DNA of 64,000 bases from Kosakonia sp. BYX6 (GTDB lineage: Bacteria; Pseudomonadota; Gammaproteobacteria; Enterobacterales; Enterobacteriaceae). Made by a program: the position numbers and the translations under genes. Below are positions 1 to 64,000 of the stretch, piece by piece. Below the pieces are notes generated by a model. That model was not told the origin of the DNA. It worked only from the letters and a program-made list of their open reading frames with translations, and made no database searches. The number at the start of each line of letters is the position of its first letter. Within the stretch, counting starts at the first letter, position 1. The stretch covers positions 1,894,406 to 1,958,405 of the forward strand of contig NZ_CP151800.1 in assembly GCF_038449125.1 (NCBI RefSeq), written 5' to 3'.

Positions 1-1
1 A

Positions 2-2425
2 ACGCTTCGTCAATGGCGTACCGTTGATCCTACCGACCCAACGAAACCCGGTAAGATTGTTCGCTTTGAAAAAGGCTCATGGTTTGCTGAGGTAGATTTC
101 GACAGTAGGCTCGGCCCACCGGAGAAAGGGGAGCAGCCTCAACGTACAGGGCTACCGAAGGAGAAGGTCACATTCAACATCCCGCTCAAACCGGAAACGG
201 GCGATATTCCGGCGAAAGAGTACCTGGATGAACTCTATAAGCTGGACTCAACTCACCAGGCGATAGTCAAACCTAAGGAAAGGTGTCAGATATCCATGGC
301 ACCAGTGGCAGAGTTTATGCGTAAGAAGGGTTTTGAAGATATACGCTACCGCGGCATAGCGATATTTTTACATGCGGGCGACAGGTTCCCCGGCAATCAT
401 TTCGTGGTCGTGGGCAGAAAGAATGGCAAGGATTATGTCTTTGATCTCACGGCCGGACAGTTTGCCAGTAAATATGATGAACTGAACGGTCCTATTATCC
501 TCCCTGAAGAGTTATGGGCGCAAAAATACGCCAATATTACAAGTAACACACTGATTAAATACGGAGATTACAACACGGCCGCGAAAGCCGATCTCGATTT
601 TGGTATTTTCAGTCATTACACGGCGTATGGCCCGGATGCCATTATTCCTGGCGCAAAGGTACTACGCCGACCTGAATGGTATTTCCCTAAACCACTCGTT
701 GACGTACCAGTAGCTGAAGTACAGGTTGGGACAATAAAACGCTCAATCATCAAAAAAGGCGTGGGCAGTACAATCAGGGCAACGGTTAGGCGCGGAAAGC
801 TGACGCAAAACACGGCGAAAGAGGCAATAGATTATGCTGTTGACTCGCTGGAAAACAGCGAGCTGCTTGGTAAGACAGCGGCGAATACATTGCGCGAGGG
901 AATAAAAAAAGCGGTAAAAAGCGGACAAGCCCTCACCGGGTCAACCGATCTGTTCACTAGCACAAGAATCATCGATAGCCATGAGGCGCTCTTGCGCGTC
1001 CGCGAGGGCGAAATGGTATTTTTTATGCGTGTCGACCCCAACATGCCGGAAAAAACAGGGCGGCAAATTCACGTAATGGTCGGTCTGGGTAATGGGCGTT
1101 TTACCGGCGTCAACAACAGCGTGCTTAATGTCTCGTTGGGCAATGACCCACGCATATTAACCGCCGAGCAGCTTGTCGAACCCAGTGGTCTCGGTTTCAA
1201 ACTCAGGGGAGAGAAAGGCAATGTGCAAATTATTGCTGGTTATCCCAAAGGAATGTTAGTGCCGGAACTTCCCAGCCTGAAAAACCTTGCCAGCAAGATC
1301 CCGGCGAATGTGAACGTCGACGCCGGGTTAACAGATATATTGAAACAATCCGGCAAGCTCGCACCAGAACAGGCACAGGCGCTACGTACGGCGCTGCATA
1401 CGGTTATCACTCAACCTGCCCCCGAATTAGGGAAATTGGGCATCGTGGATGAGATACTCAACTCACCCGTGAGAGTACAGAATCCATCGCAACTCGCCGA
1501 TCTTCCCGCTGGTCACCTGGTTACCTGTATGCCACGCGATAAATCCGATGCTGGACATGTGATATATAGCCTCGGACAAGGTGAGTTTCTTGTTGTTAAT
1601 CCTGGGCGGCTGGATGCTTCGCTGGCGGGTAAGCCCGCGGTGATGAAAGCAACGGATCTGCCTGAGGGGATATTTACCCGAAATGTTGTCTCATCCGGGG
1701 AGATTTCACTTCAAAAGTTGCGCATCGCTGCATTCCTGGGCCCTGGAGGGAAATTATCCGTTGAGGGTTCAACGCTGGTGATTAAAGCGTCTGGCGGTCC
1801 CGGCGCAGTGAATCATCTGGATGCCACAGAACTGGCTGATGTTATCCGCGGGCTGGCATTGGATGAAAGTCATGCCATTGATTTGACCAAAATCACCGAA
1901 ATCAAACTGCAAACAAGTTTTGGTGGGCTAGGGAAAGTACCGCTTGGCAAGGCGTTAGCGTATTTACTGGATAAGAAAGTGACGGTGTACCCGACATTTT
2001 TCTCCCCCGAATTGCAGAGCAGTATTAATAAGTTATCAGGCGCCAAAACCTATGTCCCTGGCGATATTACGGCCGAGGAGATTGCGCTTATGACCAGACA
2101 ACAAAGTAAAAATCATGATTTCTGGAAACGTTTGCGATCGCTCTTCGAGGGTAATCCGATTGGTAAAGCTGAAGATATCAGCGAGGAATTGCGGGTTTTG
2201 CTAAACAATGTCGTTGATTATGTGCGCGGCAATGTGTCGATGGAGCAATTTTTTGAAATAGTACCTGAGTATACGAAAGGGCTTCTGATGATCAGAGCAG
2301 AGATTAATTTACTGCACTCGAAGAAGGAGTTAGGTACGGATGATTACATCCTACGTAGCACCGATGTCTTGAATGCCAGCAGCTATGCAATTGAGTTACT
2401 GCAACGCCATCTCAGTAAGGTCTAG
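2..2425 (+). CDS. Toxin-like protein with dermonecrotic-toxin type papain-fold deamidase domain (C-terminal part, 5' truncated by window edge)
   Basis: The frame is open from base 2, so the protein begins outside the window. The first in-window ATG (296) is not the start, because a Cys codon at 284-286 just before it belongs to a Cys-His-Asp set. The His codon is at 398-400 in an NHFVVV motif, and the Asp codon is at 443-445 in a DLTAGQF motif. The spacing (38 and 15 residues) is close to the Cys1165-His1205-Asp1220 triad of the Pasteurella multocida toxin C3 deamidase, so a Tox-PLDMTX-like domain is likely. Further on are two related segments (about 960-1240 and 1480-1720) with a His-x-V/I...LG-x-G-x-F pattern. 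A segment at about 1780-2000 resembles a caspase/CPD-type fold with SFGG where a catalytic Cys would be expected. Base composition is more AT-rich than the neighbours, which suggests transfer. Target and delivery route are unknown. Confidence 0.7.
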   Translation, partial: TLRQWRTVDPTDPTKPGKIVRFEKGSWFAEVDFDSRLGPPEKGEQPQRTGLPKEKVTFNIPLKPETGDIPAKEYLDELYKLDSTHQAIVKPKERCQISMAPVAEFMRKKGFEDIRYRGIAIFLHAGDRFPGNHFVVVGRKNGKDYVFDLTAGQFASKYDELNGPIILPEELWAQKYANITSNTLIKYGDYNTAAKADLDFGIFSHYTAYGPDAIIPGAKVLRRPEWYFPKPLVDVPVAEVQVGTIKRSIIKKGVGSTIRATVRRGKLTQNTAKEAIDYAVDSLENSELLGKTAANTLREGIKKAVKSGQALTGSTDLFTSTRIIDSHEALLRVREGEMVFFMRVDPNMPEKTGRQIHVMVGLGNGRFTGVNNSVLNVSLGNDPRILTAEQLVEPSGLGFKLRGEKGNVQIIAGYPKGMLVPELPSLKNLASKIPANVNVDAGLTDILKQSGKLAPEQAQALRTALHTVITQPAPELGKLGIVDEILNSPVRVQNPSQLADLPAGHLVTCMPRDKSDAGHVIYSLGQGEFLVVNPGRLDASLAGKPAVMKATDLPEGIFTRNVVSSGEISLQKLRIAAFLGPGGKLSVEGSTLVIKASGGPGAVNHLDATELADVIRGLALDESHAIDLTKITEIKLQTSFGGLGKVPLGKALAYLLDKKVTVYPTFFSPELQSSINKLSGAKTYVPGDITAEEIALMTRQQSKNHDFWKRLRSLFEGNPIGKAEDISEELRVLLNNVVDYVRGNVSMEQFFEIVPEYTKGLLMIRAEINLLHSKKELGTDDYILRSTDVLNASSYAIELLQRHLSKV

Positions 2426-2449
2426 GATCGCAAAACAGCGGTGTTGAAA

Positions 2450-2468
2450 CCCTGCTCATTGAGCAGGG
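2450..2468. repeat. Inverted repeat between toxin gene and yedA, possible terminator
   Basis: A perfect 8-bp inverted repeat with a 3-base loop (CCCTGCTC-ATT-GAGCAGGG) lies between two converging genes. Read on the minus strand it is followed by GTTTC, so it may terminate yedA transcription. There is no long T-run on either strand, so the terminator role is tentative. Confidence 0.4.
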
Positions 2469-2479
2469 CAATATAGAGG

Positions 2480-3391
2480 TTACTTCTCCGCCTCGCACGG
2501 CGTAACCACCGGGCGCACCGGGAGCAGGTATTTACCCAGCGTGACCAGCACCACCGCCAGAATAATAATACCCAGCGCCAGCCACTCAACTGGGGAGAGG
2601 TGTTCGCCACCAAAGCCGGTGCCGAGCAGCACGGCGACCACCGGGTTGACGTAGGCGTAGCTGGTGGCCACGGCAGGCGACACGTTGCGGATTAAATACA
2701 TATAGGCATTGATGGCGATGATCGAGCCGAACAGCGCCAGGTAGGCCACGGCGAAGAAGCCGGATGCCGGCGGTACGGCGGTGAGGCGCTCGCCACTGAT
2801 GGCGGATGCCGCAAGCAGAACAATGCCGGCGGTTAACATTTCAATAGCGCCTGCCATCATGCCAGTCGGTAGCTCGACGCGCGAACCGTACACCGAACCA
2901 AACGCCCAGCTTATCGATCCCAGCAGAATCAACCCGGCACCCCACGGGTTACCGCTTAAGTTACCGCCGCTGTTGAGCAAAATAATGCCCGCCAGACCAA
3001 TGGCGATGCCTAACCATTCCAGTTTGCGCGTGGCGATACCGAAAAAGCGGCTGAAGCAAAGGGTAAACAGCGGAACCGTCGCGACAACCACGGCGGCAAT
3101 ACCGGACGGGACATTCTGATGTTCGGCCACGGTGACAAAACCGTTACCCACCGCCAGCAGCAGCACGCCAATCAGCGCGGCGTTGAGCAGCGGGCGCAGC
3201 GGCGGCAGCTTGTGGCCGGTCAACAGCAACACCGCGGTTAACAGCACCCCGGCGCAGAAAAAGCGCGTACCGGCCAGCATAAACGGCGGCCAGCTTTCAA
3301 CGCCAATACGGATAACGAAGTACGTGGAACCCCAAATGATATAGAGCGCAAAAAGCGCTCCAATAAGAGGTAAAACTTGCCTGAAACGCAT
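2480..3391 (-). CDS. yedA: YedA, EamA/DMT-family inner-membrane permease
   Basis: The 303-residue protein is close in length and sequence to E. coli YedA. It is hydrophobic throughout, with about ten predicted membrane segments arranged as two EamA repeats, and has the typical WGSTYFVIRIG motif near the N-terminus. It belongs to the drug/metabolite transporter superfamily. Homologues are proposed amino acid or metabolite exporters, but the substrate of YedA is not established. It is followed by yedI on the opposite strand, as in E. coli. The vsr-dcm genes that flank yedA in E. coli are replaced here by the toxin-like gene. Confidence 0.93.
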   Translation of the reverse strand: MRFRQVLPLIGALFALYIIWGSTYFVIRIGVESWPPFMLAGTRFFCAGVLLTAVLLLTGHKLPPLRPLLNAALIGVLLLAVGNGFVTVAEHQNVPSGIAAVVVATVPLFTLCFSRFFGIATRKLEWLGIAIGLAGIILLNSGGNLSGNPWGAGLILLGSISWAFGSVYGSRVELPTGMMAGAIEMLTAGIVLLAASAISGERLTAVPPASGFFAVAYLALFGSIIAINAYMYLIRNVSPAVATSYAYVNPVVAVLLGTGFGGEHLSPVEWLALGIIILAVVLVTLGKYLLPVRPVVTPCEAEK

Positions 3392-3601
3392 AACCCACCA
3401 CGGAGGAATATAAGAGGCTTATAGTAAACGCCAAAACTATCCGGCTGGCGAGTGGTTAATTGTGCTGAAACTGTTAAATTTTTGTTGATGTTTTTTGATG
3501 CCAATCCAGGGTGTTTTTCGCCTGCTATCTTTTACTTCATACTGTTCACCGTTCGTTACTCGCTGGGCGATTTTGCGCAGCATAATCAAAAGGAAGACAT
3601 T

Positions 3602-4513
3602 TTGGCAGGAAGTAGTTTATTAACCTTACTCGATGACATTGCCACCTTGCTGGATGACATTTCAGTGATGGGCAAACTGGCGGCGAAAAAGACCGCTGGC
3701 GTACTGGGGGATGATCTCTCGCTGAATGCCCAGCAAGTCACCGGCGTGCGCGCCAACCGTGAGTTGCCGGTGGTGTGGGGCGTCGCGCGCGGATCGTTAT
3801 TAAACAAAGTGATCCTCGTTCCCCTGGCGCTGCTGATCAGCGCTTTTATTCCGTGGGCGATTACCCCCTTGTTGATGCTCGGCGGCGCGTTCTTGTGTTT
3901 TGAAGGCGTTGAAAAAGTGCTGCACACCATTGAGTCGCGCAAACACAAAGAGAACCCGGAAGCACGCCAGCAGCGGTTAGAAGCATTGGCGGCGCAAAAC
4001 CCGCAGCAGTTTGAGAAAGATAAAATCAAAGGCGCGATACGCACCGACTTCATCTTGTCGGCGGAAATTGTCGCCATCACCCTTGGCATTGTCGCGGACG
4101 CGCCTTTGCTCAACCAGGTGTTGATTCTCTCGGGCATTGCGCTGCTGGTGACGGTCGGCGTTTACGGCCTGGTGGGCATTATCGTCAAGCTTGATGATAT
4201 GGGCTATTGGCTGGTGGAGAAAAACGGCGCGCTGGCGCAAGGGCTGGGTAAAGGCCTGCTGGTCGTTGCGCCGTGGTTGATGAAGGTCTTGTCGGTGGTC
4301 GGTACGCTGGCGATGTTTCTGGTCGGCGGCGGAATTGTGGTGCACGGTATTGCGCCACTGCATCACGCCATTGAACATTTCGCCAGCGCACAAAATGCGT
4401 TGTTACAGGCGTTGACGCCGATGGTGGCAAATCTGCTGCTCGGCTTTGTTATTGGTGCAATTGTTGTGGTTATCGTGAAAATGGTGACCCGTTTGCGCGG
4501 CAGCGAAGCATAA
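3602..4513 (+). CDS. yedI: YedI, DUF808 family inner-membrane protein
   Basis: The product is 303 residues and matches E. coli YedI (305) end to end. The open frame extends upstream to 3452, but the family N-terminus ([18 protein letters not shown]) fixes the start at the TTG at 3602, which has an AAAGGAAG ribosome site a few bases upstream. It has several predicted membrane helices and a conserved [14 protein letters not shown] region. It belongs to the DUF808 family of inner-membrane proteins, whose function is unknown. Confidence 0.9.
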
Positions 4514-4592
4514 ATTCTCTCGCCTGGAGTTATGCAAAATAAACAAACTTCGTCTAAGGTGAAAAAGTTTCACCCTGATACAGGAGGCAGTA

Positions 4593-4775
4593 ATGGTCTT
4601 TGTGGTCAGCGATGAAGTTCAGGCGAAAAATGGTGGTCCGCGCATGATCGTCACCGGTTACGCCAGCGGTATGGTGGAGTGTCGGTGGTATGACGGCTAT
4701 GGAGTCAAACGGGAAGCCTTTCGTGAAGATGAACTGATGCCTGGCGACAGGCGCAGGATCCACGAAGAAGCATAA
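4593..4775 (+). CDS. yodC: YodC, small DUF2158 protein
   Basis: This 60-residue protein matches E. coli YodC, including the GGPRMIVTGY and VECRWYDGYGVKREAF segments. A GGAGG ribosome site precedes the ATG (CAGGAGGCAGTAATG). It is a small soluble protein of unknown function. It sits between yedI and dgcQ as in E. coli and is followed by a hairpin terminator. Confidence 0.92.
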   Translation: MVFVVSDEVQAKNGGPRMIVTGYASGMVECRWYDGYGVKREAFREDELMPGDRRRIHEEA

Positions 4776-4783
4776 CCCCTTGA

Positions 4784-4809
4784 AACGCCCGGCATTGCTG
4801 GGCGTTTTT
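4784..4809 (+). terminator. Rho-independent terminator after yodC
   Basis: The stem AACGCCC / GGGCGTT has a loop of nine bases and is followed directly by a T-run. It lies nine bases after the yodC stop codon. Confidence 0.85.
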
Positions 4810-4883
4810 CTTGCAAACACAGCAGCCGTTTTGTTGTCCGGCGTGGACCAAAGCAACAATCTCTAACTTATCAGGGAGCCACA

Positions 4884-6593
4884 GTGCGGCAGCTCAATGT
4901 CGTCAACGTGCCCGGACAACATAAAAACGCTAAACGCTATTTCGATCCAACATGGGTGGTCAACCTCTGTTTTGTGATCGTTATGGTCTTTTCCACGATG
5001 CTGACCTGGCGTGAAGTGATTGTTCTTGAGGGCGCGTATGGCGCGAGTCAACGCAGTGCGCTGGCCAACGTTAGCAACGCGCTGGACATGCAAATGCAGG
5101 TCGGTATCGACAGGCTACTGTTTTTCCGCCACACCATGCAGGCAGCACTGCAAACGCCGCTGGATCTGAACATACTGCGTAAACGTCACGACGAGTTCGA
5201 CAGCAAACGGGCGCTGCCGCAGTGGCGTGTTGGCGTGGATAATCCGCGTACGTTGCCGGTGTATGGCGTTTCTGATTATTTCGTCAATCAAACCGATTTG
5301 CTCAACCGCGACAACGATGCGCTGCACAATGAACTGACCGCCGCTATTGAACTCGGCTATCTATTTCGTCTCTCCTCCCATGCGCTGTTGGCGCCGCGCA
5401 AGTCCTGGTACGTTTCGCGCGCCGGGTTTTTTATTTCCACCGAAGCCGTGAACAACGAACAAGATATTGTCCCGACTTACTATCACTTACTGATGCATCC
5501 GTGGTTTAGCGGGCAACAATTGCACGAGAATCACGGTCGAGGCGTGCGTTGGTTTACCGACCTGGCGCCGAAAAGCCCCAACGGCAGCAATGTCGTTGCC
5601 AGTGTACCGCTTGATTACAACGGCTACTGGTTTGGCGTGGTGATGATGAGTTTCCCGGTGGATGCGATTACTCAGTTGCTGATCGGCACCCAGCAGGGCG
5701 TACAGGAACGTGAGCGCGGCGAATATCAGCTCTATGATACGAATTTCAAGCTGCTGACCAGCACATTGTCGACGAGCGCGGCGGATCGCACCTTCAACCG
5801 CAAAGAGCGCGCGTTGCTCGAAGCGGATATGGCGCGCGACACCATTGGCGGCATGCGGCTTGGCTCGCGCTATGTGAGCTGGCAAAAGCTAAAACATTTT
5901 GGCGGCGTACTGTTGCGCATCCATACGTTGCGCGAAGGGATTATCGGCGATTTTGGCCGCATCACCATTGCGATGTTTATTCTGTGGCTGCTGTTTATGG
6001 CGATGCTGCTGGTGGCCTGGGGCGTGATCCGCCGGATGGTGAAAAACATGTACGCCATGCAAAGAACATTGCAATGGCAAGCGTGGTACGACCCGTTAAC
6101 GCGCCTGTGCAATCGCGGCGCGCTGTTTGAGCGGGCGAAAACCATATCGAAACTCACGCGCTCGCAAAAACTGCCTTTCGCAGTCATTCAGCTCGATCTG
6201 GATCACTTCAAAAACGTCAACGACCGCTTTGGTCACCAGGCCGGGGATTTAGTGCTGTCGCATACCGCCGGGCTTATCAGCAGCACCATCCGCGATCAGG
6301 ATGTCGCCGGGCGCGTCGGCGGCGAGGAGTTTTGCATTCTGTTGCCGGGGAGCACGCTATTGCAGGCGACGCAGATCGCCGAGCGTATTCGCCAGCGCAT
6401 CGGCAGCAAAGAGATGTTGATTCATAAGCACACGACCATCCGCATCAGTGCTTCTTTCGGTGTCTGCGACGCGCTGGAAGAGGGCAATTATGATTTCGAA
6501 TATCTGCAATCCGTTGCCGATCGTCGTTTATACCGGGCGAAAAACAACGGGCGAAATCAGGTTTGTTCCTCGGATGAAACGCCGAACACGTGA
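4884..6593 (+). CDS. dgcQ: DgcQ, membrane-bound diguanylate cyclase
   Basis: This 569-residue protein aligns along its length with E. coli DgcQ (YedQ). It has a first membrane helix near residues 30-50, a periplasmic sensor domain to about residue 350, a second membrane helix at about 355-380, and a C-terminal GGDEF domain with the signature GGEEF in [10 protein letters not shown]. It makes c-di-GMP from two GTP. In E. coli it is linked to cellulose production. The start is GTG with a CAGGGAG site. The gene converges with mpgP, and the two coding ends overlap by 37 bases (6557-6593). Confidence 0.93.
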
Positions 6594-7387
6594 TCCAGCC
6601 CTTCGCGCCAGCCCGCTGCGCCTTCCAGTTCAGTATGGTAGACGCGCTCTGCCGTGTCGTGGTGAAGCTGGATCCCCTGGCGGTTCAGGCCTCTGACTAC
6701 AATCGCGTAATCAACGTTTTCAAGCAGCGGCGCATCGTTGGGGCCATCGCCTAGCCCAACGGTCTGCGAATGTTTTCCCCGGTAATGGCGATATTGGCGG
6801 GTCAGCCAATTCACCGCCTGATCTTTCCCGCCGCGCTCATCCAGCACATGCCAAAAGCGCGCGCCCTGCACGAAACGCAGGCCTAACTGCGACAGCGCTT
6901 CGTCAAACGAGGCCATGCGTTCATCGCTGTCGCGCCAGATCAGCGTTTCAGACGCTTCCTGCAACTTCGCGAGGCTCGCTTGCGCAGGCGGCAGGCCGGT
7001 CAGCTCGGCGAGCACATGCTCATCCAGCTCGGCAAACGTGGTGAACTTCCAGTCGTTACTCTTACGTAACTGCATAAGCACGCGGGCGATTTCCGCATGC
7101 GGCGCACCGGTAATAATGCGCGGGTAATCGTCATGATCCTGCCAATGTTCATCAAGTTGTATAACCGCGCCATTCTCAGCGATAAACGGCAAGCCCTGTA
7201 GCTGCAACATGTTTTGGATAGCTATCATCTCCGCCGCCGTCTTGCTGCTGCATAAAATCACCGGGATCTGCTTTTCGCGCAGGCGGGCAAGCCAGCCTGC
7301 GGCCGCTTGCCACTCGCCGGTATGGCTATCGAGCAATGTGCCATCCACATCGGTAAACACCAGTAACGGGTCTTCCAGGCTCGGCAT
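6557..7387 (-). CDS. mpgP: Mannosyl-3-phosphoglycerate phosphatase family protein (YedP)
   Basis: This 276-residue HAD-superfamily hydrolase has motif I DVDGTLLD near the N-terminus and the C-terminal motif [12 protein letters not shown]. It matches E. coli YedP (MpgP family). The frame extends to 7441, but the ATG at 7387 fits the family N-terminus and has a TAAGGAG site seven bases before it. The family dephosphorylates mannosyl-3-phosphoglycerate to mannosylglycerate. The partner synthase is not in this window, so the physiological substrate is uncertain. Confidence 0.9.
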
Positions 7388-7518
7388 GTTGGGCTCCTTA
7401 GCGTGAGTAAGAGAAGAATGACGATCGCGCATTGTATTCACTTGGATACTGTACGGATTCTAAATATTTGTTTTATGGATATATCTTGTCTTAGCAATTC
7501 TTTGTCGATAGAGTTGCA

Positions 7519-7606
7519 GCGACATCAGTTTCCCCTGATGTACGAATTTTTAAGTGCTTCTTGCGCAAGCAAGTTATCCCGGCCATGTCTCATGGCCGGT
7601 TTTTTT
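7519..7606 (+). ncRNA. dsrA: DsrA small regulatory RNA
   Basis: The region between mpgP and yodD matches E. coli DsrA in position, orientation and sequence. It starts with a perfect stem-loop (ACATCAG ... CTGATGT, 7522-7541). It then carries the segment ACGAATTTTTAAGTGCTTC, followed by a second hairpin (CTTGC-GCAAG, 7559-7568). It ends in a 9-bp terminator stem, CCGGCCATG/CATGGCCGG, with seven T residues (7579-7606). DsrA is an Hfq-dependent RNA that activates rpoS translation and represses hns in E. coli. The 5' end is set by comparison with E. coli, and the terminator stem sequence differs from E. coli while the fold is kept. Confidence 0.92.
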
Positions 7607-7610
7607 CGTT

Positions 7611-7841
7611 CTAGCGATTTGCCTCTGTGATGCTGAAGTCATGCACGTCCAGCTCAAAAGCTTCCGCCAGTTCCCGCCAGGTGTGATACTCCCGACCATC
7701 AATGCTTACGCGCTGACCATCTCCGTCCTCAATGCGGTGAACTTCGCTTTCGCTGATCTCATTAATGGCCGCCAGCAGCGCGTCGACATCTACGTGCACA
7801 TCGCGTTTGGCCGTTTCGTCGTACTCTCTCGCCGTTTTCAT
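7611..7841 (-). CDS. yodD: YodD, small stress-related protein
   Basis: This 76-residue protein matches E. coli YodD, with the conserved segments VDVDALLAAINEISESEVHR and DGREYHTWRELA. It is soluble and acidic. In E. coli the gene is stress-induced and the molecular function is unknown. It is convergent with dsrA, whose terminator ends five bases before the yodD stop codon. Confidence 0.92.
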   Translation of the reverse strand: MKTAREYDETAKRDVHVDVDALLAAINEISESEVHRIEDGDGQRVSIDGREYHTWRELAEAFELDVHDFSITEANR

Positions 7842-7970
7842 ACTGTCACCTCGTTCACAGTCCTGAAAATAAGTATAGACGGTAGAAAAAAACGCCAGCC
7901 AAACTGCGGGGCGCTGTCAGCCACGGCGTTTTGTTCTACACTGGCGTAAATACGAAAGGAGGGGGACAAA

Positions 7971-8159
7971 ATGAAGGTTAACGATCGGGTGACAGTTAAA
8001 ACGGACGGGGGACCTCGCCGTCCGGGTGTGGTATTGGCTGTTGAAGCGTTTAATGAAGGTACAATGTACCTGGTTTCACTGGAAGATTACCCGCTCGGTA
8101 TTTGGTTCTTTAATGAAAAAGACCACCCGGACGGGGTATTTGTTGAATTAGAAAATTAA
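7971..8159 (+). CDS. dsrB: DsrB, small protein of unknown function
   Basis: This 62-residue protein is nearly identical to E. coli DsrB over its first 50 residues ([32 protein letters not shown]). A strong AGGAGG site precedes the ATG. The gene lies between yodD and rcsA as in E. coli. The function is not known. Confidence 0.93.
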
Positions 8160-8161
8160 TT

Positions 8162-8188
8162 TTCGCCCTCCAAAAAAAGGAGGGTGAA
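8162..8188. terminator. Hairpin between convergent dsrB and rcsA
   Basis: An inverted repeat of about ten bases (TTCGCCCTCC / GGAGGGTGAA, one mismatch) has an all-A loop. It lies three bases after the dsrB stop and 16 bases before the rcsA stop. There is no clean T-run on either strand, so this is only a possible shared transcription end. Confidence 0.4.
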
Positions 8189-8203
8189 TATATAACAATC
8201 TCT

Positions 8204-8827
8204 TTAACGCATATTAACAAATATACCAGTGGTAACATTATCTGTTAGCCGCACTACATGATAAATGACTTGTTTATTATGCGTTTTAATTTTCCTTTTA
8301 ATATTTCCCTTATGTGATGATACCGTTTTGGCTTTAATATTCATCTGATCGGAGATTTGAATCGTATCCTGACCTGACATCCACATTTTTAACATGCTGG
8401 ATTCGGTCCGACTTAGTGAAAGCGTTGGCAAATTAATGGGTCCGACGCTTTTTTTCTCCTTGTTCAGGTAATCTCCCAAAATATTATCCAGTGATTCCGG
8501 TTTTATTGATTTAGAACTGATTAACAGGTTTTTACGGACTAACAGGTATTCATCAAAATGGATATTGGCGATTGCCATAAACACAATAAACAGCGCACGG
8601 GGATGCTGATTAATGACTTGCTTTATATGTTGACTGCTGCTTGGGTCATGGATAAAGCAGTCCTCATTAATAAACACCACGGATGGCTGTAGTGTGGCGC
8701 AAGCTGATTCGAGTTCATCGACAGTTTGAACGTCGTTGATTTCCCGTTTTTTTACCCCCCGGCTCGTCAGATACCCTGTTAATCCCAACCGGGTATAACT
8801 GCATAAATCCATAATAATCGTTGACAT
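8204..8827 (-). CDS. rcsA: RcsA, co-regulator of capsule synthesis
   Basis: This 207-residue protein matches E. coli RcsA (207). It has an N-terminal receiver-like domain and a C-terminal LuxR-type helix-turn-helix (about residues 135-195, with [12 protein letters not shown] and [17 protein letters not shown]). It forms a heterodimer with RcsB to activate capsular polysaccharide genes and to repress flhDC. In E. coli RcsA is a Lon substrate. The gene follows fliR on the same strand with about 280 bases between them that hold its promoter. Confidence 0.95.
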
Positions 8828-8970
8828 GGCATACCCTCACTCAATGCGTAACGATAATCTACCACCCGCCAGAAGCTTCAGAAGCCATACAGGAAAAAAT
8901 ATATATAACTGAAGTGCGAGACGAAGACTTCAGGCGAATCCACTATCCCGTAAAGTTACGTATAATTTGC

Positions 8971-8984
8971 CAGGAATCATCTCA
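8971..8984 (-). promoter_or_regulatory. Candidate RcsAB box upstream of rcsA
   Basis: On the minus strand TGAGATGATTCCTG matches the RcsAB consensus TAAGAATATTCCTA at 10 of 14 positions. It lies about 145 bases before the rcsA start, where autoregulation through an RcsAB box is known in enterobacteria. Only the motif match supports it. Confidence 0.4.
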
Positions 8985-9105
8985 AAGTAAAGTAAATGTT
9001 GCTTTCTGTGAGGGCGCTAAAAACAAATAAACCGCGTCAGATATATCCTGGTCTGTGTTTTCCTAATTTAACTTTAGGATTTTCCTCAGAGAGGCAATAC
9101 GAAAA

Positions 9106-9903
9106 TTACGGGTTTGTATTTCGTGGCAGCTCGCTGACAATATCCGCTAACAGATTGAATATCTCGCTGAATAAACGTTCGCAGAACGGAGCGATTAACG
9201 GCATCATGGCCGCCATCAGTAAAATACCGACGCTTAACGTAACGGGAAAACCGATCACAAACACCGATAATTGCGGCGCCATACGGTTCAGTAAGCCAAG
9301 GGAGAGGTTAATGGTCAGTAGCAGGGTGATAATCGGCAGCGCCAGCATTAAACCATTGAGGAAAATCATCCCAGCCGCCCGCGTTAACGCCATGTAAGCA
9401 TTGCCGTTTACCGGGTTACCGCCAATCGGCAAAGTGTGGAATGTGTCCACCAGCATTGAAATCAGCCACAAATGCCCATTGAGTGTCAGGAACAACAGCA
9501 ACGCCAGCATATCGACAAGGCGCGCCAGGACCGGCATGTTCAGGTGGCTGGTGGGATCAACAAAAGTGGCGAATGAAAGGCCCATTTGCAGGCCGATTAA
9601 TTCCCCGGCCATACGGATGGTGGCAAAGGCGAATTGCATAGTGAAACCGAGCGCAATGCCAATCAGAATCTGCTGAAGCGCCACCCACAGGGCAGCCGGC
9701 GAGAAAATCGGAATATCCGGCACCGGCGGCAGTGTCGGGGCGACCACCATCGTTATTACAATCCCCAGGCCCACTTTAATCCGCCGGGGAATGCGCGATT
9801 CGCTCAGAATAGGCGCGGTCATGATCAGCGCCATCACGCGCAGCAGCGGCCAGAAATACAGACTGATCCAGTGTATCCACTGGTCGCTGGTGACGTTCAA
9901 CAT
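9106..9903 (-). CDS. fliR: FliR, flagellar type III export gate protein
   Basis: This 265-residue, very hydrophobic protein aligns with E. coli FliR (261). The conserved stretch TRIGMA-type core appears as [20 protein letters not shown]. FliR, with FliP and FliQ, builds the helical export gate in the basal-body membrane. It is the last gene of the fliLMNOPQR operon, eight bases after the fliQ stop codon. The start is the ATG at 9903. Confidence 0.95.
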
Positions 9904-9911
9904 AGGCCGGA

Positions 9912-10181
9912 TTACCCGATGATGTAAGGAATGTTGTTGAACAGAGTACGCATATAATCAAGCAGCAAATTGAGCATCCACGGCCCGGCAACCACGATAG
10001 TGACAAACACCGCGATAATTTTCGGGATAAACGAGAGCGTCATTTCGTTGATTTGCGTCGCCGCCTGCAAAATGCTGATCACAAGGCCGGTGATCAGCGC
10101 GATCAGCAGCAGCGGGGAGGCGAGCGCGAGCGCGACTTTCATCGCCTCGGTGCCCATCATCATGACCGATTCGGGTGTCAT
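9912..10181 (-). CDS. fliQ: FliQ, flagellar type III export gate protein
   Basis: This 89-residue protein has two membrane helices and matches E. coli FliQ (89). The opening [16 protein letters not shown] and the [15 protein letters not shown] loop are typical. It is a multi-copy component of the FliPQR export gate. It lies between fliP and fliR in the fliL operon. Confidence 0.96.
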
Positions 10182-10190
10182 GCCTTACTC

Positions 10191-10928
10191 CTAACTGTAA
10201 AAGCTTTGCGCCAGCGAGCCGACAAGCAGCTGCCAGCCATCCACCAGCACAAACAACATCAGTTTGAACGGTAGCGCGATCGTCGCAGGTGGCACCATCA
10301 TCATCCCCAGCGCCATCAGCACGCTTGCGATCACCAGGTCGATAATCAGGAAGGGAATAAAAATCGTAAAACCAATCTGGAACGCGGTTTTCAGCTCGCT
10401 GGTGACATACGCCGGCAGCAGAATGCGCATCGGCACCGCTTCTGGCCCTTCAATCGGCGGGCTATTGGAAAGACGGGCGAACAGTGCGAGATCCGCCTGG
10501 CGGGTCTGACGCAGCATAAATTCACGCAGCGGTTGCGCGCCCCGGTCGATCGCCACATCCAGCGAAATCTTGTTTTCGCTAAACGGCTGATACGCGTCGG
10601 TGTAAATCTTGTCGAGCACCGGCGACATAATGAAAAAGGTCAAAAACAGCGCCAGACCCAGCAATACCTGGTTCGGCGGCGCCGACGGCGTACCGAGCGC
10701 ATTTCGCAGCAGGCCAAACACAATGATGATGCGAGTAAAGCTGGTCATCATCAGCAAAATGGCGGGCAGGAAGGTGAGGGAGGTGATAAACACCAACGTC
10801 TGCACTGGCAGCGACCAGCTTTGGCCTCCGCCTGCCAGCGGCTGGCTGACCAGCCCCGGAAGTTGTGCGAACGCAGCAGGCGCAACCAGACACAGCCCGG
10901 CCAGCGCAAAAGGGAACAAACGGCGCAT
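10191..10928 (-). CDS. fliP: FliP, flagellar type III export gate protein
   Basis: This 245-residue protein matches E. coli FliP. It has a cleavable N-terminal signal sequence (to about residue 21, ending AAFA) and four later membrane helices, with the conserved [20 protein letters not shown] segment. It forms the ring of the export gate. Its ATG overlaps the fliO stop codon (ATGA), suggesting translational coupling. Confidence 0.96.
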
Positions 10929-11302
10929 CAGGATCTCCCGGAACGCTTGAGCAAATTCTTCATCACGGACTGGAAATCCACATTTTTCTCGTTCACGGCT
11001 TCGCTGTCGACGGGGGCGGGCGGAAGTTTGTGCAACAGATTGATGTTGGTGGGCGTAACGCCCAGCACCAGGCGTGCATCTTCAACATCCACAATCACCA
11101 CGCGTTCGCGCGGGCCAACCGTGGAGCTGGCAGTCACTTTTAAACCCCGACTGCTGGCGGTTCTGCCGCCAAAGCCGAAGCGTTTGGCAAGCCAGGCCGC
11201 GATCAAAATCACGGCGATGATGCCAAACAGCGCGCCACTGACTTGCAACAGTGGCGCGCCGGAAACGGCGGACGGTTGAGAAACCGTGGCCTGTGTCTTC
11301 AT
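10928..11302 (-). CDS. fliO: FliO, export gate assembly protein
   Basis: The product is 124 residues with a single membrane helix near residues 22-42 and a cytoplasmic C-terminal domain containing the conserved [20 protein letters not shown] stretch. FliO is a scaffold for FliP ring assembly. Length and position match E. coli FliO (121). It is separated from fliN by seven bases. Confidence 0.94.
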
Positions 11303-11309
11303 ACTTGCC

Positions 11310-11726
11310 TCAGCGGCTCAGACGACGCATACGCTCGGAAGGCGTGATGATGTCGGTGATGCGCACGCCGTATTTATCGGCCACCACCACGACTTCACCT
11401 TGAGCTATCAAATAACCGTTGATCAGGATATCCAGCGGTTCACCCGCCAGCCCATCAAGGGCGACCACCGAACCCTGCGTCAGGCGCAGCAGCTCTTTGA
11501 TCGTCATGCGGGTACGACCCAATTCAACCGTCAGTTTGACGGGGATATCCATAATCAAATCGATATCCTGAAGATTACCGCCAACTTCGCCGCCGCCAAG
11601 CTGCTGGAACACGGCGTCAGCCGCGGTTTTCGTGCCAGACGTGGTTTTTTGTTCGTTCAACGCGTCAGCCCACAGATCGTCCAGTGCTCCGCTGTTCTCA
11701 TCGGACGGATTGTTCATATCACTCAT
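11310..11726 (-). CDS. fliN: FliN, C-ring switch protein
   Basis: This 138-residue protein has a C-terminal SpoA domain with IPVKLTVELGRTRMTIKELL and VVVADKYGVRITDIITPSERMRRL, as in E. coli FliN (137). It forms the base of the C-ring, working in rotation switching and in export through FliH binding. Its ATG overlaps the fliM stop codon by four bases. Confidence 0.96.
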   Translation of the reverse strand: MSDMNNPSDENSGALDDLWADALNEQKTTSGTKTAADAVFQQLGGGEVGGNLQDIDLIMDIPVKLTVELGRTRMTIKELLRLTQGSVVALDGLAGEPLDILINGYLIAQGEVVVVADKYGVRITDIITPSERMRRLSR

Positions 11727-12727
11727 TTGGGCTGTTCCTCATTCAGCGAATTCAAAATCGGGTTTATCAAGTGCTCAACACGTAACGCATATTGCCCGTT
11801 GACCGTACCGTACTGGCTGGTAAGCACCGGTACGCCGTCGACGTGCGCGATAATGCGGTCGGGTTTATCAATCGGCAGCACATCGCCGGGTTTGAGCTTA
11901 AGTATCTGCGACAGGCGCAGGGGAATATCCGCGAAATTGGCAATCAAAGTCAGCTCAGAGTGCTGAACCTGACGCACCAGGTTGTCACGCCAGTTCTGGT
12001 CTTCATTGCGTGAGTTTTCCAGCGGCGGGTTAACCAGCGTTTCGCGCAGCGGCTCGATCATGCTGAACGGCAGACAGATATTGAACTCACCGGTCAGGTT
12101 GCCGATTTCCACATGGAACGGCGTATTGACGACGATATCGTTAGGCGATGTGGTGATGTTCGTAAACTTCACCTGCATTTCAGAACGCACGTATTCAACA
12201 TCAAGCGGGTGAATCGCTTTCCACGCGTCGCTGTACGCTTCAAGCGCCAGCTTCAGCATGCGGTTGATCACGCGTTGTTCAGTGTGCGTGAACTCGCGGC
12301 CTTCCACTTTGGTTGGAAAACGCCCGTCACCGCCAAACAAGTTATCCACAGCGATAAACACCAGGCTTGGCGAGAACACGAACAGGCCGGTTCCGCGCAG
12401 CGGTTTTAAGTGGATCAAGTTAAGGTTGGTGGGAACGGGTAAGTTACGCGCAAATTCATGGTAGGGCTGAATGCGGATCGCGCCGACGGTGATATCCGGG
12501 CTACGACGCAGCAGGTTGAACAACCCCATGCGAAACTGGCGTGCGAAACGTTCGTTGATGATCTCCAGCGCCTGTAAACGTTCACGAACGACGCGGCGCT
12601 GGGTATTCGGGTCATAGGGGCGAATGTCGCTTTCGCCCGCCATACCCGGTTTCGGCTCATCACTTTTATCGCTGTCGCCATTAAGCAGCGCATCGATTTC
12701 TGCCTGAGAAAGAATACTATCGCCCAT
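11723..12727 (-). CDS. fliM: FliM, C-ring switch protein
   Basis: This 334-residue protein matches E. coli FliM (334). The N-terminal MGDSILSQAEIDALLNGDS is the CheY-P binding peptide, the middle domain (about 45-240) contacts FliG, and a C-terminal SpoA domain pairs with FliN. It controls clockwise/counter-clockwise switching. It starts four bases after the fliL stop. Confidence 0.96.
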   Translation of the reverse strand: MGDSILSQAEIDALLNGDSDKSDEPKPGMAGESDIRPYDPNTQRRVVRERLQALEIINERFARQFRMGLFNLLRRSPDITVGAIRIQPYHEFARNLPVPTNLNLIHLKPLRGTGLFVFSPSLVFIAVDNLFGGDGRFPTKVEGREFTHTEQRVINRMLKLALEAYSDAWKAIHPLDVEYVRSEMQVKFTNITTSPNDIVVNTPFHVEIGNLTGEFNICLPFSMIEPLRETLVNPPLENSRNEDQNWRDNLVRQVQHSELTLIANFADIPLRLSQILKLKPGDVLPIDKPDRIIAHVDGVPVLTSQYGTVNGQYALRVEHLINPILNSLNEEQPK

Positions 12728-12731
12728 GTCT

Positions 12732-13199
12732 TTACCGCAAAATGAAAGCTGTATAAAGAACGTCAGTGACTTCCTGCTTCGGTTGTCCTGGCACTAATGG
12801 CGTTGCGATTGTTTCTTTAATCGCGGTAGCAAGGTTCTGCTTGCCCTCGTTGGTTGCGAGCTGATTAGCGTCCTGACGTGAGAACAACAGCAACAAGCGG
12901 CTACGCACTTCCGGCAGATATTCACTCAATCTTGCCCGCGTGGCGTCATCTTTCAGACGCAGCGTGATCCCGACATAGAGCACGCGGTCTGCGTCGCCCA
13001 GGTTCACGGTAAAGGTGTCCAGTGCGAAGAAGACAGGCGCAGGCGGAGGCGGAGCTTCCACTTTGGCGTTAGCCGCTGGTTTTTGTTGCATACGCCAGTA
13101 ACTATAGCCAGCTGTGGCACATGCCGCGAGTGTGATTAACACCAGCAGCGGGATCCAGATAGAGCGCTTGCGTTTTTTGTTGAGAGCGGAGTCAGTCAT
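12732..13199 (-). CDS. fliL: FliL, basal-body stator-associated protein
   Basis: This 155-residue protein has one N-terminal membrane helix (about residues 14-34) and a periplasmic domain with [20 protein letters not shown]. It matches E. coli FliL (154). It associates with the stator and supports motor torque. It is the first gene of fliLMNOPQR. The 100 bases separating it from fliK should contain its promoter, but no clear FlhDC or sigma-28 site was recognised there. Confidence 0.95.
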
Positions 13200-13299
13200 C
13201 TGATACGGGCTTCCTGTTAACAGCTTATGAGGTGATTATCCCGTGTCCTGCTCCGGTCAAAGGGCGGAAAAGACGGGGATAATCATGCTACCTCTGGCG

Positions 13300-14565
13300 T
13301 TAGGCAAAGATGTCGACCGCGCCGTTACCGCGAGCCGCAGACTGCAAGCTCGCCGGGGCGACCAGCGCCTCTTCATCATCGCTGCCAAAACGATCGCCGG
13401 AACCCGAGCGTGAAGCCTGTTGCTGCTGGGAAGACTGCTGTTGTTGGCCTGCGAAGCTTTCGCTGCTGATATTGCTCTGACCGAGTTGAATACCGCTTTC
13501 AGCAAGAGACGTACGCAGCATCGGCAACGCCGCTTCCAGCGCCTGACGAACATGGCTGTGCGCTGACACCATCTGCAATTGCGCTTGATTATCTTCAAGC
13601 TTAATCGAAATTTGCACCTGGCCCAGATCTTCGGGGTGTAAACGCAATTCCGCGCTCTGCTGACCCTGGCGGGTAAACAGCGTCACATGCTGGCTAAGAT
13701 TCTGCTGCCACTCATGGCTGCCGAGCGGGGCGCTAAGTACCGGTGCCGCGACGGGCGTACTGGCCTGCGCAGCGCTCACGCTGGTGGTGACCGGCGCGAG
13801 GCTGGCGGTGGTGTTGGTGGTTTGCAGCGCGGCGGTGTCATTCTCTTTTTTCGCCGAAGCCGTTGAGGCGAGCGTCGCGGTTTGCTGCGCGTCATCCGCC
13901 ACGTTGAACGGCGCTGCGCCTGTGGCGTTATCAGCTTTCGCGCCGGTGCGCGGCAGGTCGGCGTCGGTGGCCGTCGACATCGCGCTGTTATTCAGTGCGC
14001 GGTTCGCCGCCCCGGCCACATCGACTTTGCCTGTGGCGGTTGTTGGCTGTGCGCTGGTGGTCAACTGCGCGGCTTGTTGATGCGGCAACATCGCCATCAG
14101 CGCGCTCAGGCCTGCCAGCTCGTCATCGCTTAAATCAGTTTTTTCATCGCTGTCGCTGGCTTGCGCGGTTTTGCTTAATGCCGCCAGCACATCGGTTTTG
14201 GCGGCAGGCGTCAGGCCAGACAGCAGATTCTGCATGTCTTCCGTACTTTTCGCCGAGGCAATCACATCACTTTTCGCGCTCTGGCGCGCCAGCAAATCCG
14301 CCAATTTCTGCGCGGGCGTTTGTGCTTGTGTTTCTTCGCCCGCAGCCGCCGTCAGGTTGCCTTTGCCCAGCTTGCCGCTTAACGCCGCCGCTTGTAAGTC
14401 GGCAAGGGTCAGCGGCGCATCGCTTTCTTGCCCCTGCACGCCGGACATCGCGCCGGTCAGCATGGCAAGAAAATCTTGTGCGGCATCCCCGCCGGTTTTG
14501 CCCGTCTGCGCACCGGTGGTAGTGGTGTCGGATTCCGTAACTAACAGTTTTGGCAACGTGATCAT
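13300..14565 (-). CDS. fliK: FliK, hook-length control protein
   Basis: The 421-residue product is longer than E. coli FliK (375). The low-complexity N-terminal two thirds, rich in Ala, Thr, Ser and Asp, are typical of the molecular-ruler part. The C-terminal domain (about 285-385, with [20 protein letters not shown]) is the conserved switch that changes export specificity from hook to filament. The fliJ stop codon overlaps its ATG. Length variation in the ruler part can alter hook length, but no measurement is possible here. Confidence 0.94.
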
Positions 14566-15005
14566 TCTATTTTCCTCAGGGATGCTCGCTGTGCAAACTC
14601 ATCCATTTTTTTCTGATCGAGACGGTTTTCCGCCAGCAGTGCGGCGGCGCTTTGACGGTCCTGCAACGTTTGCCAGGCCTGTAAGCGCTGTTTCTTTTCA
14701 CGCCAGCAACCCAGCGCGAAATCCACTTTTTCGTTCCACTGAGCTAACTGATGGCGATGTTGTTCAATGGCTTTTTCGAGCGTCTGAATAAACTGCTGAT
14801 AGTTCTGCCAGCGTTGGTTATCAATCCCCTGGCTCATGGTGTTATTCAGGCTGCTGCGGTACTCATGCTGATAATCGATCAGCATTTTTAACTGTTCTTC
14901 GGCTTGCTGGCAGCCGCGACGCATTTCACCCAGTTTCAGTGCCGCGTCGTCCACTTCTTTTTCTGCCAGATCTTTTAGCGTCGTTAATGCGCTGTTCTGC
15001 GTCAT
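14562..15005 (-). CDS. fliJ: FliJ, export chaperone escort
   Basis: This 147-residue, highly charged protein is predicted to be an antiparallel coiled coil, as in E. coli FliJ (147). It sits in the centre of the FliI ATPase ring, helps couple ATP hydrolysis and proton motive force to export, and recycles chaperones. It overlaps fliK by four bases. Confidence 0.94.
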
Positions 15006-15024
15006 AAAGTCAGCTCTCCATTAC

Positions 15025-16395
15025 TTAAACTGTCGGGAAGATAAGCTCTAACGCCTGCATTGAATCTTCCCACCCGGCACGTTCAAAAATGCCCTGTTGC
15101 AGGAAAGCTTCCAACTGTGGCCACAAAGTAATGGCTTTATCCAGCATTGGATCGCTCCCGCGCGCGTACGCGCCGACGCTCACCAGATCGCGGTTACGTT
15201 GGAAGCTCGACAGCAACTGCTTAAAGTTGCGCACGCGTGCGTAATGTTGTTCGGTAATCAAGGCTGTCATCGCGCGGCTGATGGACGCTTCAATGTCGAT
15301 AGCCGGGTAGTGACCGGCTTCCGCCAGGCGGCGCGACAACACAATGTGTCCATCGAGAATGGCGCGCGCGGAGTCAGCGATAGGATCTTGTTGGTCATCC
15401 CCTTCGGTCAGCACGGTATAGAACGCGGTAATCGAGCCGCCGCCGTGAATACCGTTACCCGCACGTTCTACCAGCGCCGGTAATTTGGCGAAGACAGAAG
15501 GCGGATAACCTTTGGTGGCGGGCGGTTCGCCAATCGCCAGCGCGATTTCACGCTGCGCCATGGCATAACGCGTCAGGGAATCCATGATCAGAAGCACATG
15601 CTGACCGCGATCGCGGAAATCCTCAGCAATGCGCGTGGCGTAGGCAGCGCCCTGCATACGCAATAAAGGCGAGACATCCGCCGGTGCGGCGATCACAACA
15701 GAACGCGCGCGGCCTTCAGGCCCGAGGATGTTCTCGATAAAATCTTTCACTTCGCGGCCACGTTCGCCGATAAGCCCAACGACAATCACGTCGGCCTGGG
15801 TGTAACGCGCCATCATGCCTAACAGCACGCTTTTCCCGACGCCGGAACCGGCGAACAGACCCATACGCTGACCACGACCGACGGTTAACAACGCATTGAT
15901 GGCGCGCACGCCGGTATCCAGAACGTGTTCAATCGCTGTACGTTGCAGCGGGTTAAATGGCTGAGTGACTAACGCGCCTGTTTCACCGGTATCCGGTGCC
16001 GGCAGGCCGTCGAGCGGTTTACCGCCGCCGTCCAGCACGCGGCCGAGCAGGGCAGGGCCGAGCGGCAGTTGCTTGCCGCTGTGTAAATTATCGCCCGTCG
16101 CGCTGCGGGCATACACGCGCGCGCCAGGCAAAATGCCTTCCACTTCTTCAAGAGGCATCAGGAACAGGCGCTGGCCGTTAAAACCGACCACTTCGCTTTC
16201 CACTTCGCGAGTTTCAAGCCCGTCCTGACGTTCGATAATGCACGTTGCTCCCAGCGGCAGTTGTAACCCGGTCGCTTCCAGCACCAGGCCGGTTGCGCGA
16301 GTCAGTCGGCCATAACGGCGCACAGAAGGCAGTTGCGTCATCTTTTGCTCGAAGTTATCCAGCGTTGTCAGCCAGCGGGTTAAACGTGCGGTCAT
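15025..16395 (-). CDS. fliI: FliI, flagellum-specific export ATPase
   Basis: This 456-residue ATPase is similar to the F1 beta subunit. The P-loop is [14 protein letters not shown], and the conserved [15 protein letters not shown] and [15 protein letters not shown] segments are present. The start is the ATG at 16395, which overlaps the fliH stop (TGATG). An upstream extension to 16425 has no family support. FliI forms the hexameric ATPase at the export apparatus with FliH and FliJ. Confidence 0.96.
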
Positions 16396-17111
16396 CAAAC
16401 GACTCCGGGTGCCGCCAGACGGCACAGTTCCTGCCAGCGCGTTGCTACGCTGGCGTCTAAATCGCCTTCATCGGCGGAAACTTTGCACCCGCCCTGATGC
16501 AGGGTCGGGTCGCCGCGCAAACGCCAGCCGTGCAGGCTGAGGGTCGCGCCAAGCATCTCTTCCACGCGCTGCAAATCGTCCGGGTGAACGCGCAACTGCG
16601 GTTTACCGCTGAACAGCGGCTCTTGTTGCAATAACAGCTGAATCTGTTTAATCAGCGCGCTGTTATCCACCACCGGCGCGTGGCCGAGCACCTGGCGCGC
16701 GGCTTCCAGCGCCATCTGCATCAGGCGGGACGCGATAACGCTGTCCAGCGCATCCAGCGTGTACTGAAATTCGCTGACCAGTTGCTGCATCCGCGCATGG
16801 ATCGGCGCTTGCTGCTGGCGCGCCTGGTTCAGACCTTGCTCAATACCTTGCGCCAGGCCTTCCTGGTACGCGGCGTCGTAACCGGCTTTGCGGCCTTCCG
16901 CCAGCCCGGCGTTATACCCGGCGTCGTGGGCCTGCATTTGGATCTGCGCGAGATGCTGCTGTTGCTTCTGCTCGTCGCTTAATTCGTCTTCTTCACCTTC
17001 GCCGACATCGGTAGCCGGTTGCTCCTGCGTTATCAGCGGAGCGAATTCGGCAGCCAGCGGGATCGCCAGATCGTCTGGCGTCCACACCTTCCACGGCATT
17101 TCGTTAGACAT
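16395..17111 (-). CDS. fliH: FliH, regulator of FliI ATPase
   Basis: The product is 238 residues. The N-terminal [16 protein letters not shown] matches the family start and fixes the ATG at 17111, eight bases inside the end of fliG. A Gly-x3-Gly repeat region ([19 protein letters not shown], residues about 75-105) is typical of FliH helices. It inhibits FliI and links it to FliN at the C-ring. Confidence 0.95.
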
Positions 17112-18102
17112 ACGTATCCTCGCCGCTGCCAATTACCATCTCGCCGGTTTCCGCCAGACGGCGAACGACGAGCAGGATAGCTTTCTGTTCGTTTTCCACC
17201 TGAGACAAGCGTACCGGGCCACGGTTGGCCAGGTCGTCGCGCAGGATATCTGCCGCACGCTGCGACATGTTGCGCAGGAACTTGTCGCGCAACGGTGGCT
17301 CCGCGCCTTTGAGGGCGATAAGCAAGGATTCGGAATCCACTTCCTGCAACAGACGCTGGATGGAACGGTCGTCGACATCCACCAGGTTTTCGAACAGGAA
17401 CATCTCGTCGATAATTTTCTGTGCCAGCTCGCCGTCGAACTCGCGCACTGCGGTAATAACCGCTTCTTCCTGCTGCGTTTTCATCAGGTTGATGATTTCC
17501 GCCGCCGTTCTCACGCCACCCATTTTGCTGCGTTTGAGGTTCTGGCCGTCGAGCAGGTTGTTCAGCACTTCGGTCAGTTCCGCCAGCGCGGCCGGCTGGA
17601 CGCCGCCGAAGGTGGCGATACGCAGCATCACATCGTGGCGCATACGCTCGTCAAACAGCGCAAGGATATCCGCCGCCTGCGAACGTTTGAGGTGCACAAG
17701 GATGGTGGCAATAATCTGCGGGTGTTCGTCGCGAATAAGGTCGGCGGCGCTCTGCGGCTCCATAAAGTTGAGCGTTTCGATGCCGCTGGTGGTATCGCGC
17801 GTTTCGAGAATATCTTCCAACAGGCTGGAGGCGCGCTCTTCGCCGAGTGCTTTCACCAGCACCGAACGCAGGTAATCGTTGGCGTTGATGTTCAGCGCCG
17901 CGAATTGTTCCGCCTCGTTTTCGAACTCCTGCAACACGTCCATCAACTGCTTGTTGGAAATCTGACGCACGCTGGCCATCGCGGTACTCAAGTGCTGGAC
18001 TTCGCGGGCGGAGAGGTGCTTAAACACCTCGGCCGCGCGGTCTTCGCCAATGGTCATCAGCAGGATGACGCTTTTGTCCGTTCCGGAAAGATTATTGCTC
18101 AT
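17104..18102 (-). CDS. fliG: FliG, C-ring torque protein
   Basis: This 332-residue protein is close to E. coli FliG (331). The armadillo-like N and M domains and the C-terminal torque helix are present ([23 protein letters not shown] region). It joins FliF to the switch complex and interacts with MotA. It overlaps fliF by 11 bases and fliH by 8, in the normal fliFGHIJK order. Confidence 0.96.
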
Positions 18103-19804
18103 GTTCGTTACTCATCCACTGGCGAATGACCAGCGCCACGACGCGCGGATCGTTATCTGACATTTCGCGAATACGCTGGCTCATCACTTCGGCGCTCAGG
18201 CGCTGGTTAGAACGACGCTGCTGTTGCTGCTCGTCTTTGCTGAGACGTACTTCCACGGACTCTTCAATTTCTGAACGCGCTTGCGCGGCTTCCTGTGCGG
18301 CTTTCGCTTCTTCCTGGCGGCGAACCAGTTGCGGACGCACCGCTTTACGCCACAGCAGCCACGCCACAATCAGCACCAGTAACCAGCGGCCTGCGGTCAT
18401 CAGCTGGTCGATAAACGACTGCTGCTGCCAGAACGGGATCTGACCACCGACATCATCTGTCGCGTTGAACGGCGAGTTCACCACGTTGAGGGAGTCACCG
18501 CGTTTTTCGGTGTAGCCCATCGCTTCGCGGGTCAAATCTTCAATCTGTTTCAACTGGTCGGCGGTCAGCGCGGCGGTTTTGCCATCTGCCAGCGTGCGGT
18601 AGTTCACCACCACGGCGACAGAGAGACGCTGAATATCGCCCACATTCATCTTGGTGTGACGAATGGTGCGGTCGACTTCATAGTTGTTCGTTTCGTTATG
18701 CGTGGTGTTACGCGGGCCGGACGTGGTATTGGTGCTGGTCGTCGACTGGCCTTGTTGCGCCTGACCTTGCGCATTTTGATTCTGCTGACCGTTCTGCTGA
18801 TTCGCAGGCGGTGTGGTAATCGGCGCGGTGTTCGCCGGGGCTGGCTGGTTAGAGAGCGCACCCGGTACGCCGCCAGGATACTGGCCGCCAATCTGCTCGC
18901 TATTATTCACCTGACGAGAACGCAGCACCGCTTGTGCTGGGTCGCCGCCGTTCGGCGTGTATTGTTCTTCGGTCTGCTCTTTATTGGCGAAATCCAGTTG
19001 CGCCGTCACCTGCGCGTGAACGTTAGCGTTCCCGACGATCGGCCCAATAATCGATTCGATGCGACGTTGAATACGGCCTTCGACATCGGCGGTGTATTTC
19101 AGTTGTGCGTCATTGAGATCACGACCGGCGGTGCCGGATTGCGTCAGCAGGCGGCCGCTCTGATCAACCACAGTGACATTACCCGGCGGCAAACCTGCCA
19201 CTGCGCTGGACACGAGGTGCACCATCGCGCTGATCTGACCGTCATCCAGCGCACGACCCGGCTGCAAATTCACGGTGACCGACGCGGAAGGGGATTTCTG
19301 CTCACGGACGAACAAAGAGGGTTTCGGCATCGCGAGGTGAACGCGCGCGCCTTTAACTGGACCGAGTGTTTCGATAGTGCGTGCGAGTTCGCCTTCCAGC
19401 GCGCGTTGGTAGTTAACTTGCTCGCTGAACTGGCTGATGCCGAATTTTTCTTGATCCAGCAGTTCAAAACCGACCGCGCCGCCTTTCGGCAGACCTTGCT
19501 GAGCGAGACGCAGGCGCAGTTCGTGCACTTTATCTGCTGGCACTTCAATCGCGCCGCTGCCGTCAGCGAAACGGTAAGGGATATTCATCTGCGTCAGCTG
19601 TGTGACGATTGCGCCGCCATCCTGATCGGACAGGTTGCTATAAAGGGTGCGATAGTCCGGCGCTTTCGCCCACAGAACCATCGCGACAACGATGGCAACG
19701 GCTGCGGCGGCGGCCACCATCAAAGGAATTTTGGGGTTCGCGCGTAAGCGGTTGATCCACTCTAGAGATTTATTCTGCGGTGCAGTTGTTGCAGTCGCAC
19801 TCAT
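18092..19804 (-). CDS. fliF: FliF, MS-ring protein
   Basis: The product is 570 residues with two membrane helices (about 25-47 and 448-470) enclosing the periplasmic ring-building domains. A Gln/Asn/Thr-rich linker lies at about 300-365, and the short cytoplasmic tail binds FliG. E. coli FliF is 552 residues, so the difference lies mainly in the linker. It is the first gene of the minus-strand flagellar operon and is divergent from fliE. Confidence 0.96.
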
Positions 19805-19931
19805 TGCGCACCTCGTAACTCTGGGTGGATGTTGTTATTTGAGTTGAGAAACAAAACAGACTCCCGGGTCGGCAAACTCGACATATGTCCATTAACATGG
19901 CGATGCCATTATTTGACGAAACGGATTTTTC

Positions 19932-19975
19932 TATGCCTCAAATAACCTGGTTTTTTGTCGCTATTTACCGCCATT
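19932..19975. promoter_or_regulatory. FlhDC-type binding site between fliF and fliE
   Basis: CGCTATTTACCGCCATT at 19959-19975 closely matches one FlhDC half-site. An inverted, weaker half-site (TATGCCTCAAATAACC, 19932-19947) lies 11 bases upstream, which fits the known arrangement of two inverted half-sites with a spacer of 10-12. The position between the divergent fliF and fliE class II genes is where FlhD4C2 is expected to act. Confidence 0.7.
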
Positions 19976-20030
19976 ATCCCATTGACAAGCTGTTAACCTT
20001 GTCGGGTATCAAACCATCCGGGGATTTACA

Positions 20031-20342
20031 ATGGCTATACAAGGCATTGAGAGCGTCGTCAGTCAGTTGCAGGCAACTGCCGGGATTGCGCGCAATCAGA
20101 GCGTGGAAAGCGAACCGTCGGTCAGCTTCGCCGGGCAACTGCATGCTGCGCTGGATCGCATTAGCGACACGCAAAACGCAGCGCGTACCCAGGCGGAAAA
20201 ATTTACACTCGGTGAGCCGGGTGTGGCGTTGAACGACGTGATGACCGATCTGCAAAAATCCTCCATTTCTCTGCAAATGGGGATTCAGGTGCGTAACAAG
20301 CTGGTGTCTGCTTACCAGGACATCATGAATATGCAACTGTAG
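20031..20342 (+). CDS. fliE: FliE, hook-basal body junction protein
   Basis: This 103-residue protein matches E. coli FliE (104). The opening [17 protein letters not shown] and the C-terminal [18 protein letters not shown] are typical. It connects the MS ring to the rod and is the first protein exported. It is transcribed alone from the shared fliE/fliF region and is followed by a terminator. Confidence 0.95.
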
Positions 20343-20362
20343 TTTGCAGCGTTAGCGAAGAG

Positions 20363-20394
20363 ACCAGGCCGGATCGTTCCCGCCTGGTTTTTTT
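20363..20394 (+). terminator. Rho-independent terminator after fliE
   Basis: The stem ACCAGGC / GCCTGGT has a 12-base loop and is followed by a run of T residues, 20 bases after the fliE stop. Confidence 0.85.
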
Positions 20395-20520
20395 CGTTTC
20401 TGTAAAAAATATCCCCCTTTAGTAGTAGGGTATTTTTCCCTGCCTTGATGTTCTTTACAGAACTCTACTTTACGTTTTTTACACTTTTTACCCGCCAATA
20501 AACTGATAAGGGGGTCGATA

Positions 20521-21405
20521 GTGTTACGTGATACCGATCAAATTGATGCCACGCTTGCCAACCTGAATAAAATCGTCGACGGGCACTACGAATGGCTAGT
20601 CACGCTATTTGCAAGCGTTGTGGATAACTCCATTGAGCATTCGCCGGATGCTTATGATTGCTGCGTCGTGAAGGAATTGTTACAAGCGCTGAACGCAGTG
20701 GGGCCTGAAGATGCGCAATGTTTGCAGGTGATCCACACCGCGCATAGCCAGCTTCACGAAAGCGGTCGCAACTTGCTGGCGTCGATTCGAGAAAATGAGG
20801 CAACGGCGGCGAACTTTAATGACTTAAAAAACAGTTTGCAGATCTTTTCAACGGCGGTGCAGGCCTGGAAAAGCCTACTCTTAAACCGGCGCAACGCCCT
20901 CGATCCGCTGACCGACTTACCGGGCCGACGCTTGCTCGATGAGATTTATGCGCAACAACTGGCGATGGCCGACGGGCAGCATACTTACATACTGTTGATG
21001 GATATTGATCGCTTCAAAAAAATCAATGATAGCTGGGGGCATCTGGTCGGGGATGAAGTGTTGCGCGCGCTGGCGCAGCGCTTACGCGATGAAATCCGCA
21101 ACAGCGATACCGCGTACCGCTACGGCGGCGAAGAGTTCATCGTTTTATTGCGCGCGCCGACGGATAAAGGCGCCTGCCAAACCGCGTTACGCCTGTGCGC
21201 AGCCATCGCACAGCAGCCGATTCAGTATCAACACCTGCAACTGTTTATTACGGTCACCCTTGGCGTGACGCGGGTGCGTTTTGGCGAAACCCTGGAGCAG
21301 GTTGAAGCGCGCGCGGATGCGGCGATGTATCGCGGTAAGCAGACCGGGCGTAACCGCTGCATGTTTATGGATGAAACAGGGGAGATTCGGCAGGTGACTG
21401 ACTGA
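20521..21405 (+). CDS. DgcZ-like diguanylate cyclase with zinc-sensing CZB domain
   Basis: This 294-residue soluble protein aligns with E. coli DgcZ (YdeH, 296). The N-terminal CZB domain keeps the four zinc ligands seen in DgcZ: His22, Cys48, His75 and His79. The C-terminal GGDEF domain has RYGGEEFIVLL and the DIDRFKKINDSWGH metal-site segment. It should make c-di-GMP and be inhibited by zinc, as known for DgcZ. The start is GTG with an AAGGGGG site. In E. coli the dgcZ gene is elsewhere, so its place beside fliE is notable. Confidence 0.85.
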   Translation: MLRDTDQIDATLANLNKIVDGHYEWLVTLFASVVDNSIEHSPDAYDCCVVKELLQALNAVGPEDAQCLQVIHTAHSQLHESGRNLLASIRENEATAANFNDLKNSLQIFSTAVQAWKSLLLNRRNALDPLTDLPGRRLLDEIYAQQLAMADGQHTYILLMDIDRFKKINDSWGHLVGDEVLRALAQRLRDEIRNSDTAYRYGGEEFIVLLRAPTDKGACQTALRLCAAIAQQPIQYQHLQLFITVTLGVTRVRFGETLEQVEARADAAMYRGKQTGRNRCMFMDETGEIRQVTD

Positions 21406-21448
21406 GCGGTGCAAGCCCTCTGCCGGGCGACAGAGGGCGCTGATTCGC

Positions 21449-21679
21449 TTATTTCTGGATCAAGTAGCGGATCGTCGGCCCATCCTGCTGGATATCCAGC
21501 ACCGTGTAGCCGTGGTTTCGCGCATCCAGCGGAATGTTGTTAATCGACTGCGGGCAGTCGCTCACCACTTCGAGGATTTCCCCTTTTTTAAGCTGCGGCA
21601 TCGCTTCGAGCGTGGCGACAGCCGGGTAAGGGCAGGGTTCACCGCGCATATCGAGGCGGTAATCAGGCACCATGCTCAT
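21449..21679 (-). CDS. yedF: YedF, TusA/SirA-family sulfur-carrier-like protein
   Basis: This 76-residue protein has the TusA-family motif GEPCPYP, with a Cys near residue 15 as the likely sulfur-accepting residue. It matches E. coli YedF (77). It overlaps the yedE stop codon by four bases, so the pair is cotranscribed. YedE/YedF are linked to sulfur or selenium handling, but the exact reaction is not settled. Confidence 0.93.
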   Translation of the reverse strand: MSMVPDYRLDMRGEPCPYPAVATLEAMPQLKKGEILEVVSDCPQSINNIPLDARNHGYTVLDIQQDGPTIRYLIQK

Positions 21680-22884
21680 GCTGGCTCCTTAATGGTGGTA
21701 GGGGTTGAACGGCGGCGGAAGAAGTGTTTCTCCCAGCCCACGACAAACAAAAACGCCGCCAGTAACAGAAGATAGGTCACCAGCAGGCCGCCGAGCGGGC
21801 CGAACGTATTGAGCAAATTGATTTTGTCCCAGTGGGTGGCCAGCGCTGGGGAAATATCATCCCAAAAGTAGGCGAGGATCGTGGAGCCAATCACATTGCC
21901 GAGGCCGACCCACCAGTAATGGACCTGGCCTTCAACGGCGCGGTACATCCAGCCGGTTTCGCACCCGCCCGCCAGCACAATGCCAAAGCCGAACAGCAAA
22001 CCGCCGATCACCGCGTTTGGCCCGGCCCACATGATTTTGGCTTCCATCCCCAATTGCACATAGCTGAAGATGCCAATGGCGCTCGCCGCCATGCCGAAGA
22101 TGATCGCTTTCGCCATCATCGTGCGCCCGGTGATCCACATATCGCGAAACGCTGAGGTAAAGCAGATTTGCGCCCGCTCAATCAGCAACCCAAAGCCCAC
22201 GCCAAACAGCATCGCCAACCCGAGTTTCGGTTGGTTCATCGCCGTCAGCAGCGCCCAGCCGACCATGCCGATAAACACCAGCATGCCGAGGCGAAAACGG
22301 CGCTTCGCCTGCGAAGGCTTTTGCGTCAGCGGTGACGCGGCGCTGACTTTTTGCAACTTCACCGGAATGCGAAACAGCGGCAGCAGAGTAAAGCGCGCGC
22401 CAAACCAGGAACCAATCGCCGTGGCGATGGCAAAAAACCACGCGTGCAGGGAAAACTGCGGAATGCCGGTAAAGAAGGCGGCGAGGTTACAGCCCATCGC
22501 CAGACGCGCGCCAAAACCGGCAATGATGCCGCCGATCACCGCCTGAGCAATACGGATCCGGCTATGCGGGAAGCGCAGTTTGACGTTATTTGCCCACAGC
22601 GCCGCCGCGAAACAACCGCCGAACATGCCGATAATCATCATCCCATCAATGCGCGTCAGCGGCGTGCCGTCGAGATGAATCAGTTTGAAATAGCCCCACT
22701 CTTCGGTGTGCACGCCCGCCAGTTGCAATAACTGGCCACCCCAGCGCGTAAATTCGCCGGTAACCGCCCAGAACGTGCCGGTAAGACCAAAATAGTAGGT
22801 AGAGAGAATGCCCGCCGCGATAACCGCCGGGACAGGCGACCAGAACTTAATCAGAAAGCGGTCTTTGAACTGTTGCCATGACAT
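21676..22884 (-). CDS. yedE: YedE, YeeE/YedE-family sulfur compound transporter
   Basis: This 402-residue inner-membrane protein has many membrane segments and two related halves, each with a conserved Cys-containing loop (GCNLAAFF and GGCETGWMYRA). It matches E. coli YedE. The family includes the thiosulfate importer TsuA, and some members are linked to selenium. It forms a two-gene operon with yedF, and the coding ends overlap as ATGA. Confidence 0.92.
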   Translation of the reverse strand: MSWQQFKDRFLIKFWSPVPAVIAAGILSTYYFGLTGTFWAVTGEFTRWGGQLLQLAGVHTEEWGYFKLIHLDGTPLTRIDGMMIIGMFGGCFAAALWANNVKLRFPHSRIRIAQAVIGGIIAGFGARLAMGCNLAAFFTGIPQFSLHAWFFAIATAIGSWFGARFTLLPLFRIPVKLQKVSAASPLTQKPSQAKRRFRLGMLVFIGMVGWALLTAMNQPKLGLAMLFGVGFGLLIERAQICFTSAFRDMWITGRTMMAKAIIFGMAASAIGIFSYVQLGMEAKIMWAGPNAVIGGLLFGFGIVLAGGCETGWMYRAVEGQVHYWWVGLGNVIGSTILAYFWDDISPALATHWDKINLLNTFGPLGGLLVTYLLLLAAFLFVVGWEKHFFRRRSTPTTIKEPA

Positions 22885-23089
22885 AGTGGTGAGCCTCTGA
22901 ACTCAGAAGGTGTTGAATGGTGCAGATAAGTCGTATAAAAGAAGCCGGATAATACACGCCACCGCCCGTAATCCCATGCACAATACGGCGAAAACCTGGC
23001 GCAGATCAAAGTTGTTCGCGCCGGGCGAAAGGCTGGCGATGATAAGGCTTTAATGCCACAATCGTTTTTTTTCGCGAGCAGGATGAAGA

Positions 23090-23500
23090 ATGAAAAAGCG
23101 AGTGATTCTCGGCGCGATGCTGCTGTTGAGCGGCTGTGTTCAGGTGGATAATTATCAGGCGGTGGTAAAACACCCGGCACCCGCAGGGTTAGCGGGTTAT
23201 TGGCAGTCGGCAGGGCCGCAAAGCAGCCTGGTCAGCCCGGAAGCGATCGCTAGCCTTATCGTCACGCCGCAAGGCGATACGCTGGATTGCCGCCAGTGGC
23301 AGCGCGTGATTGCGGTGCCCGGCAAGCTGATGCTGAGCGGCGATACGCTTTATAACGTGACGCAAAAACGCGATGTTTACCGTCTTTCACGTGAAGATAA
23401 CCTGCTGGAGTTCGACGGTTTAACCCTCAAGCGTGTTGATAAGCCGACCGTGGAGTGCCAGCAAGCGCTGGAGAAAGCTGGCCTGGATATCAATAAATAA
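23090..23500 (+). CDS. yedD: YedD, predicted lipoprotein
   Basis: This 136-residue protein has an N-terminal lipoprotein signal (KKRVILGAMLLLSGC, lipobox LLSG-Cys17). It matches E. coli YedD (137). It is probably anchored in the outer membrane. Its function is not known. It is convergent with amyA. Confidence 0.92.
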   Translation: MKKRVILGAMLLLSGCVQVDNYQAVVKHPAPAGLAGYWQSAGPQSSLVSPEAIASLIVTPQGDTLDCRQWQRVIAVPGKLMLSGDTLYNVTQKRDVYRLSREDNLLEFDGLTLKRVDKPTVECQQALEKAGLDINK

Positions 23501-23507
23501 TCCCACT

Positions 23508-23533
23508 GCGCCGGGTTTTCGCCCGGCGTATTT
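23508..23533. terminator. Hairpin terminator between yedD and amyA
   Basis: A stem CGCCGGG / CCCGGCG with a TTTTCG loop is followed on the plus strand by TATTTTG. It lies between two convergent genes eight bases past the yedD stop, and may serve both directions. Confidence 0.7.
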
Positions 23534-23535
23534 TG

Positions 23536-25023
23536 TTACAGCGCCTCTTGTTGTACCCACACGCTGACGCTTCCGCCATGGCAGGTAAACACGCCAGTTC
23601 CGTTTTCGTCGGTCACGATGGTCTCTTCGCGGTTGGCGAGAAAATCCTGCCACGTTTTATTGGCGTAGTTTTCGCCCAGCGCGAGCGTTTTCTCCCCGTC
23701 GTCGCCGTTTGACATCACCACCACACACCCCGGATCCTCCGCCGTTCCGCTGCGGCTAAACGCAATGCAGTTGGGATGATCGAACCATAACGTTTGCACG
23801 CCGTGGGCAAAGCGCTGGCGGGCCAGGATCATCTGTTCGAGCTTATCAATGACCGGCATATCAACGTGATGCGTTTCGCCATCACCGCCAATATCGTCAT
23901 AACTTGCGCCGTACAGATCCGGGTAGAACACCGACGGCACCCCGTTTTCGCGTAGCAGGATCAACGCATACGCCAGCGGTTTAAACCACGCTTCCACCGG
24001 TGCCTCCAGCGCCTGTAACGGCTGAGTGTCATGGTTTGCCACCAGCGTAACCGCATGAAACGGATCGGCTTCCACCAGCGTGCCGGTGAAAATTTGGCGC
24101 ATGTCGTATTCGCGTCCCTGTTTCGACGCCTCGTGGAATTTCATGTGCAGCGGCGCGTCAAACAGCATCGTTTTGCCATCAACCTGGTCAATATACTGGT
24201 GCAGTTTGTCGACGTCGGGCGACCAATATTCCGCCACGATAAACAGCGGTTTCGGTGCGACGTCCTGCACATGCTCAATCCACTCTTTAAAGAACCAGAC
24301 GGGAATGTGTTTCACCGCATCAAGGCGAAAACCGTCGCAGTGCGTCTGCTCCATCACCCAGCGCGCCCAATATTTGATCTCTTCTGTCACCGCGTGATTA
24401 CGAAAATCGATATTCGCGCCCATCAGGTAATCGAAGTTACCCAGTTCATCGTCAACCTGATCGTTCCAGCCTTCGCCGGTGTAGTCGTTAACGATTTTGA
24501 ACACGCCGTCTTCGTCCGGGTTCTCGATATGATCGACGCCGCTAAAGCATTTATAGTCCCAAATGAATTTTGAATAGCGCCCGGCGCGGGCAGGGAAGGT
24601 GAAGCGCGTCCACGCCTCGCAGTCCAGCACCTCGTCATCGATTTGTGTGCGGTCTTGTCCGTTGACCCGATTAACGCGAATCGCCTCTTTTTCATCGGCG
24701 CCCATTTTGTGGTTCACCACCACATCGAGCAGCACGGCAATCTCGTTTTGTTGCAGCGCGCGAATCGCGGCGAGCAACTGCTGTTTATCGCCATATTTGG
24801 TGGCGAGTGAGCCTTTTTGCTCAAACTCACCTAAATCGAACAGATCGTAGCTGTCGTAGCCCACCGAATCGCCACCGCTCGCGCCTTTACAGGCTGGCGG
24901 CAGCCAAACCATATTGATGCCCATATCATTAAAACCGGCGGCGCGTTCGCTCAATTCAGACCAGAGCGTGCCGCCGTTCGGGGAGTACCAGTGAAACGTT
25001 TGTAACAGAGTGGGGTTTCTCAT
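23536..25023 (-). CDS. amyA: Cytoplasmic alpha-amylase AmyA
   Basis: This 495-residue GH13 enzyme lacks a signal peptide and matches E. coli AmyA (495). The conserved regions are [15 protein letters not shown] (with the catalytic Asp), VAEYW (with the catalytic Glu) and VANHDT. It hydrolyses alpha-1,4 linkages in maltodextrins and glycogen in the cytoplasm. In E. coli fliT follows it directly; here a 12.7-kb island separates them. Confidence 0.95.
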
Positions 25024-25080
25024 CGTCCATGCTCCAGAATGCGACTCTCGAAGTATGGATGAGTTTTGAAAAAGCGAACG

Positions 25081-26703
25081 TTAAAAACCGATCGCTTGCC
25101 CATCACGCCGACTGTCGCTTGCTGCCACATAACCGTGGTGCGCATCGTCAGACAAACGCCAGATAAACTGCCCGGCGCCAAAATCCATATACGCATCGTC
25201 AATGGTATGCAGCCGCTGACCCCGCGCCTGCAACTGCGCGGCAACCTGTGGGTCGAAATGGCTTTCCAGATCTAACGAGAAATCGCGGTTAAGTTTCCAG
25301 CGCGGCGCGTCACAGGCGGCCTGCGGTTGCTGCTGGTAATCCAGCATTCTGACCAGCGTCTGCACATGGCCCTGCGGTTGCATATCGCCGCCCATCACGC
25401 CGAAGCTCATCTGCGGCTGGCCGTCTTTGGTGAGAAACGCCGGAATAATGGTATGAAACGGGCGTTTGCCCGGCTGCACCACGTTGGCAGAACGTGGATC
25501 GCTGGAGAAACCCGCGCCACGGTTTTGCAGGCTGATGCCAAACGCCGGCACCACCACGCCCGAACCAAAGCCCATGTAGTTGGACTGAATAAACGACACC
25601 ATCATGCCGTGCTCGTCGGCGGTGGTGAGGTAAACGGTGCCGCCGCTGCGCGGAAGGCCCGCCGTCGGCGTGCTGGCGCGCGTCATATCAATTTGTGCTG
25701 CGCGCTGTTGCAGATAACCACGCTCCAGCATCTGCTCCGGCGTCACCTCCATCGACGTTGGGTCGGCGACATAGCGGTAAACATCGGCGAAGGCCAGTTT
25801 CATCGCTTCGATTTGCAGATGCTGCGCTTCCACGCTGTCCAGTTCAAACGCGGTGAGATCGAACTGTTCAAGGATGCCGAGCGCAATCAGCGCCGCGATC
25901 CCCTGGCCGTTCGGCGGCAACTCATGTACGTCATACCCGCGATAGCGCTGGCTTATTGGCGTCACCCATTCTGGCTGATACTGCGCCAGATCGGTGAGTG
26001 TCAGGCTGCCGCCATTTTTTTGCGCCCAGCGCACCGTCGCGTCGGCAATTTCTCCTTCGTAAAACGCGCGTGCGCCCTGATCCGCCAGCAACCGTAACGC
26101 TTTGGCGGCGGCGGGAAAGCGAAACAGTTCGCCGGTGTGCGGCGCGCGTTTGGCAGGCATAAAAGCCTGCGCGAAACCCGGTTGATTTTCCAGCGCCGGC
26201 ACCGCCGCCTGCCATTTGCGCGCCACCATTGGTGCCAGCGTAACGCCGCGCTCAGCCAGTTCGATGGCGCTCTCCAGCAGGCGCGAGAAGGGCAGTTTGC
26301 CGAAACGGCGGTGCAGGGCGTCCCAACCGGCAATCGCGCCCGGCACCGTTACCGCATCCCAACCGCGCTCCGGGCGTCGCGCCAGCCCTTGCGCATCCTC
26401 GCCGTAGCGTTGGCGAAAATAATTAACATCCCAGGCTGACGGCGCCGGGCCGGAGGCGTTCAAACCGTGTAATTGCCCGTCCGCCCACACCAGCGCAAAC
26501 GCATCGCTGCCCAGTCCATTGGAGACCGGTTCGACAATGGTCAGTGTCGCGGCCGTGGCGATGGCGGCATCCACCGCGTTGCCGCCGTCGAGCAAGACGC
26601 GGTGACCGGCCTGTGCCGCCAATGGGTGCGAGGTAGAAACCACATTACGCGCGAACACCGGGGTGCGCACCATGCGGTATGGGTTATGCCAGTTAAAGGT
26701 CAT
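25081..26703 (-). CDS. Gamma-glutamyltransferase-like Ntn hydrolase without signal peptide
   Basis: This 540-residue member of the gamma-glutamyltranspeptidase family is probably made as a precursor that cleaves before the catalytic Thr356 in SGGTVYLTT. The GG-containing substrate loop (VMGGDMQPQGH) is present. There is no signal peptide, unlike periplasmic Ggt, so it resembles cytoplasmic YwrD-type members. It is the last gene of a nine-gene minus-strand operon and overlaps the ligase gene by 11 bases. It may open a gamma-glutamyl or other amide bond of the imported compound, but the substrate is not known. Confidence 0.82.
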   Translation of the reverse strand: MTFNWHNPYRMVRTPVFARNVVSTSHPLAAQAGHRVLLDGGNAVDAAIATAATLTIVEPVSNGLGSDAFALVWADGQLHGLNASGPAPSAWDVNYFRQRYGEDAQGLARRPERGWDAVTVPGAIAGWDALHRRFGKLPFSRLLESAIELAERGVTLAPMVARKWQAAVPALENQPGFAQAFMPAKRAPHTGELFRFPAAAKALRLLADQGARAFYEGEIADATVRWAQKNGGSLTLTDLAQYQPEWVTPISQRYRGYDVHELPPNGQGIAALIALGILEQFDLTAFELDSVEAQHLQIEAMKLAFADVYRYVADPTSMEVTPEQMLERGYLQQRAAQIDMTRASTPTAGLPRSGGTVYLTTADEHGMMVSFIQSNYMGFGSGVVVPAFGISLQNRGAGFSSDPRSANVVQPGKRPFHTIIPAFLTKDGQPQMSFGVMGGDMQPQGHVQTLVRMLDYQQQPQAACDAPRWKLNRDFSLDLESHFDPQVAAQLQARGQRLHTIDDAYMDFGAGQFIWRLSDDAHHGYVAASDSRRDGQAIGF

Positions 26704-28195
26704 GCACTTTCCCCTGTAATCGTTGTTCGGCGGCGGTCTGCAACACCCGGCGGTCGACTTTATTGGTGCCCGCCAGCGGGAAATGGTCGGTCAGCCAGAT
26801 ATGGCGCGGGTGCAGATAGGCCGGGCCATGTTCCAGCGCCCAGCTTTTGAGCGCGTGCGGCGTAACATCTTCGCCCGCGCGCGGGATCACCCACGCCACC
26901 GGTTTTTGCCCTTTGATGTCATCAAGCACCGGCACCACGCAGGCTTGTTGTACCTGCGGGTGGCGCTCAAGTAGTTTCTCAACTTCGCCTGGCCAGATGT
27001 TTTCACCGCCGCAGACAAACATGTCGTCGTGGCGACCGACAAACCAGTAAAAACCCTGCGCGTCACGGCGAAAGACATCGCCGGTGATGTAGAAGCCGTC
27101 AGCACTGAAGGGGGCGGCGACATCCGGGCGCTGGTGGTAACCCTGCATCAGCGCCGGGCTTTTCATCTCCAGCACGCCTTCATCGGCGGGATCGCCCGCG
27201 CTATTACGCAACCGCACGCTGACCGCCGGGTGCGGGTAACCCGGTGAACCGGCAGGTGTTGGGGTGCCATCCGGGTGCGGGCCAAACACCACCGGGCCGC
27301 CTTCGGTGGTACCGTAGGCGTTGATAATGCGCGCCTGCGGTAACCACTGGCGTAATGCGCTGTCGAGGCTGTCGCTCACCGGGGCGGAACCCATGCGGAT
27401 CACCCGCACACATGAAAGGTCGCAGGTTTCGCGTAAATCCGTTTCGCGCAGCATCATCGCCAGCATCGGCGGTACGGCGGTCAGCCAGGTGCAGCGATAG
27501 CGGTGCACCGCCTGCAAATAATTGCGCGCGGCAAACTGCGGCAATAAAACGGTAGTGACATGGCTGGCAAGGGTTAACAACGCCAGCGCAAGGGCGTTCA
27601 TATGGTAAAACGGCGCGGCAATCAACACGCGCTCGCCGCTCAGCTCCCGCTGTGCCAGCCGGGTTTCAACCACCCAGCGGTGGCTGGCGTGAGTGAGACG
27701 CACACCTTTCGGCATGCCGGTGGAGCCGGAGGTATAAAGCAGCAGCGCCAGATCGTCGTCACCGGGAATAAACGCCGGGCGTTCGCCCACGCGTTGCCGT
27801 TGCGCCAGTTCCTCGCCGAAGGCCACGCGCGGGATGTCGCCCTCTAAACGCGCAAGCTGATCGCTATCGCCCAGCAGCATGCGGCTGCCGCTGTCCACGA
27901 GAATGCGGTTGATGGTCTCGACCGGAAAACGGAAATTGATCGGCACCGCCACCAGGCCCGCGCGCATGATGCCAAGCAGGCTGGCGATATAGTCAATGGA
28001 GTTGCGCGCAAGGATTGCTACCCGCGCGCCTTGCGGCCAGCCGAATTGCTGCAAGCTAATGCCGATGGCGTCCGCCTGCATATCAAGCTGGCGAAAGCTG
28101 ATCTCCTGTTGGTGGTGATCATCAAGCGGGGTGATAAACGCTGCCCGTTCGCTGTTACGTAATTCGGGGGAAAAAACACCCAGGTTATCAGCCAT
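26693..28195 (-). CDS. Acyl-CoA synthetase (ANL superfamily)
   Basis: The product is 500 residues. The AMP-binding motif LLYTSGSTGMPKGVRL, the NAYGTTEGGP motif and the late GRHDDMFVCGGENIWPGEVE region are clear, and a Lys for adenylation is present near the end in GTNKVDRR. It should activate a carboxylic acid as acyl-AMP and acyl-CoA. The ATG at 28195 overlaps the stop of the VOC gene by eight bases; a TTG lies one codon earlier. The neighbours include two thioesterase-type genes, suggesting catabolism through a CoA thioester. Substrate unknown. Confidence 0.85.
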   Translation of the reverse strand: MADNLGVFSPELRNSERAAFITPLDDHHQQEISFRQLDMQADAIGISLQQFGWPQGARVAILARNSIDYIASLLGIMRAGLVAVPINFRFPVETINRILVDSGSRMLLGDSDQLARLEGDIPRVAFGEELAQRQRVGERPAFIPGDDDLALLLYTSGSTGMPKGVRLTHASHRWVVETRLAQRELSGERVLIAAPFYHMNALALALLTLASHVTTVLLPQFAARNYLQAVHRYRCTWLTAVPPMLAMMLRETDLRETCDLSCVRVIRMGSAPVSDSLDSALRQWLPQARIINAYGTTEGGPVVFGPHPDGTPTPAGSPGYPHPAVSVRLRNSAGDPADEGVLEMKSPALMQGYHQRPDVAAPFSADGFYITGDVFRRDAQGFYWFVGRHDDMFVCGGENIWPGEVEKLLERHPQVQQACVVPVLDDIKGQKPVAWVIPRAGEDVTPHALKSWALEHGPAYLHPRHIWLTDHFPLAGTNKVDRRVLQTAAEQRLQGKVHDL

Positions 28196-28958
28196 CAATA
28201 AACTCCAGCACCAGGGTCAGCGCGGGGATTGCCACACGCAGTTGCCCGTTGTGAGATGCCTGCGGCAGGTTAAGTTCTCGCGCTGCCGTGGCTACGTCAT
28301 TCAGATCACGCCCCGATATTTTGACGGCGGCAAACAGGCTTTCCCGCTGCCCGTCGAGCGGCAGCAGCGCCGCGTAGTCAGCGCGCCAGTCGTCGTAACT
28401 CAGCACGCGCAGCAAATCGCTGTCGCCAAGCTGCGCATACTGCGCACGGGTCGCGGCAATGTCCTGCGCCACAATCGTCAATTCGCGAATGGCACCCGCT
28501 TGCAGCCACTCGTCGCGCCACACCCACTCTGGCGTATGGTGCTGACAGAAATAGACCCGCCCGGCGCTGAAGGTGTCGGGGGCAAGGCGCACGGTGGTAA
28601 AGCGCGCCTCACCGCGCGCCTCGCCGCTGACCACCTCGCGGGAAAAGTGGCGCGGTGGCTGCACATTGAAGCCTGCCGCGCGCAGCGCGTTTTCTGTTGC
28701 CTGGGCGTCGTCACTGGCAAACACCAGGCCGTCGAGGCCCGGAGGGGTGGCGAGTAACTCTTCGCGCCGCGTTTCGCCGCTTTCGGGCAAACCAATCAGC
28801 TCAAGATAGTGGTCGTTAAACATGATCAGATGGTTAATCGAACCGAGCGTGTGGTAGCCCTTAGGCGTGAGGGCAAACCCCAGCGCCCGGAACCAGCCCG
28901 CGCATTCCTCCAGCGCGAAGTGGCTGTTGATAACCACATGATCGAGCTTCAGGTTCAT
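28188..28958 (-). CDS. VOC/glyoxalase-like protein
   Basis: This 256-residue protein has the vicinal-oxygen-chelate opening LKLDHVVINSHFALEE and a conserved NHLIMFNDHYLELIG segment. It resembles the Glyoxalase_3 group. It may be a dioxygenase, isomerase or glyoxalase-type metalloenzyme acting on the same catabolic route. It overlaps the thioesterase gene (four bases) and the ligase gene (eight bases), so it is tightly co-translated. The exact reaction cannot be told from the sequence. Confidence 0.75.
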   Translation of the reverse strand: MNLKLDHVVINSHFALEECAGWFRALGFALTPKGYHTLGSINHLIMFNDHYLELIGLPESGETRREELLATPPGLDGLVFASDDAQATENALRAAGFNVQPPRHFSREVVSGEARGEARFTTVRLAPDTFSAGRVYFCQHHTPEWVWRDEWLQAGAIRELTIVAQDIAATRAQYAQLGDSDLLRVLSYDDWRADYAALLPLDGQRESLFAAVKISGRDLNDVATAARELNLPQASHNGQLRVAIPALTLVLEFIDG

Positions 28959-29365
28959 GCCGCCCCCACTTGCGCCGGAGTAGCGTAAAGGCCGCGCCCG
29001 CTGGCAACCAATTGCCCTTCGGCGTCATACACCCAGGCTTCGGCGCTGGAGGCCAGTTTGCCGCGTTTGATGACTTTCGCTTTCACCGTCAGATCGCCAC
29101 GGGCAGGGCGGTGATAATCCACATGGACATTGAGCGTCGGCACGCCTTTGCCCGTCCACGCGACCAGCGCCCAGTCGGCGGCTAAATCAATGAGTGTGGC
29201 GAGAATGCCGCCGTGGATATACCCGCCCGCCGCGTTCACCACCCACTCTTCGCGAAAGGGCGCCAGCAGAGTGATTTCGCCTTCGCCCGCGCTCTGGACT
29301 TTCAGCCCCAGCCACTGGTGATACGGGCCTTGCAGTAACTTTTGTTCGATTTCCTGCGCGTTCAT
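28955..29365 (-). CDS. PaaI-type hotdog thioesterase
   Basis: The product is 136 residues with the hotdog-fold core GGYIHGGILATLIDLAADW and the VDYHRPARGDLTVKAKVIKRGK stretch typical of PaaI/YdiI-like acyl-CoA thioesterases. It probably releases a free acid from a CoA thioester made by the adjacent ligase or recycles CoA. It lies 13 bases after the MDR gene. Confidence 0.85.
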   Translation of the reverse strand: MNAQEIEQKLLQGPYHQWLGLKVQSAGEGEITLLAPFREEWVVNAAGGYIHGGILATLIDLAADWALVAWTGKGVPTLNVHVDYHRPARGDLTVKAKVIKRGKLASSAEAWVYDAEGQLVASGRGLYATPAQVGAA

Positions 29366-29378
29366 TGCTCACTCCTGC

Positions 29379-30383
29379 TTATGGTTTAACAATCACTTTG
29401 CCCAACACTTCACGATCGCGGATCAACCGCAACCCTTCCGCCGCTTCTTCCAGCGGGAGCACCCGGTCGATTAACGGTTTGATTTGTTCATTCGCCACCA
29501 TCTCCAGCAGCGCGGTGAGATCCTCGGCATAGAAGCTATTGGAACCTTTGATATTGAGTTCAAAACTCCAGACGTAGCGCAGATCTTCCTGCGGGTCGTA
29601 ACCTGCCGTCGCGCCGCACACCAGCAGCGTGCCGCCGCGTTTCAGGCATTTGAGCGACGGGCGCCAGGTGTCGCCGCCGGTAAAGTTAATCACCACATCC
29701 ACGCCACCTTCATAGGTGCGGCGCTGCGGTTTGCCATATTGCTCGATCGCCCAGCGCGAGAAATCCTGTTCGCGGTAATTGACCACCCGATCCGCGCCGA
29801 GCGCTTTCAGGGCGGCGGCTTTCTCATCGCTGCCCGCGCAGGCAATCACTTCCGCGCCGAGGTGTTTCGCCAGCACCACGCAGGCCGTACCCACGCCGCC
29901 GCTGGCGCCGAGGATCAGCACCCGGTCGCCCGCTTTAATGGTGTTGTGGGTGATCAACATCCGGTGCGCGGTGCCATAGGCCACCGGCAGCGCGGCGGCG
30001 GCTTCAACACTGACTCCCTGCGGGATGGCGATAAGCTGGCGGGCATCGACCAGCGCATATTCCGCCATGCCGCCGTCGGTCATTTCGCCCATCAGCCCGA
30101 CACCCGGTTTCAGCGGGTTGACCAGCACCCGATCGCCGACATGCCAGCCGCTGACACCTTCGCCGATGCTGTCGATGGTGCCCGCCAGATCCAGCCCTGG
30201 CACCACCGGCAGCGGCACTTTGATGCCCGGCATGCCTTGTACGGTGAACACATCGTGATAGTTAAACGAGGCCGCGCCGACGCGCACGACCACGTGCCCG
30301 GCTTGCGCCTGCGGCTGTGCCTTATGGTTATCGATTTGCAGTTGCTCAAGGCCACCGTGTTGTTGCAATACCAGCGCTTTCAT
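29379..30383 (-). CDS. MDR-family NAD(P)H-dependent oxidoreductase (quinone-reductase-like)
   Basis: This 334-residue medium-chain dehydrogenase has the nucleotide-binding motif GASGGVGTACV (about residues 172-182). It lacks the cluster of structural zinc cysteines, so it is closer to the quinone reductase and enoyl-reductase branch. The N-terminal GroES-like domain begins AGHVVVRVGAASFNYHD. It sits between the ABC substrate-binding protein gene and the thioesterase gene. The substrate is unknown. Confidence 0.83.
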   Translation of the reverse strand: MKALVLQQHGGLEQLQIDNHKAQPQAQAGHVVVRVGAASFNYHDVFTVQGMPGIKVPLPVVPGLDLAGTIDSIGEGVSGWHVGDRVLVNPLKPGVGLMGEMTDGGMAEYALVDARQLIAIPQGVSVEAAAALPVAYGTAHRMLITHNTIKAGDRVLILGASGGVGTACVVLAKHLGAEVIACAGSDEKAAALKALGADRVVNYREQDFSRWAIEQYGKPQRRTYEGGVDVVINFTGGDTWRPSLKCLKRGGTLLVCGATAGYDPQEDLRYVWSFELNIKGSNSFYAEDLTALLEMVANEQIKPLIDRVLPLEEAAEGLRLIRDREVLGKVIVKP

Positions 30384-30395
30384 TGGGTTTTTCCT

Positions 30396-31373
30396 CTATT
30401 TGCTATTTTTTGCCGCCAGATATGGGCGAGCGTCGAACAGGCTGTCACTAAGCCCGCCTTTTATGGCACCGCTGCTTAACAGCACGGCGTGTTCACGTTT
30501 CAGGGTGTCGATGTCGGCTGGTTCAAAGGACATCTGGTTCATGCGATCCCAGAGCTGGACGTAAGCGCGCGCCTGGTCTTCCGGCAGGCTGGCTTTGCTT
30601 TTCAGGATCTTCACCACCTCATCCGGGTGGCGGCGTCCCCAGTCGAGGGTGTCGCGCAGGGCGGCAACCACGTTCGCCACGGTTTGTGGTTGTTGCTCAA
30701 TCAGTTCACTGCGCACGGCGCCAACGCCGATATAGGGCAGGGCATCGCTGTGGGTGAGTTTTTTCCACTCATCCGCAAAGGTGCTGATAACGGTCAGTTT
30801 CAGTTCCGGCAGTTGGTTCACCGTCAGCGTGCGCAGCGCGGCGCCATCCACCTGTTTTTGCGCGAGGAACTGCGCCAGGCGGGATTCATTGCCGCCGACC
30901 AGCGAGAATTGATTGGCGGCGATACCGGCGTTTTCCTGCAACAGCGTGGTGCCAATCACCGCCACCGACGAACCGGCGGGCGACATACCGACTTTCTTGC
31001 CTTTCAGTTGCGCGAGCGAGGTAATCGGCGAGCCTTGCGGCACCACAAAGGCCACATCCGCGGGCTGGGTGGCGGCAAAGATTTTTACCGGTACGCCTTC
31101 AGAAGCGACGCTAAACACGCCCGCCACCGGCGCGCCAAACGCCAGATCAATGGAGCCAGAAGCCAGCGCTTTCAGCGGCGCATTGACATCCGGGAAGTGA
31201 ACAAACTCGGCATCCACGCCGCGTTTTTTCAAAAAGTCCTGACTTTCCAGCACCGACCCATAGCCGAGGCTTACGCCAGAAGTCCAATACCCGATGCGCA
31301 CCTTACCGGCGGCGAGGCTTATTTGCGGCAGCAATGCCGCCAGCAGTGTGGAAATAACCAACAGCTTTTTCAT
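30396..31373 (-). CDS. ABC transporter substrate-binding protein, NitT/TauT (SsuA-like) family
   Basis: The product is 325 residues with a Sec signal peptide (MKKLLVISTLLAALLPQISLA, cleavage near residue 22) and the family pattern RIGYWTSGVSLGYG, SIDLAFGAPVAG and LKGKKVGMSPAGSS. Related proteins bind sulfonates, nitrate, taurine or thiamine precursors. It is the periplasmic part of the importer encoded with the next two genes. It has no obvious lipobox. Confidence 0.87.
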   Translation of the reverse strand: MKKLLVISTLLAALLPQISLAAGKVRIGYWTSGVSLGYGSVLESQDFLKKRGVDAEFVHFPDVNAPLKALASGSIDLAFGAPVAGVFSVASEGVPVKIFAATQPADVAFVVPQGSPITSLAQLKGKKVGMSPAGSSVAVIGTTLLQENAGIAANQFSLVGGNESRLAQFLAQKQVDGAALRTLTVNQLPELKLTVISTFADEWKKLTHSDALPYIGVGAVRSELIEQQPQTVANVVAALRDTLDWGRRHPDEVVKILKSKASLPEDQARAYVQLWDRMNQMSFEPADIDTLKREHAVLLSSGAIKGGLSDSLFDARPYLAAKNSK

Positions 31374-31397
31374 CTCTTTACCCCTGTGTGAATCGTG

Positions 31398-32165
31398 TTA
31401 TGCGCGTTTTTTCCAGCGAAAAAGATGTCGCTCCAGCGGTTTTAACAACCCGCCTTCGAGCAGCAACATCAATGAAACGAGTAACAGCGTCCAGGCGAAC
31501 ACCTGGCTGGTTTGCACCAGATCGCCCGCCTGGCGCAGGCGATAGCCAATGCCGTCGGACGAACCGAGCGTTTCGGCGACCAGTGAGACGCGCCAGCCGA
31601 AACCAAAGGCCAGCCGCGCGCCGGAGAAGAAATAAGGCAAAATGGTGGGCAGATAAACTTTGCGCAGCGTTTGCCAGCGGCTCATGCGAAAGCTGCGCGC
31701 CAGCTCGACAAAGTGCGCGTCGACGTTTTGCGCCCCTTGCCAGACATTGGTGAGGATCAGCGGCATGGCGGTCATAAACACCACGAAAATGGTGGTGGCG
31801 TCGGAAATGCCGAACCAGATAATGGCGAAAATGGCCCAAATGGCGGAAGACACGGTGTTGAACACCGCCAGCAGCGGCTCGAAGAAACGCGCTACCCGCG
31901 CACTGGCGCCGAGCGCCAGGCCACCGACCGTGCCGACCAGCGCGGCGAGTAAAAAGCCCGAGGCCACGCGACCAAATGTCACACGCACATCGTGCAGCAG
32001 GTTATCGCCTTGCCACAGCGCCACTAGCGCCTGCCAGGTGGTCGCCGGTCCAGGTAAAACAAACGCCGGAAGATGCTGCGAGGCCAGCCACCAGCCGACA
32101 AGAAACAGCAGTAACATCGCCAGCCGTTGCAGCACCAGGCTGAAGGTGCGGGTCAGCAGGTTCAT
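31398..32165 (-). CDS. ABC transporter permease, SsuC/TauC family
   Basis: This 255-residue membrane protein has about six helices and an EAA loop (ELARSFRMSRWQTLRKVYLP) for contact with the ATPase. The frame continues upstream to 32255, but the ATG at 32165, one base after the ATPase stop (TGAGATG), fits the family start MNLLTRTFSLVLQRLAML. It is part of the first importer of the island. Confidence 0.87.
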   Translation of the reverse strand: MNLLTRTFSLVLQRLAMLLLFLVGWWLASQHLPAFVLPGPATTWQALVALWQGDNLLHDVRVTFGRVASGFLLAALVGTVGGLALGASARVARFFEPLLAVFNTVSSAIWAIFAIIWFGISDATTIFVVFMTAMPLILTNVWQGAQNVDAHFVELARSFRMSRWQTLRKVYLPTILPYFFSGARLAFGFGWRVSLVAETLGSSDGIGYRLRQAGDLVQTSQVFAWTLLLVSLMLLLEGGLLKPLERHLFRWKKRA

Positions 32166-32166
32166 C

Positions 32167-32925
32167 TCATACCTCCAGACGCAGCAGGCGGATCTGCTCA
32201 TTGACCGCGGGATGAGTGGCAATGCGCGGGCGTGGCAAATCAAGCGGGGTTTCATTGTGTAAACGCCCCGGATGCGGTTTGAGGATCAGCACGCGGTCGG
32301 CGAGCACCACCGCTTCTTCCACATCGTGCGTGACCAGCACCACGGTCATGCCGGTCAGGTGCTGAATGCGCAATAACTCGTCATGCATCGCGCTACGGGT
32401 TTGCGGATCGAGGCGCGAAAAGGGTTCGTCCATCAGCAAAATTTCGGGCTGCACCACAAGGCTGCGTGCCAGCGCCACGCGGCTGCGCATGCCGCCGGAA
32501 AGCTGATGCGGCCAGTGGCGGATGAACTCGGCGAGGCCGACTAATTCGAGCGCCTCAGCGACGCGTTGCCGACGCGTTTTGGCGTCGAGGCCGCTGTTTT
32601 CCAGACCGAAATGAACATTCTGTTCGACGGTGCGCCACGGCAGCAGGCGATCTTCCTGAAACAGATAAGCGACGCGCTGCCAGTGTTGAAACTTCTCAGA
32701 TGGCACACCTTGCAACAGGATCTCGCCGCTGTCGGCGGGCAATAAGCCGGACATGATATTCAGCAGGGTGCTTTTTCCGCCGCCGGACGCGCCAAGCAGC
32801 GCGACAATTTCACCGCGCTGGATGGTCAGCGAAATATTCTCCAGCACCTTTTGCGCGGCAAAGGATTTGCTCACCGCCAACAGCGCAATACTTTTTTGCG
32901 TATCAGGTAGGGTAGATATTGTCAC
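32167..32925 (-). CDS. ABC transporter ATPase, SsuB/TauB family
   Basis: This 252-residue ATPase has Walker [10 protein letters not shown], signature [14 protein letters not shown], Walker [13 protein letters not shown] and the H-loop [11 protein letters not shown]. The GTG start overlaps the end of the regulator gene (GTGA) and has a strong AGGAGG site. It powers the importer made with the adjacent permease and binding protein. Confidence 0.9.
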
Positions 32926-33620
32926 TCGACGGCCTCCTGAAATAACACCGGTAATAATGTGCCTTCTTTACTTAATGTCGCGTAAATCTTTTCCAGGGTC
33001 ATAGCCTGGAATGTTTCGATATGGCGTCGGGCAATAAATTCGACGCGTTTGGCGTCGCCTTCAATAAATGCCTCAATCATTGCGTTATGGTCGTGTTTTA
33101 TTTCCGGCTTGGTGCCTTGCACGTTAAATCCTAATGCCACCAGACGCGCCATTTCATCCATTAAGCCAGATAAAGTACGAATTAAATGACTATTGCCGGT
33201 GGCTTCGGCAATGGCTAAATGAAAGCGTTTGTTGGCATTCATAAACACGTCGATGCGCGTGGAAAGCGGCGCGGTTAATTCGATGCGGCAATCCGCTTCC
33301 AGCTTGCGCAGCAAATCAATATCCACTTTACGTACCGCAAGCCTTGCCGCCAGCGGCTCAAGCTGAGCGCGCAGGGTAAAAATCTCTTCCACATCCTGTA
33401 AGGTGATCGGCGCAATGCGGTAGCCTTTACGCGGGCGCGACTCCACCAAAAAATCATGGCTGAGGCGCGCCAGCGCCAGCCGACAGGTGCTTTTGCCTAA
33501 CTGGTAACGTTCCATCAATTCAGATTCTGTGACCAGCGTGCCGGGCATCATCTGGCAGGTCAGAATATCGCGACGCAGAGTGTGATAAGCCTGTTCGCTT
33601 AAAGATAAAGAATTCGTCAC
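32922..33620 (-). CDS. GntR-family regulator, FadR/FCD subgroup
   Basis: This product of about 232 residues has an N-terminal winged helix (QAYHTLRRDILTCQMMPG, TESELMERYQLGKSTCRLAL) and an FCD ligand-binding domain with conserved residues for a metal-bound carboxylate. The frame reaches to 33662, but the GTG at 33620 has an AGAGG site and fits the fold start. It is the first gene of the minus-strand operon and faces the second ABC operon, so it may control both from the shared region 33621-33921. Confidence 0.82.
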   Translation of the reverse strand: MTNSLSLSEQAYHTLRRDILTCQMMPGTLVTESELMERYQLGKSTCRLALARLSHDFLVESRPRKGYRIAPITLQDVEEIFTLRAQLEPLAARLAVRKVDIDLLRKLEADCRIELTAPLSTRIDVFMNANKRFHLAIAEATGNSHLIRTLSGLMDEMARLVALGFNVQGTKPEIKHDHNAMIEAFIEGDAKRVEFIARRHIETFQAMTLEKIYATLSKEGTLLPVLFQEAVE

Positions 33621-33921
33621 GCCGGGCCTCTTAATGACATTAGCGAACTGTGAGCAGCCCACTGTGATGTTTTGAATATCTTAGAGGGGCCATTCTGTGA
33701 CAGCTTTCACGTCGCGCCTAATAATTAAAATGGCAATGCAATGCGCAAATTTATCTATTGTGGGATGCTCAGATATTTCATGTGAGATTATTAGTGGGCA
33801 GTTCAACTTTGCCATTTTCAGCATATTGTTAGCGCAATTTGTTCGTTTTTATTCGACGGCGCATGTTCTAGTTTGACCGACACCTTTTTGCCTCTGCGTT
33901 ATATTCGGTCAAGGAACTTAT
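33621..33921. promoter_or_regulatory. Divergent control region of the ABC island
   Basis: About 300 bases separate the GntR gene from the second substrate-binding protein gene. The stretch is AT-rich compared with its neighbours and must hold promoters for both operons. No clear operator could be fixed by eye. Confidence 0.5.
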
Positions 33922-34983
33922 ATGCATATTAAATATTGGCTGCCGTCACTTTTATTCATCGCCGCCCAGGCGCAGGCGCTCGATGAGGTGACCGTCGCGC
34001 TGGCGATCCCCCCGGCGGTACATGACGGCGCGCCGTATGCGGCAGCCGAGGAATTGGGGTTATTTAAAGAGCAAAATCTGTCGGTAAAACTGCTGGTGTT
34101 TCAGGGCGCGGGCGCGTTGTTGCCGCAGGTCGCCAGCAAGCGCGTCACCTTTGGCTATCCGGTGTCGGAACCGGTTATTTCCAGCTACTTCAACGGTAAA
34201 AACCCGCTGCCGCTGCGCTACTTCTATAACGGCACGCCGAGCCAGACCATGGAATACACCGTGCTGGCGGACTCGCCGATCAAAACCCTCAGCGACCTGA
34301 AAGGCAAAAAAATCGGCGTCGGTTCCTTGACCTGGGGAACGATACCCGGTAGCCGCGCTGCTCTGCGCGAAGCCGGGCTGGAGCCGGGCAAGAATGTTGA
34401 ATTTGTCGCCGTCGGTTCGCTCGGTTCGGGCTTCCAGGTGTTGCGCAGCAAGCAGGTGGATGCGCTCAATTTCAACAGTAGCTGGGGCGACATCTTCGAG
34501 TTCACCGGCACGAAAATCCGCCGCATCGCCTACCCGGATGTCTTTCAGGAAACGCCCGGAAACGGGTTTATCGCTCACATCGACACCTTCACCCAGCAAC
34601 CGGATCTGATTCGCCGCTTTGGTCGCGCCTATACCGAAGCGCAGTACGTCTGTGAGATTAACCCGGATTTCTGCGTGCGCGCCTTCTGGCGACAGCACCC
34701 GGAAAGCAAACCGGCGGATGCCGACGGCAAAGGGCTTAGCGATGCGCGAACGCTGCTGATCCGGCGTCTGGAACGCACGTTGTACCGCGCAGACGGCACA
34801 CGCCGGGTGCCTGGCGAATATGATGTCGCAGTGATCCGTCGCGCCATTAATGCAATGGCTGCTGCAGGCGAATACCCGCGCGGCGATGTGCCCGTCGAGC
34901 GTATTTTCTCTAACCAGTTTGTCAGCGCGTTTAATGACTTTGATAAAAACGCGCTGCGTAGCAAAGCGGAGGCCGCGAAATGA
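33922..34983 (+). CDS. ABC transporter substrate-binding protein (second system), NMT1/SsuA-like
   Basis: The product is 353 residues with a signal peptide (MHIKYWLPSLLFIAAQAQA). The mature part has the NitT/TauT pattern AAEELGLFKEQNLSVKLLVFQGAG and LKGKKIGVGSLTWG. It is longer than the first binding protein and clearly different from it in sequence. Its stop overlaps the hydrolase ATG (ATGA), so the four plus-strand genes form one operon. Confidence 0.85.
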   Translation: MHIKYWLPSLLFIAAQAQALDEVTVALAIPPAVHDGAPYAAAEELGLFKEQNLSVKLLVFQGAGALLPQVASKRVTFGYPVSEPVISSYFNGKNPLPLRYFYNGTPSQTMEYTVLADSPIKTLSDLKGKKIGVGSLTWGTIPGSRAALREAGLEPGKNVEFVAVGSLGSGFQVLRSKQVDALNFNSSWGDIFEFTGTKIRRIAYPDVFQETPGNGFIAHIDTFTQQPDLIRRFGRAYTEAQYVCEINPDFCVRAFWRQHPESKPADADGKGLSDARTLLIRRLERTLYRADGTRRVPGEYDVAVIRRAINAMAAAGEYPRGDVPVERIFSNQFVSAFNDFDKNALRSKAEAAK

Positions 34984-36272
34984 GTCGCCTGATAATTGAT
35001 ATCCCGGATGATCTGATCGACCGCCCGCGCCACATTACTGCCGACAGCCTCGCGCCCGGCGTCGCACAATTCTCGGCCGCGTTTACCCATGCCGACGGCA
35101 GCCGCTGGCAAAGCGGCGCGACGTTCACAGTTGGTGAAAACGGGCTGCTGGATTTGGCCGTGGCGGTGCCTTTATCCGGTGACTGGCAAGACGCGCAGGC
35201 CATGGCGCCAGTGTGGAGCCTGCGGCAGGTTTCTCCTCCCGAAGACAGCGCGCGCAGCGACAGCCTTGACGCGCGCACGATCCATCTGCGCATTGACGAT
35301 GCGGCAGGTAACACGGCGCAGGCGACGTTGATTCAGCGCGTTGTTCCCGCTGGCGTGTCGCGACAGGAAATCCGTGAACAGGGTCTTTCCGGCACCTTAT
35401 TTACACCGGAAGGCGCAGGGCCGCACCCGCTGGTGATTGTGCTGAATGGTTCCGGAGGCGGTACGCCGGAACAACGCGCGGCGCTGTTCGCCGCACATGG
35501 CTACAGCGCGCTGGCGCTGGCGTATTTCAAAGCACCGGGGCGCCCGGAATTTATCTCTGCCACGCCGCTGGAGTATTTCGAAGAGGCCTTGACGTGGGCC
35601 AAAGCGACGCTCCAGCCGCGCAACGGGTTTATCGCGCTGGCCGGGCATTCGCGCGGTGGCGAACTGGCGCTGATCCTCGGTTCACTGTTCCCGGAAAGTG
35701 TCTCGGCGGTGATTGGCTATGTGCCGAGCGCCGTGGTGCATGGCACGTTACGCGCCGGTCGGCCGGATGAACCGCGCGATGCCGACGCCTGGCTGTGGCG
35801 CGGTAAGCCGCTGCGCAATATCTGGCAGGGCAATCCCTTTGCCGATTGGCATGCGTTTGACAACCCGCCACAACCCGGCGCGCCCATTCGTCAGGCGCCT
35901 GCTTTCGTCAATGTCGAGCGGGATGACGCGAGCAGGGCGGCGGCGCGTATCCCGGTGGAGCGCATTGCTGGCCCGGTGTTGTTGATTTCCGGCACCGATG
36001 ACGGTTTTTGGCCGTCGACGGCGTACTGTGAGCGCATCAAAGCGGAACTGGCGGCGGCCAATCACCCGTGGCCGGTTGAGCATGTGCGTAACGAAGGCGC
36101 CGGGCATGCGATCAGTTTCCCGTATCTGCCGACCACCGACCGGGCAAAAGTCCACCCGGTTGCCGGTGTAGTGATTGACGGCGGCGGTACAGCGCTGGCG
36201 AATGCGCAGGCCAACGCCCACAGTTGGACGCGGGTACTCGCCTTTTTGGCCTCGGCGCAGGTGGCGTTATGA
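34980..36272 (+). CDS. BAAT-type acyl-CoA thioesterase or acyl transferase, alpha/beta hydrolase
   Basis: This 430-residue protein has two parts: an N-terminal beta-sandwich-like domain (to about residue 130) and a C-terminal alpha/beta hydrolase with nucleophile Ser224 in GHSRGG, a late Asp in ISGTDDGFWPS and a His in NEGAGHAISFPY. This is the layout of the acyl-CoA thioester hydrolase / bile acid-CoA:amino acid N-acyltransferase family. There is no signal peptide, so it acts inside the cell. It lies between a binding protein and an ATPase of the second importer, which is an unusual place for such an enzyme. Confidence 0.8.
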   Translation: MSRLIIDIPDDLIDRPRHITADSLAPGVAQFSAAFTHADGSRWQSGATFTVGENGLLDLAVAVPLSGDWQDAQAMAPVWSLRQVSPPEDSARSDSLDARTIHLRIDDAAGNTAQATLIQRVVPAGVSRQEIREQGLSGTLFTPEGAGPHPLVIVLNGSGGGTPEQRAALFAAHGYSALALAYFKAPGRPEFISATPLEYFEEALTWAKATLQPRNGFIALAGHSRGGELALILGSLFPESVSAVIGYVPSAVVHGTLRAGRPDEPRDADAWLWRGKPLRNIWQGNPFADWHAFDNPPQPGAPIRQAPAFVNVERDDASRAAARIPVERIAGPVLLISGTDDGFWPSTAYCERIKAELAAANHPWPVEHVRNEGAGHAISFPYLPTTDRAKVHPVAGVVIDGGGTALANAQANAHSWTRVLAFLASAQVAL

Positions 36273-37027
36273 GTGCGGCATTGACGCTGCATGATGTCGG
36301 GCTGACGTACGCCACCCGGCGCGGTGAAATTGCCGCGCTGGATGAGGTGAGTTTGCAGGTCGCCGACGGTGAGTTTGTCGCGCTGTTAGGGCCATCTGGT
36401 TGCGGCAAATCGACGGTGTTAAAACTGGCCGCCGGTTTATTGCCCGCCACGCGCGGTGCGGTGCAGGTTGCTTCGCAGCCGGTTTGCGGCCCTGGTCGGC
36501 ACACTGGTGTGGTTTTTCAAAAACCGAACCTGTTGCCGTGGAAAACGGTGCTCGAAAACGTGTTATTGCCCGCGAAAACGTTGGGCTTACCGCTCGCTGA
36601 TGCACGGCAACGGGCGCGGGAATTGTTGGAACTGGTGGGGCTTGCGGATTTCGCCGCCGATTACCCGTTCGAATTATCCGGCGGCATGCAGCAGCGCGTC
36701 GGCATCGCCAGAATGTTGCTGCATGATCCGGAACTGTTGTTGATGGATGAACCGTTCGCCGCGCTGGATGCGTTATCACGCGAAGGGTTGATGCTGGAAC
36801 TGCAACGCATTTGGGGGCAGCAGCGAAAATCGGTGCTGTTTATTACCCATAGCATTCAGGAAGCGGTGTTTCTGGCCGATCGCGTGCTGGTGATGTCGAC
36901 GCGGCCGGGGAAAATCATCGAAGATTTAACCATTGCACTGCCGCGCCCGCGCAGCCTGGCGATGCTGGCGGATGAACACTTTATGGCGTTGTGCCAGCAG
37001 TTACGGAGACATTTTGCCTGTGCGTAG
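36269..37027 (+). CDS. ABC transporter ATPase (second system)
   Basis: This 252-residue ATPase has Walker A GPSGCGKST, signature LSGGMQQRVGIARM, Walker B LLLMDEPFAALD and H-loop ITHSIQEAV. The frame continues to 36224, but the ATG at 36269 overlaps the hydrolase stop (ATGA), which decides the start. It belongs to the SsuB/TauB group. Confidence 0.9.
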   Translation: MSAALTLHDVGLTYATRRGEIAALDEVSLQVADGEFVALLGPSGCGKSTVLKLAAGLLPATRGAVQVASQPVCGPGRHTGVVFQKPNLLPWKTVLENVLLPAKTLGLPLADARQRARELLELVGLADFAADYPFELSGGMQQRVGIARMLLHDPELLLMDEPFAALDALSREGLMLELQRIWGQQRKSVLFITHSIQEAVFLADRVLVMSTRPGKIIEDLTIALPRPRSLAMLADEHFMALCQQLRRHFACA

Positions 37028-37787
37028 ATTTTTGCCATTTCTTTATCCGCTGATAAGCGTTGCACTGTTGATTGTTGTTTGGGATGCGGCGGTACGGCTG
37101 TGGGCCATCCCGGATTATCTGTTGCCGTCGCCGCAGGCGGTGTACCAGGCGCTGGCAAGCGGGTTTGCCGATGGCAGTTTGTGGCCGCATATTGCCACGA
37201 CGCTCGGTGAAACGCTCTCGGGGTATGTTATCGGCAGCGTGCTCGCCATTGCGTTTGGCGTGGCGCTGGCGGAATCTCTTACTTTTGAGCGCTTTGTTTA
37301 CCCGCTGCTGGTGGCGTTACAGGCGACACCGAAAGTGGCGCTGGGGCCAATCATTCTGGTGTGGTTTGGTTTTGGCGTCGCCTCAAAGATTGTGCTGGTG
37401 GCACTGGTCTGCTTCTTTCCTTTATTTGTCAACACGGTGAATGGCATCCGGCGCACCGATGCGGAGTTGCTCGATGCCTGCCGCGCGTTTTCAGCGTCCC
37501 GCGCATGGCTGTTGTTCCACGTTAAGCTGCCATCGGCAGCGGGCGAGATCTTTGCCGGGCTGCAAATCGGCGTCGCGCTGGCGTTGATTGGCGCGGTGGT
37601 CGCCGAGTTTCTGTCGGCGCAGCAAGGGCTGGGTTATTTGATTGCCTCAAGCTCGGTCAGCATGAGTTTGTCGACCATGTTCGCCGGGGTGTTTTTACTG
37701 GCATTCAGCGGTTTTATCGGTGCACAGTGTGTGCGGTGGTTACAGGGAAAAATCGTTTTTTGGGAACCGGGCGGAGGGAAGAAGTAA
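37020..37787 (+). CDS. ABC transporter permease (second system)
   Basis: This 255-residue membrane protein has about six helices and the EAA loop (ELLDACRAFSASRAWLLFHVKLP). The frame opens at 36933, but the GTG at 37020 overlaps the ATPase end by eight bases, has a CGGAGA site and starts the family sequence RRFLPFLYPLISVALL. It completes the second importer and ends 54 bases before the fliT stop. Confidence 0.85.
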   Translation: MRRFLPFLYPLISVALLIVVWDAAVRLWAIPDYLLPSPQAVYQALASGFADGSLWPHIATTLGETLSGYVIGSVLAIAFGVALAESLTFERFVYPLLVALQATPKVALGPIILVWFGFGVASKIVLVALVCFFPLFVNTVNGIRRTDAELLDACRAFSASRAWLLFHVKLPSAAGEIFAGLQIGVALALIGAVVAEFLSAQQGLGYLIASSSVSMSLSTMFAGVFLLAFSGFIGAQCVRWLQGKIVFWEPGGGKK

Positions 37788-37796
37788 GGAAAGCGT

Positions 37797-37830
37797 GGCG
37801 GGTGAGGGGGAGTAAACCGCGACACCCGCC
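37797..37830. repeat. Inverted repeat between permease gene and fliT
   Basis: A perfect 8-bp inverted repeat (GGCGGGTG / CACCCGCC) with an 18-base loop lies in the 54 bases between two convergent genes. No T-run follows on either strand. It may end transcription, but this is uncertain. Confidence 0.3.
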
Positions 37831-37841
37831 GCTAATGAGAG

Positions 37842-38201
37842 TTAGATCTCATTCGGGAAGAGAATGTTTCCAGAAAGACGTCCATATGTCGAATGCAAAT
37901 TGTGTTGTCGGGAAGTTTGACCAACCAATGTCCGCAGCTCGTCCATTCGCTGGCTTAATAATTCTTTCAGTAATATTTCGTTATCCAGAATCTGCTTCAG
38001 CAGCGGGCGAAGTTGCGCCTGCATCTGCGGCGCGGTTTCGCTTGAATCCTGGAACTGTGTCAACTTCTCCACAGAAGTCACGTACCCCAGCTCATGTTCG
38101 ATAAGTTCATCCCAACGCCCTTCTCTCGCGAGGCTAAGCATGGTACGGCTGGTAACCAACAGCTGCTGATAGTGGTGGAGCAACCCGAAATTTGCTTCCA
38201 T
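37842..38201 (-). CDS. fliT: FliT, FliD chaperone and FlhDC antagonist
   Basis: This 119-residue, mostly helical protein matches E. coli FliT (121). The conserved GRWDELIEHELGYV and QLRPLLKQILDNEILLKEL stretches are present. It is the export chaperone of the cap protein FliD and binds FlhC to limit class II transcription. Its ATG overlaps the fliS stop (TAATG). Confidence 0.9.
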   Translation of the reverse strand: MEANFGLLHHYQQLLVTSRTMLSLAREGRWDELIEHELGYVTSVEKLTQFQDSSETAPQMQAQLRPLLKQILDNEILLKELLSQRMDELRTLVGQTSRQHNLHSTYGRLSGNILFPNEI

Positions 38202-38611
38202 TAGTAAGTGTCCCGCGCGGTGTGATTATTGGGGCCAATTTCTTTCCAGGCATCAGCAATGTTGTTTAGCAACGTTGAAACTTCATCAATGGCAGAGAGG
38301 TCATTGTGGAGATTTGCCTGTAAAAGACGTCGTGTCATATAGTCGTAAAGACTGTCCAGGTTCGCGGCGATCTCGCCACCGACTTCGTGGTCGAGACCGG
38401 CGCGCAAACCGTTGGTAATGATATTAATAGCCTTTGAAAGCGCCTGTCCTTTACCGGGAATATCTCCCTGCTCAATCAGGATCGCGGCTTTTTTCATGGC
38501 GCTTAACGCGCCATCAAAGAGTAATACCACGAGTTGATGTGGGCTTGCGCTCAGCACGGCGCTTTCGACACCGACCTGAGCGTAAGCCTGAGTTCCCGAT
38601 TTCGTATACAT
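38201..38611 (-). CDS. fliS: FliS, flagellin chaperone
   Basis: This 136-residue protein matches E. coli FliS (136). The family start MYTKSGTQAYAQVGVES sets the ATG at 38611, after a GAGGTT site, although the frame reaches 38623. It binds the C-terminal part of flagellin in the cytoplasm and prevents early polymerisation. It has three flagellin copies to serve here. Confidence 0.94.
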   Translation of the reverse strand: MYTKSGTQAYAQVGVESAVLSASPHQLVVLLFDGALSAMKKAAILIEQGDIPGKGQALSKAINIITNGLRAGLDHEVGGEIAANLDSLYDYMTRRLLQANLHNDLSAIDEVSTLLNNIADAWKEIGPNNHTARDTY

Positions 38612-38631
38612 TTCCAACCTCAACTAATGGT

Positions 38632-40044
38632 TTATGAACTCATCGCATTAAACTGCTGAGTCAAGTAGTTCCCTGTGGTAGTCAGGGAGGAAACCAACTG
38701 ACTTAAACTTGTAAACTGCGTTTTATAGCGTGCCATGGTGGCGGTAATCTGATCATTCACCGAGGTGTACTGGGCGGCAAGCTGCTTCAGCGTCTTGTTA
38801 ATGCCGTCCGTCGCGTTCTGTACGCTGCCGTCGGTGCCTAAAATGTCACTCAGCAAATTGCTGGCCTGCGTGGCGAACCCGGTGGTTTTACCGTCGCCAG
38901 ACAGGAACGTAATCACGTCGGCGTTTTTCTCGCTCAGCGCCTTATCAAGCTTGGTGCTGTCAACGGTCAGTTTGCCCGACGTATCCTGTGTAATACCCAA
39001 CTGCGACAGGATGGAATAGCTGCCGTCGCCCGACTGCGATGTTGACAACAACGAACGCAGACGCGTTTGAATGTTACGCAGTGTGCCGTCGCCCAGCAGA
39101 TCGCCGTTCGAGGTGTCCTGCGCGTCACTGCCCTGATCCACCGCCGTGTATTTGGTCTGGTTGGCAATGGTGGTTTGCAGCGAGTTATAGGCATCAACAA
39201 ACGCCTGCACCGCCGCGGTCATCGGCGCGTTATCTTTAGTTACCGACAACGTTTCTGCTGATGTTGTCAGCTTGTTCAGCGTCAGCGTTACGCCTTCCGG
39301 CGCATCGGTGATGGTGTTGCTGCTACGCGTAATCTCGATGCCGTTGATTTTCACTTTGGCATCGGATGCGGCAACCTGCTGCGTCATCACATTGCTGGCG
39401 CTGCTGGTATTGGTCGAGTCATAGCTAATGTACTTCGCCAGTTCCGAATCATCCGTGGTGATTGTCATCTGGTTAGTCGTACCGCTATCACGCGAGGTCA
39501 GTGCCAGGTAATAACTGTTGTCATCCGCTTTAATAATGCTGGCGGTCACGCTGCCTTGTTTGGCGTTAATCGCATCGCGCATATCCGCGAGGCTGGTTTT
39601 ATCGCTCGACAAGGTAATTGTCATCGGGTCGTCTTGCCCCGGCTGCGTAATGGTGATCGTGCGAGAGCTCAAGCTGCTGTCGCCCAGATCGGTATCTTTA
39701 CTTGCCACTTTCGGGCTCAGCAGAGACTGCGAAGCCGCCAGTGACGTAACTTCAACGGAATAAGTCCCCGCCGCTGCGTCATTATCCAGCGCGGCGCTAA
39801 ACGCCGTGTTGGTGCTGGAGACTTTTGTACCGGCAATGGCTGATGTGTTTTTCAGCGCATCTGCTGCTGTTTGTAGTTTGGTCAGGGAGGTTTGCACCAC
39901 GCCCCATGCCGTCAGTTTTGCTTTATACGAAGTCTGCTGAGTAGTAATTGGCGTCAGCTTCGTCTGTTCAGCCGTCTGCAAATTGTCATACAACGTATTG
40001 AGATCCAGGCTGGTGCCTGCGCCGAGCGAACTTATACTTGCCAT
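38632..40044 (-). CDS. fliD: FliD, filament cap protein
   Basis: This 470-residue protein matches E. coli FliD (468). The start MASISSLGAGTSLDLNTL fixes the ATG at 40044, after a GAAGGATGAAG site. The open frame to 40203 is just a read-through upstream. Terminal coiled-coil segments and a variable Ser/Thr-rich middle domain are visible. It caps the filament and helps insert flagellin. fliD-fliS-fliT form one operon under a sigma-28 promoter. Confidence 0.95.
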   Translation of the reverse strand: MASISSLGAGTSLDLNTLYDNLQTAEQTKLTPITTQQTSYKAKLTAWGVVQTSLTKLQTAADALKNTSAIAGTKVSSTNTAFSAALDNDAAAGTYSVEVTSLAASQSLLSPKVASKDTDLGDSSLSSRTITITQPGQDDPMTITLSSDKTSLADMRDAINAKQGSVTASIIKADDNSYYLALTSRDSGTTNQMTITTDDSELAKYISYDSTNTSSASNVMTQQVAASDAKVKINGIEITRSSNTITDAPEGVTLTLNKLTTSAETLSVTKDNAPMTAAVQAFVDAYNSLQTTIANQTKYTAVDQGSDAQDTSNGDLLGDGTLRNIQTRLRSLLSTSQSGDGSYSILSQLGITQDTSGKLTVDSTKLDKALSEKNADVITFLSGDGKTTGFATQASNLLSDILGTDGSVQNATDGINKTLKQLAAQYTSVNDQITATMARYKTQFTSLSQLVSSLTTTGNYLTQQFNAMSS

Positions 40045-40081
40045 ATCTTCATCCTTCAGTTTTAGACAATCACTGTGGACA

Positions 40082-40108
40082 GTATCGGCAGCGATGTTGA
40101 AAAGATTA
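40082..40108 (-). promoter_or_regulatory. Sigma-28 promoter of fliDST
   Basis: On the minus strand, TAAT (40108-40105) is followed by 15 bases and GCCGATAC (40089-40082). This matches the FliA consensus TAAA-N15-GCCGATAA at 10 of 12 positions, 38 bases before the fliD start. Confidence 0.75.
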
Positions 40109-40190
40109 GAGGGTTTTTTATAAAACAATGGCGAAATAAAGCGGGAGAATAGCGGGCAGTTTCTGGCTTTAAAAAAATGATCTTTTTCCC

Positions 40191-40217
40191 TAAAGGTTGC
40201 CAAATGACGGTCGATAA
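40191..40217 (+). promoter_or_regulatory. Sigma-28 promoter of flagellin gene 1
   Basis: TAAA (40191-40194), 15 bases, then GTCGATAA (40210-40217) fits the FliA consensus with one change. The -10 box starts 76 bases before the ATG, the same distance as in the other two flagellin genes. Confidence 0.88.
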
Positions 40218-40285
40218 TCTGGGTAACGGTGAGAAAACCGTGGGCAGATGCCTGAATCTGATAACTTTTTTTAAGGAATTACATC

Positions 40286-41218
40286 ATGGCTGTTATTAAT
40301 ACTAACACCCTGTCGCTGATGACCCAGAACAACCTGACTAAATCACAGTCTTCTCTGGGTACCTCCATCGAGCGTCTTTCTTCCGGTCTGCGTATCAACA
40401 GCGCAAAAGACGACGCTGCGGGTCAGGCGATCGCTAACCGCTTTACGTCCAACATCAACGGCCTGACCGTTGCTGCCCGTAACGCGAACGACGGCATTTC
40501 TCTGTCTCAGACCGCTGAAGGCGCGCTGGGCGAAATCAACAACAACTTGCAGCGTATCCGTGACCTGACCGTTCAGGCGCAGAACAGCTCCAACTCCGCG
40601 TCCGACATCGACTCCATCCAGGCTGAAGTTAACCAGCGTATGGAAGAAGTGAACCGTGTAACCAACCAGACCGACTTCAACGGCATCAAAGTCCTGAATA
40701 CCGGTTCCGGTTCAAGCAGCTACGATTTCCAGGTTGGCGCGAAAGACGGCGAAACCATCAGCATCGCCATCAGCTCCAGCGACAGCTACAACCTTGCCGC
40801 TGCCGGTTCTTCTGGTTCTGCGCTGAACACCAAAGCCATGACCTCTGGCGATACAGTCAACGGTACTGCACGTTCTACTGAAGCGGTTGGCTTCGACGTA
40901 CTGAAAGGTTCCGTCACTGGCGGCGCGAGCGGTGCAGCTTCTGGCTCCACTCCGCTGGCAGACATCGATGCGGCAATCAAAGCGGTTGACTCTCAGCGCA
41001 GCCTGCTGGGTGCGTCCCAGAACCGTTTCGAATCCACCATCACTAACCTGAACAACACGGTGAACAACCTGTCTTCTGCCCGCAGCCGTATTCAGGACTC
41101 TGATTACGCGACGGAAGTGTCGAACATGTCCCGCGCGCAGATCCTGCAGCAGGCGGGTTCTTCTGTGCTAGCGCAGGCCAACCAGGTTCCGCAGACCATG
41201 CTGTCCCTGCTGCGTTAA
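40286..41218 (+). CDS. fliC: Flagellin, copy 1
   Basis: This 310-residue flagellin has intact D0/D1 ends (MAVINTNTLSLMTQNNL ... NQVPQTMLSLLR) and a short middle region of about 80 residues rich in Ser, Thr, Gly and Ala. That middle region is a likely site for glycosylation by the adjacent island. It differs from copy 2 at four positions (157, 178, 179, 233) and from copy 3 at six. Its leader sequence differs most from the other two. An AAGGAATT ribosome site precedes the ATG. Confidence 0.96.
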   Translation: MAVINTNTLSLMTQNNLTKSQSSLGTSIERLSSGLRINSAKDDAAGQAIANRFTSNINGLTVAARNANDGISLSQTAEGALGEINNNLQRIRDLTVQAQNSSNSASDIDSIQAEVNQRMEEVNRVTNQTDFNGIKVLNTGSGSSSYDFQVGAKDGETISIAISSSDSYNLAAAGSSGSALNTKAMTSGDTVNGTARSTEAVGFDVLKGSVTGGASGAASGSTPLADIDAAIKAVDSQRSLLGASQNRFESTITNLNNTVNNLSSARSRIQDSDYATEVSNMSRAQILQQAGSSVLAQANQVPQTMLSLLR

Positions 41219-41240
41219 TCCTTTATTACGCAGATCGCAT

Positions 41241-41268
41241 AAAAGCGCCGCTTGTCGGCGCTTTTTTT
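41241..41268 (+). terminator. Terminator of flagellin gene 1
   Basis: The stem GCGCCG / CGGCGC with loop CTTGT is followed by seven T residues, 23 bases after the stop codon. Confidence 0.88.
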
Positions 41269-41307
41269 ATGTGCGTGAAAAAGCCGCAGAAAAAAAGAAA
41301 AAATCCC

Positions 41308-41334
41308 TAAAGAGTTGGTTGAACCCGTCGATAA
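41308..41334 (+). promoter_or_regulatory. Sigma-28 promoter of flagellin gene 2
   Basis: TAAA (41308-41311), 15 bases, then GTCGATAA (41327-41334), with the -10 box 76 bases before the ATG at 41403. Confidence 0.88.
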
Positions 41335-41402
41335 CAATCATGACGGTGATGAAGCCTTTGGCGCTTACCGGAATATAAATTTTTCACTGAAGGATAACTA
41401 TC

Positions 41403-42335
41403 ATGGCCGTTATTAACACTAACACCCTGTCGCTGATGACCCAGAACAACCTGACTAAATCACAGTCATCTCTGGGCACCTCCATCGAGCGTCTTTCTTC
41501 CGGTCTGCGCATCAACAGCGCAAAAGACGACGCCGCAGGTCAGGCGATTGCTAACCGCTTTACGTCTAACATCAACGGCCTGACCGTTGCTGCCCGTAAC
41601 GCGAACGACGGTATTTCTCTCTCCCAGACCGCTGAAGGCGCGCTGGGCGAAATCAACAACAACTTGCAGCGTATCCGTGACCTGACCGTTCAGGCGCAGA
41701 ACAGCTCCAACTCCGCATCTGACATCGACTCCATCCAGGCTGAAGTTAACCAGCGTATGGAAGAAGTGAACCGCGTAACCAACCAGACCGACTTCAACGG
41801 CATCAAAGTGCTGAACACCGGTTCCGGTTCAAGCAGCTACGATTTCCAGGTTGGCGCGAAAGACGGCGAAAAAATCAGCATCGCCATCAGCTCCAGCGAC
41901 AGCTACAACCTGGCCGCTGCCGGTTCTTCAGGCACCACCCTGAACACCAAAGCCATGACCTCTGGTGATACCGTCAACGGTACTGCACGTTCTACTGAAG
42001 CGGTTGGTTTTGACGTACTGAAAGGTTCCGTCACTGGCGGCGCGAGCGGTGCAGCTTCTGGCTCCACTCCGCTGGCTGATATCGACGCGGCAATCAAATC
42101 GGTTGACTCTCAGCGCAGCCTGCTGGGTGCGTCCCAGAACCGTTTCGAATCCACCATCACTAACCTGAACAACACGGTGAACAACCTGTCTTCTGCCCGC
42201 AGCCGTATTCAGGATTCTGATTACGCGACGGAAGTGTCGAACATGTCCCGCGCGCAGATCCTGCAGCAGGCGGGTTCTTCCGTACTGGCACAGGCCAACC
42301 AGGTTCCGCAGACTATGCTGTCCCTGCTGCGTTAA
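41403..42335 (+). CDS. fliC: Flagellin, copy 2
   Basis: This is a 310-residue flagellin nearly identical to copy 1, with changes T157K, S178T, A179T and A233S. All lie in or near the surface-exposed middle part. The leader from the sigma-28 promoter to the ATG is almost the same as that of copy 3 (GAAGGATAACTATC before the ATG), so these two share a more recent duplication of the leader. It is a complete gene with its own terminator. Confidence 0.95.
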   Translation: MAVINTNTLSLMTQNNLTKSQSSLGTSIERLSSGLRINSAKDDAAGQAIANRFTSNINGLTVAARNANDGISLSQTAEGALGEINNNLQRIRDLTVQAQNSSNSASDIDSIQAEVNQRMEEVNRVTNQTDFNGIKVLNTGSGSSSYDFQVGAKDGEKISIAISSSDSYNLAAAGSSGTTLNTKAMTSGDTVNGTARSTEAVGFDVLKGSVTGGASGAASGSTPLADIDAAIKSVDSQRSLLGASQNRFESTITNLNNTVNNLSSARSRIQDSDYATEVSNMSRAQILQQAGSSVLAQANQVPQTMLSLLR

Positions 42336-42353
42336 TCGCAAATTGAGTTGTAC

Positions 42354-42383
42354 AAAAAAGGCGCCGCTTGTCGGCGCTTTTTT
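42354..42383 (+). terminator. Terminator of flagellin gene 2
   Basis: An A-run is followed by the stem GCGCCG / CGGCGC (42361-42377) and a T-run. It is the same hairpin as after copy 1. Confidence 0.88.
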
Positions 42384-42439
42384 ATTTTGTGATCTGTGTG
42401 TTTTTTCGACGAAAATTGTTCAAAAAATAGAAAAAACAC

Positions 42440-42466
42440 TAAAGAGTTCTGTAAGGCCGTCGATAA
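42440..42466 (+). promoter_or_regulatory. Sigma-28 promoter of flagellin gene 3
   Basis: TAAA (42440-42443), 15 bases, then GTCGATAA (42459-42466), with the -10 box 76 bases before the ATG at 42535. Confidence 0.88.
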
Positions 42467-42534
42467 TGATCATGACGGTGATGAAGCCTCTGGCGCATAC
42501 CGGAATATAAATTTCTCACTGAAGGATAACTATC

Positions 42535-43467
42535 ATGGCTGTTATTAATACTAACACCCTGTCGCTGATGACCCAGAACAACCTGACTAAATCACAGTCT
42601 TCTCTGGGCACCTCGATTGAGCGTCTCTCTTCCGGTCTGCGCATCAACAGCGCGAAAGACGACGCTGCGGGTCAGGCGATTGCTAACCGTTTTACGTCCA
42701 ACATCAACGGTCTGACCGTTGCTGCCCGTAACGCGAACGACGGCATTTCTCTGTCTCAGACCGCTGAAGGCGCGCTGAGCGAAATCAACAACAACTTGCA
42801 GCGTATCCGTGACCTGACCGTTCAGGCGCAGAACAGCTCCAACTCCGCGTCCGATATCGACTCCATCCAGGCTGAAGTTAACCAGCGTATGGAAGAAGTG
42901 AACCGTGTCACCAACCAGACCGACTTCAACGGCATCAAAGTGCTGAACACCGGTTCCGGTTCAAGCAGCTACGATTTCCAGGTTGGTTCTAAAGACGGCG
43001 AAAAAATCAGCATCGCCATCAGCTCCAGCGACAGCTACAACCTGGCCGCTGCCGGTTCTTCAGGCACCACCCTGAACACCAAAGCCATGACCTCTGGCGA
43101 CACTGTCAACGGTACTGCACGTACTACTGAAGCGGTTGGCTTCGACGTACTGAAAGGTTCTGTCACTGGTGGCGCGAGCGGTGCAGCTTCTGGCTCCACT
43201 CCGCTGGCAGACATCGATGCGGCAATCAAAGCGGTTGACTCTCAGCGCAGCCTGCTGGGTGCGTCCCAGAACCGTTTCGAATCCACCATCACTAACCTGA
43301 ACAACACGGTGAACAACCTGTCTTCTGCCCGCAGCCGTATTCAGGATTCTGATTACGCGACGGAAGTGTCGAACATGTCCCGCGCGCAGATCCTGCAGCA
43401 GGCGGGTTCTTCCGTACTGGCACAGGCCAACCAGGTTCCGCAGACCATGCTGTCCCTGCTGCGTTAA
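42535..43467 (+). CDS. fliC: Flagellin, copy 3
   Basis: This is a 310-residue flagellin. Compared with copy 1 it has G82S, A152S, T157K, S178T, A179T and S197T, and it keeps Ala233. Three of the changes create new Ser or Thr residues relative to copy 2 (82, 152, with 197 Ser to Thr), which may alter glycan sites. Terminal domains are unchanged, so all three copies should co-assemble. It is the copy closest to the glycosyltransferase gene. Confidence 0.95.
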   Translation: MAVINTNTLSLMTQNNLTKSQSSLGTSIERLSSGLRINSAKDDAAGQAIANRFTSNINGLTVAARNANDGISLSQTAEGALSEINNNLQRIRDLTVQAQNSSNSASDIDSIQAEVNQRMEEVNRVTNQTDFNGIKVLNTGSGSSSYDFQVGSKDGEKISIAISSSDSYNLAAAGSSGTTLNTKAMTSGDTVNGTARTTEAVGFDVLKGSVTGGASGAASGSTPLADIDAAIKAVDSQRSLLGASQNRFESTITNLNNTVNNLSSARSRIQDSDYATEVSNMSRAQILQQAGSSVLAQANQVPQTMLSLLR

Positions 43468-43489
43468 TTGTAAAACGCACATTTCTGAA

Positions 43490-43514
43490 ACCCGGCGCCG
43501 CCGGGTTTTTTTTT
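43490..43514 (+). terminator. Terminator of flagellin gene 3
   Basis: The stem ACCCGGC / GCCGGGT with a three-base loop is followed by nine or more T residues. It differs from the hairpin after copies 1 and 2. Confidence 0.85.
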
Positions 43515-43665
43515 GCCTGCCGCTCCCCCAAAGGTAAACGTCAGGAAACCGCTATTTTTACCCGTTTTTTACGCGGATTGGCGCGCCGTCAATGCAGTAT
43601 CGTTTCCTGTAATATGTGGATACCGGTGCATGCGGTGTCTGTCGACCATTATTGGGAATACTGTT

Positions 43666-46600
43666 ATGCCGCAATCTGCACTCGTTAGCCTTGTCATCCC
43701 CAGCTATAAATCCTCCTGGTTTGAAGAAACGCTACGCTGCGCGTTGTCGCAAGATTATGACAACCTTGAAATTATTATTTCTGATGATTGCCCGACCAAC
43801 GATATTGAGCGCATTGTCGAACGTAACAAAGAGCATTCACCTTTTCCGCTGACCTATATTCATAACCAACCGGCGCTGGGCGATAACCAAAACGTTGAAA
43901 CCTGCATTCGGCTGGCAAAGGGCAAGTACATCAAGTTTTTGTTCGACGACGACACCCTTGAGCCGGACTGCGTCTCTTCGCTGGTCAAGGCGATGGAAAG
44001 CGATGCTTCCGTGCGCCTTGCCACGTCGCGCCGCCGCCGGATTGGCGTTCACGGCGAAGCGTTAGCGGACATTAACGCGACGACCGCCGCAGTAAAAAGC
44101 GATGCGATTCTCAACGGGCGCGATGTCATCAGCTTCCAGCTCCACGGCATTGTTAACTTTATCGGGGAGCCGAGCACGGTATTAATGTACCGCGACGATC
44201 TCATTGATTTGCTGAACCACCCGGATGGGCTGTTCGCGCTGAACGGCGAAGTGATGCACTTCCTCGCGGACTTAACGCTGTACGCGAAATTGCTGCGCAA
44301 GGGCAACCTGGCGTACCTGGTCAAGCCGCTTTCTGCGCTGCGCGTTTCTCGCCAGCAGGTTAGCCAGCTTGGACGCGATGACGATCCGCGCGCCGACAAA
44401 ACCCTGAAAGCGTTCCCGGAGTTAATTAAAAAACTCAACATGGGCGATACCGAAACCACGCCGCGCCACCATGTGCGCGTCGCGCCGATGAGCGATCCAA
44501 CCCACTTTGCTTTGCAGGATGTCGGCAGCCACATTGATAACGGGGTGAAAGAGTCGCTATTGGCAGACTGGATCGCACAGCGCCAGTTACTGCCGGTTCA
44601 GCAGCGCATGGTGGATAAACACAACGCGGCCTTTGAAACGGCGGATTTGACGGTGCTGATTTATGGTGGCGACGGGCAGCCGGGCAATATTGAAAAAACG
44701 CTCGCCTCATTAACGCAAAAAACCTATAGCGGTTTGCGCATTCATCCGGTGGTGCTGAGCAACGACACCTTTGACGGTGTGCGCACGATTGGCGAGTTCG
44801 CGGGCGTGCATCGCGCGTTGGAAGAACTGGCGTGTGAAATGCCGCGCGGCTGGTTTATTGCCTTTCAGGCGGGCGGGGAATTTTATGATTCCGGCCTGCT
44901 GTCGCTGGCTTCAACGTTGATTGAAGCTGATTCGCTGTCGGCCATTTATGGCGATGAAGTGTTTAACATCGACGGCAGCGCCATTGGCGTGAAATTCAAA
45001 TCGGACTTCAACCTCGATCTGTTTCTCAGCCAGCCTTTTTCGCTCGGGCGCAACTGGTTCTTGCGCGGCGAGGTGATCAGCCAGTTTGGCGTCGATGCCA
45101 GCACCGGCGCGGCATTTGAATTCGATCTGCTGATCAAACTGATTGAAAGCCAGGGCTTCGCGCCGATGGGCCACCTGGCAGAACCGCTGTTCCTGGCGAT
45201 GCAGCCGATCGCCGCGCCAGAGCAGGAACAACGCATCCTGCAACGCCATTTACGTAACCGTGGATATGGGCGCGCCGAAATTACCGTGGATATTTATGGC
45301 CATTACCATATTGGCTACGGTCACGCGGATACGCCGCTGGTGTCGATCATTATTCCTGCCGGGCAGCAGCTTGCGCCGCTGGTGACCTGCGTCACCTCGG
45401 TGGTGGAAAAAACGCAGTGGACACAGTATGAACTGCTGGTGGTGGCGGATTCTGCCGCGCCGCAAGAGATGCACAACTGGCTGCAAGGTTTGTCAGAGAT
45501 CGACCCGACGCGCATTAAAGTGCTGAAAGGCGACGGGGTAGGTACTTATGCCCGCGCGGTTAACCAGGCTTTCGCGCTGGCACAGGGGCAATACATTGCC
45601 ATGCTGCACCCGGACTTGGTTATCACTCAGCCCAAATGGTTGAACGCGATGCTTAACCACGGCCAGCGCCCCGAAGTGGGGATCGTTGGTGGCAAACAGC
45701 TTTACAGCGATGGCACCGTGCGCCACGCCGGGTATTTGCTTGGCGTGAACGGTGTGGCGGGGGAAGCATTTTTCCGCACCGATGATGGCTTCAAAAGTTA
45801 CATGGGACGCTTGCACGCAGATCAAAACTACAGCGCAGTTTCCGGCGAATTCATGCTGTTTGACCGCGCAATTTTTGAAAGCGTGGGCGGCCTCGACGAA
45901 ACGCTCGACACACTGTGGGATGTCGATTTCTGTCTGCGCGCGCGCCAGAAAGGGTGGTTCACCGTCTGGACGCCGTCGGCGGCGGTGTTACGCACCGTGG
46001 GCCGTAAAGCCGATGAAACCCCGCGCGAAGCGGCGGCTCGCCGGGAACGTAAAGAGCGCGAAGAAGATGAGATGTTCGCCCGTTGGATGCCGATCATCAG
46101 CAACGACCCGGCTTACAACATTAACCTTTCCCTTAGCAACGAGCAGTTTATGGTCTGCCCGGAGAGCAAACTGAGCTGGCGACCCCTGTCGTGGAACCCG
46201 CTGCCGGTGGTGCTTCCGCACATGGGCGACTACGCGGGTTGCGGGTATTACCGCATGATCAAACCGTTCGAAGCGATGGTTGAAAACGCGTGCGTGGATG
46301 GCAAATTATCCCCCGCGCTGCTGAGCATTCCGACGCTGGCGCGCTATAAGCCGGACAGCGTGATTATCCAGCGCCACTTCTCGCCGGAATTCCAGGCGTG
46401 GGCGAGTGCGGCGAAAAAGCGCACCGACGTGTTTATGGTCTTTGAACTGGATGACTACTTGCCGAACATTCCGGTGAAAAACCAGCATAAGTCGGATTTC
46501 GACAGCGACACGCTGAAGAATTTGCGCAAGACGCTTAACTTTATGGACCGCTTTGTGGTGTCGACGCAGCCGCTGGCCGATGCGTTTTCCGCCTGGCACT

Positions 46601-47184
46601 CCAACATTGTGGTGATGCCGAACCGCGTTTCCGCCGACTGGTGGTCAGGCTTAACCAGCCTGCGCGGGCAGGGGCGTAAGCCGCGTGTGGGTTGGGCGGG
46701 CGGTTCCAGCCACCGGGGTGACCTGGAAATGGTCGCCGATGTGGTCAAAGCCTTTGCCGACGAAGTGGATTGGGTGTTCTTCGGCATGTGTCCGGAAAAA
46801 CTGCGCCCGTATGTGCGTGAGTTCCATCGCGGCGTGGACATTGAACTTTATCCACGCAAGCTGGCTTCGCTCAATTTGGATCTGGCGATTGCGCCGGTGG
46901 AAGAGAACCTGTTCAACGCCTGTAAGAGTAACTTGCGTCTGCTGGAGTACGGCTCCTGTGCCGTGCCGGTGATTTGCAGCGATGTAGAATGCTACCGCTC
47001 CATCAATGACGTGACGCGCGTGCGTAACCGGTATAAAGACTGGGCGGATGCGATTCGCTACCACCTTGATAACCCGTCGCAAAGCGCGCAAATGGGGCAG
47101 GCGTTGCAAGCCACGATTTTCCGCGACTGGATGCACAACGCCGACACCGCTGCAGCGTGGGCGAAAGCCTGGTTGCCGGACTGA
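43666..47184 (+). CDS. Three-domain flagellin glycosyltransferase (GT2-GT2-GTB)
   Basis: The 1172-residue protein has three catalytic-type domains. The first GT2/GT-A domain begins SLVIPSYKSS and has DDD at 94-96. A second GT2 domain (about 560-800) starts VSIIIPAGQQ and has HPD at 648-650 where the DxD motif would be. A C-terminal GT-B (GT1/GT4-like) domain (about 880-1170) has GWAGGSSHRGDLEM near 1009 and CKSNLRLLEYGSCAVPVICS near 1090. The ATG at 43666 starts the GT2 fold; the frame upstream to 43513 lies in the fliC terminator. Large multi-domain enzymes beside fliC glycosylate flagellin in Pseudomonas, so this is the likely flagellin glycosyltransferase. It may add two or three sugars in series. 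Confidence 0.85.
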   Translation: MPQSALVSLVIPSYKSSWFEETLRCALSQDYDNLEIIISDDCPTNDIERIVERNKEHSPFPLTYIHNQPALGDNQNVETCIRLAKGKYIKFLFDDDTLEPDCVSSLVKAMESDASVRLATSRRRRIGVHGEALADINATTAAVKSDAILNGRDVISFQLHGIVNFIGEPSTVLMYRDDLIDLLNHPDGLFALNGEVMHFLADLTLYAKLLRKGNLAYLVKPLSALRVSRQQVSQLGRDDDPRADKTLKAFPELIKKLNMGDTETTPRHHVRVAPMSDPTHFALQDVGSHIDNGVKESLLADWIAQRQLLPVQQRMVDKHNAAFETADLTVLIYGGDGQPGNIEKTLASLTQKTYSGLRIHPVVLSNDTFDGVRTIGEFAGVHRALEELACEMPRGWFIAFQAGGEFYDSGLLSLASTLIEADSLSAIYGDEVFNIDGSAIGVKFKSDFNLDLFLSQPFSLGRNWFLRGEVISQFGVDASTGAAFEFDLLIKLIESQGFAPMGHLAEPLFLAMQPIAAPEQEQRILQRHLRNRGYGRAEITVDIYGHYHIGYGHADTPLVSIIIPAGQQLAPLVTCVTSVVEKTQWTQYELLVVADSAAPQEMHNWLQGLSEIDPTRIKVLKGDGVGTYARAVNQAFALAQGQYIAMLHPDLVITQPKWLNAMLNHGQRPEVGIVGGKQLYSDGTVRHAGYLLGVNGVAGEAFFRTDDGFKSYMGRLHADQNYSAVSGEFMLFDRAIFESVGGLDETLDTLWDVDFCLRARQKGWFTVWTPSAAVLRTVGRKADETPREAAARRERKEREEDEMFARWMPIISNDPAYNINLSLSNEQFMVCPESKLSWRPLSWNPLPVVLPHMGDYAGCGYYRMIKPFEAMVENACVDGKLSPALLSIPTLARYKPDSVIIQRHFSPEFQAWASAAKKRTDVFMVFELDDYLPNIPVKNQHKSDFDSDTLKNLRKTLNFMDRFVVSTQPLADAFSAWHSNIVVMPNRVSADWWSGLTSLRGQGRKPRVGWAGGSSHRGDLEMVADVVKAFADEVDWVFFGMCPEKLRPYVREFHRGVDIELYPRKLASLNLDLAIAPVEENLFNACKSNLRLLEYGSCAVPVICSDVECYRSINDVTRVRNRYKDWADAIRYHLDNPSQSAQMGQALQATIFRDWMHNADTAAAWAKAWLPD

Positions 47185-47199
47185 TCCACAAGGGGTTAT

Positions 47200-47353
47200 G
47201 CCGGGTGGCGGCGATGCCTTACCCGGCCTACAAGCTATGTGATATCAATAAGTTGTGTAGGCCTGATAAGCGAAGCGCCATCAGGCGTGGACAAAATCAG
47301 GTGCATTGGCGGGCATGTGGCGCGTAGGCCTGATAAGCGCAGCGCCATCAGGC
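47200..47353. repeat. Cluster of three REP (BIME-type) palindromic elements
   Basis: Three REP-like palindromes lie between convergent genes: 47200-47231 (GCCGGGTGGC...CCGGCCTAC), 47257-47286 and 47324-47353 (both GTAGGCCTGATAAGCG...GCCATCAGGC). The second is the exact reverse complement of the palindrome found five times inside the ligase gene at 54165-54599. They probably stabilise the glycosyltransferase mRNA end or serve as targets of REP-associated proteins. Confidence 0.85.
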
Positions 47354-47370
47354 AGGTCATCATTCTCAAG

Positions 47371-47392
47371 CGCCGGTTTCCCGGCGTTTTTT
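47371..47392 (+). terminator. Terminator after the glycosyltransferase gene
   Basis: The stem CGCCGG / CCGGCG with a TTTC loop is followed by six T residues on the plus strand, after the REP cluster and just before the end of the convergent methyltransferase gene. Confidence 0.8.
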
Positions 47393-47396
47393 GTTT

Positions 47397-48230
47397 TTAA
47401 CGGGTTTTCCAATAATCCATAAAGCCCTCTTTACCGTACAACCAGAGGGTTTGCAGCTCGTTATTGATGTTGTCGATCAGCGGTTTGATTTCGCTGTAAG
47501 GCTGGCGCAGCAGCACCCAGGATTTACTTTTCGGGCTATAAACCGACGATTTGTAACCCCATTGGTCCATCAAAATTTGCATACTTTTATTGGTATGTAC
47601 CACCGTGTGCACGGGCACATCGGTATAGAACCAGTTTGGATCTTGCGGCACGCGATCCACCACCACCGTGTGGATCAGCAGGGAACCGGTATCGGAAACC
47701 AGCGCGTTAACGTCGTCCAGATCCTGGCGCGTCAGCACATGTTCGAACATCGCGGAGTTAATCACCATTGACCAGGCTTTCTTCTGCGGCTCATCGATAT
47801 AGCGGTGTGCCGGGTTGCGGACATATTTGTCGTAGCATGGGATTTCGCGGTTGAAATACTTGCGCTGAATATGGCTCAGCGTGCCATAGCCGGAGGCGTA
47901 ATCCAGCATGTTGCTGGTATCGATAATGTTATTGCGCGCCAGCAGTTCAATCATTAACGCCTGCTCGGCATACGGCGGCTGGTTGAAGCCGGTGGTATCG
48001 CGACCGCCGGTTTCGCTGTAGTGGTGAAAATCGGTGTTCAGCTTTTCCCATTCGTCATGCGACAACGCTTTATGCGTTTGCGAGCTTAAAAAGCCACAGT
48101 GCGGACACTCATAAAACTGCACCGGCACCAGCTTCTGGGTGAAGCTTTCGGTCGATGGCGCGCAATAGTTATCCTTCTGGAAATAGAATTTCATTTCCGT
48201 ATCACAGATGAGGCAAGTGTTGATTTTCAT
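47397..48230 (-). CDS. Class I SAM methyltransferase with N-terminal zinc-finger-like motif
   Basis: The 277-residue protein starts with two Cys-x2-Cys pairs (Cys6/Cys9 and Cys42/Cys45) that probably bind zinc. It then has a SAM-binding glycine motif, LDYASGYGTL (from about residue 109). This zinc-finger plus methyltransferase layout is common among sugar C- or O-methyltransferases. It may modify the flagellin glycan or a precursor. It is divergent from the aminotransferase gene, with 230 bases between. Confidence 0.75.
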   Translation of the reverse strand: MKINTCLICDTEMKFYFQKDNYCAPSTESFTQKLVPVQFYECPHCGFLSSQTHKALSHDEWEKLNTDFHHYSETGGRDTTGFNQPPYAEQALMIELLARNNIIDTSNMLDYASGYGTLSHIQRKYFNREIPCYDKYVRNPAHRYIDEPQKKAWSMVINSAMFEHVLTRQDLDDVNALVSDTGSLLIHTVVVDRVPQDPNWFYTDVPVHTVVHTNKSMQILMDQWGYKSSVYSPKSKSWVLLRQPYSEIKPLIDNINNELQTLWLYGKEGFMDYWKTR

Positions 48231-48460
48231 AACTGTCCTGAGTAGTTAGCGGCGGGCGCAGAGTCGTGGCGCGATAATGTAAGAATTTGACATATTTCAC
48301 CCATATCCAGCCGCCAAATATCCGCCGTTTTGTCCCTCTTTTTCTGGGATTGCGTCATCAACAGAATAATTAGCCCATGAAAATGGTTTTGTTTTGCCGA
48401 TAAGCAGGCAACGCACCTCGCTATGATGCAAGCCTACCCCTTTATCCTGCAGGTCCGCCT

Positions 48461-49612
48461 ATGGCCGATAACATCTTTGTCACCAGTCCGCTTTTGCCTC
48501 CGCTTGAGGAATTTATTCCTTATATGGAGCAGATTTGGCAAAACCGTATTTTGACCAACGGTGGCGCTTTTCATCAGCAACTGGAAGACGAGCTGGCGAA
48601 TTACCTGGGCGTTAAGCATGTTTGCCTGTTTTCCAACGGCACGCTGGCGCTGTTAACCGCATTGCAGGCGCTGCGCGTGACAGGCGAGGTGATCACCACG
48701 CCGTATTCGTTTGTGGCGACATCCCATACCCTGCTGTGGAACGGTTTGACGCCGGTGTTCGCCGATATCGACCCGCAGACGTTTAATATCAGCCCCGAGC
48801 GTATCGAAGAGCTGATCACGCCGCAGACCACCGCCATTATGCCGGTGCACTGTTACGGCATCCCGTGCGAGGTGGAGAAGATCCAGCAGATTGCCGATAT
48901 CTACGGGCTGAAAGTGATTTACGACGCCGCTCATGCGTTTGGCGTGCGCCAGAACGGCACCAGTATTCTCAATCATGGCGATTTGTCGGTGTTGAGTTTC
49001 CATGCCACCAAAGTGTTTAACACCTTTGAGGGCGGGGCGATTATCTGCCACGACGCGCGCACCAAACAGCGCATCGACTACCTGAAAAACTTCGGCTTCG
49101 CGGGTGAAACGCGTGTGGTCGCACCGGGCATCAACGCCAAGATGAACGAGATGGAAGCGGCGTTTGGCCTGCTCCAGCTTAAATACATTGATGGCGCACT
49201 GGCGGCGCGCAAGGCGATTTATCAGCGCTATTGCGAAGGGCTTCAGGGTGTTGAGGGAATCAGTTGGTTTGATGCCGCCGACCGTTTCGAGTGGAACCAC
49301 GCCTACTATCCGGTATTGGTGGAAGGCGAATATCCGCTGGCGCGCGATGCCTTGTACGAAGCGTTAAAAGCGGAGGGGATTTACTCCCGCCGCTATTTCT
49401 ACCCGCTAATCAGTTCCTTCGCCATGTACCGCCATCTGCCGACGGCTGCCGAAGAACACTTACCCGCCGCGAATGTGATCGCCGAGAAAATCCTCTGCTT
49501 GCCTATCTACCCGGATTTAACCGAAGCGGATCAGCAGCGCGTGATTGACGTGATTCGCCAGCATGCCCTGAACCGAGCAAAACCCGCCAGCCCGGTTCAA
49601 CACGTGGCCTGA
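48461..49612 (+). CDS. Sugar aminotransferase of the DegT/DnrJ/EryC1/StrS family (VioA-like)
   Basis: This 383-residue PLP enzyme has the catalytic Lys184 in SFHATKVFNTFEGG and the DAAHAFG motif. It resembles VioA, which makes dTDP-4-amino-4,6-dideoxyglucose (viosamine) from the 4-keto sugar. That sugar is the terminal modified unit of some Pseudomonas flagellin glycans. The required dTDP-4-keto-6-deoxyglucose would come from rmlA/rmlB genes outside this window. Product stereochemistry cannot be decided from sequence. Confidence 0.8.
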   Translation: MADNIFVTSPLLPPLEEFIPYMEQIWQNRILTNGGAFHQQLEDELANYLGVKHVCLFSNGTLALLTALQALRVTGEVITTPYSFVATSHTLLWNGLTPVFADIDPQTFNISPERIEELITPQTTAIMPVHCYGIPCEVEKIQQIADIYGLKVIYDAAHAFGVRQNGTSILNHGDLSVLSFHATKVFNTFEGGAIICHDARTKQRIDYLKNFGFAGETRVVAPGINAKMNEMEAAFGLLQLKYIDGALAARKAIYQRYCEGLQGVEGISWFDAADRFEWNHAYYPVLVEGEYPLARDALYEALKAEGIYSRRYFYPLISSFAMYRHLPTAAEEHLPAANVIAEKILCLPIYPDLTEADQQRVIDVIRQHALNRAKPASPVQHVA

Positions 49613-49613
49613 A

Positions 49614-49645
49614 CAAAAAAGCGCTGGTTAACCAGCGCTTTTTTT
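49614..49645. terminator. Bidirectional terminator between aminotransferase and FkbM genes
   Basis: The perfect palindrome GCGCTGGTTAACCAGCGC (49621-49638) is flanked by an A-run on the left and a T-run on the right. It can end transcription from both convergent operons. Confidence 0.9.
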
Positions 49646-49648
49646 GTC

Positions 49649-50773
49649 TTACGCTTTCACCTTCGCCGCGGGAACCGCATACAGCACCATTTCATAGGCC
49701 AGCCGTGGATGGTGGGCGCGCAGGTAGAAACGGTAATCGCCGTGTAACTGCTGAATGAATTGCGGAATGGTCAGCAAATCGTCGCGCTTGTGGTACAGGC
49801 TGATGGCGAGCGTCGGCTGCCAGCGCGTAATGGTGTTTTGCGCGCCCTGCAATGCGGCGAGTTCCGCGCCTTCAATATCCATCTTGATAAAGCTGACGCG
49901 GTTGCCGCCGGTGACATCATCAATTTTCAACAGATCGATTTTATCGCCAACGGGCGCGTCGCTCAGGGACGACGAGAACGAGTTGGACGCATTGAAATAG
50001 AGCGTGGTGGCTTCGTTCCACACGCCAGCCTGAAAATGAGCGCACTGCGGCAGGTCGGCGGTGTTGTGCTGCAACTGGGCAAAGGTGGTGCTGTCTGGCT
50101 CGAAGGCATAGATTTTTTCGGCCTCACCCGCGCCGTCGCGCTTGAGCGCAGTGACAAACGCCTTGATGCTGTCGCCGTCGAACGCGCCGCAATCGACAAA
50201 CACTTCGTTATCACCCAGCGCAATAATTTCTTGCGGAAAGTAATGCTGTGGATGGTAAAGCGCGCCATATTCGCCTTCACACGCGCTAATGCGCTGGTTC
50301 AGATACGCGAGCAGGGTGGCTTTCGACCTCTCGTCGCCAAGCTGGTCATACAGCGCGGTCAGCGCCTGTTGATGTTCTTCGCACCAGCCAAAAGTGAAAT
50401 ACGCTTTGGTATTCACGCCGACAAAGGCGCAATCGTAGAACAGCATTTCGCTGGCGCTTTGGCGCAAACTCGTGAGCAGCGCCTCATCGGCAAACTGCAT
50501 GGCGATGATGTAGTTAAACGTTTTGCCTGAGGCCGCCAGCGCCTCAAACGATTCCAGCGCGAAACCGTTAAATTCACTGCCGGGGCGCAGGTAGCTCCCG
50601 CCGATGGCGACCTTATCGACGCGCATGTGTTCGCGCTGCATAAATTCCCAGGTCACTTGCGCGGCGTAACCGGCACCGCACAACACAATGGGGTCGCCAT
50701 TGGTTTGCATACGCGCCACGGTATCAACGAAATGGTTGCGCGTGGCAGAAATCAAATTGACGATTGAGGTCAT
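49649..50773 (-). CDS. FkbM-family methyltransferase
   Basis: This 374-residue protein has an N-terminal nucleotide-binding-like segment (VLCGAGYAAQVTWEFM) and a C-terminal FkbM domain (VFVDCGAFDGDSIKAFV, FIKMDIEGAELAALQGA). FkbM enzymes are mostly O-methyltransferases, and many flagellin glycan islands contain one. It is the last gene of the long minus-strand operon, 42 bases after the LuxC-like gene. Confidence 0.82.
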   Translation of the reverse strand: MTSIVNLISATRNHFVDTVARMQTNGDPIVLCGAGYAAQVTWEFMQREHMRVDKVAIGGSYLRPGSEFNGFALESFEALAASGKTFNYIIAMQFADEALLTSLRQSASEMLFYDCAFVGVNTKAYFTFGWCEEHQQALTALYDQLGDERSKATLLAYLNQRISACEGEYGALYHPQHYFPQEIIALGDNEVFVDCGAFDGDSIKAFVTALKRDGAGEAEKIYAFEPDSTTFAQLQHNTADLPQCAHFQAGVWNEATTLYFNASNSFSSSLSDAPVGDKIDLLKIDDVTGGNRVSFIKMDIEGAELAALQGAQNTITRWQPTLAISLYHKRDDLLTIPQFIQQLHGDYRFYLRAHHPRLAYEMVLYAVPAAKVKA

Positions 50774-50815
50774 TGCCGTCTCCGGGGAATGAAAAATAAA
50801 AGGTCGCAGGGCGCA

Positions 50816-52015
50816 TCACAGCGTGTTTGCAACGTTTCGCGTTAACAGGGCGACCAAATCGTAGCCATCCCATTGCAGGGTAAAATCGAGCGTTTGCCCA
50901 AACGCCACGACGCGATCAATGCCTTTCGGGCGGCGTGCGGCAAGCCAGGCGTCGATCGTCGTTTTCTCAATACCGAACGTCGCGAGCGTTTGGCAGCGCG
51001 CATCGCAAAGCGGCGTCATGTCATTGAGCGAGTCGGCAACATACTCCATAAAGAAGCCGCAATTACCGCGTAGCGCCATCACGCCCGGCGTTAACGCTGC
51101 CAGTTCGACACGCACCACTAAATTGTCATCGTCAGAGACTTTCTTCACGCCGGGATACTGCGCGGCCAACTGGTACAAACGGGTCAGCTTATTGACCGCC
51201 GCCACCGGCTCAAGCGGATAATGGCGAGCGGCGAAGGCCTGAAAGTGCTGCCAGAATTGCTCGCGTGCCGCCTGTGTTTCAACGCCCAGCCAGACCAGCA
51301 ACGACGGCGACGAGCAGGCGTTTTGGTCGTTTAACAGCGTGTCGTTAAAAAAGGCCTGCGCGAGTTTTCCTTTATCCGCATGCGCCAAATAGCGGTCGGC
51401 ATCGATAGCGGCAAGGGAGTAACGATCGGCGAAGGCGATATCCAGCGCGCGCGGTTTCAGCGGCGAGCGGCGAATCTGCGCAATTGTCTCATCGCCGCCC
51501 CAAATAATGCGTGTATCACACAAGGCAGACAGCGCGTCATTGATCCCTTGCTGGCGATCGTAGCGCAGCAGGCAAATATAAGGCGCCAGCGCCGGGTGTT
51601 CGTGCAGCGCGGCGCATAACAGGCGAACGATAATCGGCACTTGCAGATGATCGCGCCCCGGCAGCCGCACAATATTGGCGTTACCGGTGAGCAAACCGCT
51701 GAACAGCGAATAGGCAAAGTTGGCGGCGACGTTGCCAGGCGCAATATGCAGCGCCACGCCGCGACCGTAGCGATGGGCTAAATCGCCATAGGCGGCGCGC
51801 ATCTGGTTCAGCGAGGCGGCACGGCACCAGAAACCGAGGCTGATCACATCCGGCCAGGCTTTGGCTTCGTCGTCGCGCAATGTCAGGCGCGAAAAGGTCT
51901 GTAACAACGCCAGCATTTCTGCGGCGAACGGCGGGAACGGCGCCAGATCAGGCATCGCCTGCAACTGCGCTTCATCACCGATGACAAACGTCAGACCGTC
52001 AAAATGTTGCTGCAT
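50816..52015 (-). CDS. LuxC-like acyl-CoA / acyl-protein reductase
   Basis: The product is 399 residues and matches the LuxC acyl-CoA reductase family. The catalytic Cys234 is in LLNDQNACSSPS, and the nucleotide-binding IAPGNVAANFAYSL stretch is present. LuxC takes an acyl group from LuxE and reduces it with NADPH to an aldehyde. It overlaps the LuxE-like gene by 17 bases, suggesting a joint complex. There are no luciferase genes, so the aldehyde must serve another purpose. Confidence 0.85.
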   Translation of the reverse strand: MQQHFDGLTFVIGDEAQLQAMPDLAPFPPFAAEMLALLQTFSRLTLRDDEAKAWPDVISLGFWCRAASLNQMRAAYGDLAHRYGRGVALHIAPGNVAANFAYSLFSGLLTGNANIVRLPGRDHLQVPIIVRLLCAALHEHPALAPYICLLRYDRQQGINDALSALCDTRIIWGGDETIAQIRRSPLKPRALDIAFADRYSLAAIDADRYLAHADKGKLAQAFFNDTLLNDQNACSSPSLLVWLGVETQAAREQFWQHFQAFAARHYPLEPVAAVNKLTRLYQLAAQYPGVKKVSDDDNLVVRVELAALTPGVMALRGNCGFFMEYVADSLNDMTPLCDARCQTLATFGIEKTTIDAWLAARRPKGIDRVVAFGQTLDFTLQWDGYDLVALLTRNVANTL

Positions 52016-53084
52016 ACGTGTCGCTGCACCCTCGTAATTCTGCTTTTTTTAGTCTGCCGATAACGTGGAAATATTTGCCTTTGCGCCCGCACGGGCAGTC
52101 ATCTTCGCCGAGCAACACGCCTTCATCTTCGGTCAACAGCGAATGGCCCGGATAGGATTCGGGGAGCAGGGAGAGCACCTGAATAATCCCCGGTTTGCCA
52201 ACGGGCGCGCAGGCGAAATCCGCCGGATCGCGAATGATAATGTCCGAGAAAATCGAGGTGTGCAGATGCCCGTGCTCGCACTGCATCGAGATACAGCCGG
52301 TTTGTTCCACCATGCCGTAATAATCATGCACCGCAGGCAAGTTGCAGACATCGTGCAGGCAACGGGCGAACGCCTGCGGGGAAACGGCTTCATTTTGCAG
52401 CTTTTTCCAGCCGCCGCCGTGAATCAACAACGCGTTGTCGAGCGCCAGTTTTTTACCGCTGGCGGCCAGCGCTTTATAAAAGTGCTGCCACACCATAAAG
52501 GTGAAGCCGAACAGCAAAATGCGTTTTCCCTGGTGCTTTTCGAGGAAGGCTTCAATGACCGGCAGATTCAACGTCATCTGCTCATCCAGCGCCCATGCGC
52601 GATCGGCGCCGAACAGCGAAAAACCTAAAATGCCTGCGCCGCGCGCTGAAAATTGCTGCCGGTCTTTCAGCACATCCGGCGAGTCGATCACTAACATTGG
52701 CAAACGGCCCGCGCCGGTAAATTGATTAACGATTTTCACCAGCGTTTTTTGCTGATACGCGGCGGTGGCTTTATCGAGAAAAATCCGCGACACCTGCTGC
52801 CCGGTGGTGCCGGAAGAGGTCATGGTTTTGACGATCTCATCATCCGCGATGCTTTTTAGCGTCAGCGTTTTAAACAGCGAAACGGGCAGAAAGGGCAGAT
52901 CTTCCACCGCCTGAATGGATTGCGGTGTGATGTTTTGCGCATCCAGCATATGCCGGTAGTCTGCGCAATGGGCGTAGTGGTGCGCGGTCAGCGCCTTCAG
53001 GCGCGCCAACTGAAGCGCACGCTTATCCTCGCGCGCCAGCGAATAGGGGGCAATGCCCAGCATTTCATCAAGCGACAGGGACAT
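51999..53084 (-). CDS. LuxE-like acyl-protein synthetase
   Basis: This 361-residue protein belongs to the LuxE family. The motif MTSSGTTGQQVSRIFLDK is the adenylate-forming loop, and a Cys-rich end (EDDCPCGRKGKYFHVIGRLKK, split by the adenylation hinge) is typical. LuxE activates a carboxylic acid as acyl-AMP, keeps it as a thioester and passes it to LuxC. It overlaps both neighbours by 17 bases. Confidence 0.83.
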   Translation of the reverse strand: MSLSLDEMLGIAPYSLAREDKRALQLARLKALTAHHYAHCADYRHMLDAQNITPQSIQAVEDLPFLPVSLFKTLTLKSIADDEIVKTMTSSGTTGQQVSRIFLDKATAAYQQKTLVKIVNQFTGAGRLPMLVIDSPDVLKDRQQFSARGAGILGFSLFGADRAWALDEQMTLNLPVIEAFLEKHQGKRILLFGFTFMVWQHFYKALAASGKKLALDNALLIHGGGWKKLQNEAVSPQAFARCLHDVCNLPAVHDYYGMVEQTGCISMQCEHGHLHTSIFSDIIIRDPADFACAPVGKPGIIQVLSLLPESYPGHSLLTEDEGVLLGEDDCPCGRKGKYFHVIGRLKKAELRGCSDTYAATF

Positions 53085-54903
53085 ACTCTTTCAGCCTGTG
53101 ATAAAGGGTTTTACCCGCCGGGTTCTTGGGGATCTCACTCAGTGCGATCACGCGAAAGGCCGACGCATGCAATTTGCTGATCCCGGCGGCGTACTGCTTC
53201 ACGTCGCCGGCGAGGGATTCGTCGGTAATAAAAATACACAGCAGATCGTCGCGGCCATCGCAGGCGACGGCGGTATCCGCAAACGCGGTTTTCAGCAGCG
53301 ATTCCATCTCATCCAGCCCGACACGGTTGCCGAAGATTTTCAAAAAGCGTTTTTTGCGCCCGACGATACGGTAAAAACCGTCACTGTCGACGGTGGCGAT
53401 ATCGCCGGTGTGTAGCGTGCCGGCGAAGGTGTCGCCGAGCGCCAGATCTTCACCGCACTCGGCGTAACCGAGCGCCACATTTGCCCCGCGATAGATCAAT
53501 TCACCTTGCGTATCCGGCGTGGTGATCGGGTGGTTATCATCGCCGAGTAGCAAAAATTCCCCGCCGGGGATCGGCTTGCCGATAAAACCATAGCGACTCG
53601 CGGCGTGCTCCGGCGCAAGCCAGGCCATGCGCGAGGTGGCTTCGGCGGCACCGTACATCACGATAAAGCGCTTGCCGTTTTGCATCGCGTACTCGGTGTA
53701 CTCCTGCTGCAACGCGGCGGCGAGTTTACCGCCTGCCTGCGTTAGCGTGCGCAAATCCGGCAGATCCATACGCATGAAGCGCAATTTGCGCAGCATCTCC
53801 CAGGTGTAAGGAACGCCCGCGAACGAACTTGCACGCTCGGTGCGCACAAACTCCCACAGTTCGCGCTGCATCACGCTGTACCCGGTCAGTAACAGGCTGG
53901 CGCCAGCGTGCAAATGGCTGTTGATGATCGACAAACCATAGACATAGTTGATTGGCAGGCTCACCAGCCCGCGTTCACGCGCATCAATGTCGAGATAGTG
54001 CGCAATGCTCTCCGCATTGCTTTGCAGATTGCGTTTGCTGAGGCGCACCAATTTCGGGCTACCGGTTGAGCCAGAGGTGGTCATCAGCAAGGCCAGCTCA
54101 TCGTGCAGTGGCCACGGCGTTAACCCGGTGGCGTGTAATTGATAACCGCCGTCACCCGACAAAACGCCTGATGGCGCTTCGCTTATCAGGCCTACGGTAC
54201 CCGGGCCGGAAGTTTGTAGGTCGGATAAGGCGCAGCCGCCATCCGACAAAACGCCTGATGGCGCTTCGCTTATCAGGCCTACGGTACCCGGGCCGGAAGT
54301 TTGTAGGTCGGATAAGGCGCAGCCGCCATCCGACAAAACGCCTGATGGCGCTTCGCTTATCAGGTCTACGGTACCCGGGCTGGAAGTTTGTAGGTCGGAT
54401 AAGGCGCAGCCGCCATCCGACAAAACGCCTGATGGCGCTTCGCTTATCAGGCCTACGGTACCCGGGCCGGAAGTTTGTAGGCCGGATAAGGCGCAGCCGC
54501 CATCCGACAAAACGCCTGATGGCGCTTCGCTTATCAGGCCTACGGTACCCGAGTCGGAAGTTTGTAGGCCGGATAAGGCGCAGCCGCCATCCGGCGAAAC
54601 GGTTGGTGTCGGCTGCCAGATCAGCGAAGGCTTGTAGGTATCGATCAACTGCTGCGCCAGCGTGTTGTCGAGCGCGTTGTCCAACAGCAATGCCACCGCA
54701 TCGCTTTGCAGGCAGGCGAGATAGCCGACAACGGCTTCGACCTGATTCTGGCAAAAGACAAACACTAATGAACGGGCTGGGATGTGGCTTGCCAGCGCGT
54801 CAACGCGGGCGGTCAGTTCGCCATAGCTCAGGCTTGCGCCACGATCATCTTTCAGCGCAAGTTGCGCGGTGTCATGCTGTTGCGTCTGCCAGAAAGTGTT
54901 CAT
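53068..54903 (-). CDS. ANL-superfamily acyl/aminoacyl ligase interrupted in frame by a translated REP repeat array
   Basis: The protein is 611 residues; without the repeat it would be about 466, which fits the family. The adenylation motif LLMTTSGSTGSPKLVRL, the GAAEATSRM motif, the hinge GFYRIVGRKKRFLKIFGNR and the late Lys in NPAGKTLYHRL are all intact. Residues about 102-247 are five copies of a 29-residue unit (SDGGCALSGLQTSGPGTVGL plus ISEAPSGVL). They are encoded by a REP/BIME array and sit between the first subdomain and the P-loop. It probably charges an acid onto the ACP encoded upstream. Whether the repeat is tolerated or harmful is unknown. Confidence 0.85.
   Translation of the reverse strand: MNTFWQTQQHDTAQLALKDDRGASLSYGELTARVDALASHIPARSLVFVFCQNQVEAVVGYLACLQSDAVALLLDNALDNTLAQQLIDTYKPSLIWQPTPTVSPDGGCALSGLQTSDSGTVGLISEAPSGVLSDGGCALSGLQTSGPGTVGLISEAPSGVLSDGGCALSDLQTSSPGTVDLISEAPSGVLSDGGCALSDLQTSGPGTVGLISEAPSGVLSDGGCALSDLQTSGPGTVGLISEAPSGVLSGDGGYQLHATGLTPWPLHDELALLMTTSGSTGSPKLVRLSKRNLQSNAESIAHYLDIDARERGLVSLPINYVYGLSIINSHLHAGASLLLTGYSVMQRELWEFVRTERASSFAGVPYTWEMLRKLRFMRMDLPDLRTLTQAGGKLAAALQQEYTEYAMQNGKRFIVMYGAAEATSRMAWLAPEHAASRYGFIGKPIPGGEFLLLGDDNHPITTPDTQGELIYRGANVALGYAECGEDLALGDTFAGTLHTGDIATVDSDGFYRIVGRKKRFLKIFGNRVGLDEMESLLKTAFADTAVACDGRDDLLCIFITDESLAGDVKQYAAGISKLHASAFRVIALSEIPKNPAGKTLYHRLKEYVPVA
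54165..54599. repeat. Five tandem 87-bp units made of REP/BIME palindromes, inside a coding sequence
   Basis: Unit starts are 54165, 54252, 54339, 54426 and 54513, exactly 87 bases apart (3 x 29). Each unit holds two palindromes, GCCTGATGGCGCTTCGCTTA... and GTAGGTCGGATAAGGCGCAG..., typical of enterobacterial REP elements. Units 1 and 2 are identical, unit 3 differs at two bases, unit 4 at one, and unit 5 at about five. No stop codon occurs in the minus-strand ligase frame or in two other frames. Confidence 0.95.
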
Positions 54904-55865
54904 TGCAGGGCGTCCATAATGCGGGCGGTCGTTTGTTCTGCCGTCAGGCCGCTCTGTTCTAGCATCCAGCCGTAATCCCCCGCGTGCGGGTAACCTTGCG
55001 GAATACCGATGGTTAACTGTTTCGGGCGCTGCGCCTGGCCGCCAACGTATTCGGCAACGGCGCTGCCCAAACCGCCAATCATGCTGTGCTCTTCCATCGT
55101 CACCAGCAGCTTTTTCCCTAACTGCGCGGCGATAACGGCTTCATCCAACGGTTTGAGGGTGTGCATATCAATCACCGCCGCGTCGATGCCGCGATCGGCC
55201 AGGTGACCCGCGGTGGTGAGCGCAACATGCACCATACTGCCGGTGGCAATAATCGCCACATCGTTGCCGTCGCGAAGCGTAATCGCTTTGCCGGGGATCA
55301 GCTCAAAATCTTCTTTATAGACGATCGGCGCGCGCATGCCGCCGGTCAGGCGTAAATAGACCGGGCCATCGTAAGCCAGTGCCGCCTGGGTCATTTTCAC
55401 CGTTGCCGTGCAGTCCGCCGGGGAAAAAATGGCGATATTGGACACCGAACGCAGCATCGCCAGCTCTTCGATACCGTGGTGCGTGGCGCCAAACATGCCG
55501 GTTGCCAGCCCGGAAGCCAGCCCGACCAGCTTGACGTTTTCCTGCATGTAACCGAGGTTCAGGCGCACTTGTTCCGCCGCGCGCAGCGTCAAAAAGTTGG
55601 GAAACGAGGTGGCAAACGGCACAAAACCGCTGGCTGCCAGACCGGCGGCCACGCCGACCAGGTTTTGTTCGGCGATGCCGGTATTAATAAAACGATCCGG
55701 GTAGGTGGTGCTAAAGCGATCCAATCCTGAGGATTTGCACAGATCGCCGGAGAGAGCGACGATGCGGGCATCGTCATGCGCCAATTCAAGCAATGTCATC
55801 CCGAAGGTGCCGCGGGAACCGAGCATCGACCAGGAACGGATAGTGGCGGGCTTGAACTCAATCAT
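54900..55865 (-). CDS. Transketolase, C-terminal subunit
   Basis: This 321-residue protein carries the pyrimidine-binding and C-terminal domains of transketolase, with the catalytic Glu motif NTGIAEQNLVGVAAGLA. Together with the upstream gene it makes a two-chain ThDP enzyme, as in archaea and some secondary-metabolite clusters. It overlaps the ligase gene by four bases and the N-terminal subunit gene by eight. A role in transferring a two-carbon ketol unit is expected. Confidence 0.9.
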   Translation of the reverse strand: MIEFKPATIRSWSMLGSRGTFGMTLLELAHDDARIVALSGDLCKSSGLDRFSTTYPDRFINTGIAEQNLVGVAAGLAASGFVPFATSFPNFLTLRAAEQVRLNLGYMQENVKLVGLASGLATGMFGATHHGIEELAMLRSVSNIAIFSPADCTATVKMTQAALAYDGPVYLRLTGGMRAPIVYKEDFELIPGKAITLRDGNDVAIIATGSMVHVALTTAGHLADRGIDAAVIDMHTLKPLDEAVIAAQLGKKLLVTMEEHSMIGGLGSAVAEYVGGQAQRPKQLTIGIPQGYPHAGDYGWMLEQSGLTAEQTTARIMDALQ

Positions 55866-56676
55866 GCTGGCCTCCGTTCAGTTCAGCCAGCGCGTCGGTA
55901 AGCTGTTGGGCGGAGACCCGGTTACGGTGGAATTCTTTATTATTTTCCATAAACGAGACCCCTTTGCCTTTCACCGTATTGGCGATGATGACCTTCGGTT
56001 TGCCGTGATGCGGGGCGCTAAACGCCGCTTGTAAAGCCTCGATGTCGTGACCATCGCAAACGAGGGTTTCCCACTGGCAGGCGCGCCACAGGGCGTCGAG
56101 ATCCATTTGCATCACGTCCTGGGTAAAGCCGTCGGATTGCAGGCCGTTACGATCGACAATCAGCGTCAGGTTATCCACCTTGTGATGGGCGGCCATAAAT
56201 GCGCATTCCCAAATGGCGCCTTCGTTGCACTCGCCGTCGCCGACCAGCACATAGGTTTGCCAGCGTTCGCCTTTCAGACGACGGCCAAGCGCCAGCCCGG
56301 TAGCGAAAGAAAGCCCTTGCGCCAGGCTGCCGCCGGAAAAATCGATACCGTATTCAGGATGTTTGGTCGGGTGAACCTGCAACACCGAGCCGTTGATTTC
56401 AAATTCATTCAACTGCGCTTCGCTGATAATGCCGAACTCGCACAGCGTGGCGTACAGACCGAGCGCTGCGTGGCCTTTGCTCAGAATGAACACGTCACGA
56501 TCGTGACAGGTGATGTTCTGCGCATCGTACTGCATGACGACGCCATAAAGCGTACTCAGAATGTCGGTCATCGACAGTGCAGGGGAGACGTGCACGCCAT
56601 CGCTGGGCGCGTGGTGCGCCACGCTGATAATACGGTTACGAATGCGTCGTGCCGCATCCTGAATTTTTTGTGTCAT
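55858..56676 (-). CDS. Transketolase, N-terminal (ThDP-binding) subunit
   Basis: This 272-residue protein has SKGHAALGLYATL and the ThDP/metal motif GDGECNEGAIWE. It is the ThDP-binding half of a split transketolase. It overlaps the SDR gene by four bases and the C-terminal subunit gene by eight, so both subunits are made in equal amounts from one transcript. Confidence 0.9.
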   Translation of the reverse strand: MTQKIQDAARRIRNRIISVAHHAPSDGVHVSPALSMTDILSTLYGVVMQYDAQNITCHDRDVFILSKGHAALGLYATLCEFGIISEAQLNEFEINGSVLQVHPTKHPEYGIDFSGGSLAQGLSFATGLALGRRLKGERWQTYVLVGDGECNEGAIWECAFMAAHHKVDNLTLIVDRNGLQSDGFTQDVMQMDLDALWRACQWETLVCDGHDIEALQAAFSAPHHGKPKVIIANTVKGKGVSFMENNKEFHRNRVSAQQLTDALAELNGGQHD

Positions 56677-57416
56677 TTGAGACCACCATCCACGCGAATT
56701 GTCTGGCCAGTGATGTAGCTTGAGAGATCGCTGGCGAGGAATAACGCCACCTGCGCGATTTCCGCCGGTTCGCCCGCGCGTCGCAGGTCGGCGTTTTTCT
56801 TCGCCTCTTCGACCACCTGCGCGGGCATGGTAAGCAGCATTTCCGTTTCGGTTACCCCAGGCGCGATACAGTTGGCGCGAATGCCTTTCTCGCCCAGTTC
56901 CGCCGCGATGGATTGCGTCATGGCAATCAGCGCCGCTTTCGACGCGCCATAGGCGGATTTACCTGGGTTGCCATCTTCACCCGCTGTCGAGGCGATATTA
57001 ATGATGCTGCCACGCTGCTGGCGGGCCATCAGCTTGGAGATGTATTGGGTGAAGAAATAGACAGAGAAGAAGTTCACTTCAAACTGGCTGCGCAACTGCG
57101 CTTCGCTGGTCATCTGGAACAGGCTGTTCATGGCGATACCGGCGTTGTTGATGACCGCGTCGATCGGGCGTTTGTCAGCCATGACGCGCTTAACGGCCTC
57201 TTTCATCGCCGCCGTATCGGTGATGTCAAAACCGAGCGGCCAGATCTGCACCTGGTGCCGTTCGGCTATTTGCGCCATCTGGCTGACAAAGGCATCATCG
57301 GCTTGCCGGGCATGGGCGTAAATGTTCGCGCCGTTTGCCGCGAACACATTAACCATTGCCAGCCCCATGCCACGGCGACAGCCGGTGATTATGACGTTTT
57401 TACCTTGCATCAACAT
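56673..57416 (-). CDS. SDR-family oxidoreductase (FabG-like)
   Basis: This 247-residue protein has the cofactor motif TGCRRGMG near residue 11, the catalytic Ser in NIASTAGEDG, and the YxxxK motif in SAYGASKAAL. The C-terminal ITGQTIRVDGG is typical of FabG-like reductases. It may reduce a keto group on an ACP-bound intermediate or on the transketolase product. A second ATG two codons later is an alternative start. Confidence 0.87.
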   Translation of the reverse strand: MLMQGKNVIITGCRRGMGLAMVNVFAANGANIYAHARQADDAFVSQMAQIAERHQVQIWPLGFDITDTAAMKEAVKRVMADKRPIDAVINNAGIAMNSLFQMTSEAQLRSQFEVNFFSVYFFTQYISKLMARQQRGSIINIASTAGEDGNPGKSAYGASKAALIAMTQSIAAELGEKGIRANCIAPGVTETEMLLTMPAQVVEEAKKNADLRRAGEPAEIAQVALFLASDLSSYITGQTIRVDGGLK

Positions 57417-57428
57417 AAGGTCATCACA

Positions 57429-57671
57429 CTAGCTTTGCAGCGCAACATCGTATTTTTTCAGGATCTCTTTGCCCTTTTCCCATGACGCGAATTCGATGAT
57501 GTCATCGGTATCCATCATGATGTCGAAGGCGTCTTCCAGCGAGGCGATCAGCGTCATATGACCAACAGAGTCCCAGGACGGCGTGTCCTGATATTTATAG
57601 CCCGCGAGGGTCTCTTCCGGGACTTCGAAGGTTTCGACAAAAATACGGTTGTATGTTTCCAGGTTGGACAT
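57429..57671 (-). CDS. Acyl carrier protein
   Basis: This 80-residue acidic protein has the phosphopantetheine site DSVGHMTLI, with the Ser about residue 35. The ATG at 57671 has a GGAG site six bases upstream; a GTG one codon earlier is less likely. It differs from the housekeeping AcpP and is dedicated to this cluster. It probably carries the acyl group loaded by the ANL ligase. Confidence 0.88.
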   Translation of the reverse strand: MSNLETYNRIFVETFEVPEETLAGYKYQDTPSWDSVGHMTLIASLEDAFDIMMDTDDIIEFASWEKGKEILKKYDVALQS

Positions 57672-57708
57672 CACGTTCTCCAGATAGCAGCAAACTGAGT
57701 TTCAGGCA

Positions 57709-58353
57709 TTACCTGAACACTTTTTTATTCTCATTCGGGCGCATCACGCGCGCCGGGTTGCCCAGCGCAATCACCGACGGGCCAATATCGTTAAACACGA
57801 TGGCGCCCATACTAATAATGGTGTCTTCACCAATGGTGGTGGTTTCGCGGATGGCGGCGTTCAAACCGATATACACACGGGGGCCAATCTGGCAGGTTCC
57901 GCCGAGGTTGGCGTAAGCAGAAATCACGCTGTCGTCGCCGATCACACAATCATGGCCGACATTGCAATTGGGTTGCAGATAGACGTTGTTGCCGATGGTG
58001 CAATCGCATGAGACATAGGCGCGGTCACACACAATGCAGCCTTCGCCGAAGGTCACATCATCGCTAATGCGCGCCAGAGGGTGAATTAATGTCGCCAGGC
58101 GAAAACCGGCGTCGCGCGCTTTTTGCGCCATCATCTGGCGAACAGCGGGTTCACCGACGCCAACTGCGACTTCATATTCATCGGCGGAAAGGTCGTTGAG
58201 CGTCACGACCGGGTGGCCCTTTAACTCACGGCCAGGATGGATATCATCGATAAAACAGAAGCCGCTCCAGCGTGACTCGATTGCGTTGATCTGCTTGACC
58301 AGCTCATAGACTTCTTTGCCAAGCCCGCCTGCGCCATAGATTGCCAGTTTCAT
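57709..58353 (-). CDS. NeuD/PglD-family sugar acyltransferase
   Basis: This 214-residue protein has an N-terminal Rossmann-like part (KLAIYGAGGLGKEV) and a C-terminal left-handed beta-helix with hexapeptide repeats. The likely catalytic His is in NVGHDCVIGD. The family transfers acetyl or other acyl groups to the amino group of UDP- or dTDP-amino sugars. It may acylate the amino sugar made by the VioA-like enzyme. The second ATG (58353) is preferred for its spacing to GAGG. It is the first gene of the long minus-strand operon. Confidence 0.8.
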   Translation of the reverse strand: MKLAIYGAGGLGKEVYELVKQINAIESRWSGFCFIDDIHPGRELKGHPVVTLNDLSADEYEVAVGVGEPAVRQMMAQKARDAGFRLATLIHPLARISDDVTFGEGCIVCDRAYVSCDCTIGNNVYLQPNCNVGHDCVIGDDSVISAYANLGGTCQIGPRVYIGLNAAIRETTTIGEDTIISMGAIVFNDIGPSVIALGNPARVMRPNENKKVFR

Positions 58354-58831
58354 CATATCCTCGAAATGCGGTGTCGCCGGGCATTACAGCCACGCGCGAA
58401 GAGAGGTTGCGCTCGCGCGTGTGAAAAAGGCGATAGCCCGGATCAGGGCTTTAATGTAAATGAGCAAGGGGGGGATTCAGGCAGAGAATAACCGTCATTT
58501 TGTCTCGCTTATTAACGGATAGAGTAAGTAAAGAAAATCCGCGTTATAGAAAAATTTCAGTTAAGTCAATGAGATTGAGTAGATGTGTTAATAAATGAAG
58601 TGCTGCTGCATTAATATTTCAGCAGCAAAAAACGAAAAAGTGCATGGCGTTACCCCCATGGGCTTAGCGCCTTGATTGTTAGGGATTTCCGGGGTTTTTG
58701 ACGTCTCAAAATCCGCCGATTTTGTTTATTAACGGAAATAAACCCCCATTTCACCCACTATTCATCCGATTAAAACCCCTATAGAAAAGGATAATCACGC
58801 CGATAACTCAATTAACGCAGGGCTGTTTATC
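58354..58831. promoter_or_regulatory. Intergenic control region between the modification operon and fliA
   Basis: About 475 bases without a gene. It should hold the promoter of the minus-strand operon and the fliA promoters. An inverted repeat GCTGCTG / CAGCAGC lies at 58602-58626 with an A-run after it on the plus strand, which does not fit a terminator in either direction. The part from 58700 on contains AT-rich stretches near AACGGAAATAAACCCCCATT that might bind FlhDC, but the match is weak. Confidence 0.5.
58780..58806 (+). promoter_or_regulatory. Candidate sigma-28 promoter of fliA
   Basis: A perfect -10 element GCCGATAA (58799-58806) lies 25 bases before the GTG start. At the expected 15-base distance the -35 is TATA rather than TAAA. 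fliA is known to be partly autoregulated in enterobacteria. Confidence 0.6.
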
Positions 58832-59551
58832 GTGAATTCACTCTATACCGCTGAAGGTGTAATGGATAAACACTCGCTGTGGCAGCGTTATGTACCTCTT
58901 GTGCGTCACGAAGCATTGCGCTTGCAGGTGCGCTTGCCGGCGAGTGTGGAACTGGACGACCTGCTACAGGCGGGCGGCATCGGTCTATTAAATGCAGTAG
59001 ATCGCTATGACGCTCTGCAAGGAACGGCATTTACGACTTACGCAGTACAGCGTATTCGTGGGGCAATGCTGGACGAATTGCGCAGCCGAGATTGGGTACC
59101 GCGCAGCGTTCGGCGAAATGCCCGCGAAGTGGCGCAGGCAATGGGGCAGCTAGAGCAAGAACTGGGGCGTAACGCGACGGAAACAGAAGTGTCGCAGCGT
59201 CTTGGGATTCCTGTCGAGGAGTACCGTCAGATGTTGCTCGATACCAATAACAGCCAGCTTTTCTCCTATGACGAATGGCGAGAAGAGCACGGCGACAGTA
59301 TCGAGCTGGTGACGGACGATCATCAACAGGAAAACCCGTTATTCCAGCTGATGGAAAGTAATTTACGTCACCGGGTGATGGAAGCGATTGAGTCGCTGCC
59401 GGAACGTGAACAACTTGTCCTGACGCTTTACTACCAGGAAGAGCTGAATCTCAAAGAGATTGGCGCGGTTCTGGAAGTAGGGGAGTCTCGGGTTAGCCAG
59501 CTTCATAGCCAGGCCATTAAGCGCTTACGTACTAAACTGGGTAAGTTATAG
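58832..59551 (+). CDS. fliA: FliA, sigma-28 flagellar sigma factor
   Basis: This 239-residue protein matches E. coli FliA (239) with only a few changes. Region 2 (LRLQVRLPASVELDDLLQAG, QGTAFTTYAVQRIRGAMLDE) and region 4 (LKEIGAVLEVGESRVSQLHS) are intact. The GTG start matches E. coli. It directs class III transcription (flagellins, cap, chemoreceptors) and fits the promoters seen in this window. Confidence 0.97.
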   Translation: MNSLYTAEGVMDKHSLWQRYVPLVRHEALRLQVRLPASVELDDLLQAGGIGLLNAVDRYDALQGTAFTTYAVQRIRGAMLDELRSRDWVPRSVRRNAREVAQAMGQLEQELGRNATETEVSQRLGIPVEEYRQMLLDTNNSQLFSYDEWREEHGDSIELVTDDHQQENPLFQLMESNLRHRVMEAIESLPEREQLVLTLYYQEELNLKEIGAVLEVGESRVSQLHSQAIKRLRTKLGKL

Positions 59552-59616
59552 GTTGGTGATGTGACTGCATCGCTCCTGGTAAATGCCGTACAACGCATTG
59601 ACAACCAGGAGTTATC

Positions 59617-60168
59617 ATGACGGTGCAGCAATTAAAAAGACGGCCATTAAGCCGCTACCTGAAAGACTTTAAACACAGCCAGACGCATTGCGCTCACTGC
59701 CACAAGCTGCTTGATCGCATTACGTTGGTACGCCGGGGCGAAATCGTGAATAAGATTGCGATTTCGCGTCTGGATATGCTGTTGGATGAAGCGGCCTGGC
59801 AACAAGAGCAAAAAGAGTGGGTTGCACTCTGTCGTTTTTGCGGCGATCTGCATTGTAAAGAGCAGAGCGACTTTTTCGATATCATTGGCTTTAAGCAATA
59901 TCTCTTCGAACAAACCGAGATGAGTCACGGTACGGTGCGCGAATATGTTGTGCGTCTTCGCCGTCTGGGCAACCATCTCAGCGAGTTAAATATCTCCCGT
60001 CAATTGCTGGACGAGGGTTTTCTTGATGAAAATCTGGAACCCTGGTTACCTGTGACCAGCACGAATAATTATCGGATTGCTTTACGTAAATACGCGCAGT
60101 TTAAGACCCAGACGCGTTTTGCCGGCGTGCAAAAAATCGCCGTCGGCGCGACATCTGATATTTATTAA
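59617..60168 (+). CDS. fliZ: FliZ, regulator of motility and curli switching
   Basis: This 183-residue protein matches E. coli FliZ (183). A Cys-rich part (HCAHCHKLL, CRFCGDLHCKE) and a C-terminal helical DNA-binding region (TVREYVVRLRRLGNHL) are present. FliZ represses sigma-S-dependent genes and supports flagellar expression. It is cotranscribed with fliA and followed by a terminator. Confidence 0.95.
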   Translation: MTVQQLKRRPLSRYLKDFKHSQTHCAHCHKLLDRITLVRRGEIVNKIAISRLDMLLDEAAWQQEQKEWVALCRFCGDLHCKEQSDFFDIIGFKQYLFEQTEMSHGTVREYVVRLRRLGNHLSELNISRQLLDEGFLDENLEPWLPVTSTNNYRIALRKYAQFKTQTRFAGVQKIAVGATSDIY

Positions 60169-60221
60169 AAAGAGAGAGATTGGGTGTGCATGTATTGCAT
60201 TCAATCTCCGAAATCCCCCGG

Positions 60222-60248
60222 AAAGCCCGCTAACGAGCGGGCTTTTTT
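60222..60248 (+). terminator. Rho-independent terminator after fliZ
   Basis: The stem GCCCGC / GCGGGC with a TAACGA loop is followed by six T residues. Confidence 0.88.
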
Positions 60249-60365
60249 ACTATCTTGCGGTCGCACTCAATTGCATTACATCGTGCAAGTCCGGCTGGCG
60301 CGTCCAGGCGCCGGTGGCAAACACGCTTAGCACGCAGGGCGAACATAAAACGCGTACACAAAATT

Positions 60366-60392
60366 TAAACCTCGATTAATGATTGCCCGTAA
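60366..60392 (+). promoter_or_regulatory. Candidate sigma-28 promoter of the chemoreceptor gene
   Basis: TAAA (60366-60369), 15 bases, then GCCCGTAA (60385-60392), which matches six of eight bases of the FliA -10. It lies 68 bases before the ATG of a chemoreceptor gene, a class III type gene. Confidence 0.5.
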
Positions 60393-60459
60393 AACGGTCG
60401 CCTTATAGCAATGTAATTGCATGGGTTATTGTTTATTGGTTGATTAATTGAGGGTTACT

Positions 60460-61998
60460 ATGAGTGTTCGTCGTTTTTCTTTTATATTGTTTGCCGCTTT
60501 GATAGTCCTGTTCCTTGCCAGTTCCGCATCAAATATATGGATGTTAACCAAGTCCAACCGCTCTTTAGAAAATATGAATAACGAGCGTGATGTGATGTTG
60601 TTCGTGATTGACCCTATCTACCATTCGCGCACTTTCCGTGTGCGTGCCCGTGAGATTGTCCTCCACGCGCAGCGGGGGAATGATAAGAACTTTTTAGCCG
60701 CACTAGAAGGCGCAAATCAGGGATTACAAAAAGCCAGCGCAGCAGAGGAAAACCTCATCAAAGCTAATCACTTTCCCGGTGAGGATGATTATTTATCTGC
60801 GTATAAAACGAGCTGGGAACACTATCTTAACGATGGGCTTAAACCGCTTTTAGCCGCGGCTCAGGCGAAAGATTATGCGCGCTTTGATGATCTGGCCAGC
60901 GATGTAGTGCCTAAGCTTGACCGGGCGTTTGAGATTGATCTCAATAAGCTGTTAGCGTTTCGAAATGCGTACGCAGATAAACGCACCAAACAGGTGCACG
61001 CAGATTTTTATAGCGGCGTTAACACAGCGATAGTGTTCGCGATAGTGTTCGTGCTCATTATCATCGGGGTGTTAATTATTATCAGCCGTCGATTACTCAC
61101 ACCGTTGCACCGTGCACAGAAAGAGTGTGAGCGCATCGCCTCCGGTGATTTAAGCAACCCGATCACCGTAAACGGAAACGACGAAATCAGCGACATGTTG
61201 CGCGCGCTGGAAAAAATGCGCGGTTCCCTGATGGGGATCATCCGTAAGGTGAAACATTCCAGTGATAGCGTGTCACACAGCGCGGGTAGTATCGAATCTG
61301 GTAACGTTGATCTCTCATCGCGCACAGAACAGCAAGCCGCATCGCTGGGCGAGACTGCCGCCAGCCTTGAGCAAATCACCTCAACGGTTAAAACCACGTC
61401 TGATAACTCAAACCAGGCGACCAGGCTTGCGGAGCAAATGCGCGAAGCTGCCATTGATAGTGACGCCACAATGCAACAGGCAGTGAGTACTATGCGTGAT
61501 ATCGAAGCCAGTTCCGTCAAGGTGAGTGAGATCATCTCCGTTATTGAAAGTATTGCGTTTCAGACGAATATCCTCGCGCTTAACGCAGCTGTGGAAGCGG
61601 CGCGCGCTGGCGAGCAGGGAAGAGGGTTTGCGGTTGTCGCGAGCGAGGTGCGCAATCTGGCGCAGCGTTGTGGCACGGCTGCAAAAGAGATTGCCGCGTT
61701 ACTGGAAAAATCAGCGCAGGAAGTCGCCACCGGCGGCGAGCACGTGGCACATGCAGGTGAGAGCCTGAAACAAATCATGAACACGATTAACGGTGTGACT
61801 ACGCTGATGAGAGAGATCGCCACGGCAACAAATGAACAGAGCGTAGGGATTGAACAGATTAACCAGGCTATTGCGCAGATTGATACGGTAACGCAGCAGA
61901 ATGCATCACTGGTGCAAGAATCATCAAGCGAGGCGAGAGTACTTAGCGGTGAGTCCGGCGCGCTTTCTGATGCCGTCGCTGTGTTTAAGTTCGCATAA
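60460..61998 (+). CDS. Methyl-accepting chemotaxis protein
   Basis: This 512-residue receptor has a first membrane helix (about 7-28), a periplasmic helical ligand domain, and a second helix (about 189-211). A HAMP domain and a long signalling domain follow, with the hairpin tip [20 protein letters not shown] and [20 protein letters not shown]. It ends in VAVFKFA and lacks the C-terminal NWETF-type pentapeptide that tethers CheR/CheB. The ATG at 60460 follows a GAGGG site. In E. coli the cystine-binding gene tcyJ lies after fliZ, so this receptor stands in a replaced segment. The ligand is unknown. Confidence 0.92.
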
Positions 61999-62022
61999 GC
62001 TGAAGTGAGTAAGGGAATCGTG

Positions 62023-62220
62023 ATGCAGACCATAAACAGCCGTACAGCTCGTCAGCATTTCAGCGCTACGCTTAACGCGGCAACGGCTGCACCGATTGAG
62101 ATTACGCGCAGTGGGGGAGTTGAGTCGGTTGTGTGGATCAGTAAGCGAGAATATGAAACGTTGAAACATGCTGCGGGATGGCTGGTGGATACGCCAGTGA
62201 AAGAGCCCGCCGCCGTGTGA
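62023..62220 (+). CDS. Phd/YefM-type antitoxin-like protein (orphan)
   Basis: The product is 65 residues. The N-terminal MQTINSRTARQHFSATLNAA and later ESVVWISKREYETLK are typical of the Phd/YefM fold that binds operator DNA. An AAGGGA site precedes the ATG at 62023; the frame begins earlier at 62005. No toxin gene follows: a terminator and then dcyD come next. It may be a lone regulator or the remnant of a toxin-antitoxin pair. Confidence 0.7.
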   Translation: MQTINSRTARQHFSATLNAATAAPIEITRSGGVESVVWISKREYETLKHAAGWLVDTPVKEPAAV

Positions 62221-62226
62221 CAGTAA

Positions 62227-63330
<1,104 letters not shown>

Positions 63331-63698
63331 CTGTTGTTCGGATTCGATTTTGGTTGATGAACGGCACCGGCGCGTATCCGCCAATTTCTGGAAACGTTTC
63401 TGTTGCAATAAACACACCGCGATTCAGCAACGCTTATTGCCTGAATCGCGGTAATTTGCCTTAAATCAGGCTGGAGAGGGAATTATTAGCGCACATATTA
63501 TCGGGCGCTATTTTTCCCTTCTGACAATGTGCCTTAAACGCCTGCCGCTATTTCCTTCCTTTCTTTGTCGTTAAATCCGGCAATTAATCCGACTTATTTC
63601 CAAATGTTCCGATATTTTATATTTATAATTAAGTTTTATGTGTTAGGTTATTGTATACAAAATAATGATTATTAAAAGCAGGGGTATTACCGGTCGGT
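63331..63698. promoter_or_regulatory. Intergenic region between dcyD and sdiA
   Basis: The 368 bases hold no gene that can be supported. A strong inverted repeat (CCGCGATTCAG / CTGAATCGCGG, 63417-63451) may end dcyD transcription, although only GTAATTTGCC follows it. The AT-rich part from about 63590 probably holds the sdiA promoter. The tcyL and tcyN genes of E. coli are missing from this spot. Confidence 0.6.
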
Positions 63699-64000
63699 AT
63701 GCAGGAGAAAGATTTCTTTACCTGGCGGCGTGAAATGATCGCGCGATTCCAGGAGATGACAGCGGCACAGGACGTTTATACGGAGATTCAGCGGCAGACT
63801 CAGTTGCTGGAATTTGATTATTTTTCGCTTTGCGTGCGCCATCCGGTTCCTTTTACCCGGCCAAAGCTGAGCGTTGAAACTTCTTATCCGGCAGAGTGGA
63901 TGCTGCACTACCAGGCAGAGAATTACTTTGCCATCGATCCTGTGCTCAAAGCAGAGAACTTCATTCAGGGGCACTTGCCGTGGAATGACAAGCTCTTTCA
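63699..64000 (+). CDS. sdiA: SdiA, LuxR-type acyl-homoserine-lactone receptor (3' part beyond window)
   Basis: The visible 100 residues match the autoinducer-binding domain of E. coli SdiA (QEKDFFTWRREMIARFQEM, SLCVRHPVPFTRPK, NYFAIDPVLKAENF). The C-terminal helix-turn-helix lies outside. SdiA senses AHLs made by other bacteria. The ATG at 63699 follows weak ribosome-site sequence (GGGGTATTACCGGTCGGT). Confidence 0.93.
   Translation, partial: MQEKDFFTWRREMIARFQEMTAAQDVYTEIQRQTQLLEFDYFSLCVRHPVPFTRPKLSVETSYPAEWMLHYQAENYFAIDPVLKAENFIQGHLPWNDKLF

Follow-up and report, generated by a model that had tools for sequence, protein, structure and literature searches.

Published REPs include intragenic ones, the word 'extragenic' in their name referring to the usual position (PMC3733652). 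According to the accessible parts of that study, Di Nocera et al. (2013) described REPs that lie wholly inside ORFs encoding known proteins in several species. Over half of these are dimers or groups, with sizes of 20 to 30 amino acids, and larger intragenic clusters of 43 to 82 amino acids occur in Thauera and R. conorii. The same text proposes that such insertions may be neutral in flexible linkers or loops, and it cites the palindromic elements of Rickettsia, which are inserted in frame into ORFs whose products are likely functional. According to a 2025 survey, overlap between REPs and protein-coding regions is rare (PMC12306157, accessible part). For the enterobacterial elements, the available text of PMC2817692 states that BIME-2 binds gyrase, that an inter-REP sequence binds IHF, and that REPs aid Rho-dependent termination. 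A different kind of system also bears on the locus studied here, namely the enterobacterial flagellin glycosylation islands. Islands with genes for ACP, LuxE, LuxC, a CaiC-type ligase, FabG and FkbM were present in 11 of the 11 Kosakonia strains studied in the part of that work open to us (PMC4875605).

Here we describe a REP array that is part of the reading frame of a ligase gene in Kosakonia sp. BYX6. The genome is a single contig of 4,786,838 bp, and the window, i.e. the whole stretch of DNA that was analysed, comprises 64 kb of it (1894406-1958405). Unless another locus is named, coordinates refer to the window. The reading that we regard as likely is that a BIME inserted into the gene, expanded, and has been tolerated, being translated as a disordered loop within an otherwise intact ligase.

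The array and the gene that carries it

Tandem Repeats Finder locates an 87-bp tandem array at 54148..54601, with 5.2 copies, 97% matches, 0% indels and a score of 838; the other tandem repeat in the window is a single row with a period of 12 bp and 2.1 copies. Each 87-bp unit is composed of two GTAG-tagged REP palindromes in opposite orientation. Judged by its unit sequences, the make-up is of BIME type according to the definitions given in the available portions of PMC8266576 and PMC2817692, and no strand is assigned to the array or to its units. Unit 1 occupies 54165..54251, unit 2 54252..54338, unit 3 54339..54425, unit 4 54426..54512 and unit 5 54513..54599. The original prediction had described five exact copies, of which the first two were singled out as identical. 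Units 1 and 2 are indeed identical, but relative to unit 1 there are two differences in unit 3, one in unit 4 and five in unit 5, and pairwise identity among the five ranges from 92.0 to 100%. Divergence of this kind among the units implies that the array has existed for some time. All seven sites that vary among the units alter an amino acid (probability about 0.04 with randomly placed transitions), which indicates that the peptide of the repeat is not being conserved. Such a peptide fits a neutral loop, and it fits equally well a gene with a recent loss of function.

The gene that carries the array (53068..54903, minus strand) encodes an AMP-binding (ANL-type) ligase of 611 aa (Pfam PF00501, E 3.8e-46), in agreement with the original assignment. 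Its ORF is open right through the array, with 103 of the 611 codons before it and 364 after it. The array is wholly inside an ORF of at least 120 aa and away from its termini, which is how Di Nocera et al. (2013) delimit intragenic REPs; it departs from the extragenic position of enterobacterial REPs and BIMEs, lying as it does inside an ORF with an AMP-binding domain. The absence of stops in the ligase frame had been put forward at the outset and is correct, but it is weak as evidence. Since four of the six frames are free of stops across the five units, an open ligase frame is unsurprising, and we rejected it as a sign of coding selection. The divisibility of the period by three was likewise given little weight as a sign of selection, REP spacings of 102 and 111 being found in another genome of the genus (G208). 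Among the other tandem REP loci counted, 0 of 14 have a period divisible by three.

Just after the insert, the protein contains the motif TTSGSTGSPK (residues 274-283; 54055..54084, minus strand), which we take to be the 'P-loop'. Among the ligase homologues, residues 275-278 and 280 of this motif are invariant, and 274, 279 and 281-283 are nearly so. Conserved columns were defined on an alignment of 54 of the 80 homologues found. At the 80 columns that are invariant among these 54 sequences the ligase from the window shows no deviation, which bears out the claim that the adenylation motifs on both sides of the array are intact; in a leave-one-out control, 36 of the 54 homologues likewise have none. 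At columns that are at least 90% uniform it deviates in 10 of 150 cases. With its AMP-binding domain, its conserved columns and its fold, the protein is a predicted adenylating enzyme of the ANL type. On the RNA level, the sense transcript of the array is strongly structured (-232 kcal/mol, z -8.45), and this structure could hinder translation or transcription.

The REP family of the genome

One 30-base REP occurs at 110 places (57 + 53) in the genome when up to 3 mismatches are allowed, and the reversed pattern occurs at none; together with the inverted GTAG-tagged pair, this copy number confirms the initial reading of two REP palindromes per unit. The whole 87-bp unit has at least 85 matches in its own genome, many of them partial (40 of 160 candidates scored), and by sequence it belongs to the enterobacterial REP family. 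In E. coli no annotated feature lies under the match at the best 20 of 5353 records. An absence of RAYT genes from the BYX6 genome, as suggested by a search with Pfam PF01797 (E 0.001) that found none, was discarded when a query with E. coli RayT detected one. This transposase gene (G000:C1:2797044-2797529, G000 being the BYX6 genome) encodes a protein 70% identical to E. coli RayT. At its locus (L156, G000:C1:2794000-2800500), REPs stand on both sides of the RAYT gene, at about 2860-3650. Both features expected of a REP/BIME system are thus present, i.e. GTAG palindromes in inverted pairs at high genomic copy number and an associated RAYT gene flanked by REPs. In the genus, RayT was found in 4 of 15 genomes (G000, G199, G206 and G208), all of which match the unit at E 1e-12; the same holds for G209, which has no RayT match. 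The REP family is native to the Kosakonia genome.

Since REPs are abundant in this genome and repeats can be mis-assembled, an assembly or sequencing artefact at the repeat family had to be considered, and we regard it as extremely improbable. The genome was assembled as one contig. Among the matches listed, the closest whole-unit copies elsewhere in it are merely 84-85% alike, although short pieces reach 100%. Furthermore, the units differ from each other, and both flanks of the array continue in frame into the ligase.

The BYX6 genome was also surveyed for REP clusters within genes. The input consisted of the REP places listed (100 of the 110 matches) and the 40 scored unit candidates out of 160, and 67 stretches around REP places, together with the window, yielded 82 distinct clusters. 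ORFs were considered when they had at least 120 aa, held a whole cluster and were complete within the fetched stretch. Besides the ligase array, 22 such ORFs were obtained, at 21 clusters. A Pfam scan of all 22 assigned no family to 20 of them, and the other two are of the rhodanese type (L162) and the aspartate-kinase type (L176). In both, the REP precedes the domain and would no longer be part of the gene if translation began at a later start codon. The aspartate-kinase-type ORF (L176, 1466-2983) has its REP at residues about 27-38 and its domain from residue 60, and its true start is probably further downstream. Only one of the 82 clusters examined, the ligase array, is interior to a Pfam-recognisable gene. 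In further loci, mostly from relatives, 16 ORFs of at least 150 aa with a REP match were found in 8 loci, and Pfam recognised a family in 0 of the 16. The further loci numbered 31 with a REP match after 13 loci of the BYX6 genome had been set aside; as far as they are listed, they comprise this genome's RayT locus L215 as well as one or both of two E. coli loci. Three of the 8 loci came from the RayT search, and RayT genes missed by PF01797 may be among the 16 ORFs.

The insertion site and the ligase core

Homologues of the ligase measure 434-483 aa, with a median of 468 (n=80); in cases with more than one possible start codon, the one nearest to the expected place was taken, which narrows the spread of lengths. 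Subtraction of the array from the window's protein leaves 611 - 145 = 466 residues, matching the family norm of about 466 proposed in the original prediction. The nearest homologue, from K. oryzendophytica (L018), has 460 residues, the window's ligase being 151 residues longer. Three of the 15 genomes of the genus possess the ligase, and among them solely that of BYX6 carries the array. At the array site, a short linker joins WQP or WRP to Y(Q/H)L in K. oryzendophytica (L018), in Kosakonia G199 and in Phytobacter (L019). The distance between two fixed points amounts to 33-85 residues in the 80 homologues, and to 47 or 48 in 61 of them, compared with 184 in the window. When the stretches between conserved columns are ranked by how much their length varies, the one that received the insert (residues 98-254) comes second, behind its neighbour 256-270. 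We interpret the array as an insertion at a length-variable linker, the relatives being array-free. An unrelated linker at this place in all relatives had been named beforehand as an outcome that would speak against a coding REP array. Taken literally this is what the relatives have, but their linkers are short, and the array has clearly been added there.

An AlphaFold2 model of the 611-aa protein (55 sequences) has a mean pLDDT of 77.8. Most ten-residue blocks of the core score between 82 and 98, residues 105-144, 148-176 and 178-243 fall below 50, and the modelled repeat contains a few short strands of low confidence. When submitted to Foldseek, the model matches ANL-type enzymes, MenE among them (E ~1e-25, query TM-score 0.47-0.57), at a large rmsd of 8-16 to the solved structures. 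These strands and the large rmsd count against the reading that we favour. Overall, the insert has the appearance of a flexible loop placed where the protein tolerates one.

We also analysed the core for signs of decay. Residue changes unique to one branch number 6 of 457 in the window's ligase, and 10 and 14 in two relatives, so that the window branch has the fewest of the three and shows no excess of core changes. Values of dN/dS for the core are 0.063 (window-L018), 0.105 (window-L182) and 0.109 (L018-L182), with dS near saturation in these pairs. These results are evidence against long-standing decay of the ligase core; a recent loss of function, with an insertion too young for decay to show, may nevertheless have occurred. 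According to this alternative, translation, transcription or folding fails at the array, and what remains is a young pseudogene. Such an inactivation would be consistent with the very stable RNA structure of the array, with the fact that every varying site of the units alters an amino acid, and with the faster change of two neighbouring genes and the loss of one SDR copy. We nonetheless consider it unlikely, as the divergence of the units points to an array of some age, the frame has been kept over 151 extra codons, the window branch has the fewest unique residue changes of the three, and none of the 80 invariant columns is altered.

A tolerated insertion accounts for these observations in the following way. 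A BIME of the RAYT-associated REP family of this genome would have inserted where the ligase has its length-variable linker, in the N-terminal part, and recombination or slippage would then have expanded it to five tandem units. The array could be retained because its period of 87 bp (29 codons), together with the flanking bases, keeps the frame, and because the protein presumably tolerates a long disordered loop at the linker, which would make the insertion nearly neutral. Most likely the enzyme is made, as a protein of 611 residues whose core is intact and whose loop spans roughly 145 residues, and we infer that it is expressed and has retained its activity.

Gene neighbourhood, possible roles and known systems

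The ligase gene belongs to a row of genes on the minus strand. Its start is overlapped by the next gene upstream, a transketolase-like gene with pyrimidine-binding and C-terminal domains (54900..55865; Pfam PF02779, PF02780). Next downstream is a gene for a LuxE acyl-protein synthetase (51999..53084; PF04443), and a LuxC acyl-CoA reductase gene is located at 50816..52015 (PF05893). In addition to LuxE and LuxC, the surroundings of the ligase comprise a hexapeptide-type gene, an ACP-like gene, an SDR, two transketolase-like genes and an FkbM gene. The 81-residue gene that we assume to code for the ACP has no Pfam match. A gene with sigma-70 domains lies beside the row, and the two next genes are presumably fliA and fliZ. 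Altogether, these genes are similar in kind to the fatty-acid part of the flagellin glycosylation islands of Enterobacteriaceae as far as these are described in the accessible text of PMC4875605. On the basis of gene content, the ligase probably corresponds to the 'CaiC' ligases encoded there.

Several neighbouring genes differ between the window and its relatives. The FkbM methyltransferase gene beside luxC (49649-50773) has a match in L019 (62%) and, elsewhere in the locus, in L023 (39%), and none in the fetched stretches of L018, L181, L182 and L020. The window has one SDR at 56673-57674, where the relatives L018, L182, L181, L019, L020 and L023 have two tandem SDR matches between the ACP-like and transketolase-like genes. 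The SDR gene (56673-57416) shows unique changes at 19 of 246 residues on the window branch vs 5 and 2 in two relatives, and for the hexapeptide gene (57709-58356) the corresponding figures are 28 of 214 vs 4 and 5. Allele replacement or a change of substrate is possible for these fast-changing genes. With these two genes evolving more quickly in the window's lineage, and with one of the SDR copies absent, the operon cannot be called static.

The array is situated just upstream of luxE and luxC in one gene row, and its RNA is strongly structured. This position would suit an element under selection that acts on DNA or mRNA, through putative gyrase or IHF binding, Rho-dependent attenuation or mRNA stability, and thereby tunes luxE and luxC, or whose copy number tunes the enzyme. 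The gyrase, IHF and Rho-termination roles ascribed to BIME-2 and REPs in the accessible part of PMC2817692 are in line with such a function. However, relatives with the same gene row manage without an array, and translating ribosomes would be expected to disturb the hairpins. A search of 392 genomes of the family with the translated repeat gave matches in 4 of them; outside the BYX6 genome the open frames measure 80-131 aa, and one contains 2 TGA codons. Within the scope of this search (one reading frame, at most 16 candidates scored per genome), the translated repeat did not turn up in another large open frame. We therefore deem a selected element very unlikely. A more far-reaching proposal is that the BIME has been recruited as a frame-neutral coding module. 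Because the period equals 29 codons, changes in copy number by recombination or slippage would, on this proposal, resize the disordered loop that adjoins the nucleotide-binding motif in a ligase for flagellin modification and never break the frame, while the DNA would go on serving luxE and luxC through its topology and at the mRNA level. We consider this proposal very unlikely.

Among the matches listed from the open-licence literature, no report of a translated REP array from Kosakonia or from this ligase was found. All the same, the novelty implied by the original prediction has to be lowered, for in-frame intragenic REPs are already on record in several species (PMC3733652, accessible part). 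The intragenic clusters of that study extend to 43 to 82 aa, whereas the Kosakonia array contributes ~145 aa from five BIME units. Its section 15, in the text at hand, refers to the enterobacterium C. koseri only for REPs at the 5' ends of possibly non-coding ORFs, while the Kosakonia array lies in the interior of a conserved fold. The likeness to the coding palindromes of Rickettsia that had been suggested holds insofar as palindromes are found in frame inside an enterobacterial gene. It is an analogy only, for the Rickettsia elements recur in many ORFs per genome, and the Kosakonia REP was encountered in a domain-bearing gene in just 1 of 82 clusters. With the enterobacterial BIME-2/RAYT unit, as presented in the accessible parts of PMC2817692 and PMC8266576, the locus shares tandem inverted REP pairs and a RAYT gene flanked by REPs. 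BIME-2 copies, however, lie mostly between genes, whereas the Kosakonia array is in a coding frame, and gyrase or IHF binding is only putative here. As for the flagellin glycosylation islands, the available text of PMC4875605 mentions no REP insertion in the ligase, and it lists two partial ligase genes with the reason unstated.

The locus represents a clean case, i.e. a five-unit BIME array in a structured enzyme of an enterobacterium, with array-free sites in close relatives. Such a system would allow tests of ribosome read-through of REP hairpins, of the tolerance of a REP-encoded peptide and of the rate of BIME copy-number change, which would be seen as protein length. Compared with the described systems, the Kosakonia array looks like a known kind, the intragenic in-frame REP, in an unusually large form that is enterobacterial and resides inside a conserved enzyme.
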